DNA from: Burkholderia sp. BCC0506
Lineage (GTDB): Bacteria > Pseudomonadota > Gammaproteobacteria > Burkholderiales > Burkholderiaceae
Reading direction: 5' to 3'
Assembly: GCF_902833145.1 (NCBI RefSeq)
Contig: NZ_CADFEN010000009.1
Coordinates: forward strand, 124,001-188,000
DNA: 64,000 nucleotides
Under the pieces are notes generated by a model that did no database searches, was not told the DNA's origin, and was given only the letters and a program-made list of their open reading frames with translations. Within the stretch, counting starts at the first letter, position 1; each line of letters begins with the position of its first letter. Position numbers and translations under genes: made by a program. Shown here one piece after another: positions 1 through 64,000 of the stretch.

Positions 1-120
1 CGGGGCCTCACGCTGTTTACGGCGCCGCGAGGCGCGGTATCATGGCGACTTTTCCCGGGTCCCTTTACCCGCCCGGCGCGGCCGTCGTGTCACACGGCCG
101 TCAGCCGGCATGAGGATCGA

Positions 121-657
121 ATGAAACAACGACATCACGGCGTGCGCGCCGGCCGCGCGCAGCGCGCGCTGCTGGCCGCCGCCGCGCTGGGCCTGCTGGC
201 CGGCTGTACCTCCTTTTCCTCGTCGCACGAAAAACGGGCCGACGCCCAGCTGCAGCCGACGGTCGGCGCGCAGGCGCGCGGCGCGGTGACGTTCGTCGAG
301 CGCCCGGACGGCGTGCAGGTCACCTACAACCTCGTCGGCCTGCCGCCGAACAGCGACCACGCGCTGCAGGTGCACGAACGCGGCGACTGCAACGCGGGCG
401 ACGGCTCGAGCGCCGGCCAGGTGTTCGCGCCGGCCGCCGACCGGTTGCGCGCGGGCGCGCGCGTCGCCGGCGATCTCGGCAACATCCATGCGGATGCGAA
501 CGGCGTCGCGGCCGGTTTCATCGTCGCGCCCGATCTGGCCCTCGATGGCGTGCGCTCGGCGATGAACCGCGCGGCGCTGGTGCACCGCGATGCGAGCGAC
601 CCGGCGTTTCCGCAGCATGGCGCGGGGCCCGCGCTGGCCTGCGGCGTGATCCGGTGA
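121..657 (+). CDS. Cu/Zn superoxide dismutase-like lipoprotein with degenerate metal site
   Basis: The 178-aa product begins with a basic stretch, a hydrophobic segment and a lipobox (LLAGC, Cys about residue 29), so it is probably an envelope lipoprotein. The rest aligns with the SodC fold: VHERGDC, AGDLGN and ALACGVI are recognisable. Compared with canonical SOD, the first Cu histidine (GFHVH) is Gln (ALQVH), the bridging His (GPHFNP) is Gln (AGQVFAP), and the Zn histidines before GDLGN are missing. Only one His of the first pair, the GDLGN Asp and the VH near the C-terminus remain. SOD activity is therefore doubtful. It may be a structural or periplasmic relative such as the SOD-like YojM group. 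It stands alone, upstream of dcd on the same strand. Confidence 0.85.
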   Translation: MKQRHHGVRAGRAQRALLAAAALGLLAGCTSFSSSHEKRADAQLQPTVGAQARGAVTFVERPDGVQVTYNLVGLPPNSDHALQVHERGDCNAGDGSSAGQVFAPAADRLRAGARVAGDLGNIHADANGVAAGFIVAPDLALDGVRSAMNRAALVHRDASDPAFPQHGAGPALACGVIR

Positions 658-769
658 CGGCCGCCGCGTGCGTGGCCCGATGATCGCGTAAAATGTGCGC
701 CTTTCCCGGCCGCCGCTTCGCGCGAGCGGCCTTCTCCGACTGTCACGCAGCGTTTCCTGGCGCCCCGAT

Positions 770-1339
770 ATGAGCATCAAGTCCGACAAATGGATTCGGC
801 GCATGGCCGAAGAGCACAAGATGATCGAGCCGTTCGTGCCCGATCAGGTCCGCGCGTCCGAGGACGGCCGCCGGATCGTCAGCTACGGCACGTCGAGCTA
901 CGGCTACGACATTCGCTGCGCGGACGAATTCAAGATCTTCACGAACATCAACTCGACGATCGTCGATCCGAAGAACTTCGACGAGGGTTCGTTTGTCGAT
1001 TTCAAGGGCGACGTGTGCATCATCCCGCCGAACTCGTTCGCGCTGGCCCGCACCGTCGAATATTTCCGCATCCCGCGCACCGTGCTCACCGTCTGCCTCG
1101 GCAAGTCGACCTACGCGCGCTGCGGGATCATCGTCAACGTGACGCCGTTCGAACCCGAGTGGGAAGGCTACGTCACGCTGGAATTCTCGAACACCACGCC
1201 GTTGCCCGCGAAGATCTACGCGAACGAAGGCGTCGCGCAGGTGCTCTTCTTCGAAAGCGACGAGGTGTGCGACGTGTCGTACGCCGATCGCGGCGGCAAG
1301 TATCAGGGGCAGCGCGGTGTCACGCTGCCGAAAACCTGA
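770..1339 (+). CDS. dcd: dCTP deaminase
   Basis: A 189-aa product, the usual length for Dcd (about 190). It deaminates dCTP to dUTP as the source of dTMP precursors in the cytosol. The start at [19 protein letters not shown] matches the family N-terminus; an in-frame upstream extension to 695 has no family similarity and was discarded. Conserved blocks include SSYGYDIR near residue 42, [14 protein letters not shown], the nucleotide-binding [10 protein letters not shown] and the C-terminal [15 protein letters not shown] hairpin plus T-run follows, so it is probably monocistronic. Confidence 0.96.
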
Positions 1340-1372
1340 TCTGGTTGCATAACGTCTCACCAGTTTCCGGGT

Positions 1373-1409
1373 GACCGCTGCGCGTGACGCGCCGCGGTCG
1401 TTCTTTTTG
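1373..1409 (+). terminator. Intrinsic terminator after dcd
   Basis: An inverted repeat GACCGCTGCGCG (1373-1384) / CGCGCCGCGGTC (1388-1399), with one mismatch and a TGA loop, is followed by GTTCTTTTT. It separates dcd from the decarboxylase, whose Shine-Dalgarno GGAG starts immediately after the T-run. Confidence 0.7.
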
Positions 1410-1420
1410 GAGAATCGCCC

Positions 1421-3700
1421 ATGAAGTTTCGTTTCCCCGTCGTGATCATCGACGAAGATTTCCGCTCCGAGAACATCTCGGGCTCCGGCATCCGGGCGTT
1501 GGCCGAAGCGATCGAGAAGGAGGGCGTCGAAGTCCTCGGCCTCACGAGCTACGGCGATCTGACGTCGTTCGCGCAGCAATCGAGCCGCGCGTCGTGCTTC
1601 ATCCTGTCGATCGACGACGACGAACTCATGCTCGGCGAAACCGGTCCGGACGGCGAGCTGCCCGAACTGGCCACCGCGATCATCGAGCTGCGCGCGTTCG
1701 TCACCGAAGTGCGCCGCCGCAACGCGGACATCCCGATCTTCCTGTACGGCGAGACGCGCACGTCGCGCCACCTGCCGAACGACATCCTGCGCGAACTGCA
1801 CGGCTTCATCCACATGTTCGAGGACACGCCGGAGTTCGTCGCGCGGCACATCATCCGCGAGGCGAAGGTCTATCTCGATTCGCTCGCGCCGCCGTTCTTC
1901 AAGGAACTCGTCAAGTACGCGGACGAAGGCTCGTACTCGTGGCACTGCCCGGGCCACTCGGGCGGCGTCGCGTTCCTGAAGAACCCGCTCGGCCAGATGT
2001 TCCACCAGTTCTTCGGCGAGAACATGCTGCGCGCGGACGTCTGCAACGCGGTCGACGAACTCGGCCAGCTGCTCGACCACACCGGCCCGGTGGCCGCGTC
2101 CGAACGCAATGCGGCGCGCATCTTCAGCGCCGACCACCTGTTCTTCGTGACCAACGGCACGTCGACGTCGAACAAGATCGTCTGGCACGCGACGGTCGCA
2201 CCCGGCGACATCGTGCTGGTCGACCGCAACTGCCACAAGTCGATCCTGCACGCGATCACGATGACGGGCGCGATTCCGGTGTTCCTCACGCCGACGCGCA
2301 ACCATTTCGGCATCATCGGGCCGATCCCGCGCGACGAATTCAAGCCGGAGAACATCCGCAAGAAGATCGACGCGAACCCGTTCGCACGCGAGGCGATGCG
2401 CCAGAACCCGGACCTGAAGCCGCGCATCCTGACGATCACGCAGAGCACGTACGACGGCGTCGTCTACAACGTCGAGATGATCAAGGACCTGCTCGGCGAC
2501 CTGCTCGACACGCTGCACTTCGACGAAGCGTGGCTGCCGCACGCGACGTTCCACCCGTTCTACCGCGACATGCACGCGATCGGCGACGGCCGTCCGCGCA
2601 CGGGCGCGCTCGTGTTCGCGACGCACTCGACGCACAAGCTGCTCGCGGGCATTTCGCAGGCGTCGCAGATCGTCGTGCAGGATTCGGAGAACCGCACGTT
2701 CGACAAGCACCGCTTCAACGAGGCGTACCTGATGCATACGTCGACGAGCCCGCAGTACGCGATCATCGCGTCGTGCGACGTCGCGGCCGCGATGATGGAG
2801 CCGCCGGGCGGCACCGCGCTCGTCGAGGAATCGATCGCCGAGGCGATCGATTTCCGCCGCGCGATGCGCAAGGTCGACGCCGAGTACGGCGACGACTGGT
2901 TCTTCAGCGTGTGGGGCCCGGACGACCTGTCGGAAGAGGGGATCGGCTCGCGCGAAGACTGGATGCTGAAGCCGAATGACCACTGGCACGGCTTCGGCCC
3001 GCTCGCGGAAGGCTTCAACATGCTCGACCCGATCAAGGCGACGATCATCACGCCGGGGCTCGACGTCGACGGCGAGTTCGGCGAGACCGGCATTCCGGCC
3101 GCGATCGTCACGAAGTACCTGGCCGAGCACGGGATCATCGTCGAGAAAACCGGCCTGTACTCGTTCTTCATCATGTTCACGATCGGCATCACGAAGGGCC
3201 GCTGGAACTCGATGGTGACCGAGCTGCAGCAATTCAAGGACGACTACGACAACAACCAGCCGCTGTGGCGCGTGCTGCCCGAATTCGTCGCGCAGCATCC
3301 GCGCTACGAGCGCGTCGGCCTGCGCGACCTGTGCACGCAGATCCACGACGTGTACCGCGCGAACGACATCGCGCGCCTGACGACCGAGATGTACCTGTCG
3401 GACATGGAGCCGGCGATGAAGCCGTCGGACGCGTTCGCGAAGCTCGCGCACCGCAAGATCGACCGCGTGCCGCTCGACGAGCTCGAGGGCCGCGTGACGA
3501 GCATCCTGCTCACGCCGTACCCACCGGGCATTCCGCTGCTGATTCCGGGCGAGCGCTTCAACAAGACGATCGTGAACTACCTGCGGTTCGCGCGCGACTT
3601 CAACGAGCGTTTCCCGGGCTTCCACACCGACATCCATGGCCTCGTCGCGGAAGAGGTGAACGGCCGCGTCGAGTACTTCGTCGACTGCGTGCGCGACTGA
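1421..3700 (+). CDS. Orn/Lys/Arg decarboxylase, PLP fold type I (AdiA/LdcC-like)
   Basis: A 759-aa biodegradative basic amino-acid decarboxylase. An N-terminal receiver-like wing domain (about 1-140) is followed by the aspartate-aminotransferase-fold PLP domain (EYSWHCPGH-like entry, VDRNCHKS, LHFDEAW, and FATHSTHKLL with the Schiff-base Lys) and a C-terminal domain with PYPPGIPLLIPGE. Length and spacing resemble E. coli AdiA (about 756 aa) more than SpeC, but substrate (Arg, Lys or Orn) cannot be assigned from sequence alone. The family consumes protons and produces CO2 plus a polyamine or agmatine, aiding acid resistance. SD GGAG lies 8 nt before the ATG. The stop overlaps the next start (TGATG), so the LprI-like gene is translationally coupled. 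Confidence 0.93.
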   Translation: MKFRFPVVIIDEDFRSENISGSGIRALAEAIEKEGVEVLGLTSYGDLTSFAQQSSRASCFILSIDDDELMLGETGPDGELPELATAIIELRAFVTEVRRRNADIPIFLYGETRTSRHLPNDILRELHGFIHMFEDTPEFVARHIIREAKVYLDSLAPPFFKELVKYADEGSYSWHCPGHSGGVAFLKNPLGQMFHQFFGENMLRADVCNAVDELGQLLDHTGPVAASERNAARIFSADHLFFVTNGTSTSNKIVWHATVAPGDIVLVDRNCHKSILHAITMTGAIPVFLTPTRNHFGIIGPIPRDEFKPENIRKKIDANPFAREAMRQNPDLKPRILTITQSTYDGVVYNVEMIKDLLGDLLDTLHFDEAWLPHATFHPFYRDMHAIGDGRPRTGALVFATHSTHKLLAGISQASQIVVQDSENRTFDKHRFNEAYLMHTSTSPQYAIIASCDVAAAMMEPPGGTALVEESIAEAIDFRRAMRKVDAEYGDDWFFSVWGPDDLSEEGIGSREDWMLKPNDHWHGFGPLAEGFNMLDPIKATIITPGLDVDGEFGETGIPAAIVTKYLAEHGIIVEKTGLYSFFIMFTIGITKGRWNSMVTELQQFKDDYDNNQPLWRVLPEFVAQHPRYERVGLRDLCTQIHDVYRANDIARLTTEMYLSDMEPAMKPSDAFAKLAHRKIDRVPLDELEGRVTSILLTPYPPGIPLLIPGERFNKTIVNYLRFARDFNERFPGFHTDIHGLVAEEVNGRVEYFVDCVRD

Positions 3701-4509
3701 TGGCGACGCACGGACGAATCCGGACGATGCGCGCGGCGCTGGCCGCGCTCGTCGTCTGGACGGCAGGATTGACGGGGCTCGCGGGCGCGGGTGTCGCTCA
3801 TGCGGAAGTCGCGGCGGCCGACCCGATCGACGTCGCGATGCGGCAATGTCTCGCGCGGCGCGACCGGTCGTCGCCGGCCGGCCAGATCCAGTGCATGGGC
3901 GAAGCGCAGCAGCAGTGGCAGGCCGTGATGGACGGCGCGTATCAGCGCCTGTTGAAGGACGCGCCGGCCGATGCGAAGCGCGGCTGGCAGGACAGCCAGC
4001 GCCGCTGGCTCACGTGGCGCAAGGACGAAGTGCTGCTGCTGAAGGCCGTCTACGACACGACGCGCGGCACCGCGTATGCGATGTCGAGCGCCGACCTGCA
4101 GTTGCAGCCGGTGCGCGATCGCGCGCTGGCGCTGCGCGGGGCGGCCGATCGCTATGCGCCGCCGCCGGCCGCGGTGCCGGTCGCGACGAGCGGCGCGCAG
4201 GGCGCGACGACCGCGGCGCCGGGCGGCAAACCGGCGAATGCGCCGCGCGAGCCGGCGATCCGCCGCGTGCGGCCGTGCGTGCAGGACGCCGCGTGCGAAC
4301 ACGCGCTGTTCGACCTGAACCGCTATTACCAGAAGCTGCGCCGCAAGATGCCCGCGCATTCGGCCGCGACGCTCGTGCGCGCGCAGCGCGCGTGGGTGGC
4401 GTTCCGCGATGCGACGGCGCCGCTCGTCGGCGAGGACGGGCGCGTCGACCTGATCGGCGCGCGCATCGCGACGATGAAGCGGCTGTCGGAGACGGCCGGC
4501 AACCGCTGA
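3700..4509 (+). CDS. LprI/DUF1311-type periplasmic protein with two repeats
   Basis: A 269-aa protein whose ATG overlaps the decarboxylase stop by one base. An alternative start at 3727 (MRAALAALVVWTAG) would still keep the signal peptide, which ends around AGVAHA. Two regions resemble the lysozyme-inhibitor LprI (DUF1311) domain: C..RR....GQIQCMGEAQQQW...W.TWRKDE (about 45-110) and CVQDAACEHALFDLNRYY...AQRAWVAFRDA (about 190-245). A Pro/Ala/Gly-rich linker joins them. LprI proteins act in the envelope, some against lysozyme. Whether this one does is unproved, and coupling to a cytosolic decarboxylase gives no direct clue. Confidence 0.8.
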   Translation: MATHGRIRTMRAALAALVVWTAGLTGLAGAGVAHAEVAAADPIDVAMRQCLARRDRSSPAGQIQCMGEAQQQWQAVMDGAYQRLLKDAPADAKRGWQDSQRRWLTWRKDEVLLLKAVYDTTRGTAYAMSSADLQLQPVRDRALALRGAADRYAPPPAAVPVATSGAQGATTAAPGGKPANAPREPAIRRVRPCVQDAACEHALFDLNRYYQKLRRKMPAHSAATLVRAQRAWVAFRDATAPLVGEDGRVDLIGARIATMKRLSETAGNR

Positions 4510-4542
4510 AGGCGCGCCGCTTTCGAGTAGGCGACACGATGA

Positions 4543-4566
4543 AACGGGCACCCTCGGGTGCCCGTT
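4543..4566. terminator. Bidirectional hairpin between convergent genes
   Basis: Perfect inverted repeat AACGGGCACC (4543-4552) / GGTGCCCGTT (4557-4566) with a 4-nt loop, between the LprI-like gene and the convergent HAD gene. T-runs are weak on both sides, so efficiency is uncertain. Confidence 0.6.
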
Positions 4567-4587
4567 CTGCATGGAGCGGCGCGGTGC

Positions 4588-5271
4588 CTACGCGGGCTGC
4601 CGCGTGCCCTGCAGCCCGAACCACGACGGCACGAGCGCGACCGCATCGTCGAGCGATGCGAGCACGTGCAGGCTCAGCGCGACGATCTCGGGCGTCGGCG
4701 CCTTCAGGTCGGGCACGGTGACGACCGCGGCGCCGGCGCCGGCGGCCGACTGCGCGCCGAAGTCGCTGTCCTCGAACGCGACGCACGCGTGGGCCGGCAC
4801 GCCGAGGCGCTCGGCCGCGAGCCGGTAGACGGCCGGGTCGGGCTTGCCGCGCGCGACTTCGTCGCCGCCCGCGATCGCGCGGAAGAACGGCAGCACGCCG
4901 ACCGCGTCGAGCCGCGCGCGGATCACGTCGCCCGCGGACGACGACGCGACCGCGCACGGAATGCCGGCCTGCGCGAGTGTGTCGAGCAGCGCGAGCGCGC
5001 CCGGCTTCAGCGGAAACTTTGGACGGGGTTCGGGCGCGGCGAGCTGTTCGCGTACGCGCAGGCGCACCGCGTCGAACGTGTCGGGATCGCCGATCAGCCG
5101 CGCGAGGATCACCTGGCCTTCGGCGAACGAGCGGCCGACGATCTGCAGGTAGTCGATCTCGGTCAGCACGACGCCGTGCGCGTTCGACACGTCGATCCAC
5201 GTGTTCATGATGGTCCGCTCGGAATCGACGAGCAGGCCGTCCATGTCGAACAGCGCGGCGGAAAAGGGCAT
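4588..5271 (-). CDS. HAD-superfamily phosphatase (beta-phosphoglucomutase/Gph-like)
   Basis: A 227-aa haloacid-dehalogenase hydrolase, subclass with an alpha-helical cap. The nucleophile motif FDMDGLLVDSE is at residues 8-18, motif II is the VASSS segment, the catalytic Lys lies in RGKPDP, and the acidic motif is AFEDSDFGAQSA. The family dephosphorylates or isomerises small sugar phosphates; this substrate is unknown. Start chosen at MPFSAALFDMDG because the motif must sit at the N-terminus; in-frame extension upstream is only antisense to argH sequence. It lies just downstream of argH, separated by a terminator. Confidence 0.9.
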   Translation of the reverse strand: MPFSAALFDMDGLLVDSERTIMNTWIDVSNAHGVVLTEIDYLQIVGRSFAEGQVILARLIGDPDTFDAVRLRVREQLAAPEPRPKFPLKPGALALLDTLAQAGIPCAVASSSAGDVIRARLDAVGVLPFFRAIAGGDEVARGKPDPAVYRLAAERLGVPAHACVAFEDSDFGAQSAAGAGAAVVTVPDLKAPTPEIVALSLHVLASLDDAVALVPSWFGLQGTRQPA

Positions 5272-5322
5272 CGGGGGTATCCGTGAATCGGGAGGACGGG
5301 CGGCGCGAGGGCCGCCCGAATG

Positions 5323-5347
5323 AAAAACGGACGCCGAAGGCGTCCGT
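5323..5347 (-). terminator. Intrinsic terminator of argH
   Basis: Read on the minus strand, a 9-bp perfect stem ACGGACGCC / GGCGTCCGT (5327-5347, 3-nt loop) is followed by five T (5323-5327), 17 bases past the argH stop. Confidence 0.8.
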
Positions 5348-5363
5348 CCGCAACGGCCGGCCG

Positions 5364-6773
5364 TTACTGGCCGAGCGCGGCGCGGGCCGCCTTGACGGCC
5401 GCGCGCACCTGGTCGGGCGCGGTGCCGCCCGGATGGTTGCGGCTCGCGACCGACCCTTCGAGCGTCAGGTAGCCGAACACGTCGTCGCCGATCAGATGCG
5501 CGACGTTCGGCAGTTCCTGCTTCATTTCGTCGAGCGTCAGGTCGGCAAGGTCGATGCCGCGATCGTCGCAGATCTTCACCGCGTGCGCGACGGCTTCGTG
5601 CGCGTCGCGGAACGGCAGGCCACGCTTCACGAGGTAGTCGGCGAGGTCGGTGGCGGTCGAGAAGCCCTGCAGCGCGGCCGCGCGCATCGCGTCCGGCTTC
5701 ACGGTGATGCCGGCGACCATCTCGGCGAAGATCCGCAGCGTGTCGGCGACGGTGTCGACCGTGTCGAACAGCGGCTCCTTGTCTTCCTGGTTGTCCTTGT
5801 TGTACGCGAGCGGCTGGCCCTTCATCAGCGTGAGGAGTGCCATCAGGTGGCCGTTCACGCGGCCGGTCTTGCCCCGCGCGAGCTCGGGCACGTCCGGGTT
5901 TTTCTTCTGCGGCATGATCGAGCTGCCGGTGCAGAAGCGGTCGGCGATGTCGATGAAGCCGACGCGCGGGCTCATCCACAGCACGAGTTCTTCGGAGAAA
6001 CGCGACACGTGCGTCATCACCAGCGCGGCCGCCGCCGTGAATTCGATCGCGAAGTCGCGATCGGACACCGCGTCGAGCGAGTTCGCGCAGATGCCGTCGA
6101 AGCCGAGCGTCTTCGCGACCGCGTGGCGGTCGATCGGGTAGCTGGTGCCGGCGAGCGCGGCCGCGCCGAGCGGCAGGCGGTTCACGCGGGTGCGGCAGTC
6201 GCGCATGCGTTGCGCGTCGCGCATGAACATCTCGACGTACGCGAGCAGGTGGTGGCCGAACGTGACCGGCTGGGCAACCTGCAGGTGCGTGAAGCCCGGC
6301 ATGATCGTGTCGGCATTCCGTTCCGCGAGGTCGATCAGCGCGCCGCGCAGGTCGTTCAGCAGGCCGCCGATGCGGTCGATCTCGCCGCGCAGCCACAGGC
6401 GGATGTCGGTCGCGACCTGGTCGTTGCGCGAGCGGCCCGTGTGCAGGCGCTTGCCGGCATCGCCGATCAGCGCGGTCAGGCGCGCCTCGATGTTCAGGTG
6501 GACGTCTTCCAAGTCGAGCTGCCATTCGAATTCGCCGCGCTCGATCTCGCCCTTGATCTGCGCCATCCCGCGTTCGATCGCGGCCAGGTCGTCGGCGCTG
6601 ATGATCTTCTGCGCGGCGAGCATGTTCGCGTGCGCGAGCGAGCCGGCGATGTCGACGAGCGCGAGGCGCTTGTCGAAAAACACCGACGACGTGTAGCGCT
6701 TGACCAGCTCCGACATCGGTTCCGAGAAGCGGGCCGACCAGGCCTCGCCCTTTTTGTGCAGTTGGGACGTCAT
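5364..6773 (-). CDS. argH: Argininosuccinate lyase
   Basis: A 469-aa enzyme of the fumarase/aspartase superfamily that cleaves argininosuccinate to arginine and fumarate, the last step of arginine synthesis. Visible motifs include [12 protein letters not shown] (about 110), [11 protein letters not shown] (about 160), and the superfamily signature [12 protein letters not shown] (about 283), carrying the catalytic Ser. Length is usual for the family (about 460). A candidate -10 (TAGAAT on the minus strand, about 6822) lies some 50 bp upstream. It ends in a clear terminator, so it is probably a single-gene unit. Confidence 0.96.
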
Positions 6774-6879
6774 GGCGATTCTTCGAAGGGGAGTTGGGCG
6801 GCCGTGCGCCGCCGAGGGAATCCCGCGATTCTAACATTCGCGGGCCGGCCGACCGCCGCCGGCGCGACGGGCGGCGCGC

Positions 6880-7689
6880 TCAGTCGCGCACCAGCACGAC
6901 GAGCTTCAGGTCCTCGCGGTGCGCGGGCTTCAGCGTGATCTGCTGGTACACGAGGCGGCCGTCGGCCGGATGGTCGAATTCGCGCCGCCCGCCTTCGCGC
7001 TCGAACACGTCCTGCGACGCCCAGTACTGCGCGAACGCGTCGCTGCCGGCCGTCAGCGCGTCGATCAGCGCGCGCGTCGGCGCATCGGTCAGATGGCGGA
7101 TCGCGTCGGCGCGGAATTCGGCCGCGAGCCGCCGCGCGCGGGTTTCCCAGTCGACGATCAGCGTGCGGGCGGCCGGCGACATGAACGTGAAGCGCAGCAG
7201 GTTGCGGTCGTGCTCGCCGTCGAGCCAGCCGGAAAAGAGCGCGGCGGCCGGCGCGTTCCACGCGAGCGCGTTCCATTGGCGGTCGAGCACGTAGGCGGGC
7301 GTCGCGATCGCGGCGACGGTCGCGGCGAGCGTCGGCGGCAGGTCGCCGCCCGCGACGTCGGGCTCGGCCGGGTCGCGCTGCGCGGCCAGTTCGAACAGGT
7401 ACGCGCGCTCGGCCTTCGACAGCTGCAGCGCGACGGCGATCCGGGCGAGCGCGTCGGCCGACGCCGACACGGGCCGCCCTTGCTCGATCCACGTGTACCA
7501 GGTGGGGCTGACGCCGCACAGTTGCGCGACTTCCTCGCGCCGCAGCCCGGGCGTACGGCGGCGCGGGCCGGGCGGCAGGCCGACGGCCTGCGGCGACAGC
7601 CGCTCGCGGTGGGCGCGGATGAATTCGCCGAGCGCGCGGGCGGGCGTGGCGTCGAGCGGCGGGACGGGGGCGGAGGTCGGCTGGTTCAT
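6880..7689 (-). CDS. XRE-family regulator with MmyB-like ligand-binding domain
   Basis: A 269-aa protein. An N-terminal helix-turn-helix (about 15-85: LGEFIRAHRERLSP, RRTPGLRREEVAQLCGVS, TWYTWIEQGR) is followed by an MmyB-type PAS-like domain (VLDRQWNALAWN, FSGW, DRNLLRFTF, DWETRAR). In this family the C-terminal domain binds a small hydrophobic ligand and controls divergent genes. I chose MNQPTSAP over a longer TG-initiated extension because the extension lacks similarity. It is divergent from a SAM methyltransferase, which is its most likely target. Confidence 0.88.
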   Translation of the reverse strand: MNQPTSAPVPPLDATPARALGEFIRAHRERLSPQAVGLPPGPRRRTPGLRREEVAQLCGVSPTWYTWIEQGRPVSASADALARIAVALQLSKAERAYLFELAAQRDPAEPDVAGGDLPPTLAATVAAIATPAYVLDRQWNALAWNAPAAALFSGWLDGEHDRNLLRFTFMSPAARTLIVDWETRARRLAAEFRADAIRHLTDAPTRALIDALTAGSDAFAQYWASQDVFEREGGRREFDHPADGRLVYQQITLKPAHREDLKLVVLVRD

Positions 7690-7773
7690 GCGGAAACGGC
7701 GAAGTGAAAGCGAAGACGCGGCAAAAATCAAACGATCAGGCAGGTGGATCGAATACCAGAATAACCGCTTAAC

Positions 7774-7802
7774 TTGTACTGGTACACATGCGGGCCTATT
7801 GT
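7774..7802 (+). promoter_or_regulatory. Candidate promoter with overlapping palindrome
   Basis: TTGTAC (7774-7779) and TATTGT (7797-7802) are spaced by 17 bp, a plausible sigma70 promoter for the methyltransferase at 7916. The -35 overlaps the inverted repeat TGTAC-TG-GTACA (7775-7786), a possible operator for the divergent XRE regulator. It was identified by eye only. Confidence 0.4.
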
Positions 7803-7915
7803 AGCGGCTCGCGCGCTGGCAGGGCAGCGCGCGTCCCCCACAATGCGTTGCACGGGGCCGGATCGCGCGCTCGAGCGCCGGGTTCGGCCGACTGCAGCAA
7901 GGAAAGGAGCGAACG

Positions 7916-8668
7916 ATGAAACATCACGACCAGGTCGCCGACGCATTCGGCACGACGGCCGCCGCCTATCTGACGAGCGCGGTTCATGCGACGGGCGCCG
8001 ACCTGCAGACGCTCGCCGACGCGGTGCGTGCGACGCCCGATGCCGCGGTGCTCGACCTCGGTTGCGGCGCCGGCCACGCGAGCTTCGCGGTTGCGCCGCA
8101 TGTGCGCGACGTGCTCGCGTACGATCTCGCCGCGCCGATGCTCGCGACCGTCGATGCGGCCGCGCGCGAGCGCGGGCTCGCGAACGTCCGCACGCAGCAG
8201 GGCCCGGCCGAGCGGCTGCCGTTCGACACCGCGACGTTCGACTGGGTCGTGAGCCGGATGAGCGCGCACCACTGGCACGACATGCGCGCGGCGCTCGCCG
8301 AGGTGCGCCGCGTGCTGAAGCCGGGCGGCCGCGTGCTGATGATCGACATCGCGGGCAACGACCATCCGCTCCTCGATACGTACCTGCAGGCCGCGGAAGT
8401 GCTGCGCGACGCGTCGCACGTGCGCGACTACCGCGCGGACGAATGGCTCGCGATGTTCCGCGCAGCCGGTTTCGACGCGCAGGTGCACAGCCGCTGGCGG
8501 CTGCCGATCGATTTCGACACGTGGGTCGCGCGCATCCGCACGCCGGCCGACAGCGTGGCCGGCATTCGCGCGCTGTGGGCGCATGCACCCGACGAGGTAC
8601 GCAGCTATTACGCGGTGCAGGCCGACGGGTCGTTCGAGCACGACGCGTTGCTGATCGACGCGCACTGA
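7916..8668 (+). CDS. Class I SAM-dependent methyltransferase (UbiE-like)
   Basis: A 250-aa Rossmann methyltransferase. Motif I VLDLGCGAGHAS is at about 43-54, the acidic ligand lies in LAYDLA, motif post-II is LPFDTATFDWVVSR, and VRRVLKPGGRVLMIDI is motif III. This resembles UbiE/YcgJ-type proteins acting on small molecules, and the substrate is unknown. A strong SD (AAGGAAAGGAG) precedes the ATG by 6-7 nt. The gene diverges from the XRE/MmyB regulator with 226 bp between them. Confidence 0.88.
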   Translation: MKHHDQVADAFGTTAAAYLTSAVHATGADLQTLADAVRATPDAAVLDLGCGAGHASFAVAPHVRDVLAYDLAAPMLATVDAAARERGLANVRTQQGPAERLPFDTATFDWVVSRMSAHHWHDMRAALAEVRRVLKPGGRVLMIDIAGNDHPLLDTYLQAAEVLRDASHVRDYRADEWLAMFRAAGFDAQVHSRWRLPIDFDTWVARIRTPADSVAGIRALWAHAPDEVRSYYAVQADGSFEHDALLIDAH

Positions 8669-8713
8669 GCGTGCGGCGCGCGGCGCGCCGTTTCGCCATT
8701 TCGTCGCCGCATG

Positions 8714-8750
8714 AAAAAAGCCGCGATACGCATGGGTGCGTATCGCGGCT
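8714..8750 (-). terminator. Intrinsic terminator of ppc
   Basis: A 14-bp perfect stem AGCCGCGATACGCA / TGCGTATCGCGGCT (8719-8750, 4-nt loop) is followed on the minus strand by a run of T at 8714-8719. It may also stop the convergent methyltransferase transcript. Confidence 0.8.
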
Positions 8751-8802
8751 GTCGCTATCCCGGCCGGCGCGGAACGCCCTGGGCGCCCGCACCGCCCGAG
8801 GA

Positions 8803-11800
8803 TCAGCCGGTGTTGCGCAGGCCGGCCGCGATCCCGTTGATCGTCAGGTGAATCCCGCGGCGCAGCCGCGCATTCGTGTCGCCCGCGCGGTGACGCTTGA
8901 TCAGCTCGACCTGCAGGTGATTCAGCGGATCGAGATACGGGAAGCGGTTCTTGATCGAGCGCGCGAGCAGCGGGTTGGTCGCGAGGCGGCCCTCATGGCC
9001 GGTGATTTCCGCGAGGGCCCGCGACGTGCGCTCCCATTCCGCGACGATCCGCTCGAACACGTGCTTGCGCAGCTTGCGGTCGGATACGAGCTGCGCATAG
9101 CGCGACGCGACCGCGAGATCGGTCTTCGCGAGTACCATGTCCATGTTCGACAGCAGGTTCGAGAAGAACGGCCAGGTCTTGTTCATCTTCTTGAGCAGCG
9201 CGACGCGCTTCGCGCGTTCGGCGTCGTCCGGCGCGCCGTCGAGATACGCGCTCACCGCGCTGCCGAAGCCGTACCAGCCGGTCAGCAGCAGCCGGCACTG
9301 GCCCCACGAGAAGCCCCACGGAATCGCGCGCAGATCCTCGATCCTGCGCTGCTTCGGATCCTGCAGCTTGCGCGACGCCGGGCGGCTGCCGATGTTCAGC
9401 TCGGCGATCTCGGTGATCGGCGTCGACGAGAAGAAGTAGTCGGTGAAGCCCGGGGTTTCGTAGACGAGCGCGCGGTACGCGGCCATCGCCGAATCGGACA
9501 GCGTCTGCATCGCGGCCTCGAACGCGGGCAACTGCGCCGGTGCGTTCGACTGCGGCAGCAGCGACGCCTCGAGCGTCGCGGCGACGACCGTTTCGAGGTT
9601 GCGCCGGCCGATCGACGGGTTCGAGAACTTGCTCGCGATCACCTCGCCTTGTTCGGTCAGGCGGATCTGGCCGTTCACGGTGCCCGGCGGCTGCGACAGG
9701 ATCGCCTGGTAGGTCGGGCCGCCTCCGCGGCCGACCGTGCCGCCGCGGCCGTGGAACAGCCGCAGCGTGATCTTGCGCTCGCGGAACAGGTCGACGAGCG
9801 CGAGTTCCGCGCGATACAGCTCCCAGTTCGACGTGAGGAAGCCGCCGTCCTTGTTGCTGTCCGAGTAGCCGAGCATCACTTCCTGTTCGGCGCCCTGGTG
9901 CGCGATCAGCGCGTCGATGCCCGGCAGCGCGAAGTACTCGCGCATGATGCGCGACGCGTCGCGCAGGTCGGGGATCGTCTCGAACAGCGGGATCACCATC
10001 AGGCTGTTCTTCGCGCCGCTGCCCGGCACGCCGAGCGTGCCTTCGAGCAGCCCCGTCTCCTTCTGCAGCAGCAGGACTTCGACGAGGTCGCTGACCGTTT
10101 CCGTGTGCGAAATGATGTAGTTGCGCACCGCGCGCGCGCCGAATTGCGCACGGACCTCGCGCGCCTTCTCGAACACGCCGAGCTCGCTTTGCGCGAGCGC
10201 CGAGTATTCGATGTACGGCGAGCGCAGCGGGCGCGGGTCGGCGAGCGCGGCGCGCAGCACGCGCAGCTTGTCTTCCTCGGCGAGCGCCGCATAGTCGGCC
10301 TCGACGCCGGCGCGCGCGAACAGCTCGGCGACCACCGCTTCGTGGATGTCGGAACTCTGGCGCAGGTCGATGCTCGCGAGATGGAAGCCGAACACTTCGG
10401 CCGCGCGCACGAGCGGCGCGAGGCGCGGCGTGGCAAGCGACGCGCCGTGGTGTTCGTCGAGCGACGCGGTCAATACCTTCAGGTCGGCGACGAACGCTTC
10501 GGAATCTTCATACGGGACCGCACGCACGGGCGGCGCGCCGCGGCCCGCGCTGCGCACGGGCACCGTGCCTTCGCCGAGACGCACGCGCGCGCTTGCCGCG
10601 AGCCGCGTATAGATGCCGATCAGCGCGCGGCGGTACGGTTCGTCGACGCGATGCGGCGACTGGTCGGGCGACGCGGCGGCCAGCGCCTTCACCGCGTCGT
10701 TCGCGCCGACCAGCAGGTTCGACACCGACAGCTCGGCGCCCAGCTTGTGCACCTGTTCCAGGTAGTGCTCGAGGATCACCGCGGCCTGGCGGTTGATCGC
10801 CTCGTCGAGCGTCGCCGCGGTCACGTTCGGGTTGCCGTCGCGGTCGCCGCCGATCCAGCTGCCCATCTGGAAGAACGCGGGCACGCGGGCCGACAGGCCG
10901 TGCTCGGCGAGCGCGGCCTCGATGTCGCCGTACAGCGCGGGCAGCTCGTCGAGGAAGGTCGCGCGGTAGTACGACAGCGCGTTCTCGATCTCGTCGCCGA
11001 CCGTCAGGCGCGCGTCGCGCAGCATCCGCGTCTGCCAGAGCGCGGTCACGCGCGCGCGCAGCATCGCTTCGTTGTACTGGCGCTCGCGCGCGGTCAGCTC
11101 CTGGTCGCGCTCGGCGAGCAGGCGCGCGATGTCGTGCTGCGCGTCGAGGATGCTCTTGCGCTGCACTTCGGTCGGGTGCGCGGTCAGCACCGGCACGATC
11201 AGCGCGTCGTCGAAGAAGCGCTGCAGCAGGCGCTTCGACGCGTTGCCGGTGGTTTTCAGCTGGTCGAGCGCGTACGCGACCGTGCCGGGCTGCGGCGCGG
11301 AGCCGGCCAGCGCGTGGATGCGGCGGCGGCGGTTGTGGTGGCGGTCTTCCGCGATGTTCGCGAGGTGCGAGAAATAGCTGAACGCACGCACGACGCTCAC
11401 CGTCTGCTCCGGCGTCAGCTTGCGCAGCTTCTTCTCGAGCGTCTGCGCGGCTTCGCTGTCGTCCTCGCGGCGGAACTTGACGGCGGTCTGGCGGATCGTC
11501 TCGACGACGTCGAACACCGTATCGCCTTCCTGTTCGCGCACGACGTCGCCGAGCAGGCGGCCGAGGAAGCGGATGTCCTCGAACAGCGGGCGGTCCTTGT
11601 CGTCGCGCGTGCGGGTGCCGGCCTTCGGCGCGACGGCCTGGCGGGCGGCGGAGCCGGCGGCTTTCGTCGTGCGTTTCGTCGGACGTATCGGGTCTTTCGG
11701 TTTCGTTGCCGTGGGTTTCGTTGCCGCTTTCGCACGACCGTTCGCGGCGATGGCGACGGTGTCCGTCGAGGCGTCGGGGGAGGACAGGGCAGCATTGCGG

Positions 11801-11832
11801 CGCGCCGTACGCGCCGATCCGGAAGACTTCAC
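8803..11832 (-). CDS. ppc: Phosphoenolpyruvate carboxylase
   Basis: A 1009-aa enzyme that carboxylates PEP to oxaloacetate (anaplerosis). Signature [27 protein letters not shown], the glycine loop [25 protein letters not shown] and the invariant C-terminal RNTG are all present. The chosen start is GTG at 11832 ([12 protein letters not shown]) with AAGGA 7-8 nt upstream; the TTG at 11862 has no SD. Relative to the roughly 880-aa E. coli enzyme, it carries an extra N-terminal tail of about 90 residues rich in Lys, Arg, Ala and Thr, probably disordered. It is divergent from hemC. Confidence 0.95.
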
Positions 11833-12040
11833 GATGGGTTTCCTTGGGAAGGCTCGAGTCAAAAGGAACTGCGGAAACTGCGGGAACTGCGGTCAAGCAA
11901 CCAGCTACGTGCGGCACATCCGCACAACGGCGCCGCGACCCGCACGGAAGCAGGCCGGGCGCGGGCTCCGGGCCCGGGCGGGCCGGGGCGTGCGTGCTAC
12001 CATTGTTCGATCTTCAATCCCGTCCTTCGATGTTCCAGCA

Positions 12041-13045
12041 ATGAATTCCGAGACCCCCGCGGCCGGGCCGCGACAGGCACAGCCGCCCGCGACGTTGACG
12101 ATTGCTTCGCGCGAGAGCCGCCTGGCGATGTGGCAAGCCGAACATGTGCGTGATGCGCTGCGCAAATTATATCCAGCTTGTGACGTGAAAATCCTCGGGA
12201 TGACGACGCGCGGCGATCAGATTCTCGATCGCACGCTGTCGAAGGTCGGCGGCAAGGGCCTGTTCGTGAAGGAACTGGAGGCCGCGCTGGCCGATGGCCG
12301 CGCCGATCTCGCCGTGCATTCGCTGAAGGACGTGCCGATGGCGCTGCCCGACGGCTTCTCGCTCGCCGCGATCATGGCGCGCGAAGACCCGCGCGACGCC
12401 TTCGTGTCGAACGACTACGCGTCGCTCGACGCGCTGCCGGCCGGCGCGGTCGTCGGCACGTCGAGCCTGCGCCGCGAGGCGATGCTGCGTTCGCGTTATC
12501 CGCATCTCGAGGTCCTGCCGCTGCGCGGCAACCTCGACACGCGGCTCGCGAAGCTCGACCGCGGCGACTACGCGGCGATCATCCTCGCGGCCGCCGGCCT
12601 GAAGCGCCTCGGCCTCGACGCACGCATCCGCACGCTGCTCGACGTCGACGCGAGCCCGCCCGCGGCCGGCCAGGGCGCGCTCGGCATCGAGATCGCCGCG
12701 CACCGCGCCGACGTCGCCGCGTGGCTCGCGCCGCTGCACGACCCGCAGACCGCGCTCGCGGTCGAGGCCGAGCGGATGGTGTCGCGCGCGCTCGGCGGCA
12801 GCTGCGAGGTGCCGCTCGCCGCGCACGCGGTGTGGCGCGCGGGCGAGCTGTACCTGACGGGCCGCGTGTCGACCACCGACGGCAAGCGCGTGCTGACGGC
12901 CGACGCGTGCGGCGCGGTCATGACCGTCGCCGATGCGCTCGCGCTCGGCCGCGCGGTGTCCGACGAGCTCGAGGCGCAAGGCGCGCTCGACATCGTCCAG
13001 GCGCTGCTCGCCGGCTCGCAGGCCGCCGGCAAGGGCGACGCCTGA
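12041..13045 (+). CDS. hemC: Porphobilinogen deaminase (hydroxymethylbilane synthase)
   Basis: A 334-aa enzyme polymerising four porphobilinogens into hydroxymethylbilane. Motifs include [14 protein letters not shown], the [13 protein letters not shown] block, [21 protein letters not shown], and [14 protein letters not shown] whose Cys binds the dipyrromethane cofactor. The chosen ATG gives a family-like N-terminus after a short Ala/Pro leader. The reading frame stays open upstream to 11420 across ppc but has no family similarity there. The stop overlaps the hemD start (TGATG), so the two are translationally coupled. It is the first gene of a hemC-hemD/X-hemY operon, divergent from ppc. Confidence 0.95.
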
Positions 13046-15015
13046 TGGCGGGCGGCGCGCGCGCGTTCACCGCTGTCCTGACGCGTCCGGACGGGCAGTC
13101 CGACGCGCTCGCGTCGCAACTGGCCGACGCCGGTTGCGACGTGCTCGAATTCCCGCTGATCGATATCGCGCCGGTCGACGATCCGGCGCCGCTCGACGCC
13201 GCGTTCGCGGCGCTGGCCGACTACGCGCTGGTGGTTTTCGTGTCGCCGAACGCGATCGACCGTGCGCTCGCGCGGTACGGCGCGATCTGGCCGAACGCGC
13301 TGCCGGTCGGCGTGGTCGGGCCCGGCAGCGTCGCGGCGCTCGAGCGTCACGGCATCGCGGCGCCCGCGCATCGCGTGATCGCGCCGCAGGCGCCGGCCGA
13401 CGGCGGGGTGCCCCATTACGATTCGGAAAGCCTGTTCGCGTGCATCGAGGCCGCGTTCGGCGGCGCGCAGGCGCTGGCCGGCAAGCGCGTGCTGATCGTG
13501 CGCGGCGACGGCGGGCGCGAATGGCTCGCCGAGCGTCTGCGCGAGGCCGGCGCGGACGTCACGCTCGTCGCCGCGTACCGGCGCGTCGTGCCGGAGCCGC
13601 GCGTCGGCGCGTGGGAACGCGTGCACGCGCTGCTCGACGGCCGGCCGCACGCGTGGCTCGTCACGAGCTCGGAAGGCGTGCGCAACCTGCACGAGCTGGC
13701 CCGCGCCCACCTGAACGATGCCGAGATCGACGCGCTCAAGCATGCGCCGCTCGTCACGCCGCACCCGCGGATCGAGCAGACCGCGCGCGCATTGGGTTTT
13801 GATAGGATTACGCTGACCGGCGCGGGCGATGAGCGCATCGTCCGCGCGTTTCGAACGATGGCCGACGAGGCCGTCCAACCGGCGACAGCCGCACCGGTGA
13901 CTAAACGCATGACAGATACCAACGATTCCAAAAGCGTCGCTTCCCAGCCGGCCGCTGCATCCGCACCGCCGTCCAGCCCCCCTTATCTCGCGCCCGAGCC
14001 GCGTGCGCGCCGCGGCGGCAGCGCGCTGCTGTGGTTCGTCGTCGTCGTGCTCGGCTGCGCGGCGGGTGTCGGCGGCTACGCGCTGAACCGCAAGATCGAC
14101 CGGCTCGACGGCACGTTCGTCGCGCGCCAGAAGGCGCTCGACGCGCAGGCGGCCGAAACGCGGATGAAGACCGAGCAGGCGCTCGCCAGCACGCACCAGG
14201 TCGACACGCAGCTCGCGCAGCTCGACGGCAAGCTGGCCGATGCGCAGAGCGCGCAGCAGGCGCTGCAGCAGCAATACCAGGACCTGTCGCGCAACCGCGA
14301 TGCGTGGATGCTCGAGGAAGTCGACCAGATGCTGTCGAGCGCGAGCCAGCAGCTTCAACTGACCGGCAACACGCAGCTCGCGCTGATCGCGCTGCAGAAC
14401 GCCGACGCGCGTCTCGCGACGTCGCAGAGCGCACAGGCCGTCACGGTGCGCAAGGCGCTCGCGCAGGACATCGAGAAGCTGAAGGCCGCGCCGGCGGCCG
14501 ATCTCACGGGCCTCGCGATCAAGCTCGACGACGCGATCGGCAAGATCGACGCGCTGCCGCTGTCGGGCGAGGCGATCGTGCCGCACGCGGCGCCGAAGGC
14601 CGCGCCGGCCGACGCCGCGTCGTCGGTCGCCGCCGGCGAGCCGCGCTGGAAGGTGTGGTGGCACGACTTCTCGGCCGGCCTCGGCCAGCAACTGAAGGGC
14701 CTCGTGCAGGTGCGCCGGATCGACAACGCCGACGCGATGCTCGCGTCGCCCGACCAGGGCTACTTCGTGCGCGAGAACGTGAAGCTGCGCCTGCTCACCG
14801 CGCGGCTGTCGCTGCTGGCGCGCAACGACAGCGCGATGAAGGCCGACCTGCACGCCGCCCAGGCGTCGCTCGCGAAGTATTTCGATCAGGCGTCGAAGGA
14901 CACGCAGACCGTCGAGGATCTGCTCAGGCAGGTTGACGGCGCGTCGCTGACGGTCGCGGTGCCGAACCTGAACACGAGCCTGAACGCCGTTCAGCAGTTC
15001 AAGAGCCGGGGGTAA
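13045..15015 (+). CDS. hemDX: Fused uroporphyrinogen-III synthase / HemX membrane protein
   Basis: A single 656-aa frame. Residues 1 to about 275 are HemD-like (VLTRPDGQSDALASQL, VSPNAIDRAL, VIVRGDGGREWLAERL, VTSSEGVRNL), closing the tetrapyrrole ring. From about residue 289 (MTDTNDSK, internal ATG at 13909) it becomes HemX-like: a Pro/Ala-rich segment, one membrane helix (about 325-347), then a periplasmic coiled-coil region. No stop separates the halves, though the junction contains out-of-frame TGA and TAA triplets, as expected if two overlapping genes fused. Known separate hemD and hemX genes in other proteobacteria make this a gene fusion. It is followed by hemY after 2 bases. Confidence 0.92.
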   Translation: MAGGARAFTAVLTRPDGQSDALASQLADAGCDVLEFPLIDIAPVDDPAPLDAAFAALADYALVVFVSPNAIDRALARYGAIWPNALPVGVVGPGSVAALERHGIAAPAHRVIAPQAPADGGVPHYDSESLFACIEAAFGGAQALAGKRVLIVRGDGGREWLAERLREAGADVTLVAAYRRVVPEPRVGAWERVHALLDGRPHAWLVTSSEGVRNLHELARAHLNDAEIDALKHAPLVTPHPRIEQTARALGFDRITLTGAGDERIVRAFRTMADEAVQPATAAPVTKRMTDTNDSKSVASQPAAASAPPSSPPYLAPEPRARRGGSALLWFVVVVLGCAAGVGGYALNRKIDRLDGTFVARQKALDAQAAETRMKTEQALASTHQVDTQLAQLDGKLADAQSAQQALQQQYQDLSRNRDAWMLEEVDQMLSSASQQLQLTGNTQLALIALQNADARLATSQSAQAVTVRKALAQDIEKLKAAPAADLTGLAIKLDDAIGKIDALPLSGEAIVPHAAPKAAPADAASSVAAGEPRWKVWWHDFSAGLGQQLKGLVQVRRIDNADAMLASPDQGYFVRENVKLRLLTARLSLLARNDSAMKADLHAAQASLAKYFDQASKDTQTVEDLLRQVDGASLTVAVPNLNTSLNAVQQFKSRG

Positions 15016-15017
15016 CG

Positions 15018-16205
15018 ATGACGCTTCGAGGAATCGTCTGGCTCGCGGTCCTGTTCGCGATCGCCGCGGCGCTCGCCACCGTCGGCCGTTTCGACGCGGG
15101 GCAGGTGCTGCTCGTCTACCCGCCGTACCGGGTCGACGTGTCGCTGAACCTGTTCGTGATCGCCATCGTCGTGCTGTTCATCGTCGTGTACGCGCTGCTG
15201 CGCATCGTGCGCAACATCTGGCGCATGCCGCAGCGGGTCGCCGCGTATCGTGCGCGTGCGCGCAACGAGAAGGCGCAGGCATCGCTGCGCGATGCGATCG
15301 CGAACCTCTACGCGGGCCGCTTCTCGCGTGCGGAGAAGGCCGCGCGTGAAGCGCTGGCGGTCGATGCGAACCTGGGCGCCGCGAGTCTCGTCGCGGCCAC
15401 GGCCGCGCACCGGATGCACGAGTACACGCGCCGCGACGACTGGCTGTCGAAGGTCGATGCGCCCGAATGGCAGGATGCACGGCTGCTCGCCGCGGCCGAC
15501 ATGCGCGCGGACGCCCGCGACGCCGACGGTGCGCTCGCCGCACTGGCCGACATGCAGGCCGGCGGCAAGCGCATCCACGCGCAGCAGGTCGCGCTGCGGG
15601 CCCAGCAGCAACTGAAGAACTGGGCCGAGGTGCTGAAGCTCGCGAAGGCGCTCGAAAAGCGCGAGGCGCTGCATCCGGCCGCGGCCGTGCGGCTGCGCCA
15701 GCAGGCGGCGGAAAACCTGCTGCGCGAACGCCGGCACGACCCGGATGCGCTGCTCGAAGTATGGCAGTCGCTGTCGCCCGTCGAGCGCCAGTCGCCGCGC
15801 CTGGCCGATCTCGCGGCCGAGCTGCTCGTGCCGCTCGAGCGCCGCAACGAAGCGCGCCGCATCGTCGAGGACGCGCTCGCGCACAACTGGGATGCACGCC
15901 TTTTGCGCCGCTACCCGGACACGGCCGGCGCCGATGCGCTGCCGCTGATCCAGAAGGCCGAAGGCTGGAAGAAGGATCATCCGGAAGACGCCGACCTGCT
16001 GTTCGCACTCGGCCGCCTCTGCCAGCAGCAGCAGCTGTGGGGCAAGGCGCAGTCGTTCCTCGAGTCGGCGCTGAAGCTGGCCGACAACGAGGCGCTGAAG
16101 GTGCGCGCGCATCGCGCGCTCGCCCGCCTGTTCGAGCATCTCGGCGAAACCGACAAGGCCGCGAAGCACTACCGCGAAAGCGCGCTCGCGATCACCGTGG
16201 TCTGA
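15018..16205 (+). CDS. hemY: HemY protoporphyrin/heme-pathway membrane protein
   Basis: A 395-aa inner-membrane protein. Two N-terminal helices (about 5-22 and 42-63) flank a short periplasmic loop. Then comes the HemY_N motif region with RMPQRVAAYRARAR and a long cytosolic TPR-type helical domain (repeated Ala-rich helix pairs, e.g. DLLFALGRLCQQQQLWGKAQ). It is always linked with hemC/hemD/hemX in gammas and betas, but its exact biochemical role is not settled and it is unrelated to Bacillus HemY oxidase. It is the last gene of the operon and is followed by a strong terminator. Confidence 0.92.
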   Translation: MTLRGIVWLAVLFAIAAALATVGRFDAGQVLLVYPPYRVDVSLNLFVIAIVVLFIVVYALLRIVRNIWRMPQRVAAYRARARNEKAQASLRDAIANLYAGRFSRAEKAAREALAVDANLGAASLVAATAAHRMHEYTRRDDWLSKVDAPEWQDARLLAAADMRADARDADGALAALADMQAGGKRIHAQQVALRAQQQLKNWAEVLKLAKALEKREALHPAAAVRLRQQAAENLLRERRHDPDALLEVWQSLSPVERQSPRLADLAAELLVPLERRNEARRIVEDALAHNWDARLLRRYPDTAGADALPLIQKAEGWKKDHPEDADLLFALGRLCQQQQLWGKAQSFLESALKLADNEALKVRAHRALARLFEHLGETDKAAKHYRESALAITVV

Positions 16206-16220
16206 CGCGGCGCTGCGTAG

Positions 16221-16258
16221 AAAGCCCCGAACGCCGATCGGCGTTCGGGGCTTTTTTT
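16221..16258 (+). terminator. Intrinsic terminator of the hem operon
   Basis: A 16-bp perfect stem AAAGCCCCGAACGCCG / CGGCGTTCGGGGCTTT (16221-16254) continues into an unbroken T-run ending at 16258. It is one of the strongest terminators in the window. Confidence 0.9.
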
Positions 16259-16457
16259 CGTCCGCCGTTGGGCCGCCGGCACGCAGCGTGCCGTCATCCG
16301 GCCGGTGCGGGCGCTGTCTGCCTGCAAGCCAAAACGCCTGGGCGCCGGGGCGATGCCGGACGTCGGGGCGGTTCGGGACGGGCCGGCAATCGGCCGGCGG
16401 CGTATCGGGTGTCTCGGGTGTGTCGGGTGTATCCGGCGCGCGTCGACGCGCCCCGCA

Positions 16458-17762
16458 TCACTTGTCGACGAGCCGCTTCGGCACCGACAACGCAAGCAGC
16501 CCGCCGAGCACGAGGAAGCCGGCCAGCATGTACATGCCCGCGTCGTTGGTGCTCGTCGCCTGCTTGAGCCAGCCCATCAGGTACGGGCTCAGGAAGCCGG
16601 CCAGGTTGCCGATCGAGTTGATCATCGCGATGCCGGCCGCGGCGGCCGTGCCGCCGAGGAACGCGGTCGGCAGGCTCCAGAACAGCGGCAGCGTCGTCAG
16701 GATGCCGATCGTCGCGAGCGTGAGGCCGAGCATCGCGAGCGCCGTCTGGTGCGCCCAGATCACCGACAGCACGAGGCCGAGCGCGCCGATCGCGGCCGGA
16801 ATCGCGACGTGCCAGCGGCGTTCGCGGCGTTTGTCCGCGCTGCGCGCGATCAGGATCATCGCGACCACCGCGGCCGCATACGGAATCGCCGACAGCAGGC
16901 CGATCATGAGCGTGTCGGTCACGCCCGTCGCCTTGATGATCGTCGGCAGCCAGAAGCCGACGCCGTAGAGCCCCATCACGAACGAGAAATAGATCAGCGC
17001 CATCAGCCACACGCGCGGGCTCGACATCACGGTGCCGAGCGGCAGGTCTTCCTTGGTGGCTTCCTCCGCGTCGACGTTGCGGGCGAGCAGCGCCTTTTCT
17101 TCGTCGGTCAGCCACGCCGCCTTCGCGATCCGTTCGTCGAGCGTGAAGAACACGAGCACGCCGGCGAGCACGGACGGAATGCCTTCGAGCAGGAAGAGCC
17201 ACTGCCAGCCGTGCCAGCCGCTCACGCCGTCGAACGCCTTCAGGATGAAGCCGGAGATCGGCCCGCCGATCACGCCGGACAGCGCGACGGCCGTCATGAA
17301 GAACGTCGTCATCCGGCCGCGCCGGTGCGCGGGATACCAGTAGGTGAGGTAGAGGATCACGCCGGGGAAGAAGCCCGCTTCGGCGACGCCGAGCAGGAAG
17401 CGCATCACGTAGAACATCGCGGGCGTCGTGACGAACATCGTCAGGATCGAGATCACGCCCCACGTCGCCATGATGCGGGCGATCCACACGCGGGCGCCCA
17501 CCCGGTGCAGGATGATGTTGCTCGGCACCTCGAACAGGAAATAGCCGAAGAAGAAGATCCCGGCTCCGAGCCCGTACACGGTGTCGCTCAGGTTCAGGTC
17601 GCTCGCCATCTGCAGCTTCGCGAACCCGACGTTTACGCGGTCGAGATACGCGACCACGTAGCACAGCAGCAGGAGCGGCACGAGCCGCCACGACACCTTG
17701 CGGTAGGTTGCTTCCTCGAATGCGCCGGACGAGCCCGGCAGCGACTGCGTCGATGTTGCCAT
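16458..17762 (-). CDS. MFS transporter, anion:cation symporter (ACS) family
   Basis: A 434-aa protein with about 12 hydrophobic helices. The N-terminal motif YVVAYLDRVNVGFAKLQM, FEVPSNIILHRVGAR and RFLLGVAEAGFFPG are typical of the ACS branch (tartrate, 4-hydroxyphenylacetate, galactonate and similar organic anions). It lies downstream of an aldehyde dehydrogenase and an SDR on the same strand, which fits uptake of a substrate oxidised by them. The substrate is not identifiable. SD AGGAGA lies 5 nt before the ATG. The SD is preceded directly by a tandem 49-bp element that also occurs before the dehydrogenase. Confidence 0.92.
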   Translation of the reverse strand: MATSTQSLPGSSGAFEEATYRKVSWRLVPLLLLCYVVAYLDRVNVGFAKLQMASDLNLSDTVYGLGAGIFFFGYFLFEVPSNIILHRVGARVWIARIMATWGVISILTMFVTTPAMFYVMRFLLGVAEAGFFPGVILYLTYWYPAHRRGRMTTFFMTAVALSGVIGGPISGFILKAFDGVSGWHGWQWLFLLEGIPSVLAGVLVFFTLDERIAKAAWLTDEEKALLARNVDAEEATKEDLPLGTVMSSPRVWLMALIYFSFVMGLYGVGFWLPTIIKATGVTDTLMIGLLSAIPYAAAVVAMILIARSADKRRERRWHVAIPAAIGALGLVLSVIWAHQTALAMLGLTLATIGILTTLPLFWSLPTAFLGGTAAAAGIAMINSIGNLAGFLSPYLMGWLKQATSTNDAGMYMLAGFLVLGGLLALSVPKRLVDK

Positions 17763-17772
17763 GTTGTCTCCT

Positions 17773-17870
17773 GTCGATCCAAGTTAGCGCTTTAGCGGTG
17801 ACCTGGATCCCATGCTTTGCGGTCGATCGATGGCCGCGCCTGGGCGGTGGCCTGGATCCGATGCACCGCT
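17773..17870 (-). repeat. Two tandem 49-bp leader elements before the MFS gene
   Basis: Copies at 17773-17821 and 17822-17870 both begin GTCGATC and end near GGATC(C)(C/G)ATGC. In the transcript (minus strand) copy 1 folds as GATCCAGGT / ACTTGGATC with an inner CCGCT/AGCGC arm, ending 1-2 nt before ACAGGAGA, the SD of the transporter. The second copy is more diverged but keeps the length exactly. The same 49-bp period recurs at 20252-20349. Confidence 0.75.
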
Positions 17871-17957
17871 GTCCTTGTAGTGGGCCGGAGCGGGTGCGGT
17901 GGCGCCCGATCCGGTTTCGTGCGAAGCAATACGCGGCGGCCGTGCCCCCCGTGACGG

Positions 17958-18716
17958 CTAGATGCAGCGCCCGCCGTCGACTTCGAGGCAGACGCCGGTG
18001 ATGAACTCGGCTTCGTCGGATGCGAGGTACAGCGCGGCGTTCGCGATGTCCTGCGGCGTCGAGAAGCGGCCGAGCGGAATCGTCGCGAGAAAGCGGCGGC
18101 GATTCTCCGGCGTGTCCTCGCAGCCCATGAACTCGGTCATCAGCGCGGTTTCGCCGAGCACCGGGTTGATGCAGTTCACGCGGATGCGCTCGGCGCCGAG
18201 TTCGGCCGCGAGCGACTTGCTCGCGGTGATCATCGCACCCTTCGTGCTGTTGTACCAGACAAGGCCCGGGCGCGGCCGCACGCCGGCCGTCGACGCGACG
18301 TTCACGAACACGCCGCCGCCCTGTGCGCGGAAGTACGGCACGAAGGTCTGCACGCACCAGAACAGGCTCTTCATGTTGACGGCGTACACGCGGTCGAATT
18401 CGGCTTCCGTCACGTCGAGCACGGGCTTGTTGCGGTGCGTCGTGCCCGCGTTGTTCACGACGATCTGCACCGCATGGAAATCGTCGAGCGCGGCCTGCAG
18501 CAGCGCGCGCCAGTCGTCCGCTTTCGACACGTCGCCGGCCACCGCGATCGCCTTGCCGCCCGCGAGCGCGATCTCGCTCGCGACGCGCTCGGCCGCCGCG
18601 CCGTGCAGGTCGTTGACGACGACGTTCGCGCCTTCGCGCGCGTACGTTTTCGCGATGCCTTCGCCGAACCCCGAGCCGCCGCCCGTGACGATGGCCGTCT
18701 TGCCGCTCAACCGCAT
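17958..18716 (-). CDS. SDR-family NAD(P)-dependent oxidoreductase
   Basis: A 252-aa classical short-chain dehydrogenase. TGGGSGFG (about 11-18) is the cofactor loop, NNAG near 88 follows, and the catalytic Ser (NVASTAG) and YNSTK complete the triad. The acidic residue at the end of beta2 (VVVNDLHG) favours NAD over NADP. Start chosen at MRLSGKTAIVTGG, which has GGAGACAC upstream. It lies between an aldehyde dehydrogenase and an MFS transporter on the same strand, so it probably oxidises an alcohol or sugar intermediate to the aldehyde dehydrogenase substrate. The substrate is unknown. Confidence 0.92.
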   Translation of the reverse strand: MRLSGKTAIVTGGGSGFGEGIAKTYAREGANVVVNDLHGAAAERVASEIALAGGKAIAVAGDVSKADDWRALLQAALDDFHAVQIVVNNAGTTHRNKPVLDVTEAEFDRVYAVNMKSLFWCVQTFVPYFRAQGGGVFVNVASTAGVRPRPGLVWYNSTKGAMITASKSLAAELGAERIRVNCINPVLGETALMTEFMGCEDTPENRRRFLATIPLGRFSTPQDIANAALYLASDEAEFITGVCLEVDGGRCI

Positions 18717-18801
18717 GGTGTGTCTCCTGTGCTGGTCATCAGAGTCGTCGTGTGCCGACCGGCGGCCGGGTGCTGCCCGCACGCCGGGCGCGTGCCGTGC
18801 G

Positions 18802-20241
18802 TCAGCCGTGCCGGATCGCGATCGTCTTCAGCGCGGTGAAGCCGTACAGGGCCTCGAAGCCTTTCTCGCGGCCATGGCCCGAATGGCCGACGCCGCCGAA
18901 CGGCAGCTCGACGCCGCCGCCCGCGCCATAGTTGTTGATGAACACCTGCCCCGCGCGCAGCCGCCGCGCAAGCCGCAACTGGCGCGCGCCGTCGCGGGTC
19001 CAGACGCCCGCGACGAGGCCGTACGGCGTGCCGTTCGCGAGCGCGACGGCTTCGTCCTCGTCGACGAAACGCATCGCCGCGAGCACGGGGCCGAATACCT
19101 CCTCCTGTGCGAGCCGGTGCGACGGCGGCACGTCGCGCAACAGCGCGGGCGCTTGATAGAAGCCGCTTTCGGGCGCGTCGGCGACGACTTGCCCGTGCGC
19201 GGCCATCGGAATGCCGTCATGCTGCGCGTCGGACAGGAAATCCCACACGCGTTGCTGCTGCTTCGCGTTGATCAGCGGGCCGCAGTCGAGATCGGCGCGG
19301 CTCGGGCCGACCCGCAGCCCGTTGAACGCGGTGGCGAGGCGCTCGACGAGCGGCTCGTACACCGCGCGCTCGATCAGCACGCGGCTGCCGGCCGAGCAGG
19401 TCTGCCCGCCGTTCTGCACGATCGCGGACACGAGCACCGGCAGCGCCGCGTCGAGATCGGCGTCGGCGAACACGATTTGCGGCGACTTGCCGCCGAGTTC
19501 GAGCGTGACGGGCACGTGGTTCTCGGCCGCCATCTGCGTGACCAGCTTGCCGGTGGCCGGCGAACCCGTAAACGAGATGTGGTCGATGCCCGGATGGCGC
19601 GCGAGCGCGGCGCCCGCTTCATGGCCGTAGCCGGTGACGATGTTGAGCGCGCCGGCCGGCAGCCCGGCCTCGGCGGCCAGCTCGGCGACGCGCAGCACGG
19701 ACAGGCACGCGTCCTCGGCCGGCTTGACGACGCACGCGTTGCCGGCCGCGAGCGCCGCGCCGACGCTGCGCCCGAAGATCTGCATCGGGTAGTTCCACGG
19801 CACGATATGGCCCGTGACGCCGTGCGGCTCGCGCACCGTCAGCACCGTGTAGCCGGCCTGGTAGGGGAGGGTTTCGCCGTGCAGCTTGTCGGCGGCGCCC
19901 GCGTAGAACTCGAAGTAGCGCGCGAGCGCGGCCGCGTCGGCGCGTGCCTGCTTCAGCGGCTTGCCGGTGTCGCGTGCCTCGATCGCGGCGAGCTCCTCGA
20001 TCGAATCGGCCACGCGCGCCGACAGCCGCATCAGCACGCGGCCGCGCTCGGCGGCGCTGGCGGCGCCCCACGGGCCCGCGAACGCGTCGCGGGCCGCGGC
20101 GACCGCGCGCTCGATGTCGGGCGCCGTGCCGCGCGCGATCGTCGCGAACGGCTGGCCGTCGGACGGATCGACGACCGCGATGGTTTCCAGTTGCGCGGGC
20201 AAGGTCCATTCGCCCGCGATGAAATGCTTCGCTTCTTCCAT
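18802..20241 (-). CDS. NAD(P)-dependent aldehyde dehydrogenase
   Basis: A 479-aa member of the ALDH superfamily. It shows IVPWNYPMQ, the cofactor-site SFTGSPATGK, general-base LELGGKSPQIVF, catalytic Cys in NGGQTCSAGSR, and EEVFGPVLA. It oxidises an aldehyde to the acid in the cytosol. It is the first gene of a probable ALDH-SDR-MFS transcription unit. The start is supported by AGGAGGAGG 2-6 nt upstream of ATG. The leader carries the tandem 49-bp hairpin element. The specific aldehyde cannot be read from the sequence. Confidence 0.93.
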   Translation of the reverse strand: MEEAKHFIAGEWTLPAQLETIAVVDPSDGQPFATIARGTAPDIERAVAAARDAFAGPWGAASAAERGRVLMRLSARVADSIEELAAIEARDTGKPLKQARADAAALARYFEFYAGAADKLHGETLPYQAGYTVLTVREPHGVTGHIVPWNYPMQIFGRSVGAALAAGNACVVKPAEDACLSVLRVAELAAEAGLPAGALNIVTGYGHEAGAALARHPGIDHISFTGSPATGKLVTQMAAENHVPVTLELGGKSPQIVFADADLDAALPVLVSAIVQNGGQTCSAGSRVLIERAVYEPLVERLATAFNGLRVGPSRADLDCGPLINAKQQQRVWDFLSDAQHDGIPMAAHGQVVADAPESGFYQAPALLRDVPPSHRLAQEEVFGPVLAAMRFVDEDEAVALANGTPYGLVAGVWTRDGARQLRLARRLRAGQVFINNYGAGGGVELPFGGVGHSGHGREKGFEALYGFTALKTIAIRHG

Positions 20242-20251
20242 GCCTCCTCCT

Positions 20252-20349
20252 GTCGACCCGAGTTAGCGCTTCAGCGCTTACTCGGGTCCCATGCATCGCG
20301 GTCGACCCAGGTTAGCGCTTCAGCGCTTGCTCGGGTTCCATACCTTGTG
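20252..20349 (-). repeat. Two tandem 49-bp leader elements before the aldehyde dehydrogenase
   Basis: Copies at 20252-20300 and 20301-20349 are nearly identical (GTCGACCC, GTTAGCGCTTCAGCGCTT, CTCGGGT). In the transcript, copy 1 forms GACCCGAGT / ACTCGGGTC with an inner AGCGCT/AGCGCT arm and ends just before ACAGGAGG, the SD. Together with the array at 17773-17870 this makes four copies with an identical 49-bp period. Confidence 0.8.
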
Positions 20350-20437
20350 ATTGACGTGCAACGCAGCCGGCCCGACGCCCGGACATCCGGAACGATTATC
20401 GCGCCGATCGTCATCCGGACGCCACCGGTCGATTGGC

Positions 20438-20443
20438 TATAAT
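20438..20443 (+). promoter_or_regulatory. Consensus -10 of ppa
   Basis: A perfect TATAAT lies 85 bp upstream of the ppa start. No clear -35 is seen at the 17-bp spacing, so the call rests on the -10 alone. Confidence 0.5.
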
Positions 20444-20527
20444 GGCGCATTCCTTTTGGGGGACGCCCGCGACGGCATCGGCCGCGGCGCCCTGTCCCGA
20501 ATTCCCATCGACCTACAGAGAGTGCTC

Positions 20528-21055
20528 ATGAGCTTCAATCATGTTCCGGCCGGCAAGGACCTGCCGCAAGATTTCAACGTGATCATCGAGATTCCCGCGC
20601 AAAGCGATCCGGTGAAGTACGAGGCGGACAAGGAACTGGGCCTCCTCGTCGTCGACCGCTTCATCGGCACGGGCATGCGCTACCCGGTGAACTACGGCTA
20701 CATCCCGCAGACGCTGTCGGGCGACGGCGATCCGGTCGACGTGCTGGTGATCACGCCGTTCCCGCTGCTGGCCGGCTCGATCGTGCGTTCGCGCGTGCTC
20801 GGCATGCTGCAGATGACCGACGAGTCGGGCGTCGACGCGAAGCTGATCGCCGTGCCGCACGACAAGATCTGCCCGATGACGGCGAACCTGAAGTCGATCG
20901 ACGACGTGCCCGAGTACCTGAAGGACCAGATCAAGCACTTCTTCGAGCAATACAAGGCGCTCGAGAAGGGCAAGTGGGTGAAGGTCGAAGGCTGGGCCGG
21001 CATCGAAGCCGCGCACAAGGAAATCACCGACGGCGCCGCGAACTACAAGAAGTAA
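20528..21055 (+). CDS. ppa: Inorganic pyrophosphatase
   Basis: A 175-aa family I pyrophosphatase hydrolysing PPi to phosphate in the cytosol. Metal-binding signature DGDPVDVLV (about 66-74), [12 protein letters not shown], and VPHDKICPM are intact. Length matches E. coli Ppa (176 aa). The start at [13 protein letters not shown] is the family N-terminus. It has its own TATAAT promoter and terminates within the 3' end of the convergent GIY-YIG gene. Confidence 0.97.
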
Positions 21056-21093
21056 GCGGCGTGCCGGCCGACGGCCGGCTCGTACGGAACGCG

Positions 21094-21134
21094 AACCGCG
21101 CGTGTCTCTTCAGGAGGCCGCGCGGTTTTGTTTT
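21094..21134 (+). terminator. Terminator of ppa inside the convergent gene
   Basis: AACCGCGCG (21094-21102) / CGCGCGGTT (21119-21127), with a 16-nt loop, is followed by TTGTTTT. The element overlaps the last codons and stop of the convergent GIY-YIG gene (stop at 21110). Confidence 0.65.
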
Positions 21135-21946
21135 GCGCGCATGGTTTTCCGGCGGGTGGGCGGTGAGGCAGGCGCGGCCGGGGCCTGCTTCGCGCGTTTC
21201 GCTCGGGGCGAGGCCACGGCCGGGGTGATCGCCGCGGTGGTTTTCGTGGCCGATGGACGGCGACGGGCCGGTGCGGAATCGGCGCCTTCGCGTACGCGCG
21301 CGGCGGGTTCGCCGGCAGTGGCTGGCACCTTCCCGTTTGACGGGGCGGAAGAGGGCGAGCCGGTTTTCTTGACCGGTGTGCGACGCGATGAGGTCTTTTT
21401 TGCGGCAGCATTGCCGTTGGTTTTTGCACGTTCCGGGTCTGGTGCGGCTCGATTCGATTGGGCCGGCGTCGACGCCGGCTCGCCCTTCGCGGGTTTCGCC
21501 TTCTTCGCGGCCGTTGCAGACCTGACAACTTTCCCGGCTTTCGCGTTGTTTCCGGCGACCTGTTCCGTTTCCGCCGTCTTCGCCGCATCGTCGATGTCGT
21601 TCCGCTGCCCCTTCTTCCGCCTGCGCACCGGCGCCTTCGTCTCGGCCGTGTCGCCGCTCCCGTCGAGCGCGACCGCTACCGGCAACACCGATTCCAGCGT
21701 GCGCAAACCGGCCGCCAGCTCGCGCTTTTTGGCGGGCGTGAGCCGCTTCACCCAGTATTCGGCGCGCGACGCGCTCGACCGGTCGGGCAGCGCAAACGTC
21801 GCGAGCACCGCACGCGGCTTGCGCGAGCGCGTGTAGCGTGCGCCCTTGCCGGACGCGTGTTCGTCGAAGCGCGCGGCGACATCGGTCGTGATGCCCGTAT
21901 AGACGCTGTCGTCGGCGCATTCGATCAGATACAGAAACCAGGACAT
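21110..21946 (-). CDS. GIY-YIG nuclease-family protein with histone H1-like tail
   Basis: A 278-aa protein. Residues 1 to about 90 are a UPF0213/YhbQ-type GIY-YIG domain (FLYLIECADDSVYTGIT, RFDEHASGKGARYTRSRKP, and the Glu in RAEYWVKRL). Standalone relatives stop near 100 aa. Here some 185 residues of Lys/Ala/Pro/Thr/Ser-rich low-complexity sequence follow, with many AAKK, PRAKRAK and RRKK patches resembling histone H1 or AlgP-type DNA-binding tails. The head probably acts on nucleic acid and the tail could tether it non-specifically to DNA. No operon partner is apparent. Confidence 0.85.
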   Translation of the reverse strand: MSWFLYLIECADDSVYTGITTDVAARFDEHASGKGARYTRSRKPRAVLATFALPDRSSASRAEYWVKRLTPAKKRELAAGLRTLESVLPVAVALDGSGDTAETKAPVRRRKKGQRNDIDDAAKTAETEQVAGNNAKAGKVVRSATAAKKAKPAKGEPASTPAQSNRAAPDPERAKTNGNAAAKKTSSRRTPVKKTGSPSSAPSNGKVPATAGEPAARVREGADSAPARRRPSATKTTAAITPAVASPRAKRAKQAPAAPASPPTRRKTMRAKQNRAAS

Positions 21947-21995
21947 GGCGGGGCGGCGGGATGCGAAGCCGCCAGTGTCTCAGAAAAAACGCGCG

Positions 21996-23030
21996 TCAAC
22001 GCCACCGGTCGCCGTGCCCGTCGCGAAAGCGGGTCGGCGCCGCGCCGAGTTCGCGCGTGAAGAAGCGCGTGAACGCGCTCGTCGAACGGAAGCCGACGCG
22101 CGCGCCGATCTCGCCGATCGGCAGCTGCGTGTTGAGCAGCAGGTCGCGCGCCTCGCCGAGCCGCGCCTGCGCGACGAGCGCATGGAACCCGACCGCTTCG
22201 CGATGCAGCCGCCGGCGCAGCGTCCAGCGCGACATCGCGAAGCGCGTGCACACGTGCTGCATCAGCGTGTCGGTCGGCACGTCGGTGTCGTCGGACGTAC
22301 GCAGCCAGTCGCGCACGCATTGCTCGACCGACGAGCCGAACGTCGACCGCGCGCGCACGCGCTCGCGTGCGGCGTCGGCCGCATGACGCTGGATGCCGGC
22401 GAGCGGTGCGTTGTAGCGCTCGAACGGCGTATCGAAGTGCGCGGAGCGCAGCACGAGGCGGTTGTGCGCGGCGTCGAACGATAGCGATGCGCCGAGCATG
22501 TCGCGCAGCGCGGCAACGGGCGCGAACGCGCGGCCGGCGAATTCGGCGTCATCGATGCGCGCCTGCGGATCGTACAGGCGCGCAAGCGCCGCGAGGATCG
22601 CGAGGTTCGCGAATGCGCTGCCCGCGTGCCGGCCGTCGCCTTCGTTCACGTATTCGAGCGCGATCGCGTCGCCGTTCTCGTGCGCGAAGACCCAGTCGAC
22701 GTTGCCGATCAGCTCGCGATAGTGCAGGTAACCGTGCAGCGCGTCGCGCAGCGTCGCCGCGTTGCACGTGATGCCGGCGAGTTCGGGAAACGGCACGAGC
22801 CACGGCTCGACCTGCGGCGGCGGGCGGCGCCACGACAGCGGCCAGTCGCTCGTCAGCTGCATCGCGGCCACGTGCCGGTCGCCCGCGATGCGGCGCGTGT
22901 CGTCGGCGAGCTCGGCCGGCCCGATGCCGAGCGTCTGGTAAAGCGGTGCGGGATCGATGCCGTTCATGCGCGCGTCTTCGCACAGCCAGCGGTAGATCCG
23001 GACCGATACCGATTTCTGTTGCAACTCCAT
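21996..23030 (-). CDS. AraC-family transcriptional regulator
   Basis: A 344-aa protein. The N-terminal region (about 20-200) resembles the Arabinose_bd domain of OruR/ArgR-type AraC regulators, with a FAHENGDAIALEYVNEG segment. The C-terminal 100 residues hold two HTH motifs: MSRWTLRRRLHREAVGFHALV and IGEIGARVGFRSTSAFTRFFTRELG. Start chosen at MELQQKSVSV, which has GGAGAC 3-6 nt upstream; longer frames have no similarity. It is divergent from the GH3 glucosidase (151 bp gap), its likely target. Confidence 0.9.
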   Translation of the reverse strand: MELQQKSVSVRIYRWLCEDARMNGIDPAPLYQTLGIGPAELADDTRRIAGDRHVAAMQLTSDWPLSWRRPPPQVEPWLVPFPELAGITCNAATLRDALHGYLHYRELIGNVDWVFAHENGDAIALEYVNEGDGRHAGSAFANLAILAALARLYDPQARIDDAEFAGRAFAPVAALRDMLGASLSFDAAHNRLVLRSAHFDTPFERYNAPLAGIQRHAADAARERVRARSTFGSSVEQCVRDWLRTSDDTDVPTDTLMQHVCTRFAMSRWTLRRRLHREAVGFHALVAQARLGEARDLLLNTQLPIGEIGARVGFRSTSAFTRFFTRELGAAPTRFRDGHGDRWR

Positions 23031-23181
23031 GTCTGTCTCCCTGTCGTCATGCCGTTCGGGTTTGTCCCCGCTGCGAGAGGTCAACGCATGCTCCTGCCGG
23101 TCAAGCGTGGTGACCGATCGATTTTTAGACTCGGACGCTGGAGTGGAGCCCCAAGTACAACAGAACGATTCTGGAGGATCA

Positions 23182-25428
23182 ATGAAAACTTCGCTGTTCC
23201 GGTGTTCGACGATCGCGTCCGCGTGCGCGCTCACGGTGCTGCTCGCATCGTGCGGCGGCGACGACATCCATGCGCCGGCCGACCCCGACGCGGCGGCCGA
23301 CCAGCGCGCGGCTGCGCTCGTCGCGCAATTGACGACCGACGAGAAGCTGCAGCTCGTGCACGGCACGGGCATGCCGGCCCTCGACCTGGGCGGCCCGTTC
23401 CCGGCCGACGCGCTGAACGGTGCGAGCTACATCCCCGGTGTGCCGCGGCTCGGCATTCCGGCGCTCAGCAGCGCCGACTCGGCGGGCGGCGTGAACGTGA
23501 AGAACGCGCGCGTGACCGCGCTGCCCGCGCCGGTCGCGCTCGCGGCGACGTGGGACCCGGCGCTCGCGGGCACCTACGGCACGCGCATCGCGCTCGAGTT
23601 GCGCGCGCTCGGCTTCGCGGAAGGGCTCGGCGGCGGCGTGAACCTCGCGCGCGAGCCGCGCAACGGCCGCACGTTCGAATACATGGGCGAGGACCCGGTG
23701 CTCGCGGGCACGCTGAGCGCCGCGCGCACGCAGGCCACGCAGGCGCAGAAGGTGATCGCGACGATCAAGCATTTCGCGTTCAACGACCAGGAAACCAACC
23801 GGATGACGGTCGATTCGGTCGTCGACGAGCGGACCATGCGCGAGGCCGAACTGCTTGCGTTCGAGATCGGCGTGAAGGACGGCCAGCCGGGCAACGTGAT
23901 GTGCGCGTACAACAAGCTGAACGGCGTGTATGCGTGCGAGAACCCGTATTTGCTGACGACCGTGCTGAAGAACGAGTGGGGCTTCAAGGGTGTCGTGCAG
24001 TCGGACTGGGGCGCGACGCATTCGACGGTCGCGGCCGTGCAGGCCGGACTCGACGAGGAACAGCCGGGCGCGGCCGACGACGGCAACGCGCCGCTCGGCT
24101 CGTACTTCAATTCGAAGCTGCGCGCGGCGCTGCAGGCCGGCAGCGTGTCGGTCGCGCGGCTGAACGACATGGTGCAGCGCAAGCTGCGCACGCTGATCCG
24201 CATCGGCGTGATGGACGCGCCGCCGAAGCCGGGCGGCGCGATCGACGAAGCCGCCGGCCATGCCGATGCGCTCGCGATCGCCCGGCAAGCGGCGGTGCTG
24301 CTGAAGAACGCGGCCGCGCCGGGCGACACGCAGCCGGTGCTGCCGCTGGCTGCCGCCACGCTCAAGTCGGTCGTCGTGATCGGCGGGCATGCGGACGCGG
24401 GCGTGCTGTCGGGCGGCGGCTCGGGGGCGGTGCCGGCGATCGACGGCAACGCGGTGACGTCCTGCCCGCAACCGGCCGGCATGCTGTTCGGCGGGTGCGC
24501 GACCTGGTACAAGTCCGCGCCGCTCGCCGCGATCCGCGCGAAGGCGCCGAACGCGTCGGTCAGCTATCTCGACGGTACCGACGCGAACGCCGCGGCGAGC
24601 GCGGCCGCGCAGGCCGATGTCGCGATCGTGTTCGCCACGCAGTGGCAGACGGAGGGGCTCGACCTCGCGAGCCTGTCGCTGCCCGATGCGAAGGCGGACC
24701 CGTACAACCAGCAATACGACCAGAACGCGCTGATCGCCGCGGTCGCCGCGAAGGCCAGGCGCGTGATCGTCGTGCTCGAGAACGGCAGCCCCGTGCTGAT
24801 GCCGTGGCTCGCGAACGTGCATGGCGTGCTGGACGCGTGGTATCCGGGCGCGCAGGGCGGCCAGGCGATCGCCGACCTGCTGTTCGGCGACGCGAACCCG
24901 TCGGGCCGGCTGCCGCTGACGTTCCCGAAGCAGGACGCCGACCTGCCGCAGCCGGCGATCGACCCGTCGAACCTGCGGAACGTCTACGCGGAAGGGCTCG
25001 CGTACGGCTATCGCTGGTTCGACGCGAAGGCGATCGAGCCGCTGTTTCCGTTCGGCTACGGGCTGTCGTACACGACGTATGCGTTGTCGGCGATGTCCGC
25101 GCAGGCCGACGCCGCGGGCAACGTGACGGTTGGCGTGACCGTGACGAACACGGGCGCGCGCGCCGGTACGCACACGGTGCAGATCTACGCGGCGCTGCCC
25201 GCATCGCTCGGCGAGCCGCCGAAGCGGCTCGTCGGCTGGACCAAGGTCGCGCTGCAGCCGGGCGAGGCGCGCACGGTCAGCATCGCGGTGCCGGCGCAGC
25301 GCTTCGCGGTGTGGGATCCGAGCGCGCACGCGTGGCGGATCGGCGCGGGCACCTATGGGCTGTCGGCGGCCGCGTCGTCGCGCGACCCGCAGGCGCTGTC
25401 GCAGACGGTGACGCTCGCCGCGCACTGA
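23182..25428 (+). CDS. GH3 beta-glucosidase lipoprotein
   Basis: A 748-aa glycoside hydrolase family 3 enzyme. The N-terminus is a lipoprotein signal (VLLASCGG), placing it in the periplasm or on a membrane. The (beta/alpha)8 domain carries IKHFAFNDQETNR and the nucleophile Asp in VQSDWGATHS. The second domain has AVLLKN and the ATQWQTEGLD region, and an FnIII-like C-terminal domain starts after PFGYGLSYTTY. It releases glucose or related sugars from beta-glucosides. SD GGAGG precedes ATG by 4-5 nt. It is probably controlled by the divergent AraC regulator. Confidence 0.93.
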   Translation: MKTSLFRCSTIASACALTVLLASCGGDDIHAPADPDAAADQRAAALVAQLTTDEKLQLVHGTGMPALDLGGPFPADALNGASYIPGVPRLGIPALSSADSAGGVNVKNARVTALPAPVALAATWDPALAGTYGTRIALELRALGFAEGLGGGVNLAREPRNGRTFEYMGEDPVLAGTLSAARTQATQAQKVIATIKHFAFNDQETNRMTVDSVVDERTMREAELLAFEIGVKDGQPGNVMCAYNKLNGVYACENPYLLTTVLKNEWGFKGVVQSDWGATHSTVAAVQAGLDEEQPGAADDGNAPLGSYFNSKLRAALQAGSVSVARLNDMVQRKLRTLIRIGVMDAPPKPGGAIDEAAGHADALAIARQAAVLLKNAAAPGDTQPVLPLAAATLKSVVVIGGHADAGVLSGGGSGAVPAIDGNAVTSCPQPAGMLFGGCATWYKSAPLAAIRAKAPNASVSYLDGTDANAAASAAAQADVAIVFATQWQTEGLDLASLSLPDAKADPYNQQYDQNALIAAVAAKARRVIVVLENGSPVLMPWLANVHGVLDAWYPGAQGGQAIADLLFGDANPSGRLPLTFPKQDADLPQPAIDPSNLRNVYAEGLAYGYRWFDAKAIEPLFPFGYGLSYTTYALSAMSAQADAAGNVTVGVTVTNTGARAGTHTVQIYAALPASLGEPPKRLVGWTKVALQPGEARTVSIAVPAQRFAVWDPSAHAWRIGAGTYGLSAAASSRDPQALSQTVTLAAH

Positions 25429-25504
25429 ATCCGCGACAACCGTACGGCACGCGGCCAGGCCACGCATGGCTTCGCCGCATGCCGATACGCCGGATGGCGC
25501 GGCG

Positions 25505-26683
25505 CTAGCCGGCGCTGCGCCGGAACGGATCGTGTTCGCGCAGTTCGTCGACGTACGCGTGGATATGCTCGGTCTCGCGCTCGAGAAAGCGCGCGACCGC
25601 ATCGGAAAACGCCGGATGCGCGAGCCAGTGCGCGGAGTGCGTGACGGTCGGCAGGAAACCGCGCGCGAGCTTGTGCTCGCCCTGCGCGCCGCCTTCGAAC
25701 GTGTCGAGCCCGGCCTCGATGCAGAATTCGAGCAACTGGTAGTACGCCGTTTCGAAATGCAGGCAGGGCACGTGCTCGATCGCGCCCCAGTAGCGCCCGT
25801 ACAGCGTGCCGCCGCCGTGTTCGCCGCGCCGGTACACGGCGAGCGCGCTCGCGATCGGCTGGCCGTCGGCTTCGGCGATCACGAGGAGCAGGTTCTCGGG
25901 CATCGTCGCGCCGATCGTACGGAAGAAGTCGAGGTTCAGGTACGGGCTCGAATAATGCTCGCGGTAGGTCTGCCGGTAGCAGCGCGAGAAGAAGCGCCAG
26001 TCGGCGTCGGTGATGCGGTCGCCGGTGAGCCGCCGGAAGGTCACGCCCGCGTCGTGCACCTTGCGCCGCTCCGCGCGGATGTTCTTGCGCTTTTTCTGCT
26101 CGAGCGTGCCGAGGAAATCGTCGAAGTGGCGGTAGCCGTCGTTGAGCCAGTGAAACTGCACGCCTTCGCGCAGCATCATGCCCATCGATTCGAGCAGCCG
26201 CGCTTCGTCGCCGGTCGGGAACAGCACGTGCAGCGACGACACGTCGCTCTGCTCGGCGAACGCGAGCAGCGTGGCCGCGAGCCGGCGGCGCGCGTCGTCG
26301 TTTGCCGCGAGCAGCCGCGTGCCCTGCACCGGCGTGAACGGCACCGCGCACAGCAGCTTCGGGTAATAGGCCAGGTTGTTGCGCTGGTATGCGTCGGCCC
26401 ATGCCCAGTCGAACACGTATTCGCCGTACGAATGCTGTTTCGCGTAGACGGGCGCGGCGGCCGCGAGGCGGCCGGTGCCCGCGTCGGTCAGCGTGACGAA
26501 ATGCGGCGACCAGCCGGTGTCGTCCACCGCGCAGCGCGCGACGTGCAGCGCGTCGAGGAATTCGTGGCGCAGGAACGGCGTGGGCTGCGCGTCGCGCGCG
26601 AGCAGCGCGTTCCATTCGTCGGCCGGCACCTCGGCCGGGGACGACAGGATGCCCGTGCGATAATCGATGCGTTCGTGTTTCAA
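25505..26683 (-). CDS. FemAB-like GNAT protein (DUF482/peptidogalycan family)
   Basis: A 392-aa protein of the DUF482 group, related to FemAB and GNAT acyltransferases. Conserved landmarks are TPFLRHEFLDAL, VFDWAWADAYQRN.LAYYPKL, HWLNDGYRHFDDFL, KKRKNIRAERRK, and the acetyl-transferase-like GRYWGA...LHFETAYYQ...FEGGAQGEHKLARGF. The family is widespread but its substrate is unestablished; transfer of an amino acid or acyl group to an envelope component is a guess. It is convergent with the glucosidase and divergent from nadE. Confidence 0.88.
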   Translation of the reverse strand: MKHERIDYRTGILSSPAEVPADEWNALLARDAQPTPFLRHEFLDALHVARCAVDDTGWSPHFVTLTDAGTGRLAAAAPVYAKQHSYGEYVFDWAWADAYQRNNLAYYPKLLCAVPFTPVQGTRLLAANDDARRRLAATLLAFAEQSDVSSLHVLFPTGDEARLLESMGMMLREGVQFHWLNDGYRHFDDFLGTLEQKKRKNIRAERRKVHDAGVTFRRLTGDRITDADWRFFSRCYRQTYREHYSSPYLNLDFFRTIGATMPENLLLVIAEADGQPIASALAVYRRGEHGGGTLYGRYWGAIEHVPCLHFETAYYQLLEFCIEAGLDTFEGGAQGEHKLARGFLPTVTHSAHWLAHPAFSDAVARFLERETEHIHAYVDELREHDPFRRSAG

Positions 26684-26792
26684 GCGTGAATCCGTACCGT
26701 TGGATGTTGCCGGATGCGGGCCGCCGTGGCCCGCGCCCGGATCGATTTCGTCAGCCGTTCAAGGCGCGCCGCCGGGCTGCGCCGCTCCCGCC

Positions 26793-28538
26793 ATGAAGAC
26801 CCGACTCGCTCTCGCCCAGATCAACGTCACCGTCGGCGATTTCGCCGGCAACGTCGCGCGGATCGTCGCGGCCGCGCGCGCCGCGCACAACGATGGTGCG
26901 CACCTGATGGTCGCGCCCGAACTCGCGCTGTCCGGCTATCCGCCCGAAGACCTGCTGCTGCGGCCCGCGTTCTACGCGGCGGCGGCCGCCGCACTCGATG
27001 CGCTCGCCGATGCGCTGAAGGCGTTCGACGGGCTCGCGGTGCTGGTCGGCCATCCGTTGCGCGGCCCGGGCAGCGGTCCGGGCAGGGGCTCGGGCAGGGG
27101 GCCGGGCAGCGATGCGGGCAGCGCGTCAGCCGTCGATGGTAATGCAAACCGCCCGATCGAGCGCGGCGTGCCGCCCACCGATACCTTCAACGCGGTGTCG
27201 CTGATCGTCGGCGGCGAGATCGTCGGCACCTACCGCAAGCAGGATCTGCCGAACGCCGAGGTGTTCGACGAGAAACGCTACTTCGCGACCGACACCGAGC
27301 CGCTCGTGTTCGAGCTGAACGGCGTGAAATACGGCGTGATCATCTGCGAGGACGCGTGGCATGCGTCGGCCGCGCAGATCGCGAAGGCGGCCGGCGCGCA
27401 GGTGCTGCTGATCCCGAACGGCTCGCCGTATCACATGAACAAGGAGGCGGTGCGCATCGACATCCTGCGCGCGCGGATTCGCGAGACCGGGCTGCCGATG
27501 GTGTACGTGAACCTCGTCGGCGGCCAGGACGAACTCGTGTTCGACGGCGGTTCGTTCGTGCTCGACGGCGAGGGCGCGCTCGTCGCGAAGATGCCGCAGT
27601 TCGACGAAGGGCACGCGATCGTCGAATTCGACGGCGCGCGCCCGCTGCCGGGCACGATCGCGCCCGAGCTGTCGACCGACGCGCAGGTGTACCGCGCGCT
27701 CGTGACAGGCGTGCGCGACTACATCGGCAAGAACGGCTTTCCCGGCGCGCTGATCGGGCTGTCGGGCGGCGTCGATTCGGCGCTGGTGCTGGCCGTCGCG
27801 TGCGACGCGCTCGGGCCCGAGCGCGTGCGCGCGGTGATGATGCCGTCGCGCTTCACGGCCGACATCTCGACCACCGACGCGGCGGAAATGGCGCGGCGCG
27901 TCGGCGTGCGCTACGACGAGATCGCGATCGCGCCGATGTTCGATGCCTTCCGCGCGGCGCTTGCCGGCGAATTCGCGGGCTGCGCGGAAGACGCGACGGA
28001 GGAGAACATCCAGGCGCGCATCCGCGGCACGCTGCTGATGGCGCTGTCGAACAAGTTCGGCTCGATCGTGCTGACCACCGGCAACAAGAGCGAGATGGCG
28101 GTCGGCTACTGCACGTTGTACGGCGACATGGCCGGCGGTTTCGCGGTGATCAAGGACATCGCGAAGACGCTCGTGTACCGGCTCTGCCGTTACCGCAACG
28201 AAACAACCGACTACGGGCTGCGCGACGTGATTCCCGAACGGATCCTGACGCGCGCGCCGTCGGCCGAACTGCGCGAGAACCAGACCGACCAGGACAGCCT
28301 GCCGCCGTACGACGTGCTCGACGCGATCATGCGGATGTACATGGAAGAAGACCGGCCGCTCGCCGAGATCGTCGCGGCCGGCTATGCGCGGGCCGACGTC
28401 GAGCGTGTGACGCGGCTCATCAAGATCAACGAATACAAGCGCCGCCAGGCGCCGATCGGCATTCGCGTCACGCATCGCGCATTCGGGCGCGACTGGCGCT
28501 ACCCGATCACGTCACGCTTCACCGAGCGGTTCGATTGA
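26793..28538 (+). CDS. nadE: Glutamine-dependent NAD+ synthetase
   Basis: A 581-aa enzyme converting nicotinic acid adenine dinucleotide to NAD with glutamine. The N-terminal nitrilase-type glutaminase holds Glu (APELALSGYPPEDLL), Lys and Cys (GVIICEDAWH). The C-terminal ATP pyrophosphatase domain holds LSGGVDSALVLAV, TTGNKSEMAVGY and YPITSRF. Near residues 92-112 a Gly/Pro/Ser/Arg-rich insertion interrupts the glutaminase, encoded by an imperfect repeat at 27067-27123. Start at MKTRLALAQINVTVGDF is the family N-terminus. glnB follows after 83 bp. Confidence 0.95.
   Translation: MKTRLALAQINVTVGDFAGNVARIVAAARAAHNDGAHLMVAPELALSGYPPEDLLLRPAFYAAAAAALDALADALKAFDGLAVLVGHPLRGPGSGPGRGSGRGPGSDAGSASAVDGNANRPIERGVPPTDTFNAVSLIVGGEIVGTYRKQDLPNAEVFDEKRYFATDTEPLVFELNGVKYGVIICEDAWHASAAQIAKAAGAQVLLIPNGSPYHMNKEAVRIDILRARIRETGLPMVYVNLVGGQDELVFDGGSFVLDGEGALVAKMPQFDEGHAIVEFDGARPLPGTIAPELSTDAQVYRALVTGVRDYIGKNGFPGALIGLSGGVDSALVLAVACDALGPERVRAVMMPSRFTADISTTDAAEMARRVGVRYDEIAIAPMFDAFRAALAGEFAGCAEDATEENIQARIRGTLLMALSNKFGSIVLTTGNKSEMAVGYCTLYGDMAGGFAVIKDIAKTLVYRLCRYRNETTDYGLRDVIPERILTRAPSAELRENQTDQDSLPPYDVLDAIMRMYMEEDRPLAEIVAAGYARADVERVTRLIKINEYKRRQAPIGIRVTHRAFGRDWRYPITSRFTERFD
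27067..27123 (+). repeat. In-frame GGGCAG-type repeat inside nadE
   Basis: Five imperfect units of CCGGGCAGCGGT / TCGGGCAGGGGC type code for alternating Gly, Pro, Ser and Arg. It keeps the reading frame and sits in a surface loop position of the glutaminase domain. Confidence 0.6.
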
Positions 28539-28569
28539 GCGGCGCTGGGCCGGATGCGGCCCGCCGGCT

Positions 28570-28575
28570 TACAAT
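28570..28575 (+). promoter_or_regulatory. Candidate -10 of glnB
   Basis: TACAAT 47 bp upstream of the glnB ATG. No convincing -35 and no sigma54 GG/GC pair is seen nearby. Confidence 0.3.
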
Positions 28576-28609
28576 CGGGATCGCGATTTTTCATCCAAAC
28601 GAGCATTGA

Positions 28610-28960
<351 letters not shown>

Positions 28961-29040
28961 GCGCCGCGTCAGCGCCATTCGAACGCTTCGCGGCCGCTTC
29001 GGCCGATCGGGCCACGGGCCGCACGAACCGGCCGCCCAAG

Positions 29041-29077
29041 AAAAAACGGTGCGGATACCCGGTTGGGTACCGCACCG
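29041..29077 (-). terminator. Intrinsic terminator of the porin gene
   Basis: CGGTGCGGATACCC (29047-29060) pairs with GGGTACCGCACCG (29065-29077) with one bulged base. On the minus strand it is followed by six T (29041-29046). It also faces glnB transcription. Confidence 0.75.
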
Positions 29078-29137
29078 ATACGCGCCTCTCGCAGCAGCGT
29101 GGAAAGTGTTGTCGAATCGTTCTTTGACGGCGCCTGA

Positions 29138-30214
29138 TCAGAACAGGTGCTGGATGCCGGCGTAGACGCCGGTCTGGCTGCCGCCCGGATGCGGGTTGCC
29201 CGTCGACACGGCGGTGCCTGCACCGTTTGCGTTCAGGCCGAAGTTGGCCGTCGAGCTGTTGCGCACCGTCGCGACCTGGACGTCGAACAGCGTGCGCTTC
29301 GAGATGTTGTACGAGCCGCCGACCGTGTAGATGTTCGCGTTGCCGCCGCCGTGGTTCGCGTTCACGTGATACACGGCCGCGATCAGCGCCGCTGCCGGCG
29401 TGGCCTGCCACGTCACACCGCCCCACACCTGTTGCGTACCCGTCACGCCGGCGTTCACTGCCGGGCCGCCGCTGCCGTCGGCGCGCGATGCCTGGTAGGC
29501 CGCCTGAACCTTGAACTGGCCGAGGAACACGTTCACGCCCGCGAAGTATTCGCGCGAGTAGTTGAACACGTCCGAGAAGCGGCCGTTGCTGTCGCGCGTT
29601 TCGTCGTAGATGCCGCGCAACTGGAACAGCGAATTCGTGTAGGTGACCTGACCGCCCATTGCACGGCCCGGTTGGCCGGCCGTCGTGTTGCCGTTGAAGC
29701 TGGTCGAGTTCGAGAACGAGAACTGGCCGTAGAAGTCGAGGCCGTAGAGCGACGGCGACTGGTACGACACGTTGTTGCTGGTCTTGTTCCAGTTGCGGCC
29801 GCGCACGAGCGAGGCCGTCGACCAGGCCGACTGGCCGAACGGGTCGAAGTCCCACACGCCGTTGGCGATCGCGAGCTCGCGACCCAACAGCAGCGTACCG
29901 TAGCGGTCGTTCGAGATACCGACGGTCGCGAAACGATCCCAGATCGAGCCGCTGAAGCCGCCCGTCATCGTGTTGAACGCGCCTTCGAGGTGGAACAGGA
30001 TCTTGTTGCCGCCGCCGATGTCCTCGCTACCCTTCAAGCCCCACAGGCTCGTGCCCCAGTCGCCGCTTTCCGCGCGCACTTGGTGGCCGTTCTGCAGGCC
30101 GTTCAGGTACTCGATGCCTGCATCCAGGCGGCCATACAGCGTGACGCTGCTCTGCGCGTGCGCCGTCACCACCCCAGCAGCCATCAGCGCGGCCGCGACC
30201 AAAGCTTTCTTCAT
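29138..30214 (-). CDS. Gram-negative porin (Burkholderia OpcP/OmpC-type)
   Basis: A 358-aa outer-membrane porin. The signal peptide MKKALVAAALMAAGVVTAHA is followed by QSSVTLYGRLDAGIEY. Amphipathic strands, GLKGSEDIGGG, a DRFATVGISN/LLLGRE loop region and the terminal Phe (GVYAGIQHLF) needed for BAM recognition are all present. It forms a 16-strand trimer and passes small hydrophilic solutes. The start is ATG at 30214; the codons before it (ATGGAGGAG) form the SD itself. An AT-rich leader at about 30416-30500 probably carries its promoter. Confidence 0.93.
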   Translation of the reverse strand: MKKALVAAALMAAGVVTAHAQSSVTLYGRLDAGIEYLNGLQNGHQVRAESGDWGTSLWGLKGSEDIGGGNKILFHLEGAFNTMTGGFSGSIWDRFATVGISNDRYGTLLLGRELAIANGVWDFDPFGQSAWSTASLVRGRNWNKTSNNVSYQSPSLYGLDFYGQFSFSNSTSFNGNTTAGQPGRAMGGQVTYTNSLFQLRGIYDETRDSNGRFSDVFNYSREYFAGVNVFLGQFKVQAAYQASRADGSGGPAVNAGVTGTQQVWGGVTWQATPAAALIAAVYHVNANHGGGNANIYTVGGSYNISKRTLFDVQVATVRNSSTANFGLNANGAGTAVSTGNPHPGGSQTGVYAGIQHLF

Positions 30215-30759
30215 CATCTCCTCCATACCCTGTCAAAAAGTCAACCCAGACTGCACGAGATGCCCGGAGCGCGAGCGCCGGGCAAAAGCGGGATAACCAG
30301 GGAGACCTCGTGCAGGGCCGGTAAGCGCGGCACGCGGGCAAGCAGACGGAAAACCGTTGAGCGGTCCCGCGCAGCCGGGTCGGCCTGCGGGGTCTCCTTG
30401 TAGTGTCGTGAAGCTAAACTACATTTCACGAACTTCGTTTTGCTACTTTGGTTACTAATTTAGCAAAAATACAATTTTGTGGCGATGGAAATCGTTGTTT
30501 GACTAACCGCTGTCGCCAAATTGCCATGCAACACGGTGCGCAACACGGCTCCCGAGGGTTCCCGATGACCGGAAAACCCTTGTTCTACAAGGGAGACAGG
30601 GATTTCGCGGGTGTGGGTCAAGGATTGCCACTATTGACGTTGCCGAGGCGCCGGCGTAAGCGCGAAAGTCGCGAAATTGGTAAGTATTTCGTAATGATTC
30701 GGGCGATTGCGAGCATCGCCGATCGGCGCCCGGAACGCCCGTCCTGCCACGCGCGGCGC
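30215..30759. other. 545-bp intergenic region upstream of the porin
   Basis: No credible gene. It holds the porin leader with the AT-rich stretch 30416-30500 (locally far below window GC), the inverted-repeat-like pair GTCGTGAAGCTAAAC / ACATTTCACGAAC around 30404-30433, and the LysR terminator near 30577. Osmo- or nutrient-responsive porin control usually acts in such leaders. Confidence 0.6.
30573..30593 (-). terminator. Weak terminator after the LysR gene
   Basis: On the minus strand CCCTTG-TAGAA-CAAGGG (30577-30593) is followed by TTTT (30573-30576). The stem is only 6 bp. Confidence 0.4.
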
Positions 30760-31683
30760 TTAGTCCGGGTGCGGCCGTGCGTCGAGCAAGTGGGCGCGGA
30801 TCCAGCGGTGCGCATCGGTGCGCGCGTGCTTCGCGTGCGAGTAGACCTTCACCGTGTAGCGCGGGATCTCGAACGGCGCGGGGAAGATGCGGATCGGCGC
30901 CGCGTGCCGCAGCGCCTGCGCGGCGCGATTCGGCACGGTCATCAGGAGTGCCGACTCCGCGATCACGAACGGTGCGGCCAGCACGGTCGGCAACTGTACG
31001 GCCACCTGCCGCGCGAGGCCGAGCCGGTCGAGCACGTAGTCGACGACGCCGCGCGGCTCGTTCCACGGCGTGACGACCACGTGGCGGGCCGCCAGATACT
31101 GGTCGAGCGTCAGCCGCCGGCCGATGTGCGGATGCGCGGCGCTCGCGATCACGACGTAGTCGTCGGAGAACCAGTCGAAATCCTCGATGCCCGGCGCGTC
31201 GGCCGCCGTTTCCTCGTGGTAGCCGAGCGCGAAGTCGATACGGCCGGCCGCGAGCTCGTCGACGGAAATCTTGCGGTCCGAATGGACGACGCGGATCCGC
31301 AGGTGCGGCGCCACGTGCTGGATGCGGGCGAGGAATGCCGGCAGCACCGCGAACGCCGTGTAGTCGGTCGCGGCGAACACGAACGTGCGATCGCTTTGCG
31401 CGGGATCGAAGCGGCGCGCGCGGGCGAGCCCCTTCGACATCGCGTCGAGCGCGTCGCCGGCCCACGTGGCGATGTCGTCGGCGCGCACGGTCGGTTGCAT
31501 CTCGTTGCCGAGGCGCACGAACAGCGCATCGCCGATCGCGTCGCGCAGCCGGGCGAGCGCATGACTCAACGCCGACGGGCTCAACGCGAGCTCGTGCGCG
31601 GCCGCCGCGACCGACCGGTGGCGGTACAACGCGTCGAACACGAGCAGCAGGTTCAGGTCGAGACGGCGAAGGTCGGGATGCAT
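30760..31683 (-). CDS. LysR-family transcriptional regulator
   Basis: A 307-aa LTTR. The winged HTH lies at residues 5-65 (LRRLDLNLLLVFDALYRHRS, AAHELALSPSALSHALARLR, ALFVR), followed by the type-2 periplasmic-binding-like effector domain. The NodD/SyrM-like YRHRSVAAAA start and LFVRLGNEM favour the branch controlling catabolic genes. The start at ATG 31683 (MHPDLRRLD) is chosen; GTG at 31713 would add ten residues with no better SD. It is divergent from the GNAT gene (136 bp) and upstream of a porin, either being a candidate target. Confidence 0.87.
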   Translation of the reverse strand: MHPDLRRLDLNLLLVFDALYRHRSVAAAAHELALSPSALSHALARLRDAIGDALFVRLGNEMQPTVRADDIATWAGDALDAMSKGLARARRFDPAQSDRTFVFAATDYTAFAVLPAFLARIQHVAPHLRIRVVHSDRKISVDELAAGRIDFALGYHEETAADAPGIEDFDWFSDDYVVIASAAHPHIGRRLTLDQYLAARHVVVTPWNEPRGVVDYVLDRLGLARQVAVQLPTVLAAPFVIAESALLMTVPNRAAQALRHAAPIRIFPAPFEIPRYTVKVYSHAKHARTDAHRWIRAHLLDARPHPD

Positions 31684-31819
31684 ATTGTTCAGATACGGAT
31701 GAAGAAACTGCACTTCCTGCAGATGTGGCGTGAACGTAGCATGACGGTTCGAACGGCGCCAGCGCGGGGCGCGGCGCCGCTTGTCCGTTTCACATCCGGG
31801 CCGGAGGAGGGCTCAACCC

Positions 31820-32317
31820 GTGCAAATCGATATCCGTTGCGCCACCGTTGCCGACGTGCCGCTGATCCTGCGCTTCATCACCGAACTGGCCGTCTACGAG
31901 AAGGCGGAGCACGAAGTCGTCGCGACGCCCGAATCGCTCGAGCGCAGCCTGTTCGGCGAAGGCTCGCCGGCGCGTGCGCTGATGTGCGAGGTCGATGGCG
32001 AGCCGGCCGGCTTCGCCGTGTATTTCTTTTCGTATTCGACGTGGCTCGCGCGGCAGGGGCTGTATCTGGAGGATCTGTACGTATCGCCGCGTTTTCGCGG
32101 CGCCGGCGCGGGGCTGCGGCTGTTGAAGGCGCTCGCGCGGATCGCGGTCGAGTCGGGCTGCGGGCGTTTCGAATGGAGCGTGCTCGACTGGAACGAGCCG
32201 GCGATCCGCTTCTACGAGGGCGTCGGCGCGGCGCCGCAGAGCGAATGGGTGCGTTACCGGCTGGCGGGCGACGCCCTGCGCGCGTTCGCCGACGCCACGC
32301 CGGTGAGCGCCGCGTAA
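31820..32317 (+). CDS. GNAT-family N-acetyltransferase (SSAT-like)
   Basis: A 165-aa acetyltransferase. It shows IRCATVADVPLILRFI, ELAVYEK, the central FAVYFFSYSTWLARQGLYLEDLYV strands, the acetyl-CoA loop RFRGAGAGLRLLKALA and DWNEPAIRFYEGVGA. The arrangement ELAxYEK...TFxG/YLEDLYV is typical of the spermidine/diamine or thialysine acetyltransferase (SSAT/PaiA) branch. The start is GTG with a strong GGAGGAGGG 7-9 nt upstream; the upstream TTG has none. Confidence 0.87.
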   Translation: MQIDIRCATVADVPLILRFITELAVYEKAEHEVVATPESLERSLFGEGSPARALMCEVDGEPAGFAVYFFSYSTWLARQGLYLEDLYVSPRFRGAGAGLRLLKALARIAVESGCGRFEWSVLDWNEPAIRFYEGVGAAPQSEWVRYRLAGDALRAFADATPVSAA

Positions 32318-32324
32318 ACGCAAG

Positions 32325-32357
32325 ACGGGCGCCGCGCGGCGAACCGCGGGCGCCCGT
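32325..32357. terminator. Hairpin between GNAT and HisP-like genes
   Basis: ACGGGCGCC (32325-32333) / GGCGCCCGT (32349-32357) lies between convergent genes and can serve both. No T-run longer than two follows. Confidence 0.5.
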
Positions 32358-32380
32358 TCGGGCGGGGTGCGTGACGGGCG

Positions 32381-33160
32381 TTACTTGAGGCTGCCCGACA
32401 GGAACCCGCGCAGGCGTTCGCTCTTCGGGTTCGCGAACACCTCGGCCGGCACGCCTTCTTCCTCGACGCGGCCCTGGTGCAGGAACATCACGTGATTCGA
32501 CACGTTGCGCGCGAAACCCATCTCGTGCGTGACGACGATCATCGTGCGGCCTTCCTCGGCGAGCTTCTGCATCACCTTCAGCACTTCGCCGACGAGTTCC
32601 GGGTCGAGCGCGGACGTCGGCTCGTCGAACAGCATCACGTCCGGATGCATCGCCAGCGCACGCGCGATCGCCACGCGCTGCTGCTGGCCGCCCGACAAAT
32701 GCGACGGGTACTGCTTCTCGACGCGCGGCGCGAGTCCGACCTTCTCGAGATACACGCGCGCACGCTCCTCGGCTTCCTTCTTCGGGATGCCGAGCACGTT
32801 CACCGGCGCTTCCATCACGTTCTCGATCACGTTCATGTGCGACCAGAGGTTGAAGTGCTGGAACACCATCGACAGCTTGGTGCGCACGCGCTGCAGCTGC
32901 TTCGGATCGGCCGCGCGCAGCGCGCCCGTCTTGTCGAGCGCGGTGCGCACTTGCTCGCCGTCGACGAAGATGCGGCCCGCGTTCGGCTGCTCGAGGAAGT
33001 TGATACAGCGCAGCATCGTGCTCTTGCCGGAGCCGGACGAGCCGATCACGCTGATCACGTCGCCCGAGTTCGCCCGCAGCGACACGCCTTTGAGCACCTC
33101 GTTGTCGCCGTACCGCTTGTGGAGATCGTCGACGAAAAGCTTCTGGGTCTGGGAATTCAT
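32381..33160 (-). CDS. hisP: Polar/basic amino-acid ABC transporter ATPase (HisP-like)
   Basis: A 259-aa ABC ATPase. Walker [11 protein letters not shown]-loop FQHFNLW, signature [15 protein letters not shown], Walker [13 protein letters not shown], and H-loop VVTHEMGFA are all present. The [14 protein letters not shown] start and length match HisP/GlnQ-type subunits. ATG at 33160 is preferred over the TTG before it, with AGGA at good distance. It is the fourth gene of the operon binding protein - HisQ - HisM - HisP, powering import of Lys, Arg, Orn or His. Confidence 0.93.
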
Positions 33161-33178
33161 CAATATTCCTGCGAAAAC

Positions 33179-33892
33179 TTACTTGCCTTGCGGGCGCAGA
33201 TACGCGAGCCAGCGGCGCTCGGCCTGGCGGAACAGCCACACGAGCGTGAACGAGATCGCGAGGTAGAGCAGGGCGGCGATGCCGAACGCGTGGAACGACA
33301 TGTAGGTCGCCGAGTTCACGTCGCGCGCGATCTTCAGGATGTCCGGCACGGTCGCGGTGAAGGCCACCGTCGTCGCGTGCAGCATCAGGATCACTTCGTT
33401 GCTGTACAGCGGCAGCGCGCGGCGCAGCGCCGACGGCAGGATCACGCGGCGATACATCGTGAACGTGGACATCCCGTACGCGCGCGCGGCTTCGATCTCG
33501 CCGTACGACGTCGCCTTGATCGCGCCCGCGAAGATTTCGGTGGTGTACGCGCAGGTGTTCAGCGTGAACGCGAGCAGCGTGCAGTGCATCCCGTCGCGGA
33601 AGAATGCGTCGAGCATCGGCGTGCCGCGCACGGCCTGCAGGCTGTAGAGGCCGGTGTAGCAGAGCAGCAGCTGCACGTAGAGCGGGGTGCCGCGGAACAC
33701 GTACGTATACAGCCACACGGCGCCCGACAGCCACTTCTTCTTCGACACGCGCGCGACCGCGAGCGGCACCGACAGGCAGAAGCCGAGGCCGATCGACACG
33801 ACGAGCAGCCACAGCGTGATCGCGACACCGGTGATGCGATAGCCGTCGGTGTAGAGATAGTTGCGCCAGTATTCTTGGATGAGTTCGATCAT
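33179..33892 (-). CDS. hisM: Amino-acid ABC transporter permease (HisM-like)
   Basis: A 237-aa inner-membrane permease with five or so helices. The EAA loop EIEAARAYGMSTFTMYRRVILPSALRRALP contacts the ATPase. VFRGTPLYVQLLLCY and NEVILMLHATTVAFTATVPDI match HisM (about 238 aa). Its ATG overlaps the HisQ stop by 4 bp (ATGA), so the two permeases are co-translated to form a heterodimer. Confidence 0.92.
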   Translation of the reverse strand: MIELIQEYWRNYLYTDGYRITGVAITLWLLVVSIGLGFCLSVPLAVARVSKKKWLSGAVWLYTYVFRGTPLYVQLLLCYTGLYSLQAVRGTPMLDAFFRDGMHCTLLAFTLNTCAYTTEIFAGAIKATSYGEIEAARAYGMSTFTMYRRVILPSALRRALPLYSNEVILMLHATTVAFTATVPDILKIARDVNSATYMSFHAFGIAALLYLAISFTLVWLFRQAERRWLAYLRPQGK

Positions 33893-34578
33893 AGGTCAGC
33901 CTTGCGGACACCGGTCGAGTAGCGCTTTTCGAGCCACATCAGCACGAAGTTCGAGATCGTCGTGATGGCGAGGTAGACCGCTCCCGCGATCAGCGTGAAG
34001 AAGAAGAACCGCAGCGTGCCCTTGCCGGCGTCCTGCGACGCCTTCACGACGTCGGCCAGGCCGATGATCGACACGAGCGCGGTGGACTTCACGAGCACCT
34101 GCCAGTTGTTGCCGATGCCCGGCAGCGCGAAGCGCATCATCTGCGGGAACATGATCCGCGCGAACACCTGCCAGTTCGTCATCCCGTAGGCGCTGCCGGC
34201 CTCGAGCTGGCCGCGCGGCACGGACAGGAACGCACCGCGGAACGTCTCGGTGAAGTACGCGCCGTAGATGAAGCCGAGCACGAGCACGCCGGCGAGGAAC
34301 GGGTCGATGTCGATCTGGTCCCAGCCGAGCGCGTCGGTCGCCATGTTCAGCCAGATCTGCAGGCTGTAGAACAGCAGCAGCATCAGCACGAGATCGGGCA
34401 CGCCGCGGATCAGCGTCGTGTAGACGGTGCCGATGCCGTTCGTCACGCGGTTGCGCGACAGCTTCGCGCCGGCGCCGAGCAGCCCCAGCAGGAACGACAG
34501 CGCAAGCGAAAGCACCGCCAGCTTGACGGTTTGCCAGGTGCCGGCGAGGATCAGCGGGCCGTAGCCTTGTAGAAACAT
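33889..34578 (-). CDS. hisQ: Amino-acid ABC transporter permease (HisQ-like)
   Basis: A 229-aa permease. Start at MFLQGYGPLILAGTWQTVKL, the family N-terminus; longer frames add unrelated sequence. TLIRGVPDLVLMLLLFY, FIYGAYFTETFRGAFLSVP, the EAA motif GQLEAGSAYGMTNWQVFARIMFP and NNWQVLVKSTALVSIIGL are visible. It partners with HisM, and its stop overlaps the HisM start. A 230-bp hairpin-containing spacer separates it from the binding-protein gene. Confidence 0.92.
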   Translation of the reverse strand: MFLQGYGPLILAGTWQTVKLAVLSLALSFLLGLLGAGAKLSRNRVTNGIGTVYTTLIRGVPDLVLMLLLFYSLQIWLNMATDALGWDQIDIDPFLAGVLVLGFIYGAYFTETFRGAFLSVPRGQLEAGSAYGMTNWQVFARIMFPQMMRFALPGIGNNWQVLVKSTALVSIIGLADVVKASQDAGKGTLRFFFFTLIAGAVYLAITTISNFVLMWLEKRYSTGVRKADL

Positions 34579-34680
34579 ATGGGGTCCCTGGTGTGGTCCC
34601 TGAGGGCGCACGCAGTGCGCCGCGAAAGACGCGTCCGCCAAGCTGCGCGGAACGCCCCGTGCGTATCATGACCGTCCGCC

Positions 34681-34722
34681 CCGGCAACGGTGCCGGGCCC
34701 GCCCGTCGCGCGAGCGGCGGGC
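34681..34722 (-). other. Intercistronic hairpins after the binding-protein gene
   Basis: Two adjacent GC stems, CCGGCA-ACGG-TGCCGG (34681-34696) and GCCCGCC / GGCGGGC (34697-34722), lie in the 230-bp gap between the binding protein and HisQ. No T-run follows, so they look like mRNA stabilising or attenuating structures rather than a terminator. Confidence 0.45.
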
Positions 34723-34808
34723 AAGGGGGCGGGCGGCGCGTGGTTGACTGCCTGTACTGCGCGGAACGCGGGGCCGCCCCCGCATCCGTTGCTTCTTTCC
34801 GTCCGCGT

Positions 34809-35591
34809 TCAGCGGGCCGGTGCCGAATAGACGCTGAACGAGAAGTACTTGTGCGACAGCCGGTCGTACGTGCCGTCCTTGTGCATGTCGGCCAGCGCCT
34901 TGTTGATCCTGAGCTTCAGGTCGGTATCTTCCTTGCGCAGGCCGATCGCCGTGCCGTCGCCGATCGTCTTCGGATCCTTCACTTCCGGCCCGGCGAACGC
35001 GAAGCCCTTGCCGCGCGGCGTGCGCAGGAAACCGTAGTCGGCCTGCAACTCGTCCTGCAGCGTCGCGTCGAGGCGGCCCGAGCCGAGATCGGCATAGACC
35101 TGGTCCTGGTTCTGGTAAGGAATGATCGTCACGCCCTGCGGTTCCCAGTACGCTTTCGCGAAGGTTTCCTGCGTCGAGCCCTGCTCGACGCCGACGCGCT
35201 TGCCTTTCAGCGACGCGACCGTCGGCAGCAGCGGCGAGCCGGTCTTCGCGATCATCCGCGCGGGCGCGTCGTACACCTTGTCGGAGAAGTCGATCTGCTC
35301 GCGACGCTTGTCCGTGACGGTCAGCGACGACACGATCACGTCGTACTTCTTCGCCTTCAGCGCCGGGATGATCCCGTCCAGATCCTGCGCCACCCACACG
35401 CATTTCACGTTGATCCGCTTGCAGATTTCCTTGGTGAGATCGACGTCGAAACCGACGATCTCGCCGCTCGGCGCGGTCGACTCGAACGGCGGGTAGCTGG
35501 CGTCGACGCCGATCCGCACGGTCTTCCACTCCTTCGCGAAGGCGCTGCCCGCCACGAGGGCGAGGGCGGCGCACAGGGCGGCCTTCTTCAT
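34809..35591 (-). CDS. argT: Lys/Arg/Orn/His periplasmic binding protein (ArgT/HisJ-like)
   Basis: A 260-aa SBP family 3 protein with a Sec signal peptide (MKKAALCAALALVAGSAFA, cut before KEW). The core has RIGVDASYPPFES, GEIVGFDVDLTKEICKRI, CVWVAQDLDGIIPAL, KYDVIVSSLTVTDKRREQIDFSDK and VGVEQGSTQETFAKAYW, typical of LAO/HisJ. The chosen ATG has AAGG 6 nt upstream; the ATG two codons earlier does not. First gene and probably the most abundant product of the import operon. Confidence 0.93.
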   Translation of the reverse strand: MKKAALCAALALVAGSAFAKEWKTVRIGVDASYPPFESTAPSGEIVGFDVDLTKEICKRINVKCVWVAQDLDGIIPALKAKKYDVIVSSLTVTDKRREQIDFSDKVYDAPARMIAKTGSPLLPTVASLKGKRVGVEQGSTQETFAKAYWEPQGVTIIPYQNQDQVYADLGSGRLDATLQDELQADYGFLRTPRGKGFAFAGPEVKDPKTIGDGTAIGLRKEDTDLKLRINKALADMHKDGTYDRLSHKYFSFSVYSAPAR

Positions 35592-35781
35592 TTCCATCCT
35601 TCTGTTGCTGACTTTCCGGGGGCGCTCGCGGCCGGTCGGACCGGGCGCCGCGGCGTATTCTAGACGGCCAAAAATCGCCGATCGGCGCTGTGGCGTTGGC
35701 GGCCGCCGGAAGGGCGAACGCCAAAAGGGCGGTATTTTACCCGAACGCGATACGCGGAAAACGGCAATCCGGCGCGATCGA

Positions 35782-35832
35782 CCGATTCCTCGAATCGGTT
35801 GTTGCGACAATCGTGGTATTCGCAACGAATAC
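35782..35832. promoter_or_regulatory. Cluster of palindromes between ArgT and pirin genes
   Basis: Three perfect inverted repeats lie within 51 bp: CCGATTC-CTC-GAATCGG (35782-35798), GTTGCGA-N12-TCGCAAC (35801-35826) and, nested in it, GTATTCG-CAA-CGAATAC (35816-35832). The 365-bp gap 35592-35956 contains both divergent promoters and no gene. The sites could bind a regulator of the amino-acid importer or of pirin. Confidence 0.45.
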
Positions 35833-35956
35833 TTCGGCAATTGATTGCGCGGGTGCAACGATGCGGTGCGCAGGCGGCGGATTGTGGCGCTTTCGGCACC
35901 CCCCTACAGTGGAGGTAAACCCGAACAGAACATCTGCACCCCGAGCGTCCTCCCCC

Positions 35957-36661
35957 ATGTTCCAGATCCTGCGCGCCGAAGACCGTTGCCACACGCACCA
36001 CGGCTGGCTCGAGTCGAGTCACAGCTTCTCGTCCGTCTCCCGCGCCGGGCATGCGCCGGTGCGTCCGCCCGTCGGCGCGCTGTGCGGGCTGAGCGAGGAC
36101 CTGATCGCGCCGACGCGCGGCTTCGGGATGCAGCCGCGCCGCGACGTGGAGATCGTCACTTACGTACTGGATGGCGCGCTTGCGCACCGCGACAGCCTCG
36201 GCTGCGGCGCGATCGTCCGGACCGGCGGCATCCAGCGGATGAGCGCCGGCACGGGGCTCGTGCACAGCGAGACCAACGCGTCGCGCGACCGGCCGCTGCA
36301 TCTGCTGCAGATCTGGCTGCAGCCGGCCGAGCGCGGCGGGCGGCCCGGCTACGAGGAACGGCGTTTCGCCGACGACGAGAAGCGCGGCCGGCTGAGGCTC
36401 GTCGCGGCGCCCGACGGCGGCGACGGCGCGCTGTCGATGCGGGCGGACGCCCGCATCTTCGCGGGGCTGATCGACGGCGACGAGACGGCGGCGCTCGACG
36501 TGCCGGCCGGGCGCAGCACCTACGTGCACGTGGTGCGCGGCGAGCTCGAGGTCAACGGCCGCGCGCTGGCCGCCGGCGACGGCGCGCGAATCGGCGCGGT
36601 GGACGCGGTGACGTTCGCGCGCGGCCGGACGGCCGAGGTGCTGGTGTTCGACGTCGCCTGA
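35957..36661 (+). CDS. Pirin-family protein lacking two metal-ligand histidines
   Basis: A 234-aa bicupin of the YhhW/pirin family (YhhW 231 aa). MFQILRAEDRCHTHHGWLES.HSFS, RGFG, VEIVTYVLDGALAHRDSLG, GGIQRMSAGTG..HSETN and LHLLQIWLQP align well. Where YhhW has FGTHPHKDMEI, this protein has FGMQPRRDVEI, so the first two of the four metal ligands are Gln and Arg, while the HRDS His and HSE Glu stay. Quercetinase-type activity is therefore doubtful; a structural or regulatory role is possible. It is divergent from the amino-acid importer. Confidence 0.88.
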   Translation: MFQILRAEDRCHTHHGWLESSHSFSSVSRAGHAPVRPPVGALCGLSEDLIAPTRGFGMQPRRDVEIVTYVLDGALAHRDSLGCGAIVRTGGIQRMSAGTGLVHSETNASRDRPLHLLQIWLQPAERGGRPGYEERRFADDEKRGRLRLVAAPDGGDGALSMRADARIFAGLIDGDETAALDVPAGRSTYVHVVRGELEVNGRALAAGDGARIGAVDAVTFARGRTAEVLVFDVA

Positions 36662-36670
36662 AACGAACGA

Positions 36671-36697
36671 GGGGACGCAGGCGGTGCCTGCGTCCCC
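36671..36697. terminator. Hairpin between pirin and Spy-like genes
   Basis: A 12-bp perfect stem GGGGACGCAGGC / GCCTGCGTCCCC with a 3-nt loop, between convergent genes. T-runs are short (TTC). Confidence 0.6.
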
Positions 36698-36728
36698 TTC
36701 GATGCCGCTGCCGGAGCGGCCCGCCGGC

Positions 36729-37283
36729 TTACTGCGCCGGCGCCGACGCGCCCTTGGCGGCCGCGCGATGCTGCTCCCAGCGCTCCTTCATCTTCGCGTG
36801 GCGCTGCTCCATCTTCGCGAACTGCTGCTTGAGCGCCGTGCTGACCGTCGTCTTCTGTTGATCGTTCAGCCCGTTGTAGAACGTGAGCCACGCGGCGGAC
36901 GTCTGCTCGCGCAGTTGCGCGTTCTGCGCCTCCGCCTGCTGGCGTGCCGAGTGCATCGCGCTCAGGTCGAGGATCGGCTGGTTCTGTTGCGCCTTGAACT
37001 GCTCGCGCATCTGCTCGTGGTTCTTGCGCATCGCGTCACGGTTCTGCTTCATCGTGTTGACGGCCGCCTGCCATTGCTGCTCCTGCGACGCGTCGAGCTT
37101 CAGCTGATCGTGCAGTTTCATGATTGCGCCGAACGGGCCGCCTTCGTGCCCGTCGTGCATCCGGTGCATGCCGGGGCCGCCCGGCGGCGGCATGTCGCCG
37201 GGCTGCGCCGCATGCGCGGTGCCGAATGCGAGAGCGAGCACGGTGGCGGCCGCGATGGCCACGCGGGAAGTCTTCTTATACAT
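36729..37283 (-). CDS. Spy/CpxP-family periplasmic protein
   Basis: A 184-aa protein with a signal peptide (MYKKTSRVAIAAATVLALAF...AHA). The mature part is helical and rich in Gln, Met and Lys, with two LTxxQ-like motifs (LKLDASQEQQWQAAV and LNDQQKTTVSTALKQQ) that define Spy/CpxP chaperones. The Met/His-rich N-terminal stretch (GMHRMHDGHEG) could bind metal. In enterobacteria such proteins are induced by and feed back on Cpx/Bae signalling. It is divergent from an OmpR-type regulator with CpxR-like boxes between them. SD AAGGAG lies 8 nt upstream. Confidence 0.88.
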   Translation of the reverse strand: MYKKTSRVAIAAATVLALAFGTAHAAQPGDMPPPGGPGMHRMHDGHEGGPFGAIMKLHDQLKLDASQEQQWQAAVNTMKQNRDAMRKNHEQMREQFKAQQNQPILDLSAMHSARQQAEAQNAQLREQTSAAWLTFYNGLNDQQKTTVSTALKQQFAKMEQRHAKMKERWEQHRAAAKGASAPAQ

Positions 37284-37406
37284 TTCAGAAACTCCTTGTA
37301 TCCAAAGGGTCCGGCGATGCGGGGCCGGGAAAGCCGGGTACCGCATCCGGTAAGACGCAGGTTAGCGATGCGGGCCCCGGCCGTTGTTACGCGGGGTGGC
37401 GGCCCG

Positions 37407-37450
37407 GTTACCGGGCATTACAGTTCCCTTGCGCGGTAACCCGCAGTAAC
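37407..37450. promoter_or_regulatory. CpxR-like boxes in the divergent promoter region
   Basis: GTAAC-CCGCA-GTAAC (37436-37450) on the plus strand and GTAAT-N5-GTAAC on the minus strand (37407-37421) match the direct-repeat layout GTAAA-N5-GTAAA known for CpxR. A further GTTAC half-site lies two helical turns away (37386-37390). One box points to each divergent gene, suggesting control by the neighbouring regulator. Confidence 0.55.
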
Positions 37451-37507
37451 CCTTTCGTCCCTTTGTTTCGTTCTTCGACGCCGCCCTCGCGCGGTAAACT
37501 TCGAGCC

Positions 37508-38233
37508 ATGACTACCCAGATCCTCATCGTCGACGACGACCAAGAACTCCGAGACCTGCTGCGCGACTATCTCGTGCGCCAGGGAATGGAAGTGTCCGTG
37601 CTGCACGACGCGGCGACGCTCGAGAAGCGCCTCGAGCGCGAGCGGCCCGACCTGATCGTGCTGGACCTGATGATGCCGGGCGTGGACGGCCTGACCGCGC
37701 TGCGCCAGTTGCGCGCGGCCGGCGACGACATTCCCGTGATCATGCTGACCGCGCGGGCGGACGACGTCGACCGTATCGTCGGGCTCGAGCTCGGCGCGGA
37801 CGACTACCTCGGCAAGCCGTTCAACCCGCGCGAGCTGCTCGCGCGCGTGCAGGCCGTGCTGCGCCGGCGTCGCGCGACGCCGTCGGCGGCGGCGCCCGAG
37901 CAGCGCGAGCCGTTCGCGTTCGGCCGCTTCCTGCTCGACTTCCAGGCACGCACGCTGTCGGTCGACGGCAAGCCGGCCACGCTGTCGAGCAGCGAATTCG
38001 CGCTGCTGAAGATTTTCGTGAACCACGCGCTGCGCACGCTCACGCGCGAGCGGCTGCTCGAGCTGCTGCACGGGCCCGAGTACGACGGAACCGACCGCGG
38101 CATCGACGTCCAGGTGTGGCGCCTGCGCCGCATCCTCGAAACGGATCCGTCGACGCCGCGCTTCATCCAGACGGTCCGCGGGCGCGGCTACGTGTTCGTG
38201 CCCGACGGCGAGGCCCATGCGCAAACCCATTGA
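37508..38233 (+). CDS. OmpR/PhoB-family response regulator (CpxR-like)
   Basis: A 241-aa regulator. The receiver domain (1-120) has acidic pocket VDDD at 8-11, phospho-acceptor Asp53 (LIVLDLMMPG) and switch Lys in LGKPFNP. The winged-helix effector domain (about 140-235) ends with the DNA-binding IDVQVWRLRRILE and IQTVRGRGYVFVP. Start at MTTQILIVDD. The kinase gene begins 17 bp inside its 3' end. Neighbouring Spy-like gene and GTAAC repeats point to an envelope-stress role; CpxR or OmpR identity is not proved. Confidence 0.93.
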   Translation: MTTQILIVDDDQELRDLLRDYLVRQGMEVSVLHDAATLEKRLERERPDLIVLDLMMPGVDGLTALRQLRAAGDDIPVIMLTARADDVDRIVGLELGADDYLGKPFNPRELLARVQAVLRRRRATPSAAAPEQREPFAFGRFLLDFQARTLSVDGKPATLSSSEFALLKIFVNHALRTLTRERLLELLHGPEYDGTDRGIDVQVWRLRRILETDPSTPRFIQTVRGRGYVFVPDGEAHAQTH

Positions 38234-39534
38234 TTCGCTGTTCGGGCGGCTCGCGCTGCTCGTCGTCGGTGTCCTGCTCCTGTCGCACTTCGCGTGGTTC
38301 TTCGGCGATGCGGCTCGAGCGCAGCCAGATGCAGACGCGCTACGCGGTCGAGGAGGCCGCGTTCCTCGTCGACGCGGTGCGCCAGCACGTCGAGCGCACG
38401 CCCGACCAGCCGCTGCCGTCGCGCGTGCGGCTCGTGTCGCCGGACAGCGCCGACGTGCCGAAGGGCGGCGATGCGGGGCTGCCGCCGCCGCTGAAGCGGT
38501 TCCGCGACGACGTGAGCGAGCGCATGCCGCCCGGCACGCAGGTCGAGGTCGGCACGCCCGGCCATCCGCCGGTGCTGTGGGTGAAGGAGCCGACCGACCG
38601 CAACTGGATCGTGGTGCCCGTGCAGCCGCTGCGGCCGCCGCGCTCGCTCGACCGGATGCTGCTGTGGCTCGGCACGATCTTCTCGGCCGGCGTGATCGCC
38701 GCGCTGTTCGCGGCGTGGCAGCTGCAGCAGCCGCTGCGCTCGCTGGCGCGCGCGGTCGCGCGCTTCGGCCGCGGGCAGCCGGTGCCGCCGCTGCGCGAAC
38801 GCGGCCCGCGCGAGCTGCGCCAGCTCACGCGCGGCTTCAACCAGATGGTGGAACAGGTGTCGCAGGCCGAAAACGATCGCGCGGTGATGCTGGCCGGCGT
38901 CGCGCACGACCTGCGCACGCCGCTCGCGCGGATGCGGCTGCGCGCGGAAATGATGGACGACGCGCGGCTGCGTGACGGCGTCGTGCGCGACGTGGACTCG
39001 ATGTCGCACATCGTCGACCAGTTCCTGGTGTTTGCGCATGGCGGGGCCGACCGCAGCGAGCCGGTGCCGGTCGACGACGCGTGCGAGCGGATCGCGCGCA
39101 GTTATCGAGCGGTCGCGCCGAACGCGCCGACGGTCCAGACGCGGCTGGGGGCCGATCCGGGCTTCCGGCTGCCGACGGCGACGCTCGACCGGATCCTGTC
39201 GAACCTGCTGGACAACGCACATGCGTACGGCGCGCCGCCCGTGGTCGTCGAAACGGCGCGCACGCCGAGCGGCTACGTGCTGTCGGTCAGCGACAGCGGC
39301 GGCGGCATCGCGCCGCGCGACCTCGCGGCCGCGACGCGGCCGTTCGTGCGGCTCGATCCCGCGCGGGGCGGCAATGGCCACAGCGGGCTCGGGCTCGCGA
39401 TCGTCGAGCGGCTCGTGCTCAGGCTGGGCGGCGCGTGCGACATCGGCAATCGTCCCGAAGGCGGCCTGCGGGTATCGATGACGTTCCCGTTCGAGGCCGT
39501 GCCGAAGGACGAACCCCACGCAGAGGCCGCGTGA
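38217..39534 (+). pseudogene. Sensor histidine kinase interrupted by a one-base frameshift
   Basis: MRKPIDSLFGRLALLVVG plus LLLSHFAWFF (from 38217) is a typical kinase start with the first membrane helix, but that frame soon turns into Arg/Ala-rich nonsense. The kinase continues in the next frame from AMRLERSQMQTRY (38305 on). Removing one G of the GG at 38304-38305 joins both parts as FAWFF-AMRLERS. The repaired protein would have about 439 residues: periplasmic domain, second helix (LLWLGTIFSAGVIAALF), HAMP, phospho-acceptor His in GVAHDLRTPLAR, and ATPase N-box LLDNAHAY, GGGIAPRD and SGLGLAIVERL. As written, translation could begin only at ATG 38308, without the first helix. Real mutation or sequencing error cannot be told apart here. 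Confidence 0.8.
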
Positions 39535-39576
39535 GCGGCCGCGGCGCCCGCCCGGCGGGGCAGGCGCCGCGCGGCA

Positions 39577-39843
39577 TCATTCGCCGAACAGCGTGCCGAG
39601 CGTTTCGGCCGCGTTGCTGTCGATCGTGTTGTAGGTCACCGTGGTGGCCTCGAAGATGTAGACGGTCGTATACCGGCCGAGGCGTTCCAGGATTTCCTCC
39701 TGCAGCGATTCCGGCACGATGTTCATGTTCAGGTACCACGCCGTCGACGACAGCCGTGTCTGGAACGACCCGTACTCCTGCATGAGTTCATAGAACGCGT
39801 CGGCATCCTGATCGCGACAGACGATCACCAAGTTTCCTGCCAT
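39577..39843 (-). CDS. Small conserved protein with Cas2/SinR-like fold pattern
   Basis: An 88-aa product starting MAGNLVIVCRDQDADAFYEL. It has no recognised name. Its order of strand (NLVIVC), helix (AFYELMQEYG), strands (FQTRLSSTAWYLNMNI), helix (ESLQEEILERLG) and strand (TTVYIFEATT) resembles the ferredoxin-like fold of SinR/VapD/Cas2 proteins, which pass from a helix into a WYL strand in the same way. This is pattern inference only. SD GGGAGGAAGGG precedes the ATG. There are no CRISPR repeats or Cas1 nearby. Confidence 0.75.
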   Translation of the reverse strand: MAGNLVIVCRDQDADAFYELMQEYGSFQTRLSSTAWYLNMNIVPESLQEEILERLGRYTTVYIFEATTVTYNTIDSNAAETLGTLFGE

Positions 39844-40345
39844 TCCCTTCCTCCCGCTCGTCGGTCGATCCCCGAGCCTGTTGCGTGGCGTGTGCGTACT
39901 GCGGCGACACGCCCGAACAGAGCGCCGGGGGCCAGCCCCGATCATACCTGCTTCGCCGTATCCCGCTGCGGACGCAGGACACGGTTTGTGCCCCGCGTAC
40001 GGGTGGCGGGTTCACGGCCGGGCCGGATCACGGCATAATTCGGGCCTGCGTGCCGGCCGCGGGACTGCGGCCGGGTTGCTCCGCACCGCGCGCCCGCCAT
40101 CCGCCCATGCGACGGGCACGATCCATGCGCTGCCCGCGCCGTTCCGGGACGGTTGTACCTGAAATACAGGTTGGTGTAGTGTCGTGCCGTCGCGGCCCGG
40201 CTCGCCCGGCCGCGGCAGCGCATGCGCGCACGGCGCGCCGCGCGTACGCCAGATCGCCAGTCAATCGAATTACCGCGCCCGTGCGCTTTGCCATGAATCA
40301 ACATCGACTGCCGGCTTCGTTCGGCCTTGCCGGGGAGGGCGCCTG
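39844..40345. other. 502-bp intergenic region before an ABC transporter operon
   Basis: No convincing gene; open frames here have shadow-like Arg/Ala-rich composition. The region must hold the ABC transporter promoter. A perfect inverted repeat ACCTG-AAATA-CAGGT (40157-40171), starting next to TTGTAC (40153), is the only distinct signal and may be an operator. Confidence 0.5.
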
Positions 40346-42103
40346 ATGAACGTCGGATTCTTCAATCCGAACCGGACCGCCAACGCATCCGCGTGGCGCG
40401 TGTTGCCGAACCGGTGGGACTTCATCGCATTTCCGCTGATCATCTGCCTGATCGCGATGGCGGTGGTCGGCTTTCACGAGACGATGGCGCCGATCGGCGT
40501 GCTGCAGACGCAGAAGATCTCGCTCGATCCGTCGAACCTGCCCGAATACGCGCTGCGCACCACGCTGCGGATGCTCGCCGCGATGGTCGCGTCGCTCGCG
40601 TTCACGCTCGTCTACGGCACGCTCGCGGCCAAGAGCCGCCGCGCGGGCATGGTGCTGATCCCGATCCTCGACATCCTGCAGTCGGTGCCGGTGCTCGGCT
40701 TCATCTCGTTTACGGTCACGTTCTTCCTCGCGCTGTTCCCGAGCCGCGTGCTCGGCGCCGAGCTGGCCGCGATCTTCGCGATCTTCACGAGCCAGGCGTG
40801 GAACATGACGTTCAGCTTCTACCAGTCGCTGCGCACGGTGCCGCGCGACCTGGACGAGGTGTCGCGCGGCTTTCACCTCACCTCGTGGCAGCGCTTCTGG
40901 AAGCTGGAGGTGCCGTTTTCGATGCCGGGCCTGATCTGGAACATGATGATGTCGATGTCGGGCGGCTGGTTCTTCGTCGTCGCATCGGAGGCGATTACCG
41001 TCGGCAACCAGACGATCACGCTGCCGGGCATCGGCGCGTATCTCGCGCAGGCGATCTCGGACAAGAACTTCGGCGCGATCGGCTGGGTGATCCTGACGAT
41101 GACCGTCGTGATCCTCGCGTACGACCAGTTCCTGTTCCGCCCGCTCATCGCGTGGGCCGACAAGTTCCGGATGGAGAACACCGCATCGGGCGATGCGCCG
41201 CAATCGTGGCTGCTCGATCTCGTGCGCCGCACGCGCCTGATCCATCAATTGCTCGTGCCGGCCGGCTGGTTCTTCGCGAAGGCCGCGCGGATCCCGCTGC
41301 GCCTGCCGCTGTCGGGCGCGATGCGCTTCACGCTGCCGAAAGTCGAGAAGAAGGCGTCGCGCACGGTCGACATCGCGTGGGCGGGGCTCGTGCTGATCGG
41401 CACGGCCTATATCGTGTGGCGCGTCGTCAGCTTCGTCGCGACCGGCGTGACGATGGCCGAGGTCGGCCACGTACTCGTGCTCGGGCTGATCACGCTGCTG
41501 CGCGTGGTCGTGCTGATCTCGATCGCATCGGTGATCTGGGTGCCGATCGGCGTGTGGATCGGGCTGCGTCCGAAGCTGGCCGAGAAGCTGCAGCCGCTCG
41601 CGCAGTTCCTTGCCGCGTTCCCGGCGAACCTGCTGTTCCCGGTGTTCGTGATCGTGATCGCGCGCTTCCATCTGAACGCGGATATCTGGCTGTCGCCGCT
41701 GATCGTGCTCGGCACGCAGTGGTATATCCTGTTCAACGTGATCGCCGGCGCGACGTCCTACCCGAACGACTATCGCGAAGCGGCGACCAATTTCCGGATC
41801 CGCGGCTGGCAGTGGTGGCGTCAGGCGATCCTGCCCGGCATCTTCCCGTACTACGTGACGGGCGCGATCACCGCATCCGGCGGCGCGTGGAACGCGAGCA
41901 TCGTATCGGAAGCCGTGCAGTGGGGCAGCACGAGGATCGAGGCGCACGGCCTCGGCGCCTACATCGCGCAGACCACCGCCGCCGGCGATTTTCCGAAGAT
42001 CATCCTGGGCATCGCCGTGATGTCCCTGTTCGTTACCTTGTTCAACCGCCTGCTGTGGCGCCCGCTGTATGCCTTCGCCGAAGCGAAGCTGCGGCTCGAC
42101 TGA
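40346..42103 (+). CDS. ABC transporter permease with two fused permease domains (NitT/TauT-like)
   Basis: A 585-aa inner-membrane protein. Two BPD_transp_1 units are joined: EAA-type loops are visible as LRTVPRDLDEVSRGFHLTSWQRFWKLEVPF (about residues 170-190) and YREAATNFRIRGWQWWRQAILPGIFP (about 475-500). About 12 hydrophobic helices in total. Such fused permeases pair with an ATPase carrying an AAA-associated C-terminal domain, as here 22 bp downstream. The family transports nitrate, sulfonate, bicarbonate-type anions or unknown solutes. No binding protein is encoded nearby. The ATG at 40346 has GGGAGGG upstream. Confidence 0.88.
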   Translation: MNVGFFNPNRTANASAWRVLPNRWDFIAFPLIICLIAMAVVGFHETMAPIGVLQTQKISLDPSNLPEYALRTTLRMLAAMVASLAFTLVYGTLAAKSRRAGMVLIPILDILQSVPVLGFISFTVTFFLALFPSRVLGAELAAIFAIFTSQAWNMTFSFYQSLRTVPRDLDEVSRGFHLTSWQRFWKLEVPFSMPGLIWNMMMSMSGGWFFVVASEAITVGNQTITLPGIGAYLAQAISDKNFGAIGWVILTMTVVILAYDQFLFRPLIAWADKFRMENTASGDAPQSWLLDLVRRTRLIHQLLVPAGWFFAKAARIPLRLPLSGAMRFTLPKVEKKASRTVDIAWAGLVLIGTAYIVWRVVSFVATGVTMAEVGHVLVLGLITLLRVVVLISIASVIWVPIGVWIGLRPKLAEKLQPLAQFLAAFPANLLFPVFVIVIARFHLNADIWLSPLIVLGTQWYILFNVIAGATSYPNDYREAATNFRIRGWQWWRQAILPGIFPYYVTGAITASGGAWNASIVSEAVQWGSTRIEAHGLGAYIAQTTAAGDFPKIILGIAVMSLFVTLFNRLLWRPLYAFAEAKLRLD

Positions 42104-42125
42104 GACCGATTGAGAGCGAAACGCG

Positions 42126-43463
42126 ATGCACAATCCGAATGCTGTAAACGCCCCCGTCCAGACGTCCCAGCCACCGCGCCTCGGTGAAGAGATCCTGCGC
42201 GTCGATCACGTCTGCCGCGGCTTCAACAAGACGCAGGGCGAACTGCTCGTGCTCGACGATGCGAACCTGTCGCTGCGCGAAGGCGAGATCGTCGGCCTGC
42301 TCGGCCGCTCGGGCTCGGGCAAGTCGACGCTGCTGCGCATCATCGCCGGTCTGATCGAGCCGACCGGCGGCGAAGTGACCTATCTCGGCAAACCGCTGCG
42401 CGGCCCGGCCGAAGGCGTCGCGATGGTGTTCCAGACCTTCGCGCTGTTCCCGTGGCTCACCGTGCTGCAGAACGTGGAAGCCGGGCTGGAGGCGCTCGGC
42501 GTCGGCGCACGCGAGCGGCGCGAGCGTGCGCTCGCCGCGATCGACCTGATCGGTCTGGACGGCTTCGAGAACGCGTACCCGCGCGAGTTGTCGGGCGGGA
42601 TGCGCCAGCGCGTCGGTTTCGCGCGCGCGCTCGTCGTCGATCCGACGATCCTGCTGATGGACGAACCGTTCTCCGCGCTCGACGTGCTGACGGCCGAAAC
42701 GCTGCGTACCGACCTGCTGGATCTGTGGACGCAGGGCCGCATGCCGATCAAGTCGGTGCTGATCGTCACGCACAACATCGAGGAAGCGGTGTTCATGTGC
42801 GACCGGATCCTCGTGCTGTCGTCGAACCCGGGCCGCGTGATCGCCGAGATCAAGGTGCCGTTCAAGCATCCGCGCAATCGTCTCGACCCGGCGTTCCGCA
42901 AGCTCGTCGACGACATCTACGCGAAGATGACCGCGCGTCAGACCGGCGAAGCGACGAAGAAGGGGCTCGAACTCGGCAGCTGGCTGCCGCAGGTGTCGAC
43001 CAACCTGATGGCCGGCCTGATCGAGACGCTCGCGATGGCGCCGTACCATGGCCGTGCGGACATGCCGGAAATCGCGCGCACGCTGCATCTGGAAGTGGAC
43101 GACCTGTTCCCGATCGCGGAAGTGCTGCAGTACCTCGGCTTCGCGGACGTGCGCGAAGGCGACGTGTTCCTGACGCCGCCGGGGCGCGTGTTCGCGGAAT
43201 TCGGCACGCAGGAGCGCAAGCTGATGTTCGCCGATCATCTGCTGAAACATGTGCCGCTCGCCGCGCGGATCAAGAAGGTGCTGAACGAGCGCCCGGGCCA
43301 CCGCGCGCCGCGTGTGCGCTTCGAGCAGGAGCTCGAGGATTTCCTGTCGGACGGCGCGGCCGAGGAAACGCTCGATGCAGTGATCGACTGGGGCCGTTAC
43401 GCCGAGATCTTCTCGTACAACGACCAGACGGAAATCTTCAGTCTCGAGGACGTCGAGTCCTGA
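42126..43463 (+). CDS. ABC transporter ATPase with AAA-associated C-terminal domain
   Basis: A 445-aa protein. Residues about 20-270 form a NitT/TauT-type ABC ATPase: GRSGSGKSTLLRIIAGL, Q-loop FQTFALFPWLT, LSGGMRQRVGFARAL, LLMDEPFSALD and VTHNIEEAVFMCDRI. Residues about 300-440 match the AAA_assoc_C domain (LMAGLIETLAMAPYHGRADMPEIA, DLFPIAEVLQYLGFADVREGDVFLT), a probable regulatory module. It works with the two-domain permease upstream. The substrate is unassigned. Confidence 0.9.
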   Translation: MHNPNAVNAPVQTSQPPRLGEEILRVDHVCRGFNKTQGELLVLDDANLSLREGEIVGLLGRSGSGKSTLLRIIAGLIEPTGGEVTYLGKPLRGPAEGVAMVFQTFALFPWLTVLQNVEAGLEALGVGARERRERALAAIDLIGLDGFENAYPRELSGGMRQRVGFARALVVDPTILLMDEPFSALDVLTAETLRTDLLDLWTQGRMPIKSVLIVTHNIEEAVFMCDRILVLSSNPGRVIAEIKVPFKHPRNRLDPAFRKLVDDIYAKMTARQTGEATKKGLELGSWLPQVSTNLMAGLIETLAMAPYHGRADMPEIARTLHLEVDDLFPIAEVLQYLGFADVREGDVFLTPPGRVFAEFGTQERKLMFADHLLKHVPLAARIKKVLNERPGHRAPRVRFEQELEDFLSDGAAEETLDAVIDWGRYAEIFSYNDQTEIFSLEDVES

Positions 43464-43533
43464 TGCGGTTGGGGCGCTCGGTGTACCCGGCATCGCAGAA
43501 CGCCAAGGGCGCCCCGCACGACGCATCGCACCG

Positions 43534-44040
43534 TTACTGCAAATTCCCCCACCGATCGACCGCCGGTTCCGCCGACGCCCACTTCCAGTGCGTGCCTTGC
43601 TGGCACGCATTCGCGAAATACCAGTCGGCCTTGTCGCCGTCCTTCACCGAGAACGCGAACTCCTTGCACAGCGCGAGCGCCGACGCGTACGCGCGCGTGA
43701 CGCGCACGTCGCCTTCGCCGTTTTCCAGCGGCAGCGTGTTCTTCACCTTCCACGGCTTCACTTCGCCGACGGCCAGGCTGCCAGCCACCTTCGCGATCGC
43801 ATCCTGCTGGTTTTGATGGAGCTGCTTCATCGTGCGGTTGACGGCTTCGTCGGTCGCGGCCTGCACGGCAATCCCGACGCCGACGCCGACCGCCGGGTTC
43901 GCGGTGACGAGGCCCGTCGCCGCGCCGGCCAGTGCGCCGCTCGCCGCGCCGACCGATCCGCAGCCCGACAGCGCGGCCGTCGCCGCGCACAGCGCGCCGA
44001 TCGTCGCGATACGGATCGCGATACGGATCGCGATGCTCAT
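43534..44040 (-). CDS. Lipoprotein, paralogue of its upstream neighbour
   Basis: A 168-aa product with a lipobox (ATAALSGCGS, Cys about 25) and a Gly/Ala-rich stretch with glycine-zipper spacing (GAASGALAGAATGL). The C-terminal domain ends WKWASAEPAVDRWGNLQ, nearly identical to the neighbour's end. The N-terminus contains the in-frame repeat IRIAIRIA from two 12-bp units at about 44010-44033. The ATG overlaps the neighbour's stop by 4 bp. Function is unknown; glycine-zipper lipoproteins of the envelope are the nearest type. Confidence 0.8.
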   Translation of the reverse strand: MSIAIRIAIRIATIGALCAATAALSGCGSVGAASGALAGAATGLVTANPAVGVGVGIAVQAATDEAVNRTMKQLHQNQQDAIAKVAGSLAVGEVKPWKVKNTLPLENGEGDVRVTRAYASALALCKEFAFSVKDGDKADWYFANACQQGTHWKWASAEPAVDRWGNLQ

Positions 44041-44588
44041 TGCAGCGCGCCCCAGCGCTCGGTCGCCGGCTCGGCCGACGCCCATTTCCACACGGGCCCG
44101 TCGCGGCAGATGGTGGCGACGTAGAACGCCGATTGCGCGGCCTTGTCGGCCTTCGCCGGCGTGTCGACCGCGAACACGATTTCCTTGCAGTCGAGCGGGC
44201 CGATGCTGATCATCCGGCTGACCGTCACGCGGCCTTGCTCGTCGTCCTCGATCGGGAACGAATGGTGCGTCGACCACGGCGCGACGCCGCCGACATCGAG
44301 CGGGCCGGCCGCCTTCGCGATCTGTTCCTGCGTGTAGCGATGCGCGACGCGTTGCGTGTACTGGACGCCCGCCCGCGCGCCGGCGACGGCGCCGAGGCCG
44401 ATGCCCGTCGCGACGGCGGCGTTGTTGGTGACTTTGGACGCGATCGCGGCGCCCGCGATACCGGCGCCGGCTGTCGCGCCTTCGCTGTACAGCGAATTGC
44501 AGCCGGACAGCAGTGCGGCCGTGGCGATCGCGGCCAGCACGACGCGCGCCGGCGTGGCCCGGCGCGGCGATTCGAAACGAATGTTCAT
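44037..44588 (-). CDS. Glycine-zipper lipoprotein
   Basis: A 183-aa product with signal peptide and lipobox (AALLSGCNS). GAGIAGAAIASKV and GIGLGAVAGARAG form glycine-zipper segments. QYTQRVAHRYTQEQIAKAAGPLDVGGVAPW and the end WKWASAEPATERWGALQ match the downstream paralogue in plan. Start at MNIRFESPRRATPARVV. The pair is co-translated. Function unknown. Confidence 0.82.
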   Translation of the reverse strand: MNIRFESPRRATPARVVLAAIATAALLSGCNSLYSEGATAGAGIAGAAIASKVTNNAAVATGIGLGAVAGARAGVQYTQRVAHRYTQEQIAKAAGPLDVGGVAPWSTHHSFPIEDDEQGRVTVSRMISIGPLDCKEIVFAVDTPAKADKAAQSAFYVATICRDGPVWKWASAEPATERWGALQ

Positions 44589-44773
44589 CCCTGAGTGCAA
44601 GTCCTGTCTGGGTGAGCGGCGACGCATGCACGCCCCTGATGCCGCGTCATTGTTTCGCAATTGTCATAGGAAAACTGCAAAGCTTTGACAAATCGCCGCG
44701 CGCCAGGCCGCGTGCGCGCGGGCGGCGTTATTGTCGGATAGATGCTGGACGAGGGGTCGAAACGTTACAAATT

Positions 44774-44792
44774 GAAGGTAATTGTTACCTTC
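44774..44792. other. Perfect 8-bp inverted repeat upstream of a small gene
   Basis: GAAGGTAA-TTG-TTACCTTC lies in the 274-bp gap between the lipoprotein pair and the small hypothetical gene. It could be an operator or a leader hairpin. The remaining gap (44589-44862) shows no gene. Confidence 0.4.
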
Positions 44793-44862
44793 GCGTGCGA
44801 CGAGGCGACCTAGACTGTTTTGTTATGGAATGTTTCTACGACGGCCTCGAGCCGCGCCGCAT

Positions 44863-45087
44863 ATGAGACACCCAGCCATGCGCCGTTCCAAACGGTTGTC
44901 ACACCGGCCGCCCGACGCGGCGGCCGGCCATCCGGAAGACCGCCCGCGTCCGCAGACCGACGCGCCCTCGGCACCGCCCGCGGGCGTGCCGGACGAGACG
45001 CCGTCGGACGGCGATCACAACCAGGGTGGTGCCCGCCCGGAAGGGCTCGACTATCAGCGCGATCTCGGTCAGGAGCAGGACGCTTGA
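44863..45087 (+). CDS. Small disordered hypothetical protein
   Basis: A 74-aa frame (or 69 aa from the ATG at 44878) rich in Pro, Asp, Ala, Gln and Gly, ending with an acidic tail (GLDYQRDLGQEQDA). No domain is recognised and no strong SD is visible. It sits ahead of otsA. Composition is not the Arg-rich type of shadow frames, which mildly favours a real gene. Confidence 0.45.
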   Translation: MRHPAMRRSKRLSHRPPDAAAGHPEDRPRPQTDAPSAPPAGVPDETPSDGDHNQGGARPEGLDYQRDLGQEQDA

Positions 45088-45225
45088 TACGGTCGTCGCC
45101 GCATTCCACCGCCGTATTTCATTGCAATTCTCGGAACTGAATCGCCGCGCGGCCGCCTTCGGGCCGCCGCGCCTGCTGCGGCGCGCGTCGCGCGCCAGCC
45201 AATCGAATCGAGGAGGGGAAATCGC

Positions 45226-46647
45226 ATGAGCAGATTGATCGTGGTATCGAATCGCGTCGCCGCCGGCGAGGACACGCGCCCGAGCGCGGGCGGCCTGGCC
45301 GTCGGCGTGATGGACGCGCTGAAGGAAACGGGCGGTGTCTGGTTCGGCTGGAACGGCGAGATCGTCGGTGCGCCGGATGCCGAGCCCGCGATCCAGCGGG
45401 ACGGCAACGTGACGTATGCGACGGTCGGGCTGACCCGGCGCGACTACGACCAGTACTATCGCGGCTTCTCGAACGCGACGCTGTGGCCGGTGTTCCACTA
45501 CCGCGGCGATCTCGCGCGCTTCGATCGACAGGAGTACGCCGGTTATCTGCGTGTGAATGCGATGCTCGCGAAGCAGCTCGCCGCGCTGCTGCGTCCGGAC
45601 GACCTGATCTGGGTGCACGACTACCACTTGCTGCCGTTCGCGCATTGCCTGCGCGAGCTCGGCGTGACGAACCCGATCGGCTTCTTCCTGCACATCCCGT
45701 TTCCGGCGCCCGACGTGCTGCGTCTCGTGCCGCCGCACGAGGAACTCGTGAAGTTCATGTGCGCGTACGACGTCGCGGGCTTCCAGACGGAGGCCGACAA
45801 GCAGGCCTTCACCGACTACATCGAGCGGCGCGGCATCGGCGCGGCGAGCGAAGACGGGATGCTGCATGCGCACGGCCGCGTCGTGAAGGTTGCCGCTTAT
45901 CCGATCGGCGTGCATCCCGACGCGATCGCGCAGGCGGCCGTCCAGTACGGTTCGCGCAAGCCGGTGAAGATGCTGCGCGAGGCGCTGGGCGAGCGCAAGC
46001 TGGTGATGAGCGTCGACCGCCTCGATTACTCGAAGGGGCTCGTCGAGCGCTTCCAGTCGTTCGAGCGGATGCTCGCGAATGCGCCGGGCTGGCAGGGGCG
46101 CGTGTCGCTCCTGCAGATCGCGCCGCCGACGCGCTCCGACGTGCAGACCTATCAGCAGATCCGCGAAACGCTCGAAGGCGAGGCCGGCCGCATCAACGGC
46201 CGCTTCTCGCAGCTCGACTGGACGCCGATCCAGTACCTGAACCGCAAGTACGAACGCAACCTGCTGATGGCGTTCTTCCGGATGTCGCACGTCGGTTACG
46301 TGACGCCGCTGCGCGACGGGATGAACCTCGTCGCGAAGGAATACGTCGCATCGCAGGACCCGGCCGATCCGGGCGTGCTCGTGCTGTCGGAGTTCGCGGG
46401 CGCCGCGGCCGAGCTGACCGGTGCGCTGCTCGTCAACCCGTACGATCTGTCGCAGATGGCCGAGGCGCTCGAACGCGCGTTGTCGATGCCGCTCGCGGAG
46501 CGGCAGGCGCGTCACGAGCAGAACCTCGCGCGGCTGCGCGAGAACGACCTGTCGGTCTGGCGCGACACGTTCGTCGCCGACTTGCGCAGTGTCGCGGCGA
46601 CGGCGTCGGTCACACGGCGCGCGGGCCGGCGAGTGGCGCATGCGTGA
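45226..46647 (+). CDS. otsA: Trehalose-6-phosphate synthase
   Basis: A 473-aa GT20 glycosyltransferase joining UDP-glucose and glucose-6-phosphate. Landmarks: IVVSNRV, FGWNGEIVG, WVHDYHLLPFA, GFFLHIPFPAPDVLR, VDRLDYSKGLVERF (UDP/phosphate contacts) and LRDGMNLVAKEYVA. Length matches OtsA (474). SD GAGGAGGGG precedes ATG. The usual partner otsB (phosphatase) is not adjacent; instead a P-loop kinase-like gene overlaps its 3' end by 8 bp. Confidence 0.96.
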   Translation: MSRLIVVSNRVAAGEDTRPSAGGLAVGVMDALKETGGVWFGWNGEIVGAPDAEPAIQRDGNVTYATVGLTRRDYDQYYRGFSNATLWPVFHYRGDLARFDRQEYAGYLRVNAMLAKQLAALLRPDDLIWVHDYHLLPFAHCLRELGVTNPIGFFLHIPFPAPDVLRLVPPHEELVKFMCAYDVAGFQTEADKQAFTDYIERRGIGAASEDGMLHAHGRVVKVAAYPIGVHPDAIAQAAVQYGSRKPVKMLREALGERKLVMSVDRLDYSKGLVERFQSFERMLANAPGWQGRVSLLQIAPPTRSDVQTYQQIRETLEGEAGRINGRFSQLDWTPIQYLNRKYERNLLMAFFRMSHVGYVTPLRDGMNLVAKEYVASQDPADPGVLVLSEFAGAAAELTGALLVNPYDLSQMAEALERALSMPLAERQARHEQNLARLRENDLSVWRDTFVADLRSVAATASVTRRAGRRVAHA

Positions 46648-47233
46648 GTGCACGCCGGGAGCCGGTGGCGCCGAAGAAGCGGCCGACGATGCAGCCGGCC
46701 GCTTTTTCGTCGTGACGGGCGGCCCGGGTTCCGGCAAGAGCACGTTGCTCGATGCACTCGAGCGGGCCGGATTCGCGCGCTCGCAGGAGGCCGGGCGCGG
46801 CGTGATCCGCGACCAGATGGCCGTCGACGGCCCGGCGCTGCCGTGGCGCGACCCGGCTGCGTTCGCCGAGCTGATGCTGGGCTGGGAGATGCGGTCCTAC
46901 CACCTCGCGCGGCAGGCGCGCGGGCCGGTGTTCTTCGACCGCGGCGTGCCGGACGTGATCGGCTATCTGAAGCTCACCGGGTTGGCGGTACCCGCGCACG
47001 CGCAAGCCGCTGCGCGGCGTTTCCGCTATCACCGGCGCGTGTTCATCGCGCCGCCGTGGCCCGACATCTATGTGCAGGACCCCGAGCGCCGGCAGGATTT
47101 CGCGGAAGCGGTGCGGACTTATGACGCGATGGTCGATTGCTATACGTCGTATGGCTATCGGCTGATCGAGTTGCCGCGCGTGAGCGTGAAGGCGCGCGTG
47201 CGCTTCGTGATGGATGCGCTCGACGCCGCATGA
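46640..47233 (+). CDS. P-loop ATPase/kinase of the AAA_28 type
   Basis: A 197-aa protein. Walker A GGPGSGKSTLLDALE starts near residue 27, and VFFDRGVPDVIGYLKLTG is a Walker-B-like/lid region typical of the small AAA_28 (NadR-kinase-like) group. The RRVFIAPPWPDIYVQDPERRQ block is conserved in this group. Substrate is unknown. Its ATG overlaps the end of otsA by 8 bp, implying coupled translation and perhaps action on a sugar or nucleotide linked to trehalose metabolism. Confidence 0.85.
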   Translation: MRECTPGAGGAEEAADDAAGRFFVVTGGPGSGKSTLLDALERAGFARSQEAGRGVIRDQMAVDGPALPWRDPAAFAELMLGWEMRSYHLARQARGPVFFDRGVPDVIGYLKLTGLAVPAHAQAAARRFRYHRRVFIAPPWPDIYVQDPERRQDFAEAVRTYDAMVDCYTSYGYRLIELPRVSVKARVRFVMDALDAA

Positions 47234-47262
47234 TGCCTGCTGCGTGGCGGCGCGCGACGGTG

Positions 47263-48630
47263 TCAGGCCGCCGCGTCCGGCCGCGGCGACGCGATGCGCA
47301 GCAGGCTCACGACCGCGGCCACCGCCGCGAACACCGCCGCGACATGGAGGGCGATCGTCGGCCCGTGGTCGGGCGCGAGCCCGAAAATCAGCGCGACGAG
47401 CGCGGCGCCGAGCGTCTGGCCCGTCAGGCGCGCGGTGCTCAGCATGCCGCCGGCGCCGCCGCTGCGCTCGCGCGGCGCGGACGACAGCATCGCGCGGTTG
47501 TTCGGCGACTGGAACAGCCCGAAGCCCGCGCCGCACAGCGCCATCCGCCATACGATGTCGACCGTACCCGGGTGCGCGCCGATCGTCGCGAGCGACAGCA
47601 GCCCGGCTGCAAACAGCGCAAGCCCGATCCCGCCGAGGACGCCGGCCGAATAGCGGTCCGACAGCACGCCCGCGAGCGGGGCGGCGAATACGATCACGAG
47701 CGGCCACGGCGTCATGTAGAGACCCGTCTCGACCTGCGAGAAGCCGAGCGAATGCTGCAGCCAGAACGGCAGCGCGACGAACGCGAGCATCTGCGACGTG
47801 AACGACGCCATCGACGTGTAGATCGACAGCGCGAACATCGGGATGCGCATCAGGTCGACGGGCAGCAGCGGCGCCGGCTGCGACAACTGACGCTTCACGA
47901 AGAAGTAGCCGACCACGCATGCGATGGCCAGTTCGGCCGCGACGTACGCATGACCTTCGCCGTGGCCGAGCCCGTCCACGGCCGTGATCAAGAGGCCGAA
48001 CACGCACGCGTTCATCAGCGCGCTCGGGAAGTCGTACGGCGCGTCGTGCAGCGGGTTGGCCGGCAGCGCGCGCACGCTGCCGAGCACGGCCGCGATGCCG
48101 ATCGGCACGTTGACCGCGAAGAGCCAGGGCCACGACGCGAACGACAGGATCGCGGACGCGACCGTCGGCCCGATCGCCGACGACAGCGCGACCACCATCG
48201 CGTTGATCGACAGCCCGCGCCCGAGCATCGACGACGGATAGATCATCCGCACGAGCGCCGCGTTGACGCTCATGATGCCGGCCGCGCCGAACCCCTGGAT
48301 CACGCGCATCACGGCCAGCACCGGCAGCGAGCCGGCCAGCGCGCAGCCGAGCGACGCCGCGGTGAACAGCGCGAGCCCGGCGATGTAGATGCGGCGATAG
48401 CCGATGCGTTCGCCGAGCGATGCGAGCGGCAGCAGCGTGATCGTGACCGCGAGCTGGTACGCGTTGACGATCCAGATCGACGCGGCGTCGGACGCATGCA
48501 GGTCGTGCGCGATGGTGGGCAGCGCGACGTTCGCGATGGCGCCGTCGAGCACGGCGAGCGTGATGCCCAGGGCCACGCAGACGATCGCCCAGTAGCGTTG
48601 CGGAAGCGGCAGGCCGGTATCGGCGTTCAT
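47263..48630 (-). CDS. MFS transporter, DHA2-type (14-helix) exporter
   Basis: A 455-aa membrane protein. Motif A-like LGERIGYRRIYIAG and motif C-like GFGAAGIMSVNAALVR, with VLDGAIANVALPTIA at the first helix, mark the drug:H+ antiporter-2 branch (EmrB/QacA type). Likely an exporter for toxic compounds; the substrate is unknown. Start at MNADTGLPLPQRYW, which places the first helix correctly; the upstream extension is ignored. It is convergent with the kinase-like gene. Confidence 0.9.
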   Translation of the reverse strand: MNADTGLPLPQRYWAIVCVALGITLAVLDGAIANVALPTIAHDLHASDAASIWIVNAYQLAVTITLLPLASLGERIGYRRIYIAGLALFTAASLGCALAGSLPVLAVMRVIQGFGAAGIMSVNAALVRMIYPSSMLGRGLSINAMVVALSSAIGPTVASAILSFASWPWLFAVNVPIGIAAVLGSVRALPANPLHDAPYDFPSALMNACVFGLLITAVDGLGHGEGHAYVAAELAIACVVGYFFVKRQLSQPAPLLPVDLMRIPMFALSIYTSMASFTSQMLAFVALPFWLQHSLGFSQVETGLYMTPWPLVIVFAAPLAGVLSDRYSAGVLGGIGLALFAAGLLSLATIGAHPGTVDIVWRMALCGAGFGLFQSPNNRAMLSSAPRERSGGAGGMLSTARLTGQTLGAALVALIFGLAPDHGPTIALHVAAVFAAVAAVVSLLRIASPRPDAAA

Positions 48631-48815
48631 GACGGGAGCGAGAGCAGGGTTGTCCGCACGCCCGCTTGCCGGTTGCGTGCGCAACCATGCGCAGCGGTGG
48701 CGGCGGCGATGAACGGCCCGGCCGGCGCGGCTGCGCCGGAACGGGGTCGGTCGAGTGTATCACCGGGTTGCATCGCGCGCCGCCGCGCCGCGCACTCGCC
48801 CGCTGGGGCGCGCAT

Positions 48816-49196
48816 TCAGCCTTCGAAGTCGAGGCCGCCGAGCCGCACGAGCGGGTCGGCCTGCGTGCGCGATGCGAGATCGATGTCGCGCGCGCTTTGC
48901 CATGCGCCGAGCTTTCTCGGCAGCGCGGCCAGGTAGTGCTCGAAGCGCTGCGGGCCGTCCGGCTCCATCAGCCGCTCGATTTCGTCGGTGTCCCACGTCA
49001 GTTCGAGGTTCAGCGAATGCACGAAGCCGCTCACGTGCTCGTGCGGCGCGCTGCGGATCTGCACGCGGGTCGGGTGCCCGTGCCCGCCGTAGGGGACGAC
49101 GTCGGCCTGCACGTGACCGGCGAAGAACGCGGCGATCGCCTGTGCGATGCGCGGAGCGAATTCGGTATCGAAACGGCGGGCGGTTTCGGGCTGCAT
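48816..49196 (-). CDS. Conserved hypothetical protein (possibly DUF5594)
   Basis: A 126-aa protein starting MQPETARRFDTEFAPRIA. It has a HVQADVVPYGGHGHPTRVQIRSAP core, then LELTWDTDEIERLMEPDG and ends GLDFEG. No signal peptide or membrane segment. It resembles small soluble proteins known mainly from Burkholderia, possibly the DUF5594 family, but I cannot verify this. It is divergent from a secreted Tyr/Pro/Gln-rich protein. Confidence 0.75.
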   Translation of the reverse strand: MQPETARRFDTEFAPRIAQAIAAFFAGHVQADVVPYGGHGHPTRVQIRSAPHEHVSGFVHSLNLELTWDTDEIERLMEPDGPQRFEHYLAALPRKLGAWQSARDIDLASRTQADPLVRLGGLDFEG

Positions 49197-49352
49197 GAAG
49201 GCGTCTCCTGTATGCCGAAAATCGTAGCACGGCGACGACGCGTTTCGGCACGTGCGATACCGGTAATCGCGCGTTACCACTTGCTGCATCTATTACGGTC
49301 GAGGGCGGCCACAATGCATCGCATCCAGTACCACTTCGCGTGGGAGTCCATC

Positions 49353-49715
49353 ATGAAAAAGATTGCCGCAGTGTGTGTCCTTGCCGGTTCGCTCGCGGCC
49401 GCGGGCCCGGCGTCCGCGCATGGCCGCGACGGCGGCGCCGTCATCGGCGCATTGATCGGCGGCGCGGTGCTGGGCGCGATCGTGACGTCCGCGATGAATC
49501 CGCCCGTCGCGTATCAGGCGCCCGCGTACCAGGCACCGGCCTATCCGCCGCCGACGTACTACCAGGCCCCCGCGTACCAGCAGCCGGCCTACCCGACCTA
49601 TCAGCAGGCGCAGTATCAGGACGACGGCCCGAACTATTGCTACGACCGCTACCAGCGCGCGTATGTGTGCGGTGCGCCGGTGCAGGGCGGCTACGCGCGG
49701 CCGGCCGGCTGGTAA
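49353..49715 (+). CDS. Exported protein with glycine zipper and AYQAP repeats
   Basis: A 120-aa protein with a signal peptide (MKKIAAVCVLAGSLAAAGPASA), then GGAVIGALIGGAVLGAIVTSA as a glycine-zipper segment. Pro/Tyr/Gln-rich repeats of AYQAPAYQAP type follow, then a Cys pair (YCYDRYQRAYVCG). Envelope location is likely, function unknown. Followed by a strong hairpin. Confidence 0.8.
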   Translation: MKKIAAVCVLAGSLAAAGPASAHGRDGGAVIGALIGGAVLGAIVTSAMNPPVAYQAPAYQAPAYPPPTYYQAPAYQQPAYPTYQQAQYQDDGPNYCYDRYQRAYVCGAPVQGGYARPAGW

Positions 49716-49790
49716 GCGCGCGGCGCACGAGCCGGTTCCGGGCCGATTGGCCGGCACCCGCCGGCGTTCGCTTCGCCGGGCCGGACGATG

Positions 49791-49823
49791 AAAGGCCCTC
49801 GCTCGATGCGAGGGCCTTTGTCT
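49791..49823. terminator. Terminator between two small envelope-protein genes
   Basis: A 12-bp perfect stem AAAGGCCCTCGC / GCGAGGGCCTTT (49791-49819, 5-nt loop) is followed by GTCTTTT on the plus strand. Convergent genes flank it. Confidence 0.75.
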
Positions 49824-49907
49824 TTTGCGTCGCCGTTCGCCGGCCAGCGTGATGCGCGGCCGGCGTTTGGCGGGCCGTGCGTGGATACAAACGGTTGCAA
49901 TTGCGCG

Positions 49908-50234
49908 TCAGTGGCGATGACCGCCGCCGTCGCCGCGACCGTGTCCGCCGCCACCGCCCTCGTTCCAGTCGCCGCGGCGTCCGCCGCCGCGCCACCAGCC
50001 GTTGCCGCGGTTGCCGCGATCGCCGTCCCAGTGATGGTAGTCGCGCCGGCCGCGATCCCAGTCGCGTCCGCCGCCACCGCCCCAGATATTGACCGTGCCG
50101 TACACGGGGGACGGCGCGTACGCATAGCCGGGATCGGAATAGTAGGGCTGCCCGTAACCGTATCCGGCGTCCGGGGCGACGACGCAGCCGGCCAGCAGGG
50201 TGGCGACGCCGGCGGCAGCAATGAGCTTCAGCAT
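49908..50234 (-). CDS. Gly/Arg-rich lipoprotein
   Basis: A 108-aa product with a lipobox (ATLLAGCVV) and Tyr/Pro/Gly repeats (GYGYGQPYYSDPGYAYAP). The C-terminal half is Gly, Arg, Asp, Trp and His rich (WWRGGGRRGDW, GGGGGHGRGDGGGHRH). No catalytic features. SD GGAGAA precedes ATG. Probably a small envelope protein of unknown role. Confidence 0.8.
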   Translation of the reverse strand: MLKLIAAAGVATLLAGCVVAPDAGYGYGQPYYSDPGYAYAPSPVYGTVNIWGGGGGRDWDRGRRDYHHWDGDRGNRGNGWWRGGGRRGDWNEGGGGGHGRGDGGGHRH

Positions 50235-50377
50235 GATGTTCTCCGTTGGTTCCGCTATAAGTACCGCGCCCGGGGATTGCCGGCTGTTTGCAATTGTGTC
50301 GCCAAATTACAGCCTCGTAAGGTCTTGCGACGAAAGTGTTAGCATCCGGGGCTCATTTGTTTTTCAGGAGCACATCG

Positions 50378-50878
50378 ATGAAATTCGCGATCCGGGCCGC
50401 GCTGGCCGCCTTCTGCGTGACCACGGCCGCCGCGTGCGTGGCCGCGCCGGCTTCCGCGCCCGCCGTGCCGGCCGAGTCGATCAAGATGTTTCCGCAGGCA
50501 GCGGCCGGCCAGCAGCGCGTCGTGATCGCGCTGCCCGCGCTCGAGAACGAGGGCGATGCGCGCGTCGAGCTGATGATCGGCAAGACGCTGCAGACCGACT
50601 GCAACCAGCAGTGGTTCGGCGGCGAGCTGACCGCCGAGGACGTGAAGGGCTGGGGCTACACGTATTACCGGCTCACCGACGTGAAGGGGCCGGCATCGAC
50701 GCTGATGGCGTGCCCGGGCCAGGCGCCGCAGCAACGGTTCGTGCAGGTGCGCGGCGACGGTCAACTGTTGCGCTACAACAGCCGCCTGCCGCTCGTCGTC
50801 TATGTGCCGGACGGCTTCGACGTGCGCTATCGCGTGTGGCAGGCGTCGAAGGACGTGCAGCAAGCCCTGAAGCAGTAA
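50378..50878 (+). CDS. eco: Ecotin, periplasmic serine-protease inhibitor
   Basis: A 166-aa protein with a signal peptide and clear ecotin similarity: VELMIGKTLQTDCN, GWGYTYYRLTDV, STLMACPG (reactive loop, with the C75-C112 disulphide), LLRYNSRLPLVVYVPD and VRYRVW. In E. coli ecotin the P1 residue is Met84 in STMMACP; here the aligned residue is Leu109. It inhibits trypsin-fold proteases, including host neutrophil elastase. SD CAGGAG lies before the ATG. Convergent with a TetR gene. Confidence 0.93.
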   Translation: MKFAIRAALAAFCVTTAAACVAAPASAPAVPAESIKMFPQAAAGQQRVVIALPALENEGDARVELMIGKTLQTDCNQQWFGGELTAEDVKGWGYTYYRLTDVKGPASTLMACPGQAPQQRFVQVRGDGQLLRYNSRLPLVVYVPDGFDVRYRVWQASKDVQQALKQ

Positions 50879-50899
50879 TCGCTGCGCGGCGTCCCGCCG

Positions 50900-51523
50900 C
50901 TACGCAACGGCCGCGCCGCTCGTGCCGACGAGCGCCGGCCATGCGGTCAGCGCGGCCTGTGCGACCGCCTCCAGATCGCGGCGGCTCGCGCCGTCGCGCG
51001 CCTGGATCGACATGCCCTGCTGAACCGTCACGTAGTAGCGCGCGATCGCATCGAGATTCGCTTGCGCGGATATTTCGCCCGTCGCGACGCCTTGCGCGAG
51101 GCGTTCCCGCAGCGCGTCGACCGTGCCCTCGCGCATCGCGATCAGCGTTTGCCGGACCATGTCGGAGCGCTCGGCCGGATGCAGCGCCGACAGCACGATC
51201 AGGCAGCCGGCCGGCTTCGAGCGCCGCGTGAACACGCGTGCGGTATCCATCAGGTAGTTGTGCACGGCGTCGTACGCGCTGGCCGCCCGTTCGACGCCAC
51301 CCCAGATTTCCCGCCCCTCGGTTGCGCGGTAATGCTCGAGCGCTTGCCGGAACAACGCTTCCTTGCTGCCGAAGGCCGCATACAGGCTCGGCGACGCGAT
51401 GCCCATCGCGGCCGTCAGGTCGGTCATCGACGCCCCTTCGTAGCCGAGACGCCAGAACACCTCCATCGCGCGATCCAGCGCCGCTTCCTTGTCGAAGCTT
51501 CTCGGTCGGCCTCGTTCAGCCAT
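50900..51523 (-). CDS. TetR/AcrR-family regulator
   Basis: A 207-aa regulator. N-terminal HTH: ALDRAMEVFWRLGYEGASMTDLTAAMGIASPSLYAAFGSKEALF (residues about 12-55). The C-terminal domain matches the TetR_C branch with YLMDTARVFTRRSKPAGCLIV. It is divergent from an SDR gene with a TATCGATCGATA palindrome between them, so it probably represses that SDR and itself. Confidence 0.92.
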   Translation of the reverse strand: MAERGRPRSFDKEAALDRAMEVFWRLGYEGASMTDLTAAMGIASPSLYAAFGSKEALFRQALEHYRATEGREIWGGVERAASAYDAVHNYLMDTARVFTRRSKPAGCLIVLSALHPAERSDMVRQTLIAMREGTVDALRERLAQGVATGEISAQANLDAIARYYVTVQQGMSIQARDGASRRDLEAVAQAALTAWPALVGTSGAAVA

Positions 51524-51549
51524 TGCGTCCGTTCCTTCGTCGATATCTG

Positions 51550-51561
51550 TATCGATCGATA
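51550..51561. promoter_or_regulatory. Candidate TetR operator
   Basis: The perfect 12-bp palindrome TATCGATCGATA sits between divergent TetR and SDR genes. A minus-strand promoter (TTGATT at about 51569-51574) would place it within the spacer, and a plus-strand -35 TTGACT is at 51573-51578 with ACATTC 17 bp on. Confidence 0.5.
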
Positions 51562-51638
51562 AAATAAATCAATTGACTGTGCGGCGCAACTTGCCACATT
51601 CTGTGTCGGTCGTTACATAAATGAGGAAAGGAACCGAC

Positions 51639-52379
51639 ATGAATCGACTTCAAGGCAAGCGTGCACTCGTCACGGGCGGCAGCCGCGGCATCGGCGCGGC
51701 GATCGCGAAACGGCTGGCGGCCGACGGCGCGGACGTTGCGATCACGTATGAAAAATCGACCGAACGTGCGCAGGCCGTGGTTGCCGCCATCGAGGCGCTG
51801 GGCCGCCGCGCCATTGCAATCCAGGCCGACAGCGCCGATCCGGTGGCCGTGCGCAACGCGGTCGATCGGGCGGCGGAGGCGTTCGGCGGCCTCGACATTC
51901 TCGTCAACAACGCGGGGATTTTCCGGGCCGGCGCGCTGGACGACCTCACGCTCGACGATATCGACGCGACGCTGAACGTGAACGTGCGCGCGGTGATCGT
52001 CGCGTCGCAGGCGGCGGCGCGGCACCTCGGGGAGGGCGGGCGCATCGTGTCGACCGGCAGTTGCCTCGCGACGCGCGTGCCCGATGCGGGGATGAGCCTC
52101 TATGCGGCGAGCAAGGCCGCGTTGATCGGCTGGACGCAGGGGCTCGCGCGCGACCTCGGCGCACGCGGCATCACGGTCAACATCGTGCATCCGGGGTCGA
52201 CCGACACCGACATGAACCCGGCCGATGGCGAGCATGCCGATGCGCAGCGTGCGCGGATGGCGATTCAGCAGTACGGCAAGGCCGATGACGTGGCCGCGCT
52301 CGTGGCGTTCGTCGTCGGGCCGGAAGGGCGGTCGATCAACGGCACCGGGTTGACGATCGACGGCGGGGCGAACGCGTAA
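51639..52379 (+). CDS. SDR-family oxidoreductase (FabG-like)
   Basis: A 246-aa classical SDR. TGGSRGIGAAIA (about 12-23) binds NADP(H), NNAG at about 87-90, Ser in STGSCLA, and YAASK give the catalytic triad. GRSINGTGLTIDGGANA is the usual C-terminus. The absence of an acyl-carrier context and the divergent TetR gene suggest a detoxifying or secondary oxidoreductase rather than housekeeping FabG. SD GAGGAAAGGA precedes the ATG. Confidence 0.92.
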   Translation: MNRLQGKRALVTGGSRGIGAAIAKRLAADGADVAITYEKSTERAQAVVAAIEALGRRAIAIQADSADPVAVRNAVDRAAEAFGGLDILVNNAGIFRAGALDDLTLDDIDATLNVNVRAVIVASQAAARHLGEGGRIVSTGSCLATRVPDAGMSLYAASKAALIGWTQGLARDLGARGITVNIVHPGSTDTDMNPADGEHADAQRARMAIQQYGKADDVAALVAFVVGPEGRSINGTGLTIDGGANA

Positions 52380-52430
52380 AGGCCGATGTCCGGCGAGGGT
52401 TGCCGGGCGGAGGTGTGTATTCGTGGGCCG

Positions 52431-52763
52431 TTACTGGCAGCCGAGGCGCTGGTGCTCGGCTTCCAGATCGGCCCGTTTGTCGTAGCCGCGCCGTTCGTTG
52501 CGCGGCTTGCCGTCCGGGCTCATCACTCGCACGACCTTCCGGCCGCGGTCGGGCGAGTGCGTGACCGCGTCGATGCCGGCGGCCAGTTCCCGGCAGCGGG
52601 CGTCGGGGGAGGTGCTTTCGGGGCGCGGGGTGGCCGAGGCCGTGACGTTGGTGACGCCTGGGCTGACGTAGCGCTGTTTGACCGGGGACGTGCCGATGTC
52701 GGCGGCGCCTGCCGTGGCGGTCATCGCTGAAAGCGCGGCGAGCGCCGCGATCGGTCGAATCAT
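52431..52763 (-). CDS. Small exported hypothetical protein
   Basis: A 110-aa frame with a signal peptide (MIRPIAALAALSAMTATAGA). The mature part contains a pair of Cys, CRELAAGIDAVTHSP and RNERRGYDKRADLEAEHQRLGC, a charged helical end. Similar small exported proteins accompany many Burkholderia genes but I recognise no family. The upstream extension through the tRNA region was dropped. Confidence 0.7.
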   Translation of the reverse strand: MIRPIAALAALSAMTATAGAADIGTSPVKQRYVSPGVTNVTASATPRPESTSPDARCRELAAGIDAVTHSPDRGRKVVRVMSPDGKPRNERRGYDKRADLEAEHQRLGCQ

Positions 52764-52895
52764 TCGAGAAGTCCGTGTGCTGAACCGAAGAAGGTTCGGA
52801 ATTCTACGCAATGGCGTGTCGCCCGTCGTGGTGAGCGCTCGCTCGCGCCATCTTCGTCTACCGTGCTGCGCCCGCGGGCAACATCCTCCGGACAG

Positions 52896-52928
52896 CAAAA
52901 AGCCCGCTTGCTTTCGCAAAGCGGGCTT
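52896..52928 (-). terminator. Terminator of the initiator tRNA gene
   Basis: On the minus strand AAGCCCGC (52921-52928) pairs with GCGGGCTT (52900-52907) around a GCAAAG loop region, followed by a T-run. It lies 8 bases past the tRNA 3' end. Confidence 0.7.
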
Positions 52929-52935
52929 CGGTATT

Positions 52936-53012
<77 letters not shown>

Positions 53013-53185
53013 GCGCGAAGTGTACTTGGGTCGATGCGGGGAGTCAAACGATTCGTGCGACGGGCGGCCGATGCGATATCGGCCCTGTTTCCCGAAACCC
53101 GTGCGACGCAGGGCAGCCGATGCCTGCAGCCGGAAATTTTTCACATTCACCACAATATTCGCGCGCCTGAAACGTCTTCAGACGC

Positions 53186-53767
53186 ATGGAACCGCCACTC
53201 ACTTCGCAACCGATGACCGACGCAGACCGCGACATCACTGCGACAGTGATGCGTGAACGAACGAGGCTAGGGAATTTCATTCGGCGCCGGATCCGTGACC
53301 CGGACGACGCCGAGGACGTTCTGCAGGATGTCCTTCACGAATTCGTACAGGCTTATCGACTTCCTGCGCCGATCGAGCAGGCGAGCGCGTGGCTGTTCCG
53401 TGCCGCGCGTAACCGCATCGTCGATCGTTTTCGCAAGAAGAAGGAGCAGCCGCTGACCGACCTGCTCGATGCCGACGACGAAGCCGACAGCGAGTATCGC
53501 CTGGATCTCGCGCTACCGGCGCACGATGCGGGGCCTGAAGCGCTCTACGCTCGCACGCTGTTGCTCAAGGCGTTGCAGGACGCGCTCGACGAATTGCCGG
53601 CGAATCAGCGCGAGGTTTTCATCGCGCACGAACTGGACGGGCTGTCCTTCAGGGAGATGGCCGCGCAAAGCGGTGTCACGCTCAATACGCTGCTCGCGCG
53701 CAAACGCTACGCGGTTTTGCATCTGCGTGCTCGACTGCAACCCATTTATGACGAACTGGATATCTAG
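53186..53767 (+). CDS. ECF-type sigma-70 family RNA polymerase sigma factor
   Basis: A 193-aa sigma factor (184 aa from the alternative ATG at 53213). Region 2 is RLGNFIRRRIRDPDDAEDVLQDVLHEFVQ with SAWLFRAARNRIVDRFRKKK; region 4 is ALDELPANQREVFIAHELDGLSFREMAAQSGVTLNTLLARKRYAVLHLRARL. The group lacks a typical zinc anti-sigma gene. A small membrane protein and a ferredoxin follow in tight order (12 and 2 bp gaps), making this a three-gene operon. Confidence 0.9.
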   Translation: MEPPLTSQPMTDADRDITATVMRERTRLGNFIRRRIRDPDDAEDVLQDVLHEFVQAYRLPAPIEQASAWLFRAARNRIVDRFRKKKEQPLTDLLDADDEADSEYRLDLALPAHDAGPEALYARTLLLKALQDALDELPANQREVFIAHELDGLSFREMAAQSGVTLNTLLARKRYAVLHLRARLQPIYDELDI

Positions 53768-53779
53768 AGGAGTCGACGG

Positions 53780-54088
53780 ATGAATTTTCGAATCAGATGT
53801 GCGGGCAAGGCGCTGCTCGTGGTGGTGGCGATCGGCGTGCTCGGCTGGGTCGTCATGATGCTGTGGAACTGGGTGATGCCGGCGCTATTCGTCGGCGCGC
53901 GGACGATCGACTTCGCTCATGCGCTGGGCCTGCTCGTGTTGAGCCGCATCCTGTTCGGCGGATTTCGCGGACACCGCGGCTGGCACGGCCGGCGCCACTG
54001 GCGCAAGTGGGAAGCCATGACGCCCGAGGAGCGCGAGCAGTTCCGCGCCGCATGGCGATCGCGCGGCAAGCGGCCCGCGCAGGAGTGA
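53780..54088 (+). CDS. Small membrane protein, possible sigma-factor partner
   Basis: A 102-aa protein. Hydrophobic segments at about 10-38 (LLVVVAIGVLGWVVMMLWNW) and 45-60 (HALGLLVLSRILFGG) give one or two membrane spans. The C-terminus is basic and ends EAMTPEEREQFRAAWRSRG, a charged helix reminiscent of Spy-like or anti-sigma contact helices. In several proteobacteria a similar protein follows this kind of sigma factor. It could control sigma release, which is inference. Confidence 0.8.
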   Translation: MNFRIRCAGKALLVVVAIGVLGWVVMMLWNWVMPALFVGARTIDFAHALGLLVLSRILFGGFRGHRGWHGRRHWRKWEAMTPEEREQFRAAWRSRGKRPAQE

Positions 54089-54090
54089 AC

Positions 54091-54387
54091 ATGCGCGAGA
54101 AAGCAACGGCCGACTGCAAGCAGAAGGCGGGCGTGATTGCGCCCGTCGTCGATCTGAAACGGTGTGAAGGGAAGGGCGATTGCGTCACCGTTTGCCCCGA
54201 AAACGTGTTCGAGGTTCGACGCATCGATCAGGCCGATTACCTCGATCTTGGCTTGATGCATCGCTTGAAGCTGCGCGTGCATGGAATGAAAGTCGCGTAC
54301 ACGCCGAATGCCCAAGCCTGCCGGTCGTGCGGGCGCTGCGTGACGGCGTGTCCCGAACGCGCGATCACGCTTGCCCGAAGGGCATAG
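54091..54387 (+). CDS. Dicluster ferredoxin
   Basis: A 98-aa ferredoxin. The second cluster motif CRSCGRCVTACP is a full C-x2-C-x2-C-x3-C set. The first is CEGKGDCVTVCP: the second Cys is Lys28, leaving three Cys, as in Sulfolobus-type ferredoxins that carry a 3Fe-4S cluster. ENVFEVRRIDQAD is typical of this branch. It follows the membrane protein by 2 bp and shares its SD context (CAGGAG). Redox input to the sigma factor, or a product it controls, are both possible. Confidence 0.9.
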   Translation: MREKATADCKQKAGVIAPVVDLKRCEGKGDCVTVCPENVFEVRRIDQADYLDLGLMHRLKLRVHGMKVAYTPNAQACRSCGRCVTACPERAITLARRA

Positions 54388-54495
54388 CGTCGTCCCGTGC
54401 ACGCCGATCATGGATCGGCAGCGCGGCAGGCCTGACGGCAGGTAGCAGTCGATGGATATCGCCGTCGACGTGATCAACTTCCTCAAGGAACGCAC

Positions 54496-55212
54496 TTGGC
54501 TTCCACCACCCACGCTCTTTTGCAACGGCTCCATGAAGAGAGCCAGCGCGAAATCATCGCCCGCGCACGCGCGCAGTTCCAGGGGCCGAACGAGGCGTTT
54601 CCGACGCTCGTCGACGAATACGAAGCACTCGCCCCGAGGCTGCGCGGGCGGTTCCTCGAAACGTTCGGCTTGTTCACCGAAGATTTCGAGTCTTCGGCAG
54701 GCAGTGCTCTATCGTTGGCCGTGTCGGCGGAAACGGGACGATTCTTGCGCAACATGGTGCTTGCACAACGGCCGGCCAGAATCCTCGAGCTCGGCAGTTC
54801 GTGCGGCGTGTCGACGCTGTATTTTGCCGATGCGTTGCGGACGCTGGGCCGTGGCGTGGTCATCGCGACCGAATGCGATGCGTTCAAGTGCGCGCGGTTG
54901 CGGGCTCATGTCGAAACAGCGGGCCTGGGCGCCCATGTCGACGTGCGGGAGGGCGATGTATTCGAGACCGTTGCCGGACTGGACGGGACTGTCGACATGG
55001 TGTTTATCGACGTATGGGCCGACGCCTATCTGAAGCTGTTCAAGCAGATCGAGCGCCTGCTACGCCCGGGATCGGTCGTGCTGGCCGACAACATGTACAC
55101 GGCCGAGGACGCCGTTCGACCGTACAAGCATTACCTCGACGAGAATCCGCGGTTTTCGACCACGACGCTGGATTTTGAGTCGGGGGTCGAGTTTACGGTT
55201 GTGGTTGCTTGA
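54496..55212 (+). CDS. SAM-dependent O-methyltransferase-like protein
   Basis: A 238-aa protein of the methyltransferase-3 (caffeoyl-CoA O-methyltransferase) type: motif I ILELGSSCGVSTLYFADAL, EGDVFETVA, DMVFIDVWADAYLKLF and GSVVLADNMYTAEDA. The start is TTG, because AAGGA lies six bases ahead and no ATG is available; the frame upstream lacks similarity. Substrate unknown. It follows the sigma/ferredoxin operon by about 110 bp. Confidence 0.85.
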   Translation: MASTTHALLQRLHEESQREIIARARAQFQGPNEAFPTLVDEYEALAPRLRGRFLETFGLFTEDFESSAGSALSLAVSAETGRFLRNMVLAQRPARILELGSSCGVSTLYFADALRTLGRGVVIATECDAFKCARLRAHVETAGLGAHVDVREGDVFETVAGLDGTVDMVFIDVWADAYLKLFKQIERLLRPGSVVLADNMYTAEDAVRPYKHYLDENPRFSTTTLDFESGVEFTVVVA

Positions 55213-55244
55213 GCGGGGGCGTTCTTGTGAGCTTGGGGAGGCAT

Positions 55245-55420
55245 GGCGCTTGACTGGTCACCGACAGAATTCATATTTGCGGAATGGACGGTCGTTACCG
55301 GCTAAGACGTCCCATAGATGCCGACAGAATACCGGCAGGCATCGGTGCAATGCGCGCCCGATACCCTTGCTGGCGCCCGTGATCGAAAGCGTCCGTCTGA
55401 GTATTTTGAAAATCCTATAG
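55245..55420 (-). pseudogene. Remnant of an SDR gene
   Basis: On the minus strand ILRRTLSITGASKGIGRAL includes the SDR cofactor signature TGASKGIGRA at about 55355-55395. Downstream the frame is lost; continuing in a shifted frame gives GIYGTS then a stop. Only the first 60 codons or so survive and base composition is lower in GC than around it. A decayed gene fragment is the simplest explanation. Confidence 0.45.
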
Positions 55421-55456
55421 ACGTGGAAATCAAGCGCGTCGCGCCTGCCGAACAGG

Positions 55457-56116
55457 TCAGCGCCAGCTCGAATTCAACATGATGCTGCACACGTTCACGC
55501 GCTCGAATGTCGGATCCTTGTAGGCGAGAAAATCGTCGTTGAAGGTGCCGAACGTGGTGCCTGGGCGATGCTTCATGCCGTCGTAGAAGGCATCGATCAT
55601 CTTGCCGGCGAAATCGGCGCCGCGCGGGTAGGCCGCGACCACCGCCGCGCGCTGTTCCTCCGAGAACGCATCGAAACCCCGTCCGGCTACGTCCATTCCT
55701 GCTCCTGCTTGTACCAGCGCGATTTCCCCGTGCATGTGCTCGGGAATGCCCGGCGTCGTATGGAGCGCCACCGCCGTCCATACCTTCATTACATCGGCCT
55801 CGTCGACGTGATGGCTGCGCAGAAAATCGCGCGCGGCGTTTGCGCCGTCCACCTCGAAACGCAGATCGCTTTCGCGATAAGCCGACGTCAAACCAATATC
55901 GTGGAACATGGATGCTACGTAGAGCAGCTCCGGGTCGAAGGAAATGAGTTTCCGTTTGCCGAGCATCGCGCCCCATAGGTAGACCCGTGTCGAGTGGTTG
56001 AACAGCAGTTCGCTCTCGGTGTCGCGAATGAGCTGGGCTACCTCACGCGCCAGCTGGCTGTCTGGGATGGCGACGTCCAACGTGTCGTGTGTCGACGCTG
56101 TTTTTGCTTGCTTCAT
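55457..56116 (-). CDS. HD-domain protein (cyanamide hydratase-like)
   Basis: A 219-aa metal-dependent HD-superfamily protein. FNHSTRVYLWG gives His41, MFHDIGLTSAYRESDLRFEVDGANAA gives His72-Asp73, and WTAVALHTTPGIPEHMHGEIALVQAGAGMDVAG matches the Ddi2/cyanamide-hydratase branch. It may hydrolyse a small nitrile or cyclic amide. It is divergent from a MocR regulator (181 bp gap), and an SDR remnant lies downstream. Confidence 0.88.
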   Translation of the reverse strand: MKQAKTASTHDTLDVAIPDSQLAREVAQLIRDTESELLFNHSTRVYLWGAMLGKRKLISFDPELLYVASMFHDIGLTSAYRESDLRFEVDGANAARDFLRSHHVDEADVMKVWTAVALHTTPGIPEHMHGEIALVQAGAGMDVAGRGFDAFSEEQRAAVVAAYPRGADFAGKMIDAFYDGMKHRPGTTFGTFNDDFLAYKDPTFERVNVCSIMLNSSWR

Positions 56117-56297
56117 CGTATGACCTCAGCTGTAAGGAGCGTGCGTTTGGCGCGGCACGCTTGGCTTGCGAGCCGCCTCACGTTGGCGGCTGGTTCGGCG
56201 CCGGAACTGACTGGCGGCGTTACACCGAGGAAGTTACGCTTACCATGGAGCATGGAACAGGCCCAAGATCGAGCAATCCGAATGTACTATCGCCCCC

Positions 56298-57707
56298 ATG
56301 GCACCCCTTTCCATTGGTCTCGATCGCGCCGGACGCACCTCGCTGTCGGCGCAAATTTACGGCTCGATCCGGGATGCGATCGAATCGGGGCAGCTTGCCG
56401 CCGGCGCGAGGCTGCCGTCTTGGTCGGATCTGGCCGCCCAGCTCGGCGTGTCCCGGGGCACCGTGCGTGCCGCGTATGAACGTCTGATCGACGAGCAGTT
56501 CGCGATCGGCCTGGGCGCGGCCGGCACCCGGGTCGCCGCGCGGCCTTTGCCGGCGACGACCGGATGGTCGCCGGAGGAGCCGCCGCTGCCGGATCTCTTC
56601 TACGATTTCAGCGCGGCGCCTTTGGCGTTTCAAATGGGTGTGCCCTCCCAAGACGCCTTTCCCTTCAAGCTCTGGTCACGCATTCAGGCACGCGCGGCGC
56701 GCCGAGCGGCAGCGGCTCCAGTCGGATATCCCGATCCACGCGGCGAGCCGGATTTGCGACAGGAGATCGCGGCGTATCTTGGCGTCTCGCGAGGGCTTCG
56801 ATGCAGTCCGTCCCAGGTCTTCGTCACGGCAGGTTTCTCCGGCGCGCTCAATCTGGCGATTCGCGGTCTGCGCCTGGAAGGCGGGCAGGCCTGGATGGAG
56901 GACCCCGGCTTTCCGCTCACGCGTACGGCGCTCGGGTTGGCCGGCATGACCGTGGCCGGGGTGCCGGTAGACGCGCACGGGCTCGATATCGACGCAGGTA
57001 TCCAGATTGCGCCCGAAGCCACCCTCGCGGTGGTGACACCGGGCCAGCAGGCTCCGCTCGGAATGACGATGTCGCTCGCTCGGCGGATTTCACTGCTCGG
57101 TTGGGCCAAACAACACGATGCCTGGATCGTCGAAGACGATTATCTCGGCGAACTGCAATTGAAAGGGCGGGCAGCACCGGCGCTGGCCTCGCTCGATCAG
57201 GACGGGCGCGTGCTGCACATCGGGACCTTCAGCAAAACGATCAGCCCGTCACTGCGCCTGGGATTTCTCGTTGTCCCGCCGGGCATGGCGCGCCACTTCG
57301 GTGACGTCGCCGCGTGCCTCGCGCCCGCCTCGGCTGTATCCGTGCAGCACGCCGTGACCGAGTTCATGCACGACGGACACTATCTTCGCCATCTACGGCG
57401 GATGAAGCGTCTTTACGCTGCCCGGCAGGAAGCCCTGGTTCGTTGTCTGAACGGACTGGACTCGGACTCGATCAAAGTGCAGGCCGCCGCCGGCATGACC
57501 GTCGTGGCCGCGCTTCCCCAATCCGTATCGGATATCGATGTCGCTTTGCGGGCGCGTGCTTTCGGGCTGGCCCCGGTTCCTTTCTCACCGTGGTATACGA
57601 GCGGTCCGGGGCAACAGGGGCTATTGCTGGGCGTTACGAACCTGAATGAAAGAACGCTGGCGGCCAACTGTTCCCGCCTGCTTGAACTCGTTCGCGGACG
57701 CCACTGA
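56298..57707 (+). CDS. MocR-type GntR/aminotransferase regulator
   Basis: A 469-aa regulator. The N-terminal winged HTH (SAQIYGSIRDAIESGQLAAG, LPSWSDLAAQLGVSRGTVRAAYERL) is joined by a linker to a type-I aminotransferase fold with PLP-Lys in HIGTFSKTISPSLRLGF. Such regulators (PdxR, GabR) sense PLP-amine adducts. It is divergent from the HD gene and upstream of the cupin and AhpD-like genes, any of which may be its target. Confidence 0.92.
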   Translation: MAPLSIGLDRAGRTSLSAQIYGSIRDAIESGQLAAGARLPSWSDLAAQLGVSRGTVRAAYERLIDEQFAIGLGAAGTRVAARPLPATTGWSPEEPPLPDLFYDFSAAPLAFQMGVPSQDAFPFKLWSRIQARAARRAAAAPVGYPDPRGEPDLRQEIAAYLGVSRGLRCSPSQVFVTAGFSGALNLAIRGLRLEGGQAWMEDPGFPLTRTALGLAGMTVAGVPVDAHGLDIDAGIQIAPEATLAVVTPGQQAPLGMTMSLARRISLLGWAKQHDAWIVEDDYLGELQLKGRAAPALASLDQDGRVLHIGTFSKTISPSLRLGFLVVPPGMARHFGDVAACLAPASAVSVQHAVTEFMHDGHYLRHLRRMKRLYAARQEALVRCLNGLDSDSIKVQAAAGMTVVAALPQSVSDIDVALRARAFGLAPVPFSPWYTSGPGQQGLLLGVTNLNERTLAANCSRLLELVRGRH

Positions 57708-57824
57708 CGGACCACCTATACCTGCTCCCCGGGCTTCTTGGTACATTGAAAATGTTCATTCCTGGTGCTTTTGCGTGCCGCCATGTCAAACGACAATGCA
57801 GGAACGCAAAGGAGCCAGACGCAC

Positions 57825-58241
57825 ATGAATATTCAATCCCTCGTGGGAGCCGCCGGCATAGCGATGGCCGTCGGCATCGCCGTGCCGGTCGCGGCACATG
57901 GCACGGCTGAAACCGTCACACCGAACTTTCAGCACGCCATTCCCAACATTCCGGGCAAGTCGTTGACCGCCGTCGTCGTCGATTACGCACCCGGTGCGGC
58001 GTCGGCCGCGCACAGGCATGCGGGCTCGGCTTTCATCTATGCCTACGTCGTATCGGGTGAGATCGAATCACAGGTCGATGGCGGTCCGAAGCATGTCTAC
58101 CATGCCGGCGAGAGTTTCTTCGAGGAGCCGGGCGCCATTCACCGCATAAGCCGCAATGCGAGCGAAACGCGGCCTGCAAGGTTGCTCGCTGTGTTCGTCG
58201 CGAACAGCAACGACAAAGCTCTGACCACCCCCATCAAGTAA
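57825..58241 (+). CDS. Secreted cupin-domain protein
   Basis: A 138-aa protein. A signal peptide (MNIQSLVGAAGIAMAVGIAV...VAAHG) is followed by a small beta-barrel cupin: SAAHRHAGSAFIYAYVVSGEIE (His pair and Glu-like positions) and FEEPGAIHRISRNAS (second motif His). SD AAAGGAG lies 10 nt upstream of the ATG; an earlier ATG at 57783 would spoil the signal peptide. It precedes the AhpD-like gene by 24 bp. Confidence 0.87.
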   Translation: MNIQSLVGAAGIAMAVGIAVPVAAHGTAETVTPNFQHAIPNIPGKSLTAVVVDYAPGAASAAHRHAGSAFIYAYVVSGEIESQVDGGPKHVYHAGESFFEEPGAIHRISRNASETRPARLLAVFVANSNDKALTTPIK

Positions 58242-58265
58242 ACCACTGACTCAAGGAGTATCCCC

Positions 58266-58721
58266 ATGAGCAAGCGTCTCGACTATACCCAGATTGCTCC
58301 GGCGGGCGTCAAAGCCCTCGGCGGCGTCTATGGCTACGTCATGCAGAGCGACCTGTCGCCAGTGCTCGTCGATCTGGTCTATCTCCGCGTTTCGCAGATC
58401 AACAACTGCGCCTATTGCCTCGACATGCATACACGCGACCTGCTGAACAAAGGCGTGAAGGTCGAAAAGCTGGCGCTCGTGCAGGCATGGCGGGAAGCGG
58501 GCCATCTGTTCGACGATCGCGAGCGTGCAGCACTCGCATGGGCGGAATCGGTGACACTCGTGGCGCAGACCGGTGTGCCGGATGCGGCCTACGAGGCCGC
58601 CCGCGGCACGTTCAATGAACGGGAACTGGTTGACCTGACCATCGCCGTCGGCCTGATGAATACCTATAACCGTATGGCGATCAGCTTCCGGAATACACCT
58701 CAAGCCGTGATGGAGCAGTAA
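58266..58721 (+). CDS. AhpD-like carboxymuconolactone decarboxylase-family protein
   Basis: A 151-aa protein. The redox motif NNCAYCLDMHT carries Cys48, Cys51 and His55, characteristic of AhpD-type peroxidase partners. LGGVYGYV and the C-terminal ELVDLTIAVGLMNTYNRMAISF are conserved. It probably reduces peroxides or forms part of a small oxidative-stress or catabolic module with the cupin upstream (24 bp). SD AAGGAG precedes the ATG. Confidence 0.92.
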   Translation: MSKRLDYTQIAPAGVKALGGVYGYVMQSDLSPVLVDLVYLRVSQINNCAYCLDMHTRDLLNKGVKVEKLALVQAWREAGHLFDDRERAALAWAESVTLVAQTGVPDAAYEAARGTFNERELVDLTIAVGLMNTYNRMAISFRNTPQAVMEQ

Positions 58722-58845
58722 AACGCTGCGCGGGTTTATGCAGCGTAAAAGCGCCGCGACGTCGGCACGATGGGAGCTAGATGGCCGCCGGACGGGCTTG
58801 AGCGGGGAGTTTCTTGTGAATCTTGGGGGAGGTTTGGGGCATGGC

Positions 58846-58920
58846 TGGTCCCCCCGACAGGAATCGAACCTGTATCTAGCGCTTAGGAGGCGCTTGTTCT
58901 ATCCATTGAACTACGGGGAG
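58846..58920 (-). tRNA. tRNA-Arg (CCT)
   Basis: A 75-nt tRNA with encoded CCA. The acceptor CTCCCCG pairs with CGGGGGG (one T-G pair), the anticodon stem GCGC/GCGC carries CTCCTAA with anticodon CCT (reads AGG), and the T-loop is GGTTCGATTCC. Such tRNA genes are common integration sites, but no integrase or direct repeat is seen beside it here. Confidence 0.93.
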
Positions 58921-59068
58921 CGCCAAGTCCGGGCAATCGCGCAAAGGAAGGCGAACCGGACGGCGGTGTGGACAGCGCGCAGAGTATAGCAAACGCGCGG
59001 CGCGTCGGCGGGGCGGAATGCGCCTCCGACGCGCGTATCGCGTGATCGACCGCGATCGGAACGGAAAA

Positions 59069-59251
59069 TCAGAAATCGACGACGACGAAATCTTCCTTGC
59101 CCACGTCGCACAGCGGGCAGCGCCAGTCGGCGGGAATGTCGGCGAAACGCGTGCCGGCCGGGATGCCTTCGTCGGGCAGCCCTTCCGCTTCGTTGTAGAC
59201 CCACCCGCAAATCAGGCAGACCCAGCTCTGGTATTCGGTTACTTCGCTCAT
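59069..59251 (-). CDS. rubA: Rubredoxin
   Basis: A 60-aa rubredoxin binding one Fe through Cys12, Cys15, Cys45 and Cys48 (VCLICGWVYN and RCPLCDVGK). EGLPDEGIPAGTRFADIPADW is the conserved middle. Start at MSEVTEYQSW is close to the family start; longer frames add unrelated sequence. It transfers electrons in the cytosol, for instance to oxygen or hydroxylases. Single gene, about 200 bp from a divergent DUF4399 gene. Confidence 0.95.
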   Translation of the reverse strand: MSEVTEYQSWVCLICGWVYNEAEGLPDEGIPAGTRFADIPADWRCPLCDVGKEDFVVVDF

Positions 59252-59449
59252 GTTGCGCTCGGGAAAATGAAAATTCGGCGATGCCGTCCGCGGCCTGGCC
59301 ACCGGACGAAAGGCGCAATGGTACCGGAATTTCGCCGAACGCCTGCGCAACGTCGTTTTAAACGTACGCATCGCGAACAACCGGCGCCGTCGCGTCGGTC
59401 GGGCATGCAGTGTATGCTTCGTGAGCCTTTCAATCTGAAGGAGGAAACG

Positions 59450-59854
59450 ATGCTCAACAGAAAGTGGATCGCGGGTGCAGTCTGTGTCGCGGCACTGGCC
59501 GTGTCGACGCTCGCGCGCGCCGAAGCGCGCGTGTTCTTCGTCGAGCCGCAGGACGGCGCGACGGTGTCGAGCCCCGTGCACGTGAAGTTCGGTCTCGAAG
59601 GCATGGCGCTCAAGCCGGCCGGCGACATGACGCCGGATACCGGCCACCATCACCTGCTGATCGACGGCAAGCCGGTGCCGAAGGGCGACGTGATCCCGGC
59701 GACCGAGCATTCGCTGCATTTCGGCAAGGCCCAGACCGAGACCGACGTGAAGCTGCCGCCCGGCCAGCACACGCTGACGTTGCAGCTCGGGGACGGCGCG
59801 CACCGTTCGTATGGTCCCGAAATGAGCTCGACCATCACGATCAACGTGAAATAA
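59450..59854 (+). CDS. DUF4399 periplasmic protein
   Basis: A 134-aa protein with a signal peptide (MLNRKWIAGAVCVAALAVSTLARA). The mature part has ARVFFVEPQDGATVSSPVHVKFG, the DTGHHHLLID motif and PPGQHTLTLQLGDGAHRSYGP, the DUF4399 pattern. His-His-His may bind metal; function is unknown. SD GGAGGAA precedes the ATG. Confidence 0.93.
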   Translation: MLNRKWIAGAVCVAALAVSTLARAEARVFFVEPQDGATVSSPVHVKFGLEGMALKPAGDMTPDTGHHHLLIDGKPVPKGDVIPATEHSLHFGKAQTETDVKLPPGQHTLTLQLGDGAHRSYGPEMSSTITINVK

Positions 59855-60081
59855 CCGCGCGTTCCGCGCCGGCGCTCGCCGCGCCGCGCGCGGGATCGGC
59901 CGATCGGCCGGCCGTGGGCATCCGGCCGGCATTCGCCCGTTGACGCGGGTACGCAAACGGCGTCCGGGATCCTGAGGGAAAAACCGTCCGCAATCCGCTC
60001 ACGGCACCACCCCGGAGCGCTTCAAGCGCATCGCGCGGCCCTCGTCCGTCCAGCCAAGCCGATAACGGCTCGCGCGCCCGG

Positions 60082-60087
60082 TACAAT
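60082..60087 (+). promoter_or_regulatory. Candidate -10 of the ABC-F gene
   Basis: TACAAT lies 35 bp upstream of ATG 60122. It excludes ATG 60086 as the start and favours 60122. The -35 is weak. Confidence 0.4.
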
Positions 60088-60121
60088 GGGCGCTTCCGAT
60101 TTCTCTCTTCGCCGTCTCCCC

Positions 60122-62071
<1,950 letters not shown>

Positions 62072-62226
62072 CGCGCGCGGCGCGCGCCGATCCCGCGATT
62101 GGCGCGCCACGCGGAACCAGTAAAATACCGCGCGTCCAGGGTCGCGCCGCGCACGCCGCGCGCCCGCTTTCGGAGCAGTCCAAGCACACCGTTGTTTCGA
62201 TTCGCTTTTTTACGGAACTCAACGTT

Positions 62227-62261
62227 TTGTCCACGACGTTATCCACACGAGGTGTGGACAA
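62227..62261. promoter_or_regulatory. DnaA-box-like cluster upstream of parE
   Basis: A perfect DnaA box TTATCCACA (62239-62247) is flanked by TTGTCCACG (62227-62235) and TTGTCCACA on the other strand (62253-62261), forming an inverted repeat TTGTCCAC ... GTGGACAA. The 30 bp before the parE ATG are short, so these may overlap its promoter. Confidence 0.5.
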
Positions 62262-62291
62262 CGTCCCGATGAATGACGAAATTCAGCGCCT

Positions 62292-64000
62292 ATGTCAACG
62301 AAGAAACCCAGCGCGGCCTATAGCGAAGCATCGATCAAGGTGCTCAAGGGTCTCGAGCCGGTCAAGCAGCGGCCCGGCATGTACACCCGTACAGAGAATC
62401 CGCTGCACATCATCCAGGAAGTCATCGACAACGCGTCCGACGAGGCGCTCGGCGGCTACGGCAAGCAGATCACGGTCACGCTGCACGCCGACCAGTCGGT
62501 CTCGGTCGAGGACGACGGCCGCGGCATCCCGTTCGGCATGCACCCGGAAGAAGGCGTGCCGGTCGTCGAGATCGTGTTCACGCGCCTGCATGCGGGCGGC
62601 AAGTTCGACAAGGCCGCCGGCGGCGCCTATACGTTCTCGGGCGGCCTGCACGGGGTCGGCGTGTCGGTCACGAACGCACTGGCGACGCGTCTGAACGTGA
62701 CGGTCTGGCGCGACGGCAAGATTGCCGAGCTCGGCTTCGCGGACGGCGACGTGGTCAAGCCGCTCGCCACGCAGGCGGCGGGCCGCGGCGAGAAGAAATC
62801 CGGCACGCGCGTGCAGGTGTGGCCGAACCCGAAATACTTCGATTCGCCGAACCTGCCGCTCGGCGAGCTTCAGCGCCTGCTGCGCTCGAAGGCCGTGCTG
62901 CTGCCGGGCGTCGAGGTCGTGCTCGTCAACGAAAAGACGGGCGAGCGCCAGACGTGGAAGTATGAAGACGGCCTGCGCGGCTACCTGCTCGACGAGATGA
63001 ACGGCAGCGAGCTGCTGATCCCGCTGTTCGAGGGCGAGCGTTTCGCCGATTCGCGTTCGACGGACGAAACCTTCGCCGAGGGCGAGGGCGCATCGTGGGT
63101 CGTCGCATGGAGCGAGGAAGGCTCGCTCGTGCGCGAGTCGTACGTGAACCTGATTCCGACGCCGGCCGGCGGCACGCACGAGTCGGGCCTGCGCGATGGC
63201 CTGTACCAGGCCGTGAAGAGTTTCGTCGAACTGCACAACCTGCAGCCGAAGGGCGTGAAGCTGCTCGCGGAAGACGTGTTCGCGCGCGTGTCGTTCGTGT
63301 TGTCCGCGAAGGTGCTCGATCCGCAGTTCCAGGGGCAAATCAAGGAGCGGCTGAACAGCCGCGACGCGGTGAAGCTCGTGTCGTCGTTCTCGCGCCCGGC
63401 GCTCGAACTGTGGCTGAACCAGCACGTCGAGCACGGCAAGAAGCTTGCCGAACTCGTGATCAAGCAGGCGCAGGCGCGCACGCGCGCCGGCCAGAAGGTC
63501 GAGAAGCGCAAGAGCTCGGGCGTCGCGGTGCTGCCCGGCAAGCTGACCGACTGCGAGACGGAAGATATCGCGCGCAACGAACTGTTCCTCGTCGAGGGCG
63601 ACTCGGCGGGCGGCTCCGCGAAGATGGGCCGCGACAAGGAATACCAGGCGATCCTGCCGCTGCGCGGCAAGGTGCTGAATACGTGGGAAACCGAGCGCGA
63701 TCGCCTGTTCGCGAACAACGAGGTGCACGACATCTCGGTCGCGATCGGGGTCGATCCGCACAGCCCCGACGATACCGTCGACCTGTCGAACCTGCGCTAC
63801 GGCAAGATCTGCATCCTGTCGGACGCGGACGTCGACGGCTCGCACATCCAGGTGCTGCTGCTCACGCTGTTCTTCAAGCATTTCCCGCAACTGATCGAGC
63901 GCGGCCACGTGTACGTCGCGCGCCCGCCGCTGTTTCGCGTCGATGCGCCCGCGCGCGGCAAGAAGCCCGCGCAGAAGCTCTACGCGCTCGACGACGGCGA
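62292..64000 (+). CDS. parE: DNA topoisomerase IV subunit B (partial)
   Basis: The frame runs off the window after about 569 codons. It begins MSTKKPSAAYSEASIKVLKG. The GHKL ATPase domain shows VKQRPGMYTR, IDNASDEALGG, DDGRGIPFG and SGGLHGVGVSVTNAL. The transducer and TOPRIM follow with EGDSAGGSAKMGRDKEYQAIL, RGKVLNTWE and DADVDGSHIQVL. With ParC it decatenates chromosomes. The residue pattern and missing GyrB insert fit ParE rather than GyrB; the 3' part and its partner lie outside. Confidence 0.94.
   Translation, partial: MSTKKPSAAYSEASIKVLKGLEPVKQRPGMYTRTENPLHIIQEVIDNASDEALGGYGKQITVTLHADQSVSVEDDGRGIPFGMHPEEGVPVVEIVFTRLHAGGKFDKAAGGAYTFSGGLHGVGVSVTNALATRLNVTVWRDGKIAELGFADGDVVKPLATQAAGRGEKKSGTRVQVWPNPKYFDSPNLPLGELQRLLRSKAVLLPGVEVVLVNEKTGERQTWKYEDGLRGYLLDEMNGSELLIPLFEGERFADSRSTDETFAEGEGASWVVAWSEEGSLVRESYVNLIPTPAGGTHESGLRDGLYQAVKSFVELHNLQPKGVKLLAEDVFARVSFVLSAKVLDPQFQGQIKERLNSRDAVKLVSSFSRPALELWLNQHVEHGKKLAELVIKQAQARTRAGQKVEKRKSSGVAVLPGKLTDCETEDIARNELFLVEGDSAGGSAKMGRDKEYQAILPLRGKVLNTWETERDRLFANNEVHDISVAIGVDPHSPDDTVDLSNLRYGKICILSDADVDGSHIQVLLLTLFFKHFPQLIERGHVYVARPPLFRVDAPARGKKPAQKLYALDDG

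What the first reader, a model, noticed from the sequence alone, without database searches (positions are those of the whole stretch)
17773..20349. Tandem 49-bp leader elements with a covarying hairpin before two genes of one catabolic cluster
Two arrays, each of exactly two 49-bp copies (17773-17870, 20252-20349), precede the SD of the MFS and ALDH genes. The transcript stem is GACCCGAGT/ACTCGGGTC before ALDH and GATCCAGGT/ACTTGGATC before MFS: the arms differ but keep pairing (C-G to U-A, G-U), which is what selection for RNA structure produces. The hairpin ends 1-2 nt before AGGAG, so it could gate translation, bind a protein or serve in mRNA processing. The SDR between them lacks the element. 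Short peptides such as MEPEQALKR are also possible.
Basis: partly seen in the sequence, partly recalled or inferred. Interest (0 to 1): 0.72.

Follow-up and report, generated by a model that had tools for sequence, protein, structure and literature searches.

The report
Burkholderia hairpin repeat beside ribosome-binding sites
Burkholderia genomes carry many copies of a 49-base hairpin that mostly sits just in front of ribosome-binding sites in the sense direction, which points to an unnamed control or mRNA-boundary element that multiplies as a repeat.

Summary
In detail: two tandem 49-nt copies precede the Shine-Dalgarno (SD) sequence of the ALDH gene and two that of the MFS gene, minus strand. 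It is not special to this cluster. A covariance model finds the element in 41 of 41 genomes of the genus (10-79 matches each), in 8 of 25 sampled genera of the family, and in 2 of 200 genomes of the order, both of this family.

In four genomes 48 of 57 sites lie shortly 5' of an SD and start codon in sense. nadA leaders, chosen by protein, keep the hairpin in one register in 48 of 60, with 28 different arms. In arrays the SD-side copy stays paired while outer copies decay.

Units are also replaced or spread as wholes.

Best reading: an mRNA hairpin beside the SD, spread like a REP repeat and retained for function; the step it acts on is inferred. No Rfam family matched. One paper lists sequences with its core as cas-less 'orphan CRISPR' repeats.

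The parts
20247..20297 (-). SD-side copy of the element before the ALDH gene (model positions 1-51, includes AGGAG)
   Evidence: 78.5 bits, E 2.5e-22; one of the copies the model was built from
20255..20288 (-). hairpin: 9-bp stem, A.A mismatch, 5-bp stem, UGAA loop
   Evidence: sequence; inverted repeat I14; model alignment
20247..20251 (-). Shine-Dalgarno AGGAG of the ALDH gene, 3 nt after the hairpin, 5 nt before the ATG
   Evidence: sequence
20298..20346 (-). outer tandem copy before the ALDH gene, less well paired
   Evidence: 54.6 bits, two pairs marked non-standard
18802..20241 (-). aldehyde dehydrogenase gene (best NCBIfam models shown are BADH/StyD-like; the 25 shown of 45 are all below their cut-offs)
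17768..17818 (-). SD-side copy before the MFS gene (includes AGGAG)
   Evidence: 65.3 bits, E 3.3e-18
17776..17809 (-). hairpin of the MFS leader, arms GAUCCAGGU / ACUUGGAUC
   Evidence: sequence; fold
17819..17867 (-). decayed outer tandem copy before the MFS gene
   Evidence: 17.7 bits; 61% identity to the 20252 copy
16458..17762 (-). MFS transporter gene (D-galactonate / HpaX-like models, below cut-offs)
17958..18716 (-). SDR gene between them (NF005559, above cut-off); no element before it
   Evidence: no match there
7847..7897 (+). third site: single diverged copy with its own arms
   Evidence: 35.6 bits, E 7e-9; L049
7916..8668 (+). gene after the third site (250 codons, MKHHDQVADAFG...; methyltransferase-like by my reading, no family search made)

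Best explanation
A dispersed 49-nt unit, GCAUGG-hairpin-GACA followed by the SD, works in the mRNA as a hairpin beside the ribosome-binding site of the following gene. Shown: it is a family; it mostly sits shortly 5' of an SD in sense orientation; the SD-side copy keeps its pairing while outer copies decay; loop, foot and mid-stem mismatch are largely conserved. Inferred: some sites lie between genes of one operon (from gene order); the folded transcript is what is selected, either as a 5' boundary that defines and protects the downstream mRNA end after processing and leaves the SD exposed, or as a protein-binding site beside the SD. Also inferred: units spread and turn over as wholes (tandem duplication, conversion or re-insertion), as in REP-like repeats.
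For: 48 of 57 full-length sites (E <= 1e-5) in four genomes have an SD and a start codon within about 30 nt 3' of the model end in sense; 2 of 57 met the antisense criterion. Several sites precede genes that I read as atpG, scoB, gcvP, trpA and atpC, usually not the first gene of their operons (operon order recalled, promoters not scanned). nadA leaders found by protein: 48 of 60 have the hairpin in the same register, 28 distinct 5' arms, median folding z -4.68. Arrays: 81 with two or more copies; SD-side copy 97.7% Watson-Crick, next copy 84.9%, outermost 76.4%; SD-side better than the next in 60, equal in 18, worse in 3; by gene 21, 11 and 1 of 33. The A.A mismatch is kept in 57 of 78 SD-side hairpins, and the loop is UAAA or UGAA in 68 of 78. 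Pair counts on 134 distinct rows: 11 of 14 pairs change on both sides, 174 cells v 44.2 shuffled, 0 of 500 shuffles reach the score (that alignment was fitted to the model). The 3' flank after GACA varies at the non-SD sites that I read, so one fixed target sequence does not explain the SD contact.
Against: In SD-side hairpins G.U (18) is no commoner than A.C (19) or other mismatches (22) among 1014 cells; ordinary RNA-structure selection tolerates G.U. Two-sided changes dominate between close relatives (22 v 8). Nine of 57 sites do not meet the sense-SD criterion (rRNA/tRNA spacers, a second repeat, a 5'UTR, an antisense site and others). The element is missing or out of register at nadA in 12 of 60 (some of these keep a changed version by eye) and at atpC 5 of 40 are empty, 9 keep only the foot and 1 is unlike the rest, so it is dispensable there. 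Predicted SD exposure barely depends on the hairpin: 0.601 native, 0.533 shuffled, 0.572 deleted. The array gradient could also arise if the SD-side copy is always the youngest. No transcript, probing or expression data were available.
Confidence: 0.55

Rival explanations
1. A REP-like repeat that copies itself as a unit and happens to insert or persist 5' of SD sequences, with no regulatory role; the palindrome is kept because a hairpin is needed for copying, and old copies decay.
For: Dispersed, high copy; empty sites CTCAACC|AGGAG before atpC (5 of 40), which may be losses or never-filled sites; identical copies inside a second repeat, 16 in 15 fetched stretches of one genome; arms more alike within a genome than between (0.199 v 0.038, p 0.0015, 32 sites of three genomes); G.U = A.C in SD-side copies; the SD-side copy could simply be the youngest.
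Against: No mobilising gene found: the one Y1_Tnp match per genome (8 of 8 genomes) has no element within the 1.5 kb read on either side and lacks the HxH motif. The 3' flank varies at the non-SD sites read. The hairpin persists at nadA in 48 of 60 genomes with the same spacing. Insertion before an SD should often harm (reasoning).
Confidence: 0.25
2. The paired arms are kept by DNA-level templated correction of a quasi-palindrome, so the covariation says nothing about function.
For: Two-sided changes 22 v one-sided 8 in nine sister pairs; no G.U preference in SD-side copies.
Against: Outer copies in the same arrays are less paired (84.9% and 76.4% v 97.7%). The mid-stem mismatch is mostly not repaired (57 of 78 A.A; Watson-Crick in 4 of the 75 that one search lists).
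Confidence: 0.08
3. Target site for the double-hairpin sRNAs (ncS27 type, RF02278), the element being the recognition context.
For: Four RF02278 matches over cut-off in the own genome carry UGUCUCCUCC, complementary to the AGGAGACA that follows some copies; predicted targets of these sRNAs are rich in carbon metabolism genes (passages of PMC5688073).
Against: The complementarity is to the SD itself, not to the hairpin; no pairing of these sRNAs with the hairpin was computed.
Confidence: 0.05
4. Binding site of a CsrA/RsmA-type protein using the two GGA motifs that flank the stem.
For: GGGA and AGGA flank the stem base (sequence).
Against: No CsrA match in 3 of 3 genomes, while the same search rings in three control genomes, E. 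coli and B. subtilis among them.
Confidence: 0.01
5. DNA operator of a transcription factor (palindromic AGCGCT core).
For: Symmetric core TTAGCGCT/AGCGCTAA.
Against: Arms vary between copies in concert, one orientation dominates and the sites lie at the SD, some of them between genes of an operon (inferred).
Confidence: 0.03
6. Short upstream ORFs (AUGGGANNNNNGUAA) form a leader-peptide attenuator.
For: uAUG kept in 76 of 78 SD-side hairpins and a stop at codon 5 in 62.
Against: The stop count is near the expectation from independent columns (58.4); no SD is evident before the uAUG in the copies printed; in tandem arrays a 49-nt step shifts the frame.
Confidence: 0.02

Closest known systems
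REP / BIME elements with RAYT transposases (enterobacteria, pseudomonads; features recalled, not from a call)
   Same: short dispersed hairpins with a conserved foot and an irregular stem, singly and in tandem, spread within a genome
   Different: here 48 of 57 sites lie shortly 5' of an SD in sense; no element beside the one Y1_Tnp match of each of 8 genomes, and that gene lacks the HUH residues
TAACTGA direct repeats of Beggiatoaceae (PMC4679880, abstract and outline read)
   Same: tandem repeats within a few nucleotides of start codons of genes with no common function, proposed as post-transcriptional sites
   Different: a heptamer in unrelated bacteria; ours is a 49-nt hairpin unit beside a canonical SD
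Structured 5' ends that stabilise downstream operon segments (PMC5927463, abstract and outline read)
   Same: RNA structure at the upstream edge of a stabilised operon segment
   Different: those are individual structures in E. coli, by the abstract generally coded within protein-coding regions; ours is one repeated family placed at the SD, and stabilisation is not shown here
ERIC repeats (features recalled; named as possible cis-acting RNA elements in a passage of PMC2527527)
   Same: palindromic intergenic repeats near genes
   Different: longer and not locked to the SD (recalled)
'Orphan CRISPR' repeats of Paraburkholderia (PMC5968390, passages read)
   Same: three listed repeat sequences hold this element's core; no cas genes were identified there
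   Different: by inference they are tandem hairpin units, not repeats with foreign spacers; those genomes' arrays were not fetched
Burkholderiales-1 candidate RNA (PMC2864571, table row only)
   Same: candidate structured RNA limited to Burkholderiales, so identity cannot be excluded
   Different: only the name was seen; no sequence, and no Rfam accession in the table

Membership tests
cis-acting mRNA structure beside the SD | conserved pairing with changes on both sides | tested here: met
   11 of 14 pairs with two-sided changes; score .284 v .120, 0 of 500 shuffles; nadA orthologues alone show two-sided changes too
cis-acting mRNA structure beside the SD | sense orientation, close to the SD | tested here: met
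   48 of 57 sites
cis-acting mRNA structure beside the SD | tolerance of G.U over A.C expected of RNA selection | tested here: not met
   18 v 19 in SD-side hairpins; 83 v 49 in other copies
cis-acting mRNA structure beside the SD | effect on expression of the next gene | not testable with these tools
   no expression data
REP element of a RAYT system | RAYT gene flanked by copies of the element | tested here: not met
   0 matches at E <= 1 around 8 of 8 Y1_Tnp matches
REP element of a RAYT system | catalytic HUH residues in the transposase | tested here: not met
   QxQ, AxQ or AxH where HxH is expected, 8 of 8 (motif recalled)
REP element of a RAYT system | short dispersed hairpin repeat with spread within a genome | tested here: met
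any Rfam 15 family | match above gathering score | tested here: not met
   window 16000-22000 and ten further loci: four matches in all, each below its gathering score
CsrA-regulated leader | CsrA present | tested here: not met
   0 of 3 genomes
CRISPR array | unique spacers between repeats | tested here: not met
   in the arrays read, the 49- or 50-nt period is one hairpin unit plus a recurring short linker
CRISPR array | cas genes nearby | not tested
   the paper's table marks cas genes as not identified for these repeats
Burkholderiales-1 (Weinberg 2010) | its sequence and structure | not testable with these tools
   supplement not available

The most novel reading that the evidence does not exclude
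A portable ribosome-site module: a hairpin family that copies itself as a unit into the slot just 5' of SD sequences, in sense, by a mechanism not yet known, and by doing so sets translation or mRNA stability of dozens of unrelated genes differently in each Burkholderia species.
Probability: 0.3. Interest if true: 0.85.

Novelty: new variant of a known kind. Interest (0 to 1): 0.62.

Why it matters
If the reading is right, a whole group of bacteria carries dozens of interchangeable leader hairpins, absent from Rfam, before genes such as nadA, atpC, atpG, trpA, gcvP and many catabolic genes. Copy number differs between loci and species (1 to 13 in a row in the set). That gives a natural series for testing how a structure next to the SD sets translation and mRNA life, and how a repeat can be held at ribosome-binding sites. 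It may also correct the literature: one paper counts repeats with this core as orphan CRISPRs (PMC5968390).

Tried and rejected
CsrA, Rfam families (the sub-threshold matches are taken as chance), uORF, RAYT. A simple 'insulator' effect on SD exposure is weak: native above shuffled in 41 of 60, above deleted in 31 of 60 sampled leaders. Neighbour-gene direction by open frames was uninformative in this GC-rich DNA. Phage records hold no match. Annotated plasmid records H1, H2, H4 and H5 carry no listed genes at the stretch. A first hairpin pattern was wrong and was replaced. The atpC classifier is loose: it labels 26 of 40 'hairpin'; L307 has no element by eye and I count it apart (25), and in L301 the hairpin lies further up.

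Biases. The loci are best model hits, so they favour perfect copies (74 of 88 have a start codon within 20 nt). mixes such loci with nadA and atpC loci chosen by protein. Only 40 of 61 atpC leaders and 60 of 61 nadA leaders were read. One search covers full-length matches at E <= 1e-5 in four genomes, tandem copies and equal-scoring rRNA copies collapsed to one site; one further full-length rRNA-spacer site of G006 is outside the 57 (48 of 58 with it). One search uses nine sister pairs among 30 genomes. One search used 32 of the 57 sites: hand-picked for equal register, none from G030. The genome searches scored only part of their first-look candidates (150 of 11455) and their E-values are rough, so match counts are lower bounds.

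Papers. Seen as passages: PMC4603805, PMC5688073, PMC2864571, PMC1853098, PMC2527527, PMC5968390. Seen as abstract and outline: PMC4679880, PMC5927463. Not held: the paper asked for by DOI. That I found no description of the element rests on searches of open-access papers; one search found the core letters in one paper, as CRISPR repeats.
Full report
What is there. The window carries four copies of one 49-nt unit in two tandem pairs: 17773-17870 before the MFS gene and 20252-20349 before the ALDH gene, both on the minus strand. Read as RNA the unit is GCAUGG, then a hairpin (9-bp stem, A.A mismatch, 5-bp stem, URAA loop), then GAC and, in the SD-side copy, AGGAG; the start codon lies 5 nt further on at both genes. 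The SD-side copies are well formed (78.5 and 65.3 bits), the outer ones worse (54.6 and 17.7), and a third, single copy lies at 7847-7897(+). The SDR gene between the two pairs has none. In the predicted fold of the ALDH leader the two copies pair with each other, as each unit is nearly self-complementary.

A family, not a cluster feature. BLAST with the ALDH leader gives ten places at E < 1e-4 in the own genome, itself and the MFS leader included. A covariance model from 16 copies of this genome gives 42 matches at E <= 1, of which 27 are full-length at E < 1e-3; 10-79 matches in each of 41 of 41 genomes of the genus at E <= 1e-3; and matches in 46 of 120 genomes and 8 of 25 genera of the family at E <= 1e-5. 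In the order sample 2 of 200 genomes match at E <= 1e-6, both of the same family. The genus is unnamed in these searches; that it is Burkholderia is inferred from 99% identical ALDH loci in named Burkholderia. Plasmid-collection records with similar DNA are Burkholderia, Paraburkholderia and Caballeronia (20 records); among named ALDH loci the two strongest matches away from the ALDH leader are in Trinickia and Caballeronia. Arrays reach nine copies at a 49-nt step and eight at 50 nt before the gene read as trpA, and 13 by the script's count before atpC.

Position. In four genomes I took all full-length matches at E <= 1e-5 as sites (57; tandem copies and equal-scoring rRNA copies collapsed, one rRNA-spacer site of G006 left out). 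48 have, within about 30 nt 3' of the model end, an SD and a start codon of a long open frame in sense: own genome 15 of 17, G021 11 of 14, G030 5 of 7, G006 17 of 19; two met the antisense criterion, one of which is also a sense site. The genes are unrelated: I read them as nadA, atpG, atpC, trpA, gcvP, scoB, moaE, aceF, pobA, acyl-CoA enzymes and transporters (translations; not searched against families). Several of these are usually inside operons. The other nine sites are rRNA or tRNA spacers, a second dispersed repeat, one antisense site and others.

Orthologues chosen by protein. nadA: 60 leaders of 61 genomes were read; 48 hold the hairpin in the same register to AGGAG, with 28 different 5' arms. 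atpC: of 40 leaders read (of 61 genomes), 25 hold an element by script and eye, 5 are empty (CTCAACC|AGGAG), 9 keep only the 5' foot, and 1 is unlike the rest. ALDH: of ten loci that I take as Burkholderia sensu stricto (L158-L166, L171), eight match at the leader; L159 (Burkholderia sp. D-99) has an empty leader and L166 a degenerate one; in the other 70 loci no match lies at the leader, though many Paraburkholderia leaders have an AGGAG there. I infer that the SD is native and the unit was added in front of it; the empty atpC sites may be losses instead.

What keeps the arms paired. Pair counts are far above shuffles. But three results weaken the simple RNA-covariation argument. In SD-side hairpins the exceptions are G.U 18, A.C 19, other 22 of 1014 cells, although the other copies show 83 G.U to 49 A.C. 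Nine sister pairs with 2-6% difference in nadA show 22 two-sided Watson-Crick changes, 3 other two-sided and 8 one-sided. Arms are more alike within a genome than between genomes (0.199 v 0.038, permutation p 0.0015, 32 sites of three genomes). Units therefore probably also move or are replaced as wholes. On the other side, within arrays the SD-side copy is 97.7% Watson-Crick against 84.9% for the next and 76.4% for the outermost copy, better than the next in 60, equal in 18, worse in 3 of 81 arrays (21, 11 and 1 of 33 genes). For nadA (33 arrays) the means are 12.6, 10.6 and 9.6 of 13 pairs. The mid-stem mismatch is mostly kept as a mismatch. A blind repair process would treat all copies and the mismatch alike; selection on the SD-side copy, or its being always the youngest, would not.

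How it most likely works. Sense orientation and SD contact point to the transcript. The hairpin could mark and protect the 5' edge of the downstream mRNA, as structured ends do in E. coli operons (PMC5927463, abstract and outline), or bind a protein beside the SD. It does not itself pair with the SD in most of the local nadA folds, and modelled SD exposure changes little without it, so a pure folding insulator is not favoured. CsrA is absent, and peptides are not supported. The spread resembles REP repeats, but no RAYT association was found in eight genomes.

Known or new. No Rfam family matches above its cut-off in what was scanned. Text searches found no description. Three repeat sequences listed as cas-less orphan CRISPRs in Paraburkholderia hold the core of the unit. 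A candidate named Burkholderiales-1 exists whose sequence I could not see. I rate it a new variant of a known kind: a REP-like dispersed hairpin, distinct by its place at the SD.

Noticed in passing
L138-L152 (16 elements in 15 stretches of G073), L029, L124: The element sits inside a second, GC-rich dispersed repeat (GGGCCGCCCCAAGG...CCCCTCGGGGGG...GTGAGCGTGGGGG), seemingly antisense to the start codon at its end; the 16 elements printed for one genome are identical.
   Followed up: partly
L042 502-551; L153; L254; L255: Copies of the hairpin in what I read as rRNA operon spacers (23S-5S, 16S-23S and beside a tRNA), on the strand opposite to the rRNA in L042.
   Followed up: partly
L242 1120-1833(-) and the loci L238-L241, L243-L245: One IS200-like Y1_Tnp match per genome in 8 of 8 (7 over the cut-off), well conserved, with the HxH motif replaced; looks like a domesticated transposase.
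   Followed up: partly
PMC5968390, Table 4: Repeats with this element's core are reported as orphan CRISPRs in Paraburkholderia terrae, P. hospita and P. oxyphila; probably tandem arrays of the element.
   Followed up: partly
L132-L135: Double-hairpin sRNAs (RF02278) carry UGUCUCCUCC, complementary to AGGAGACA that follows some of the SD sites.
   Followed up: partly
L114 949-1551, L154: Long arrays before atpC (46-nt alternation of two unit types) and before the gene read as trpA (eight copies, 50-nt step): likely length-variable loci.
   Followed up: partly
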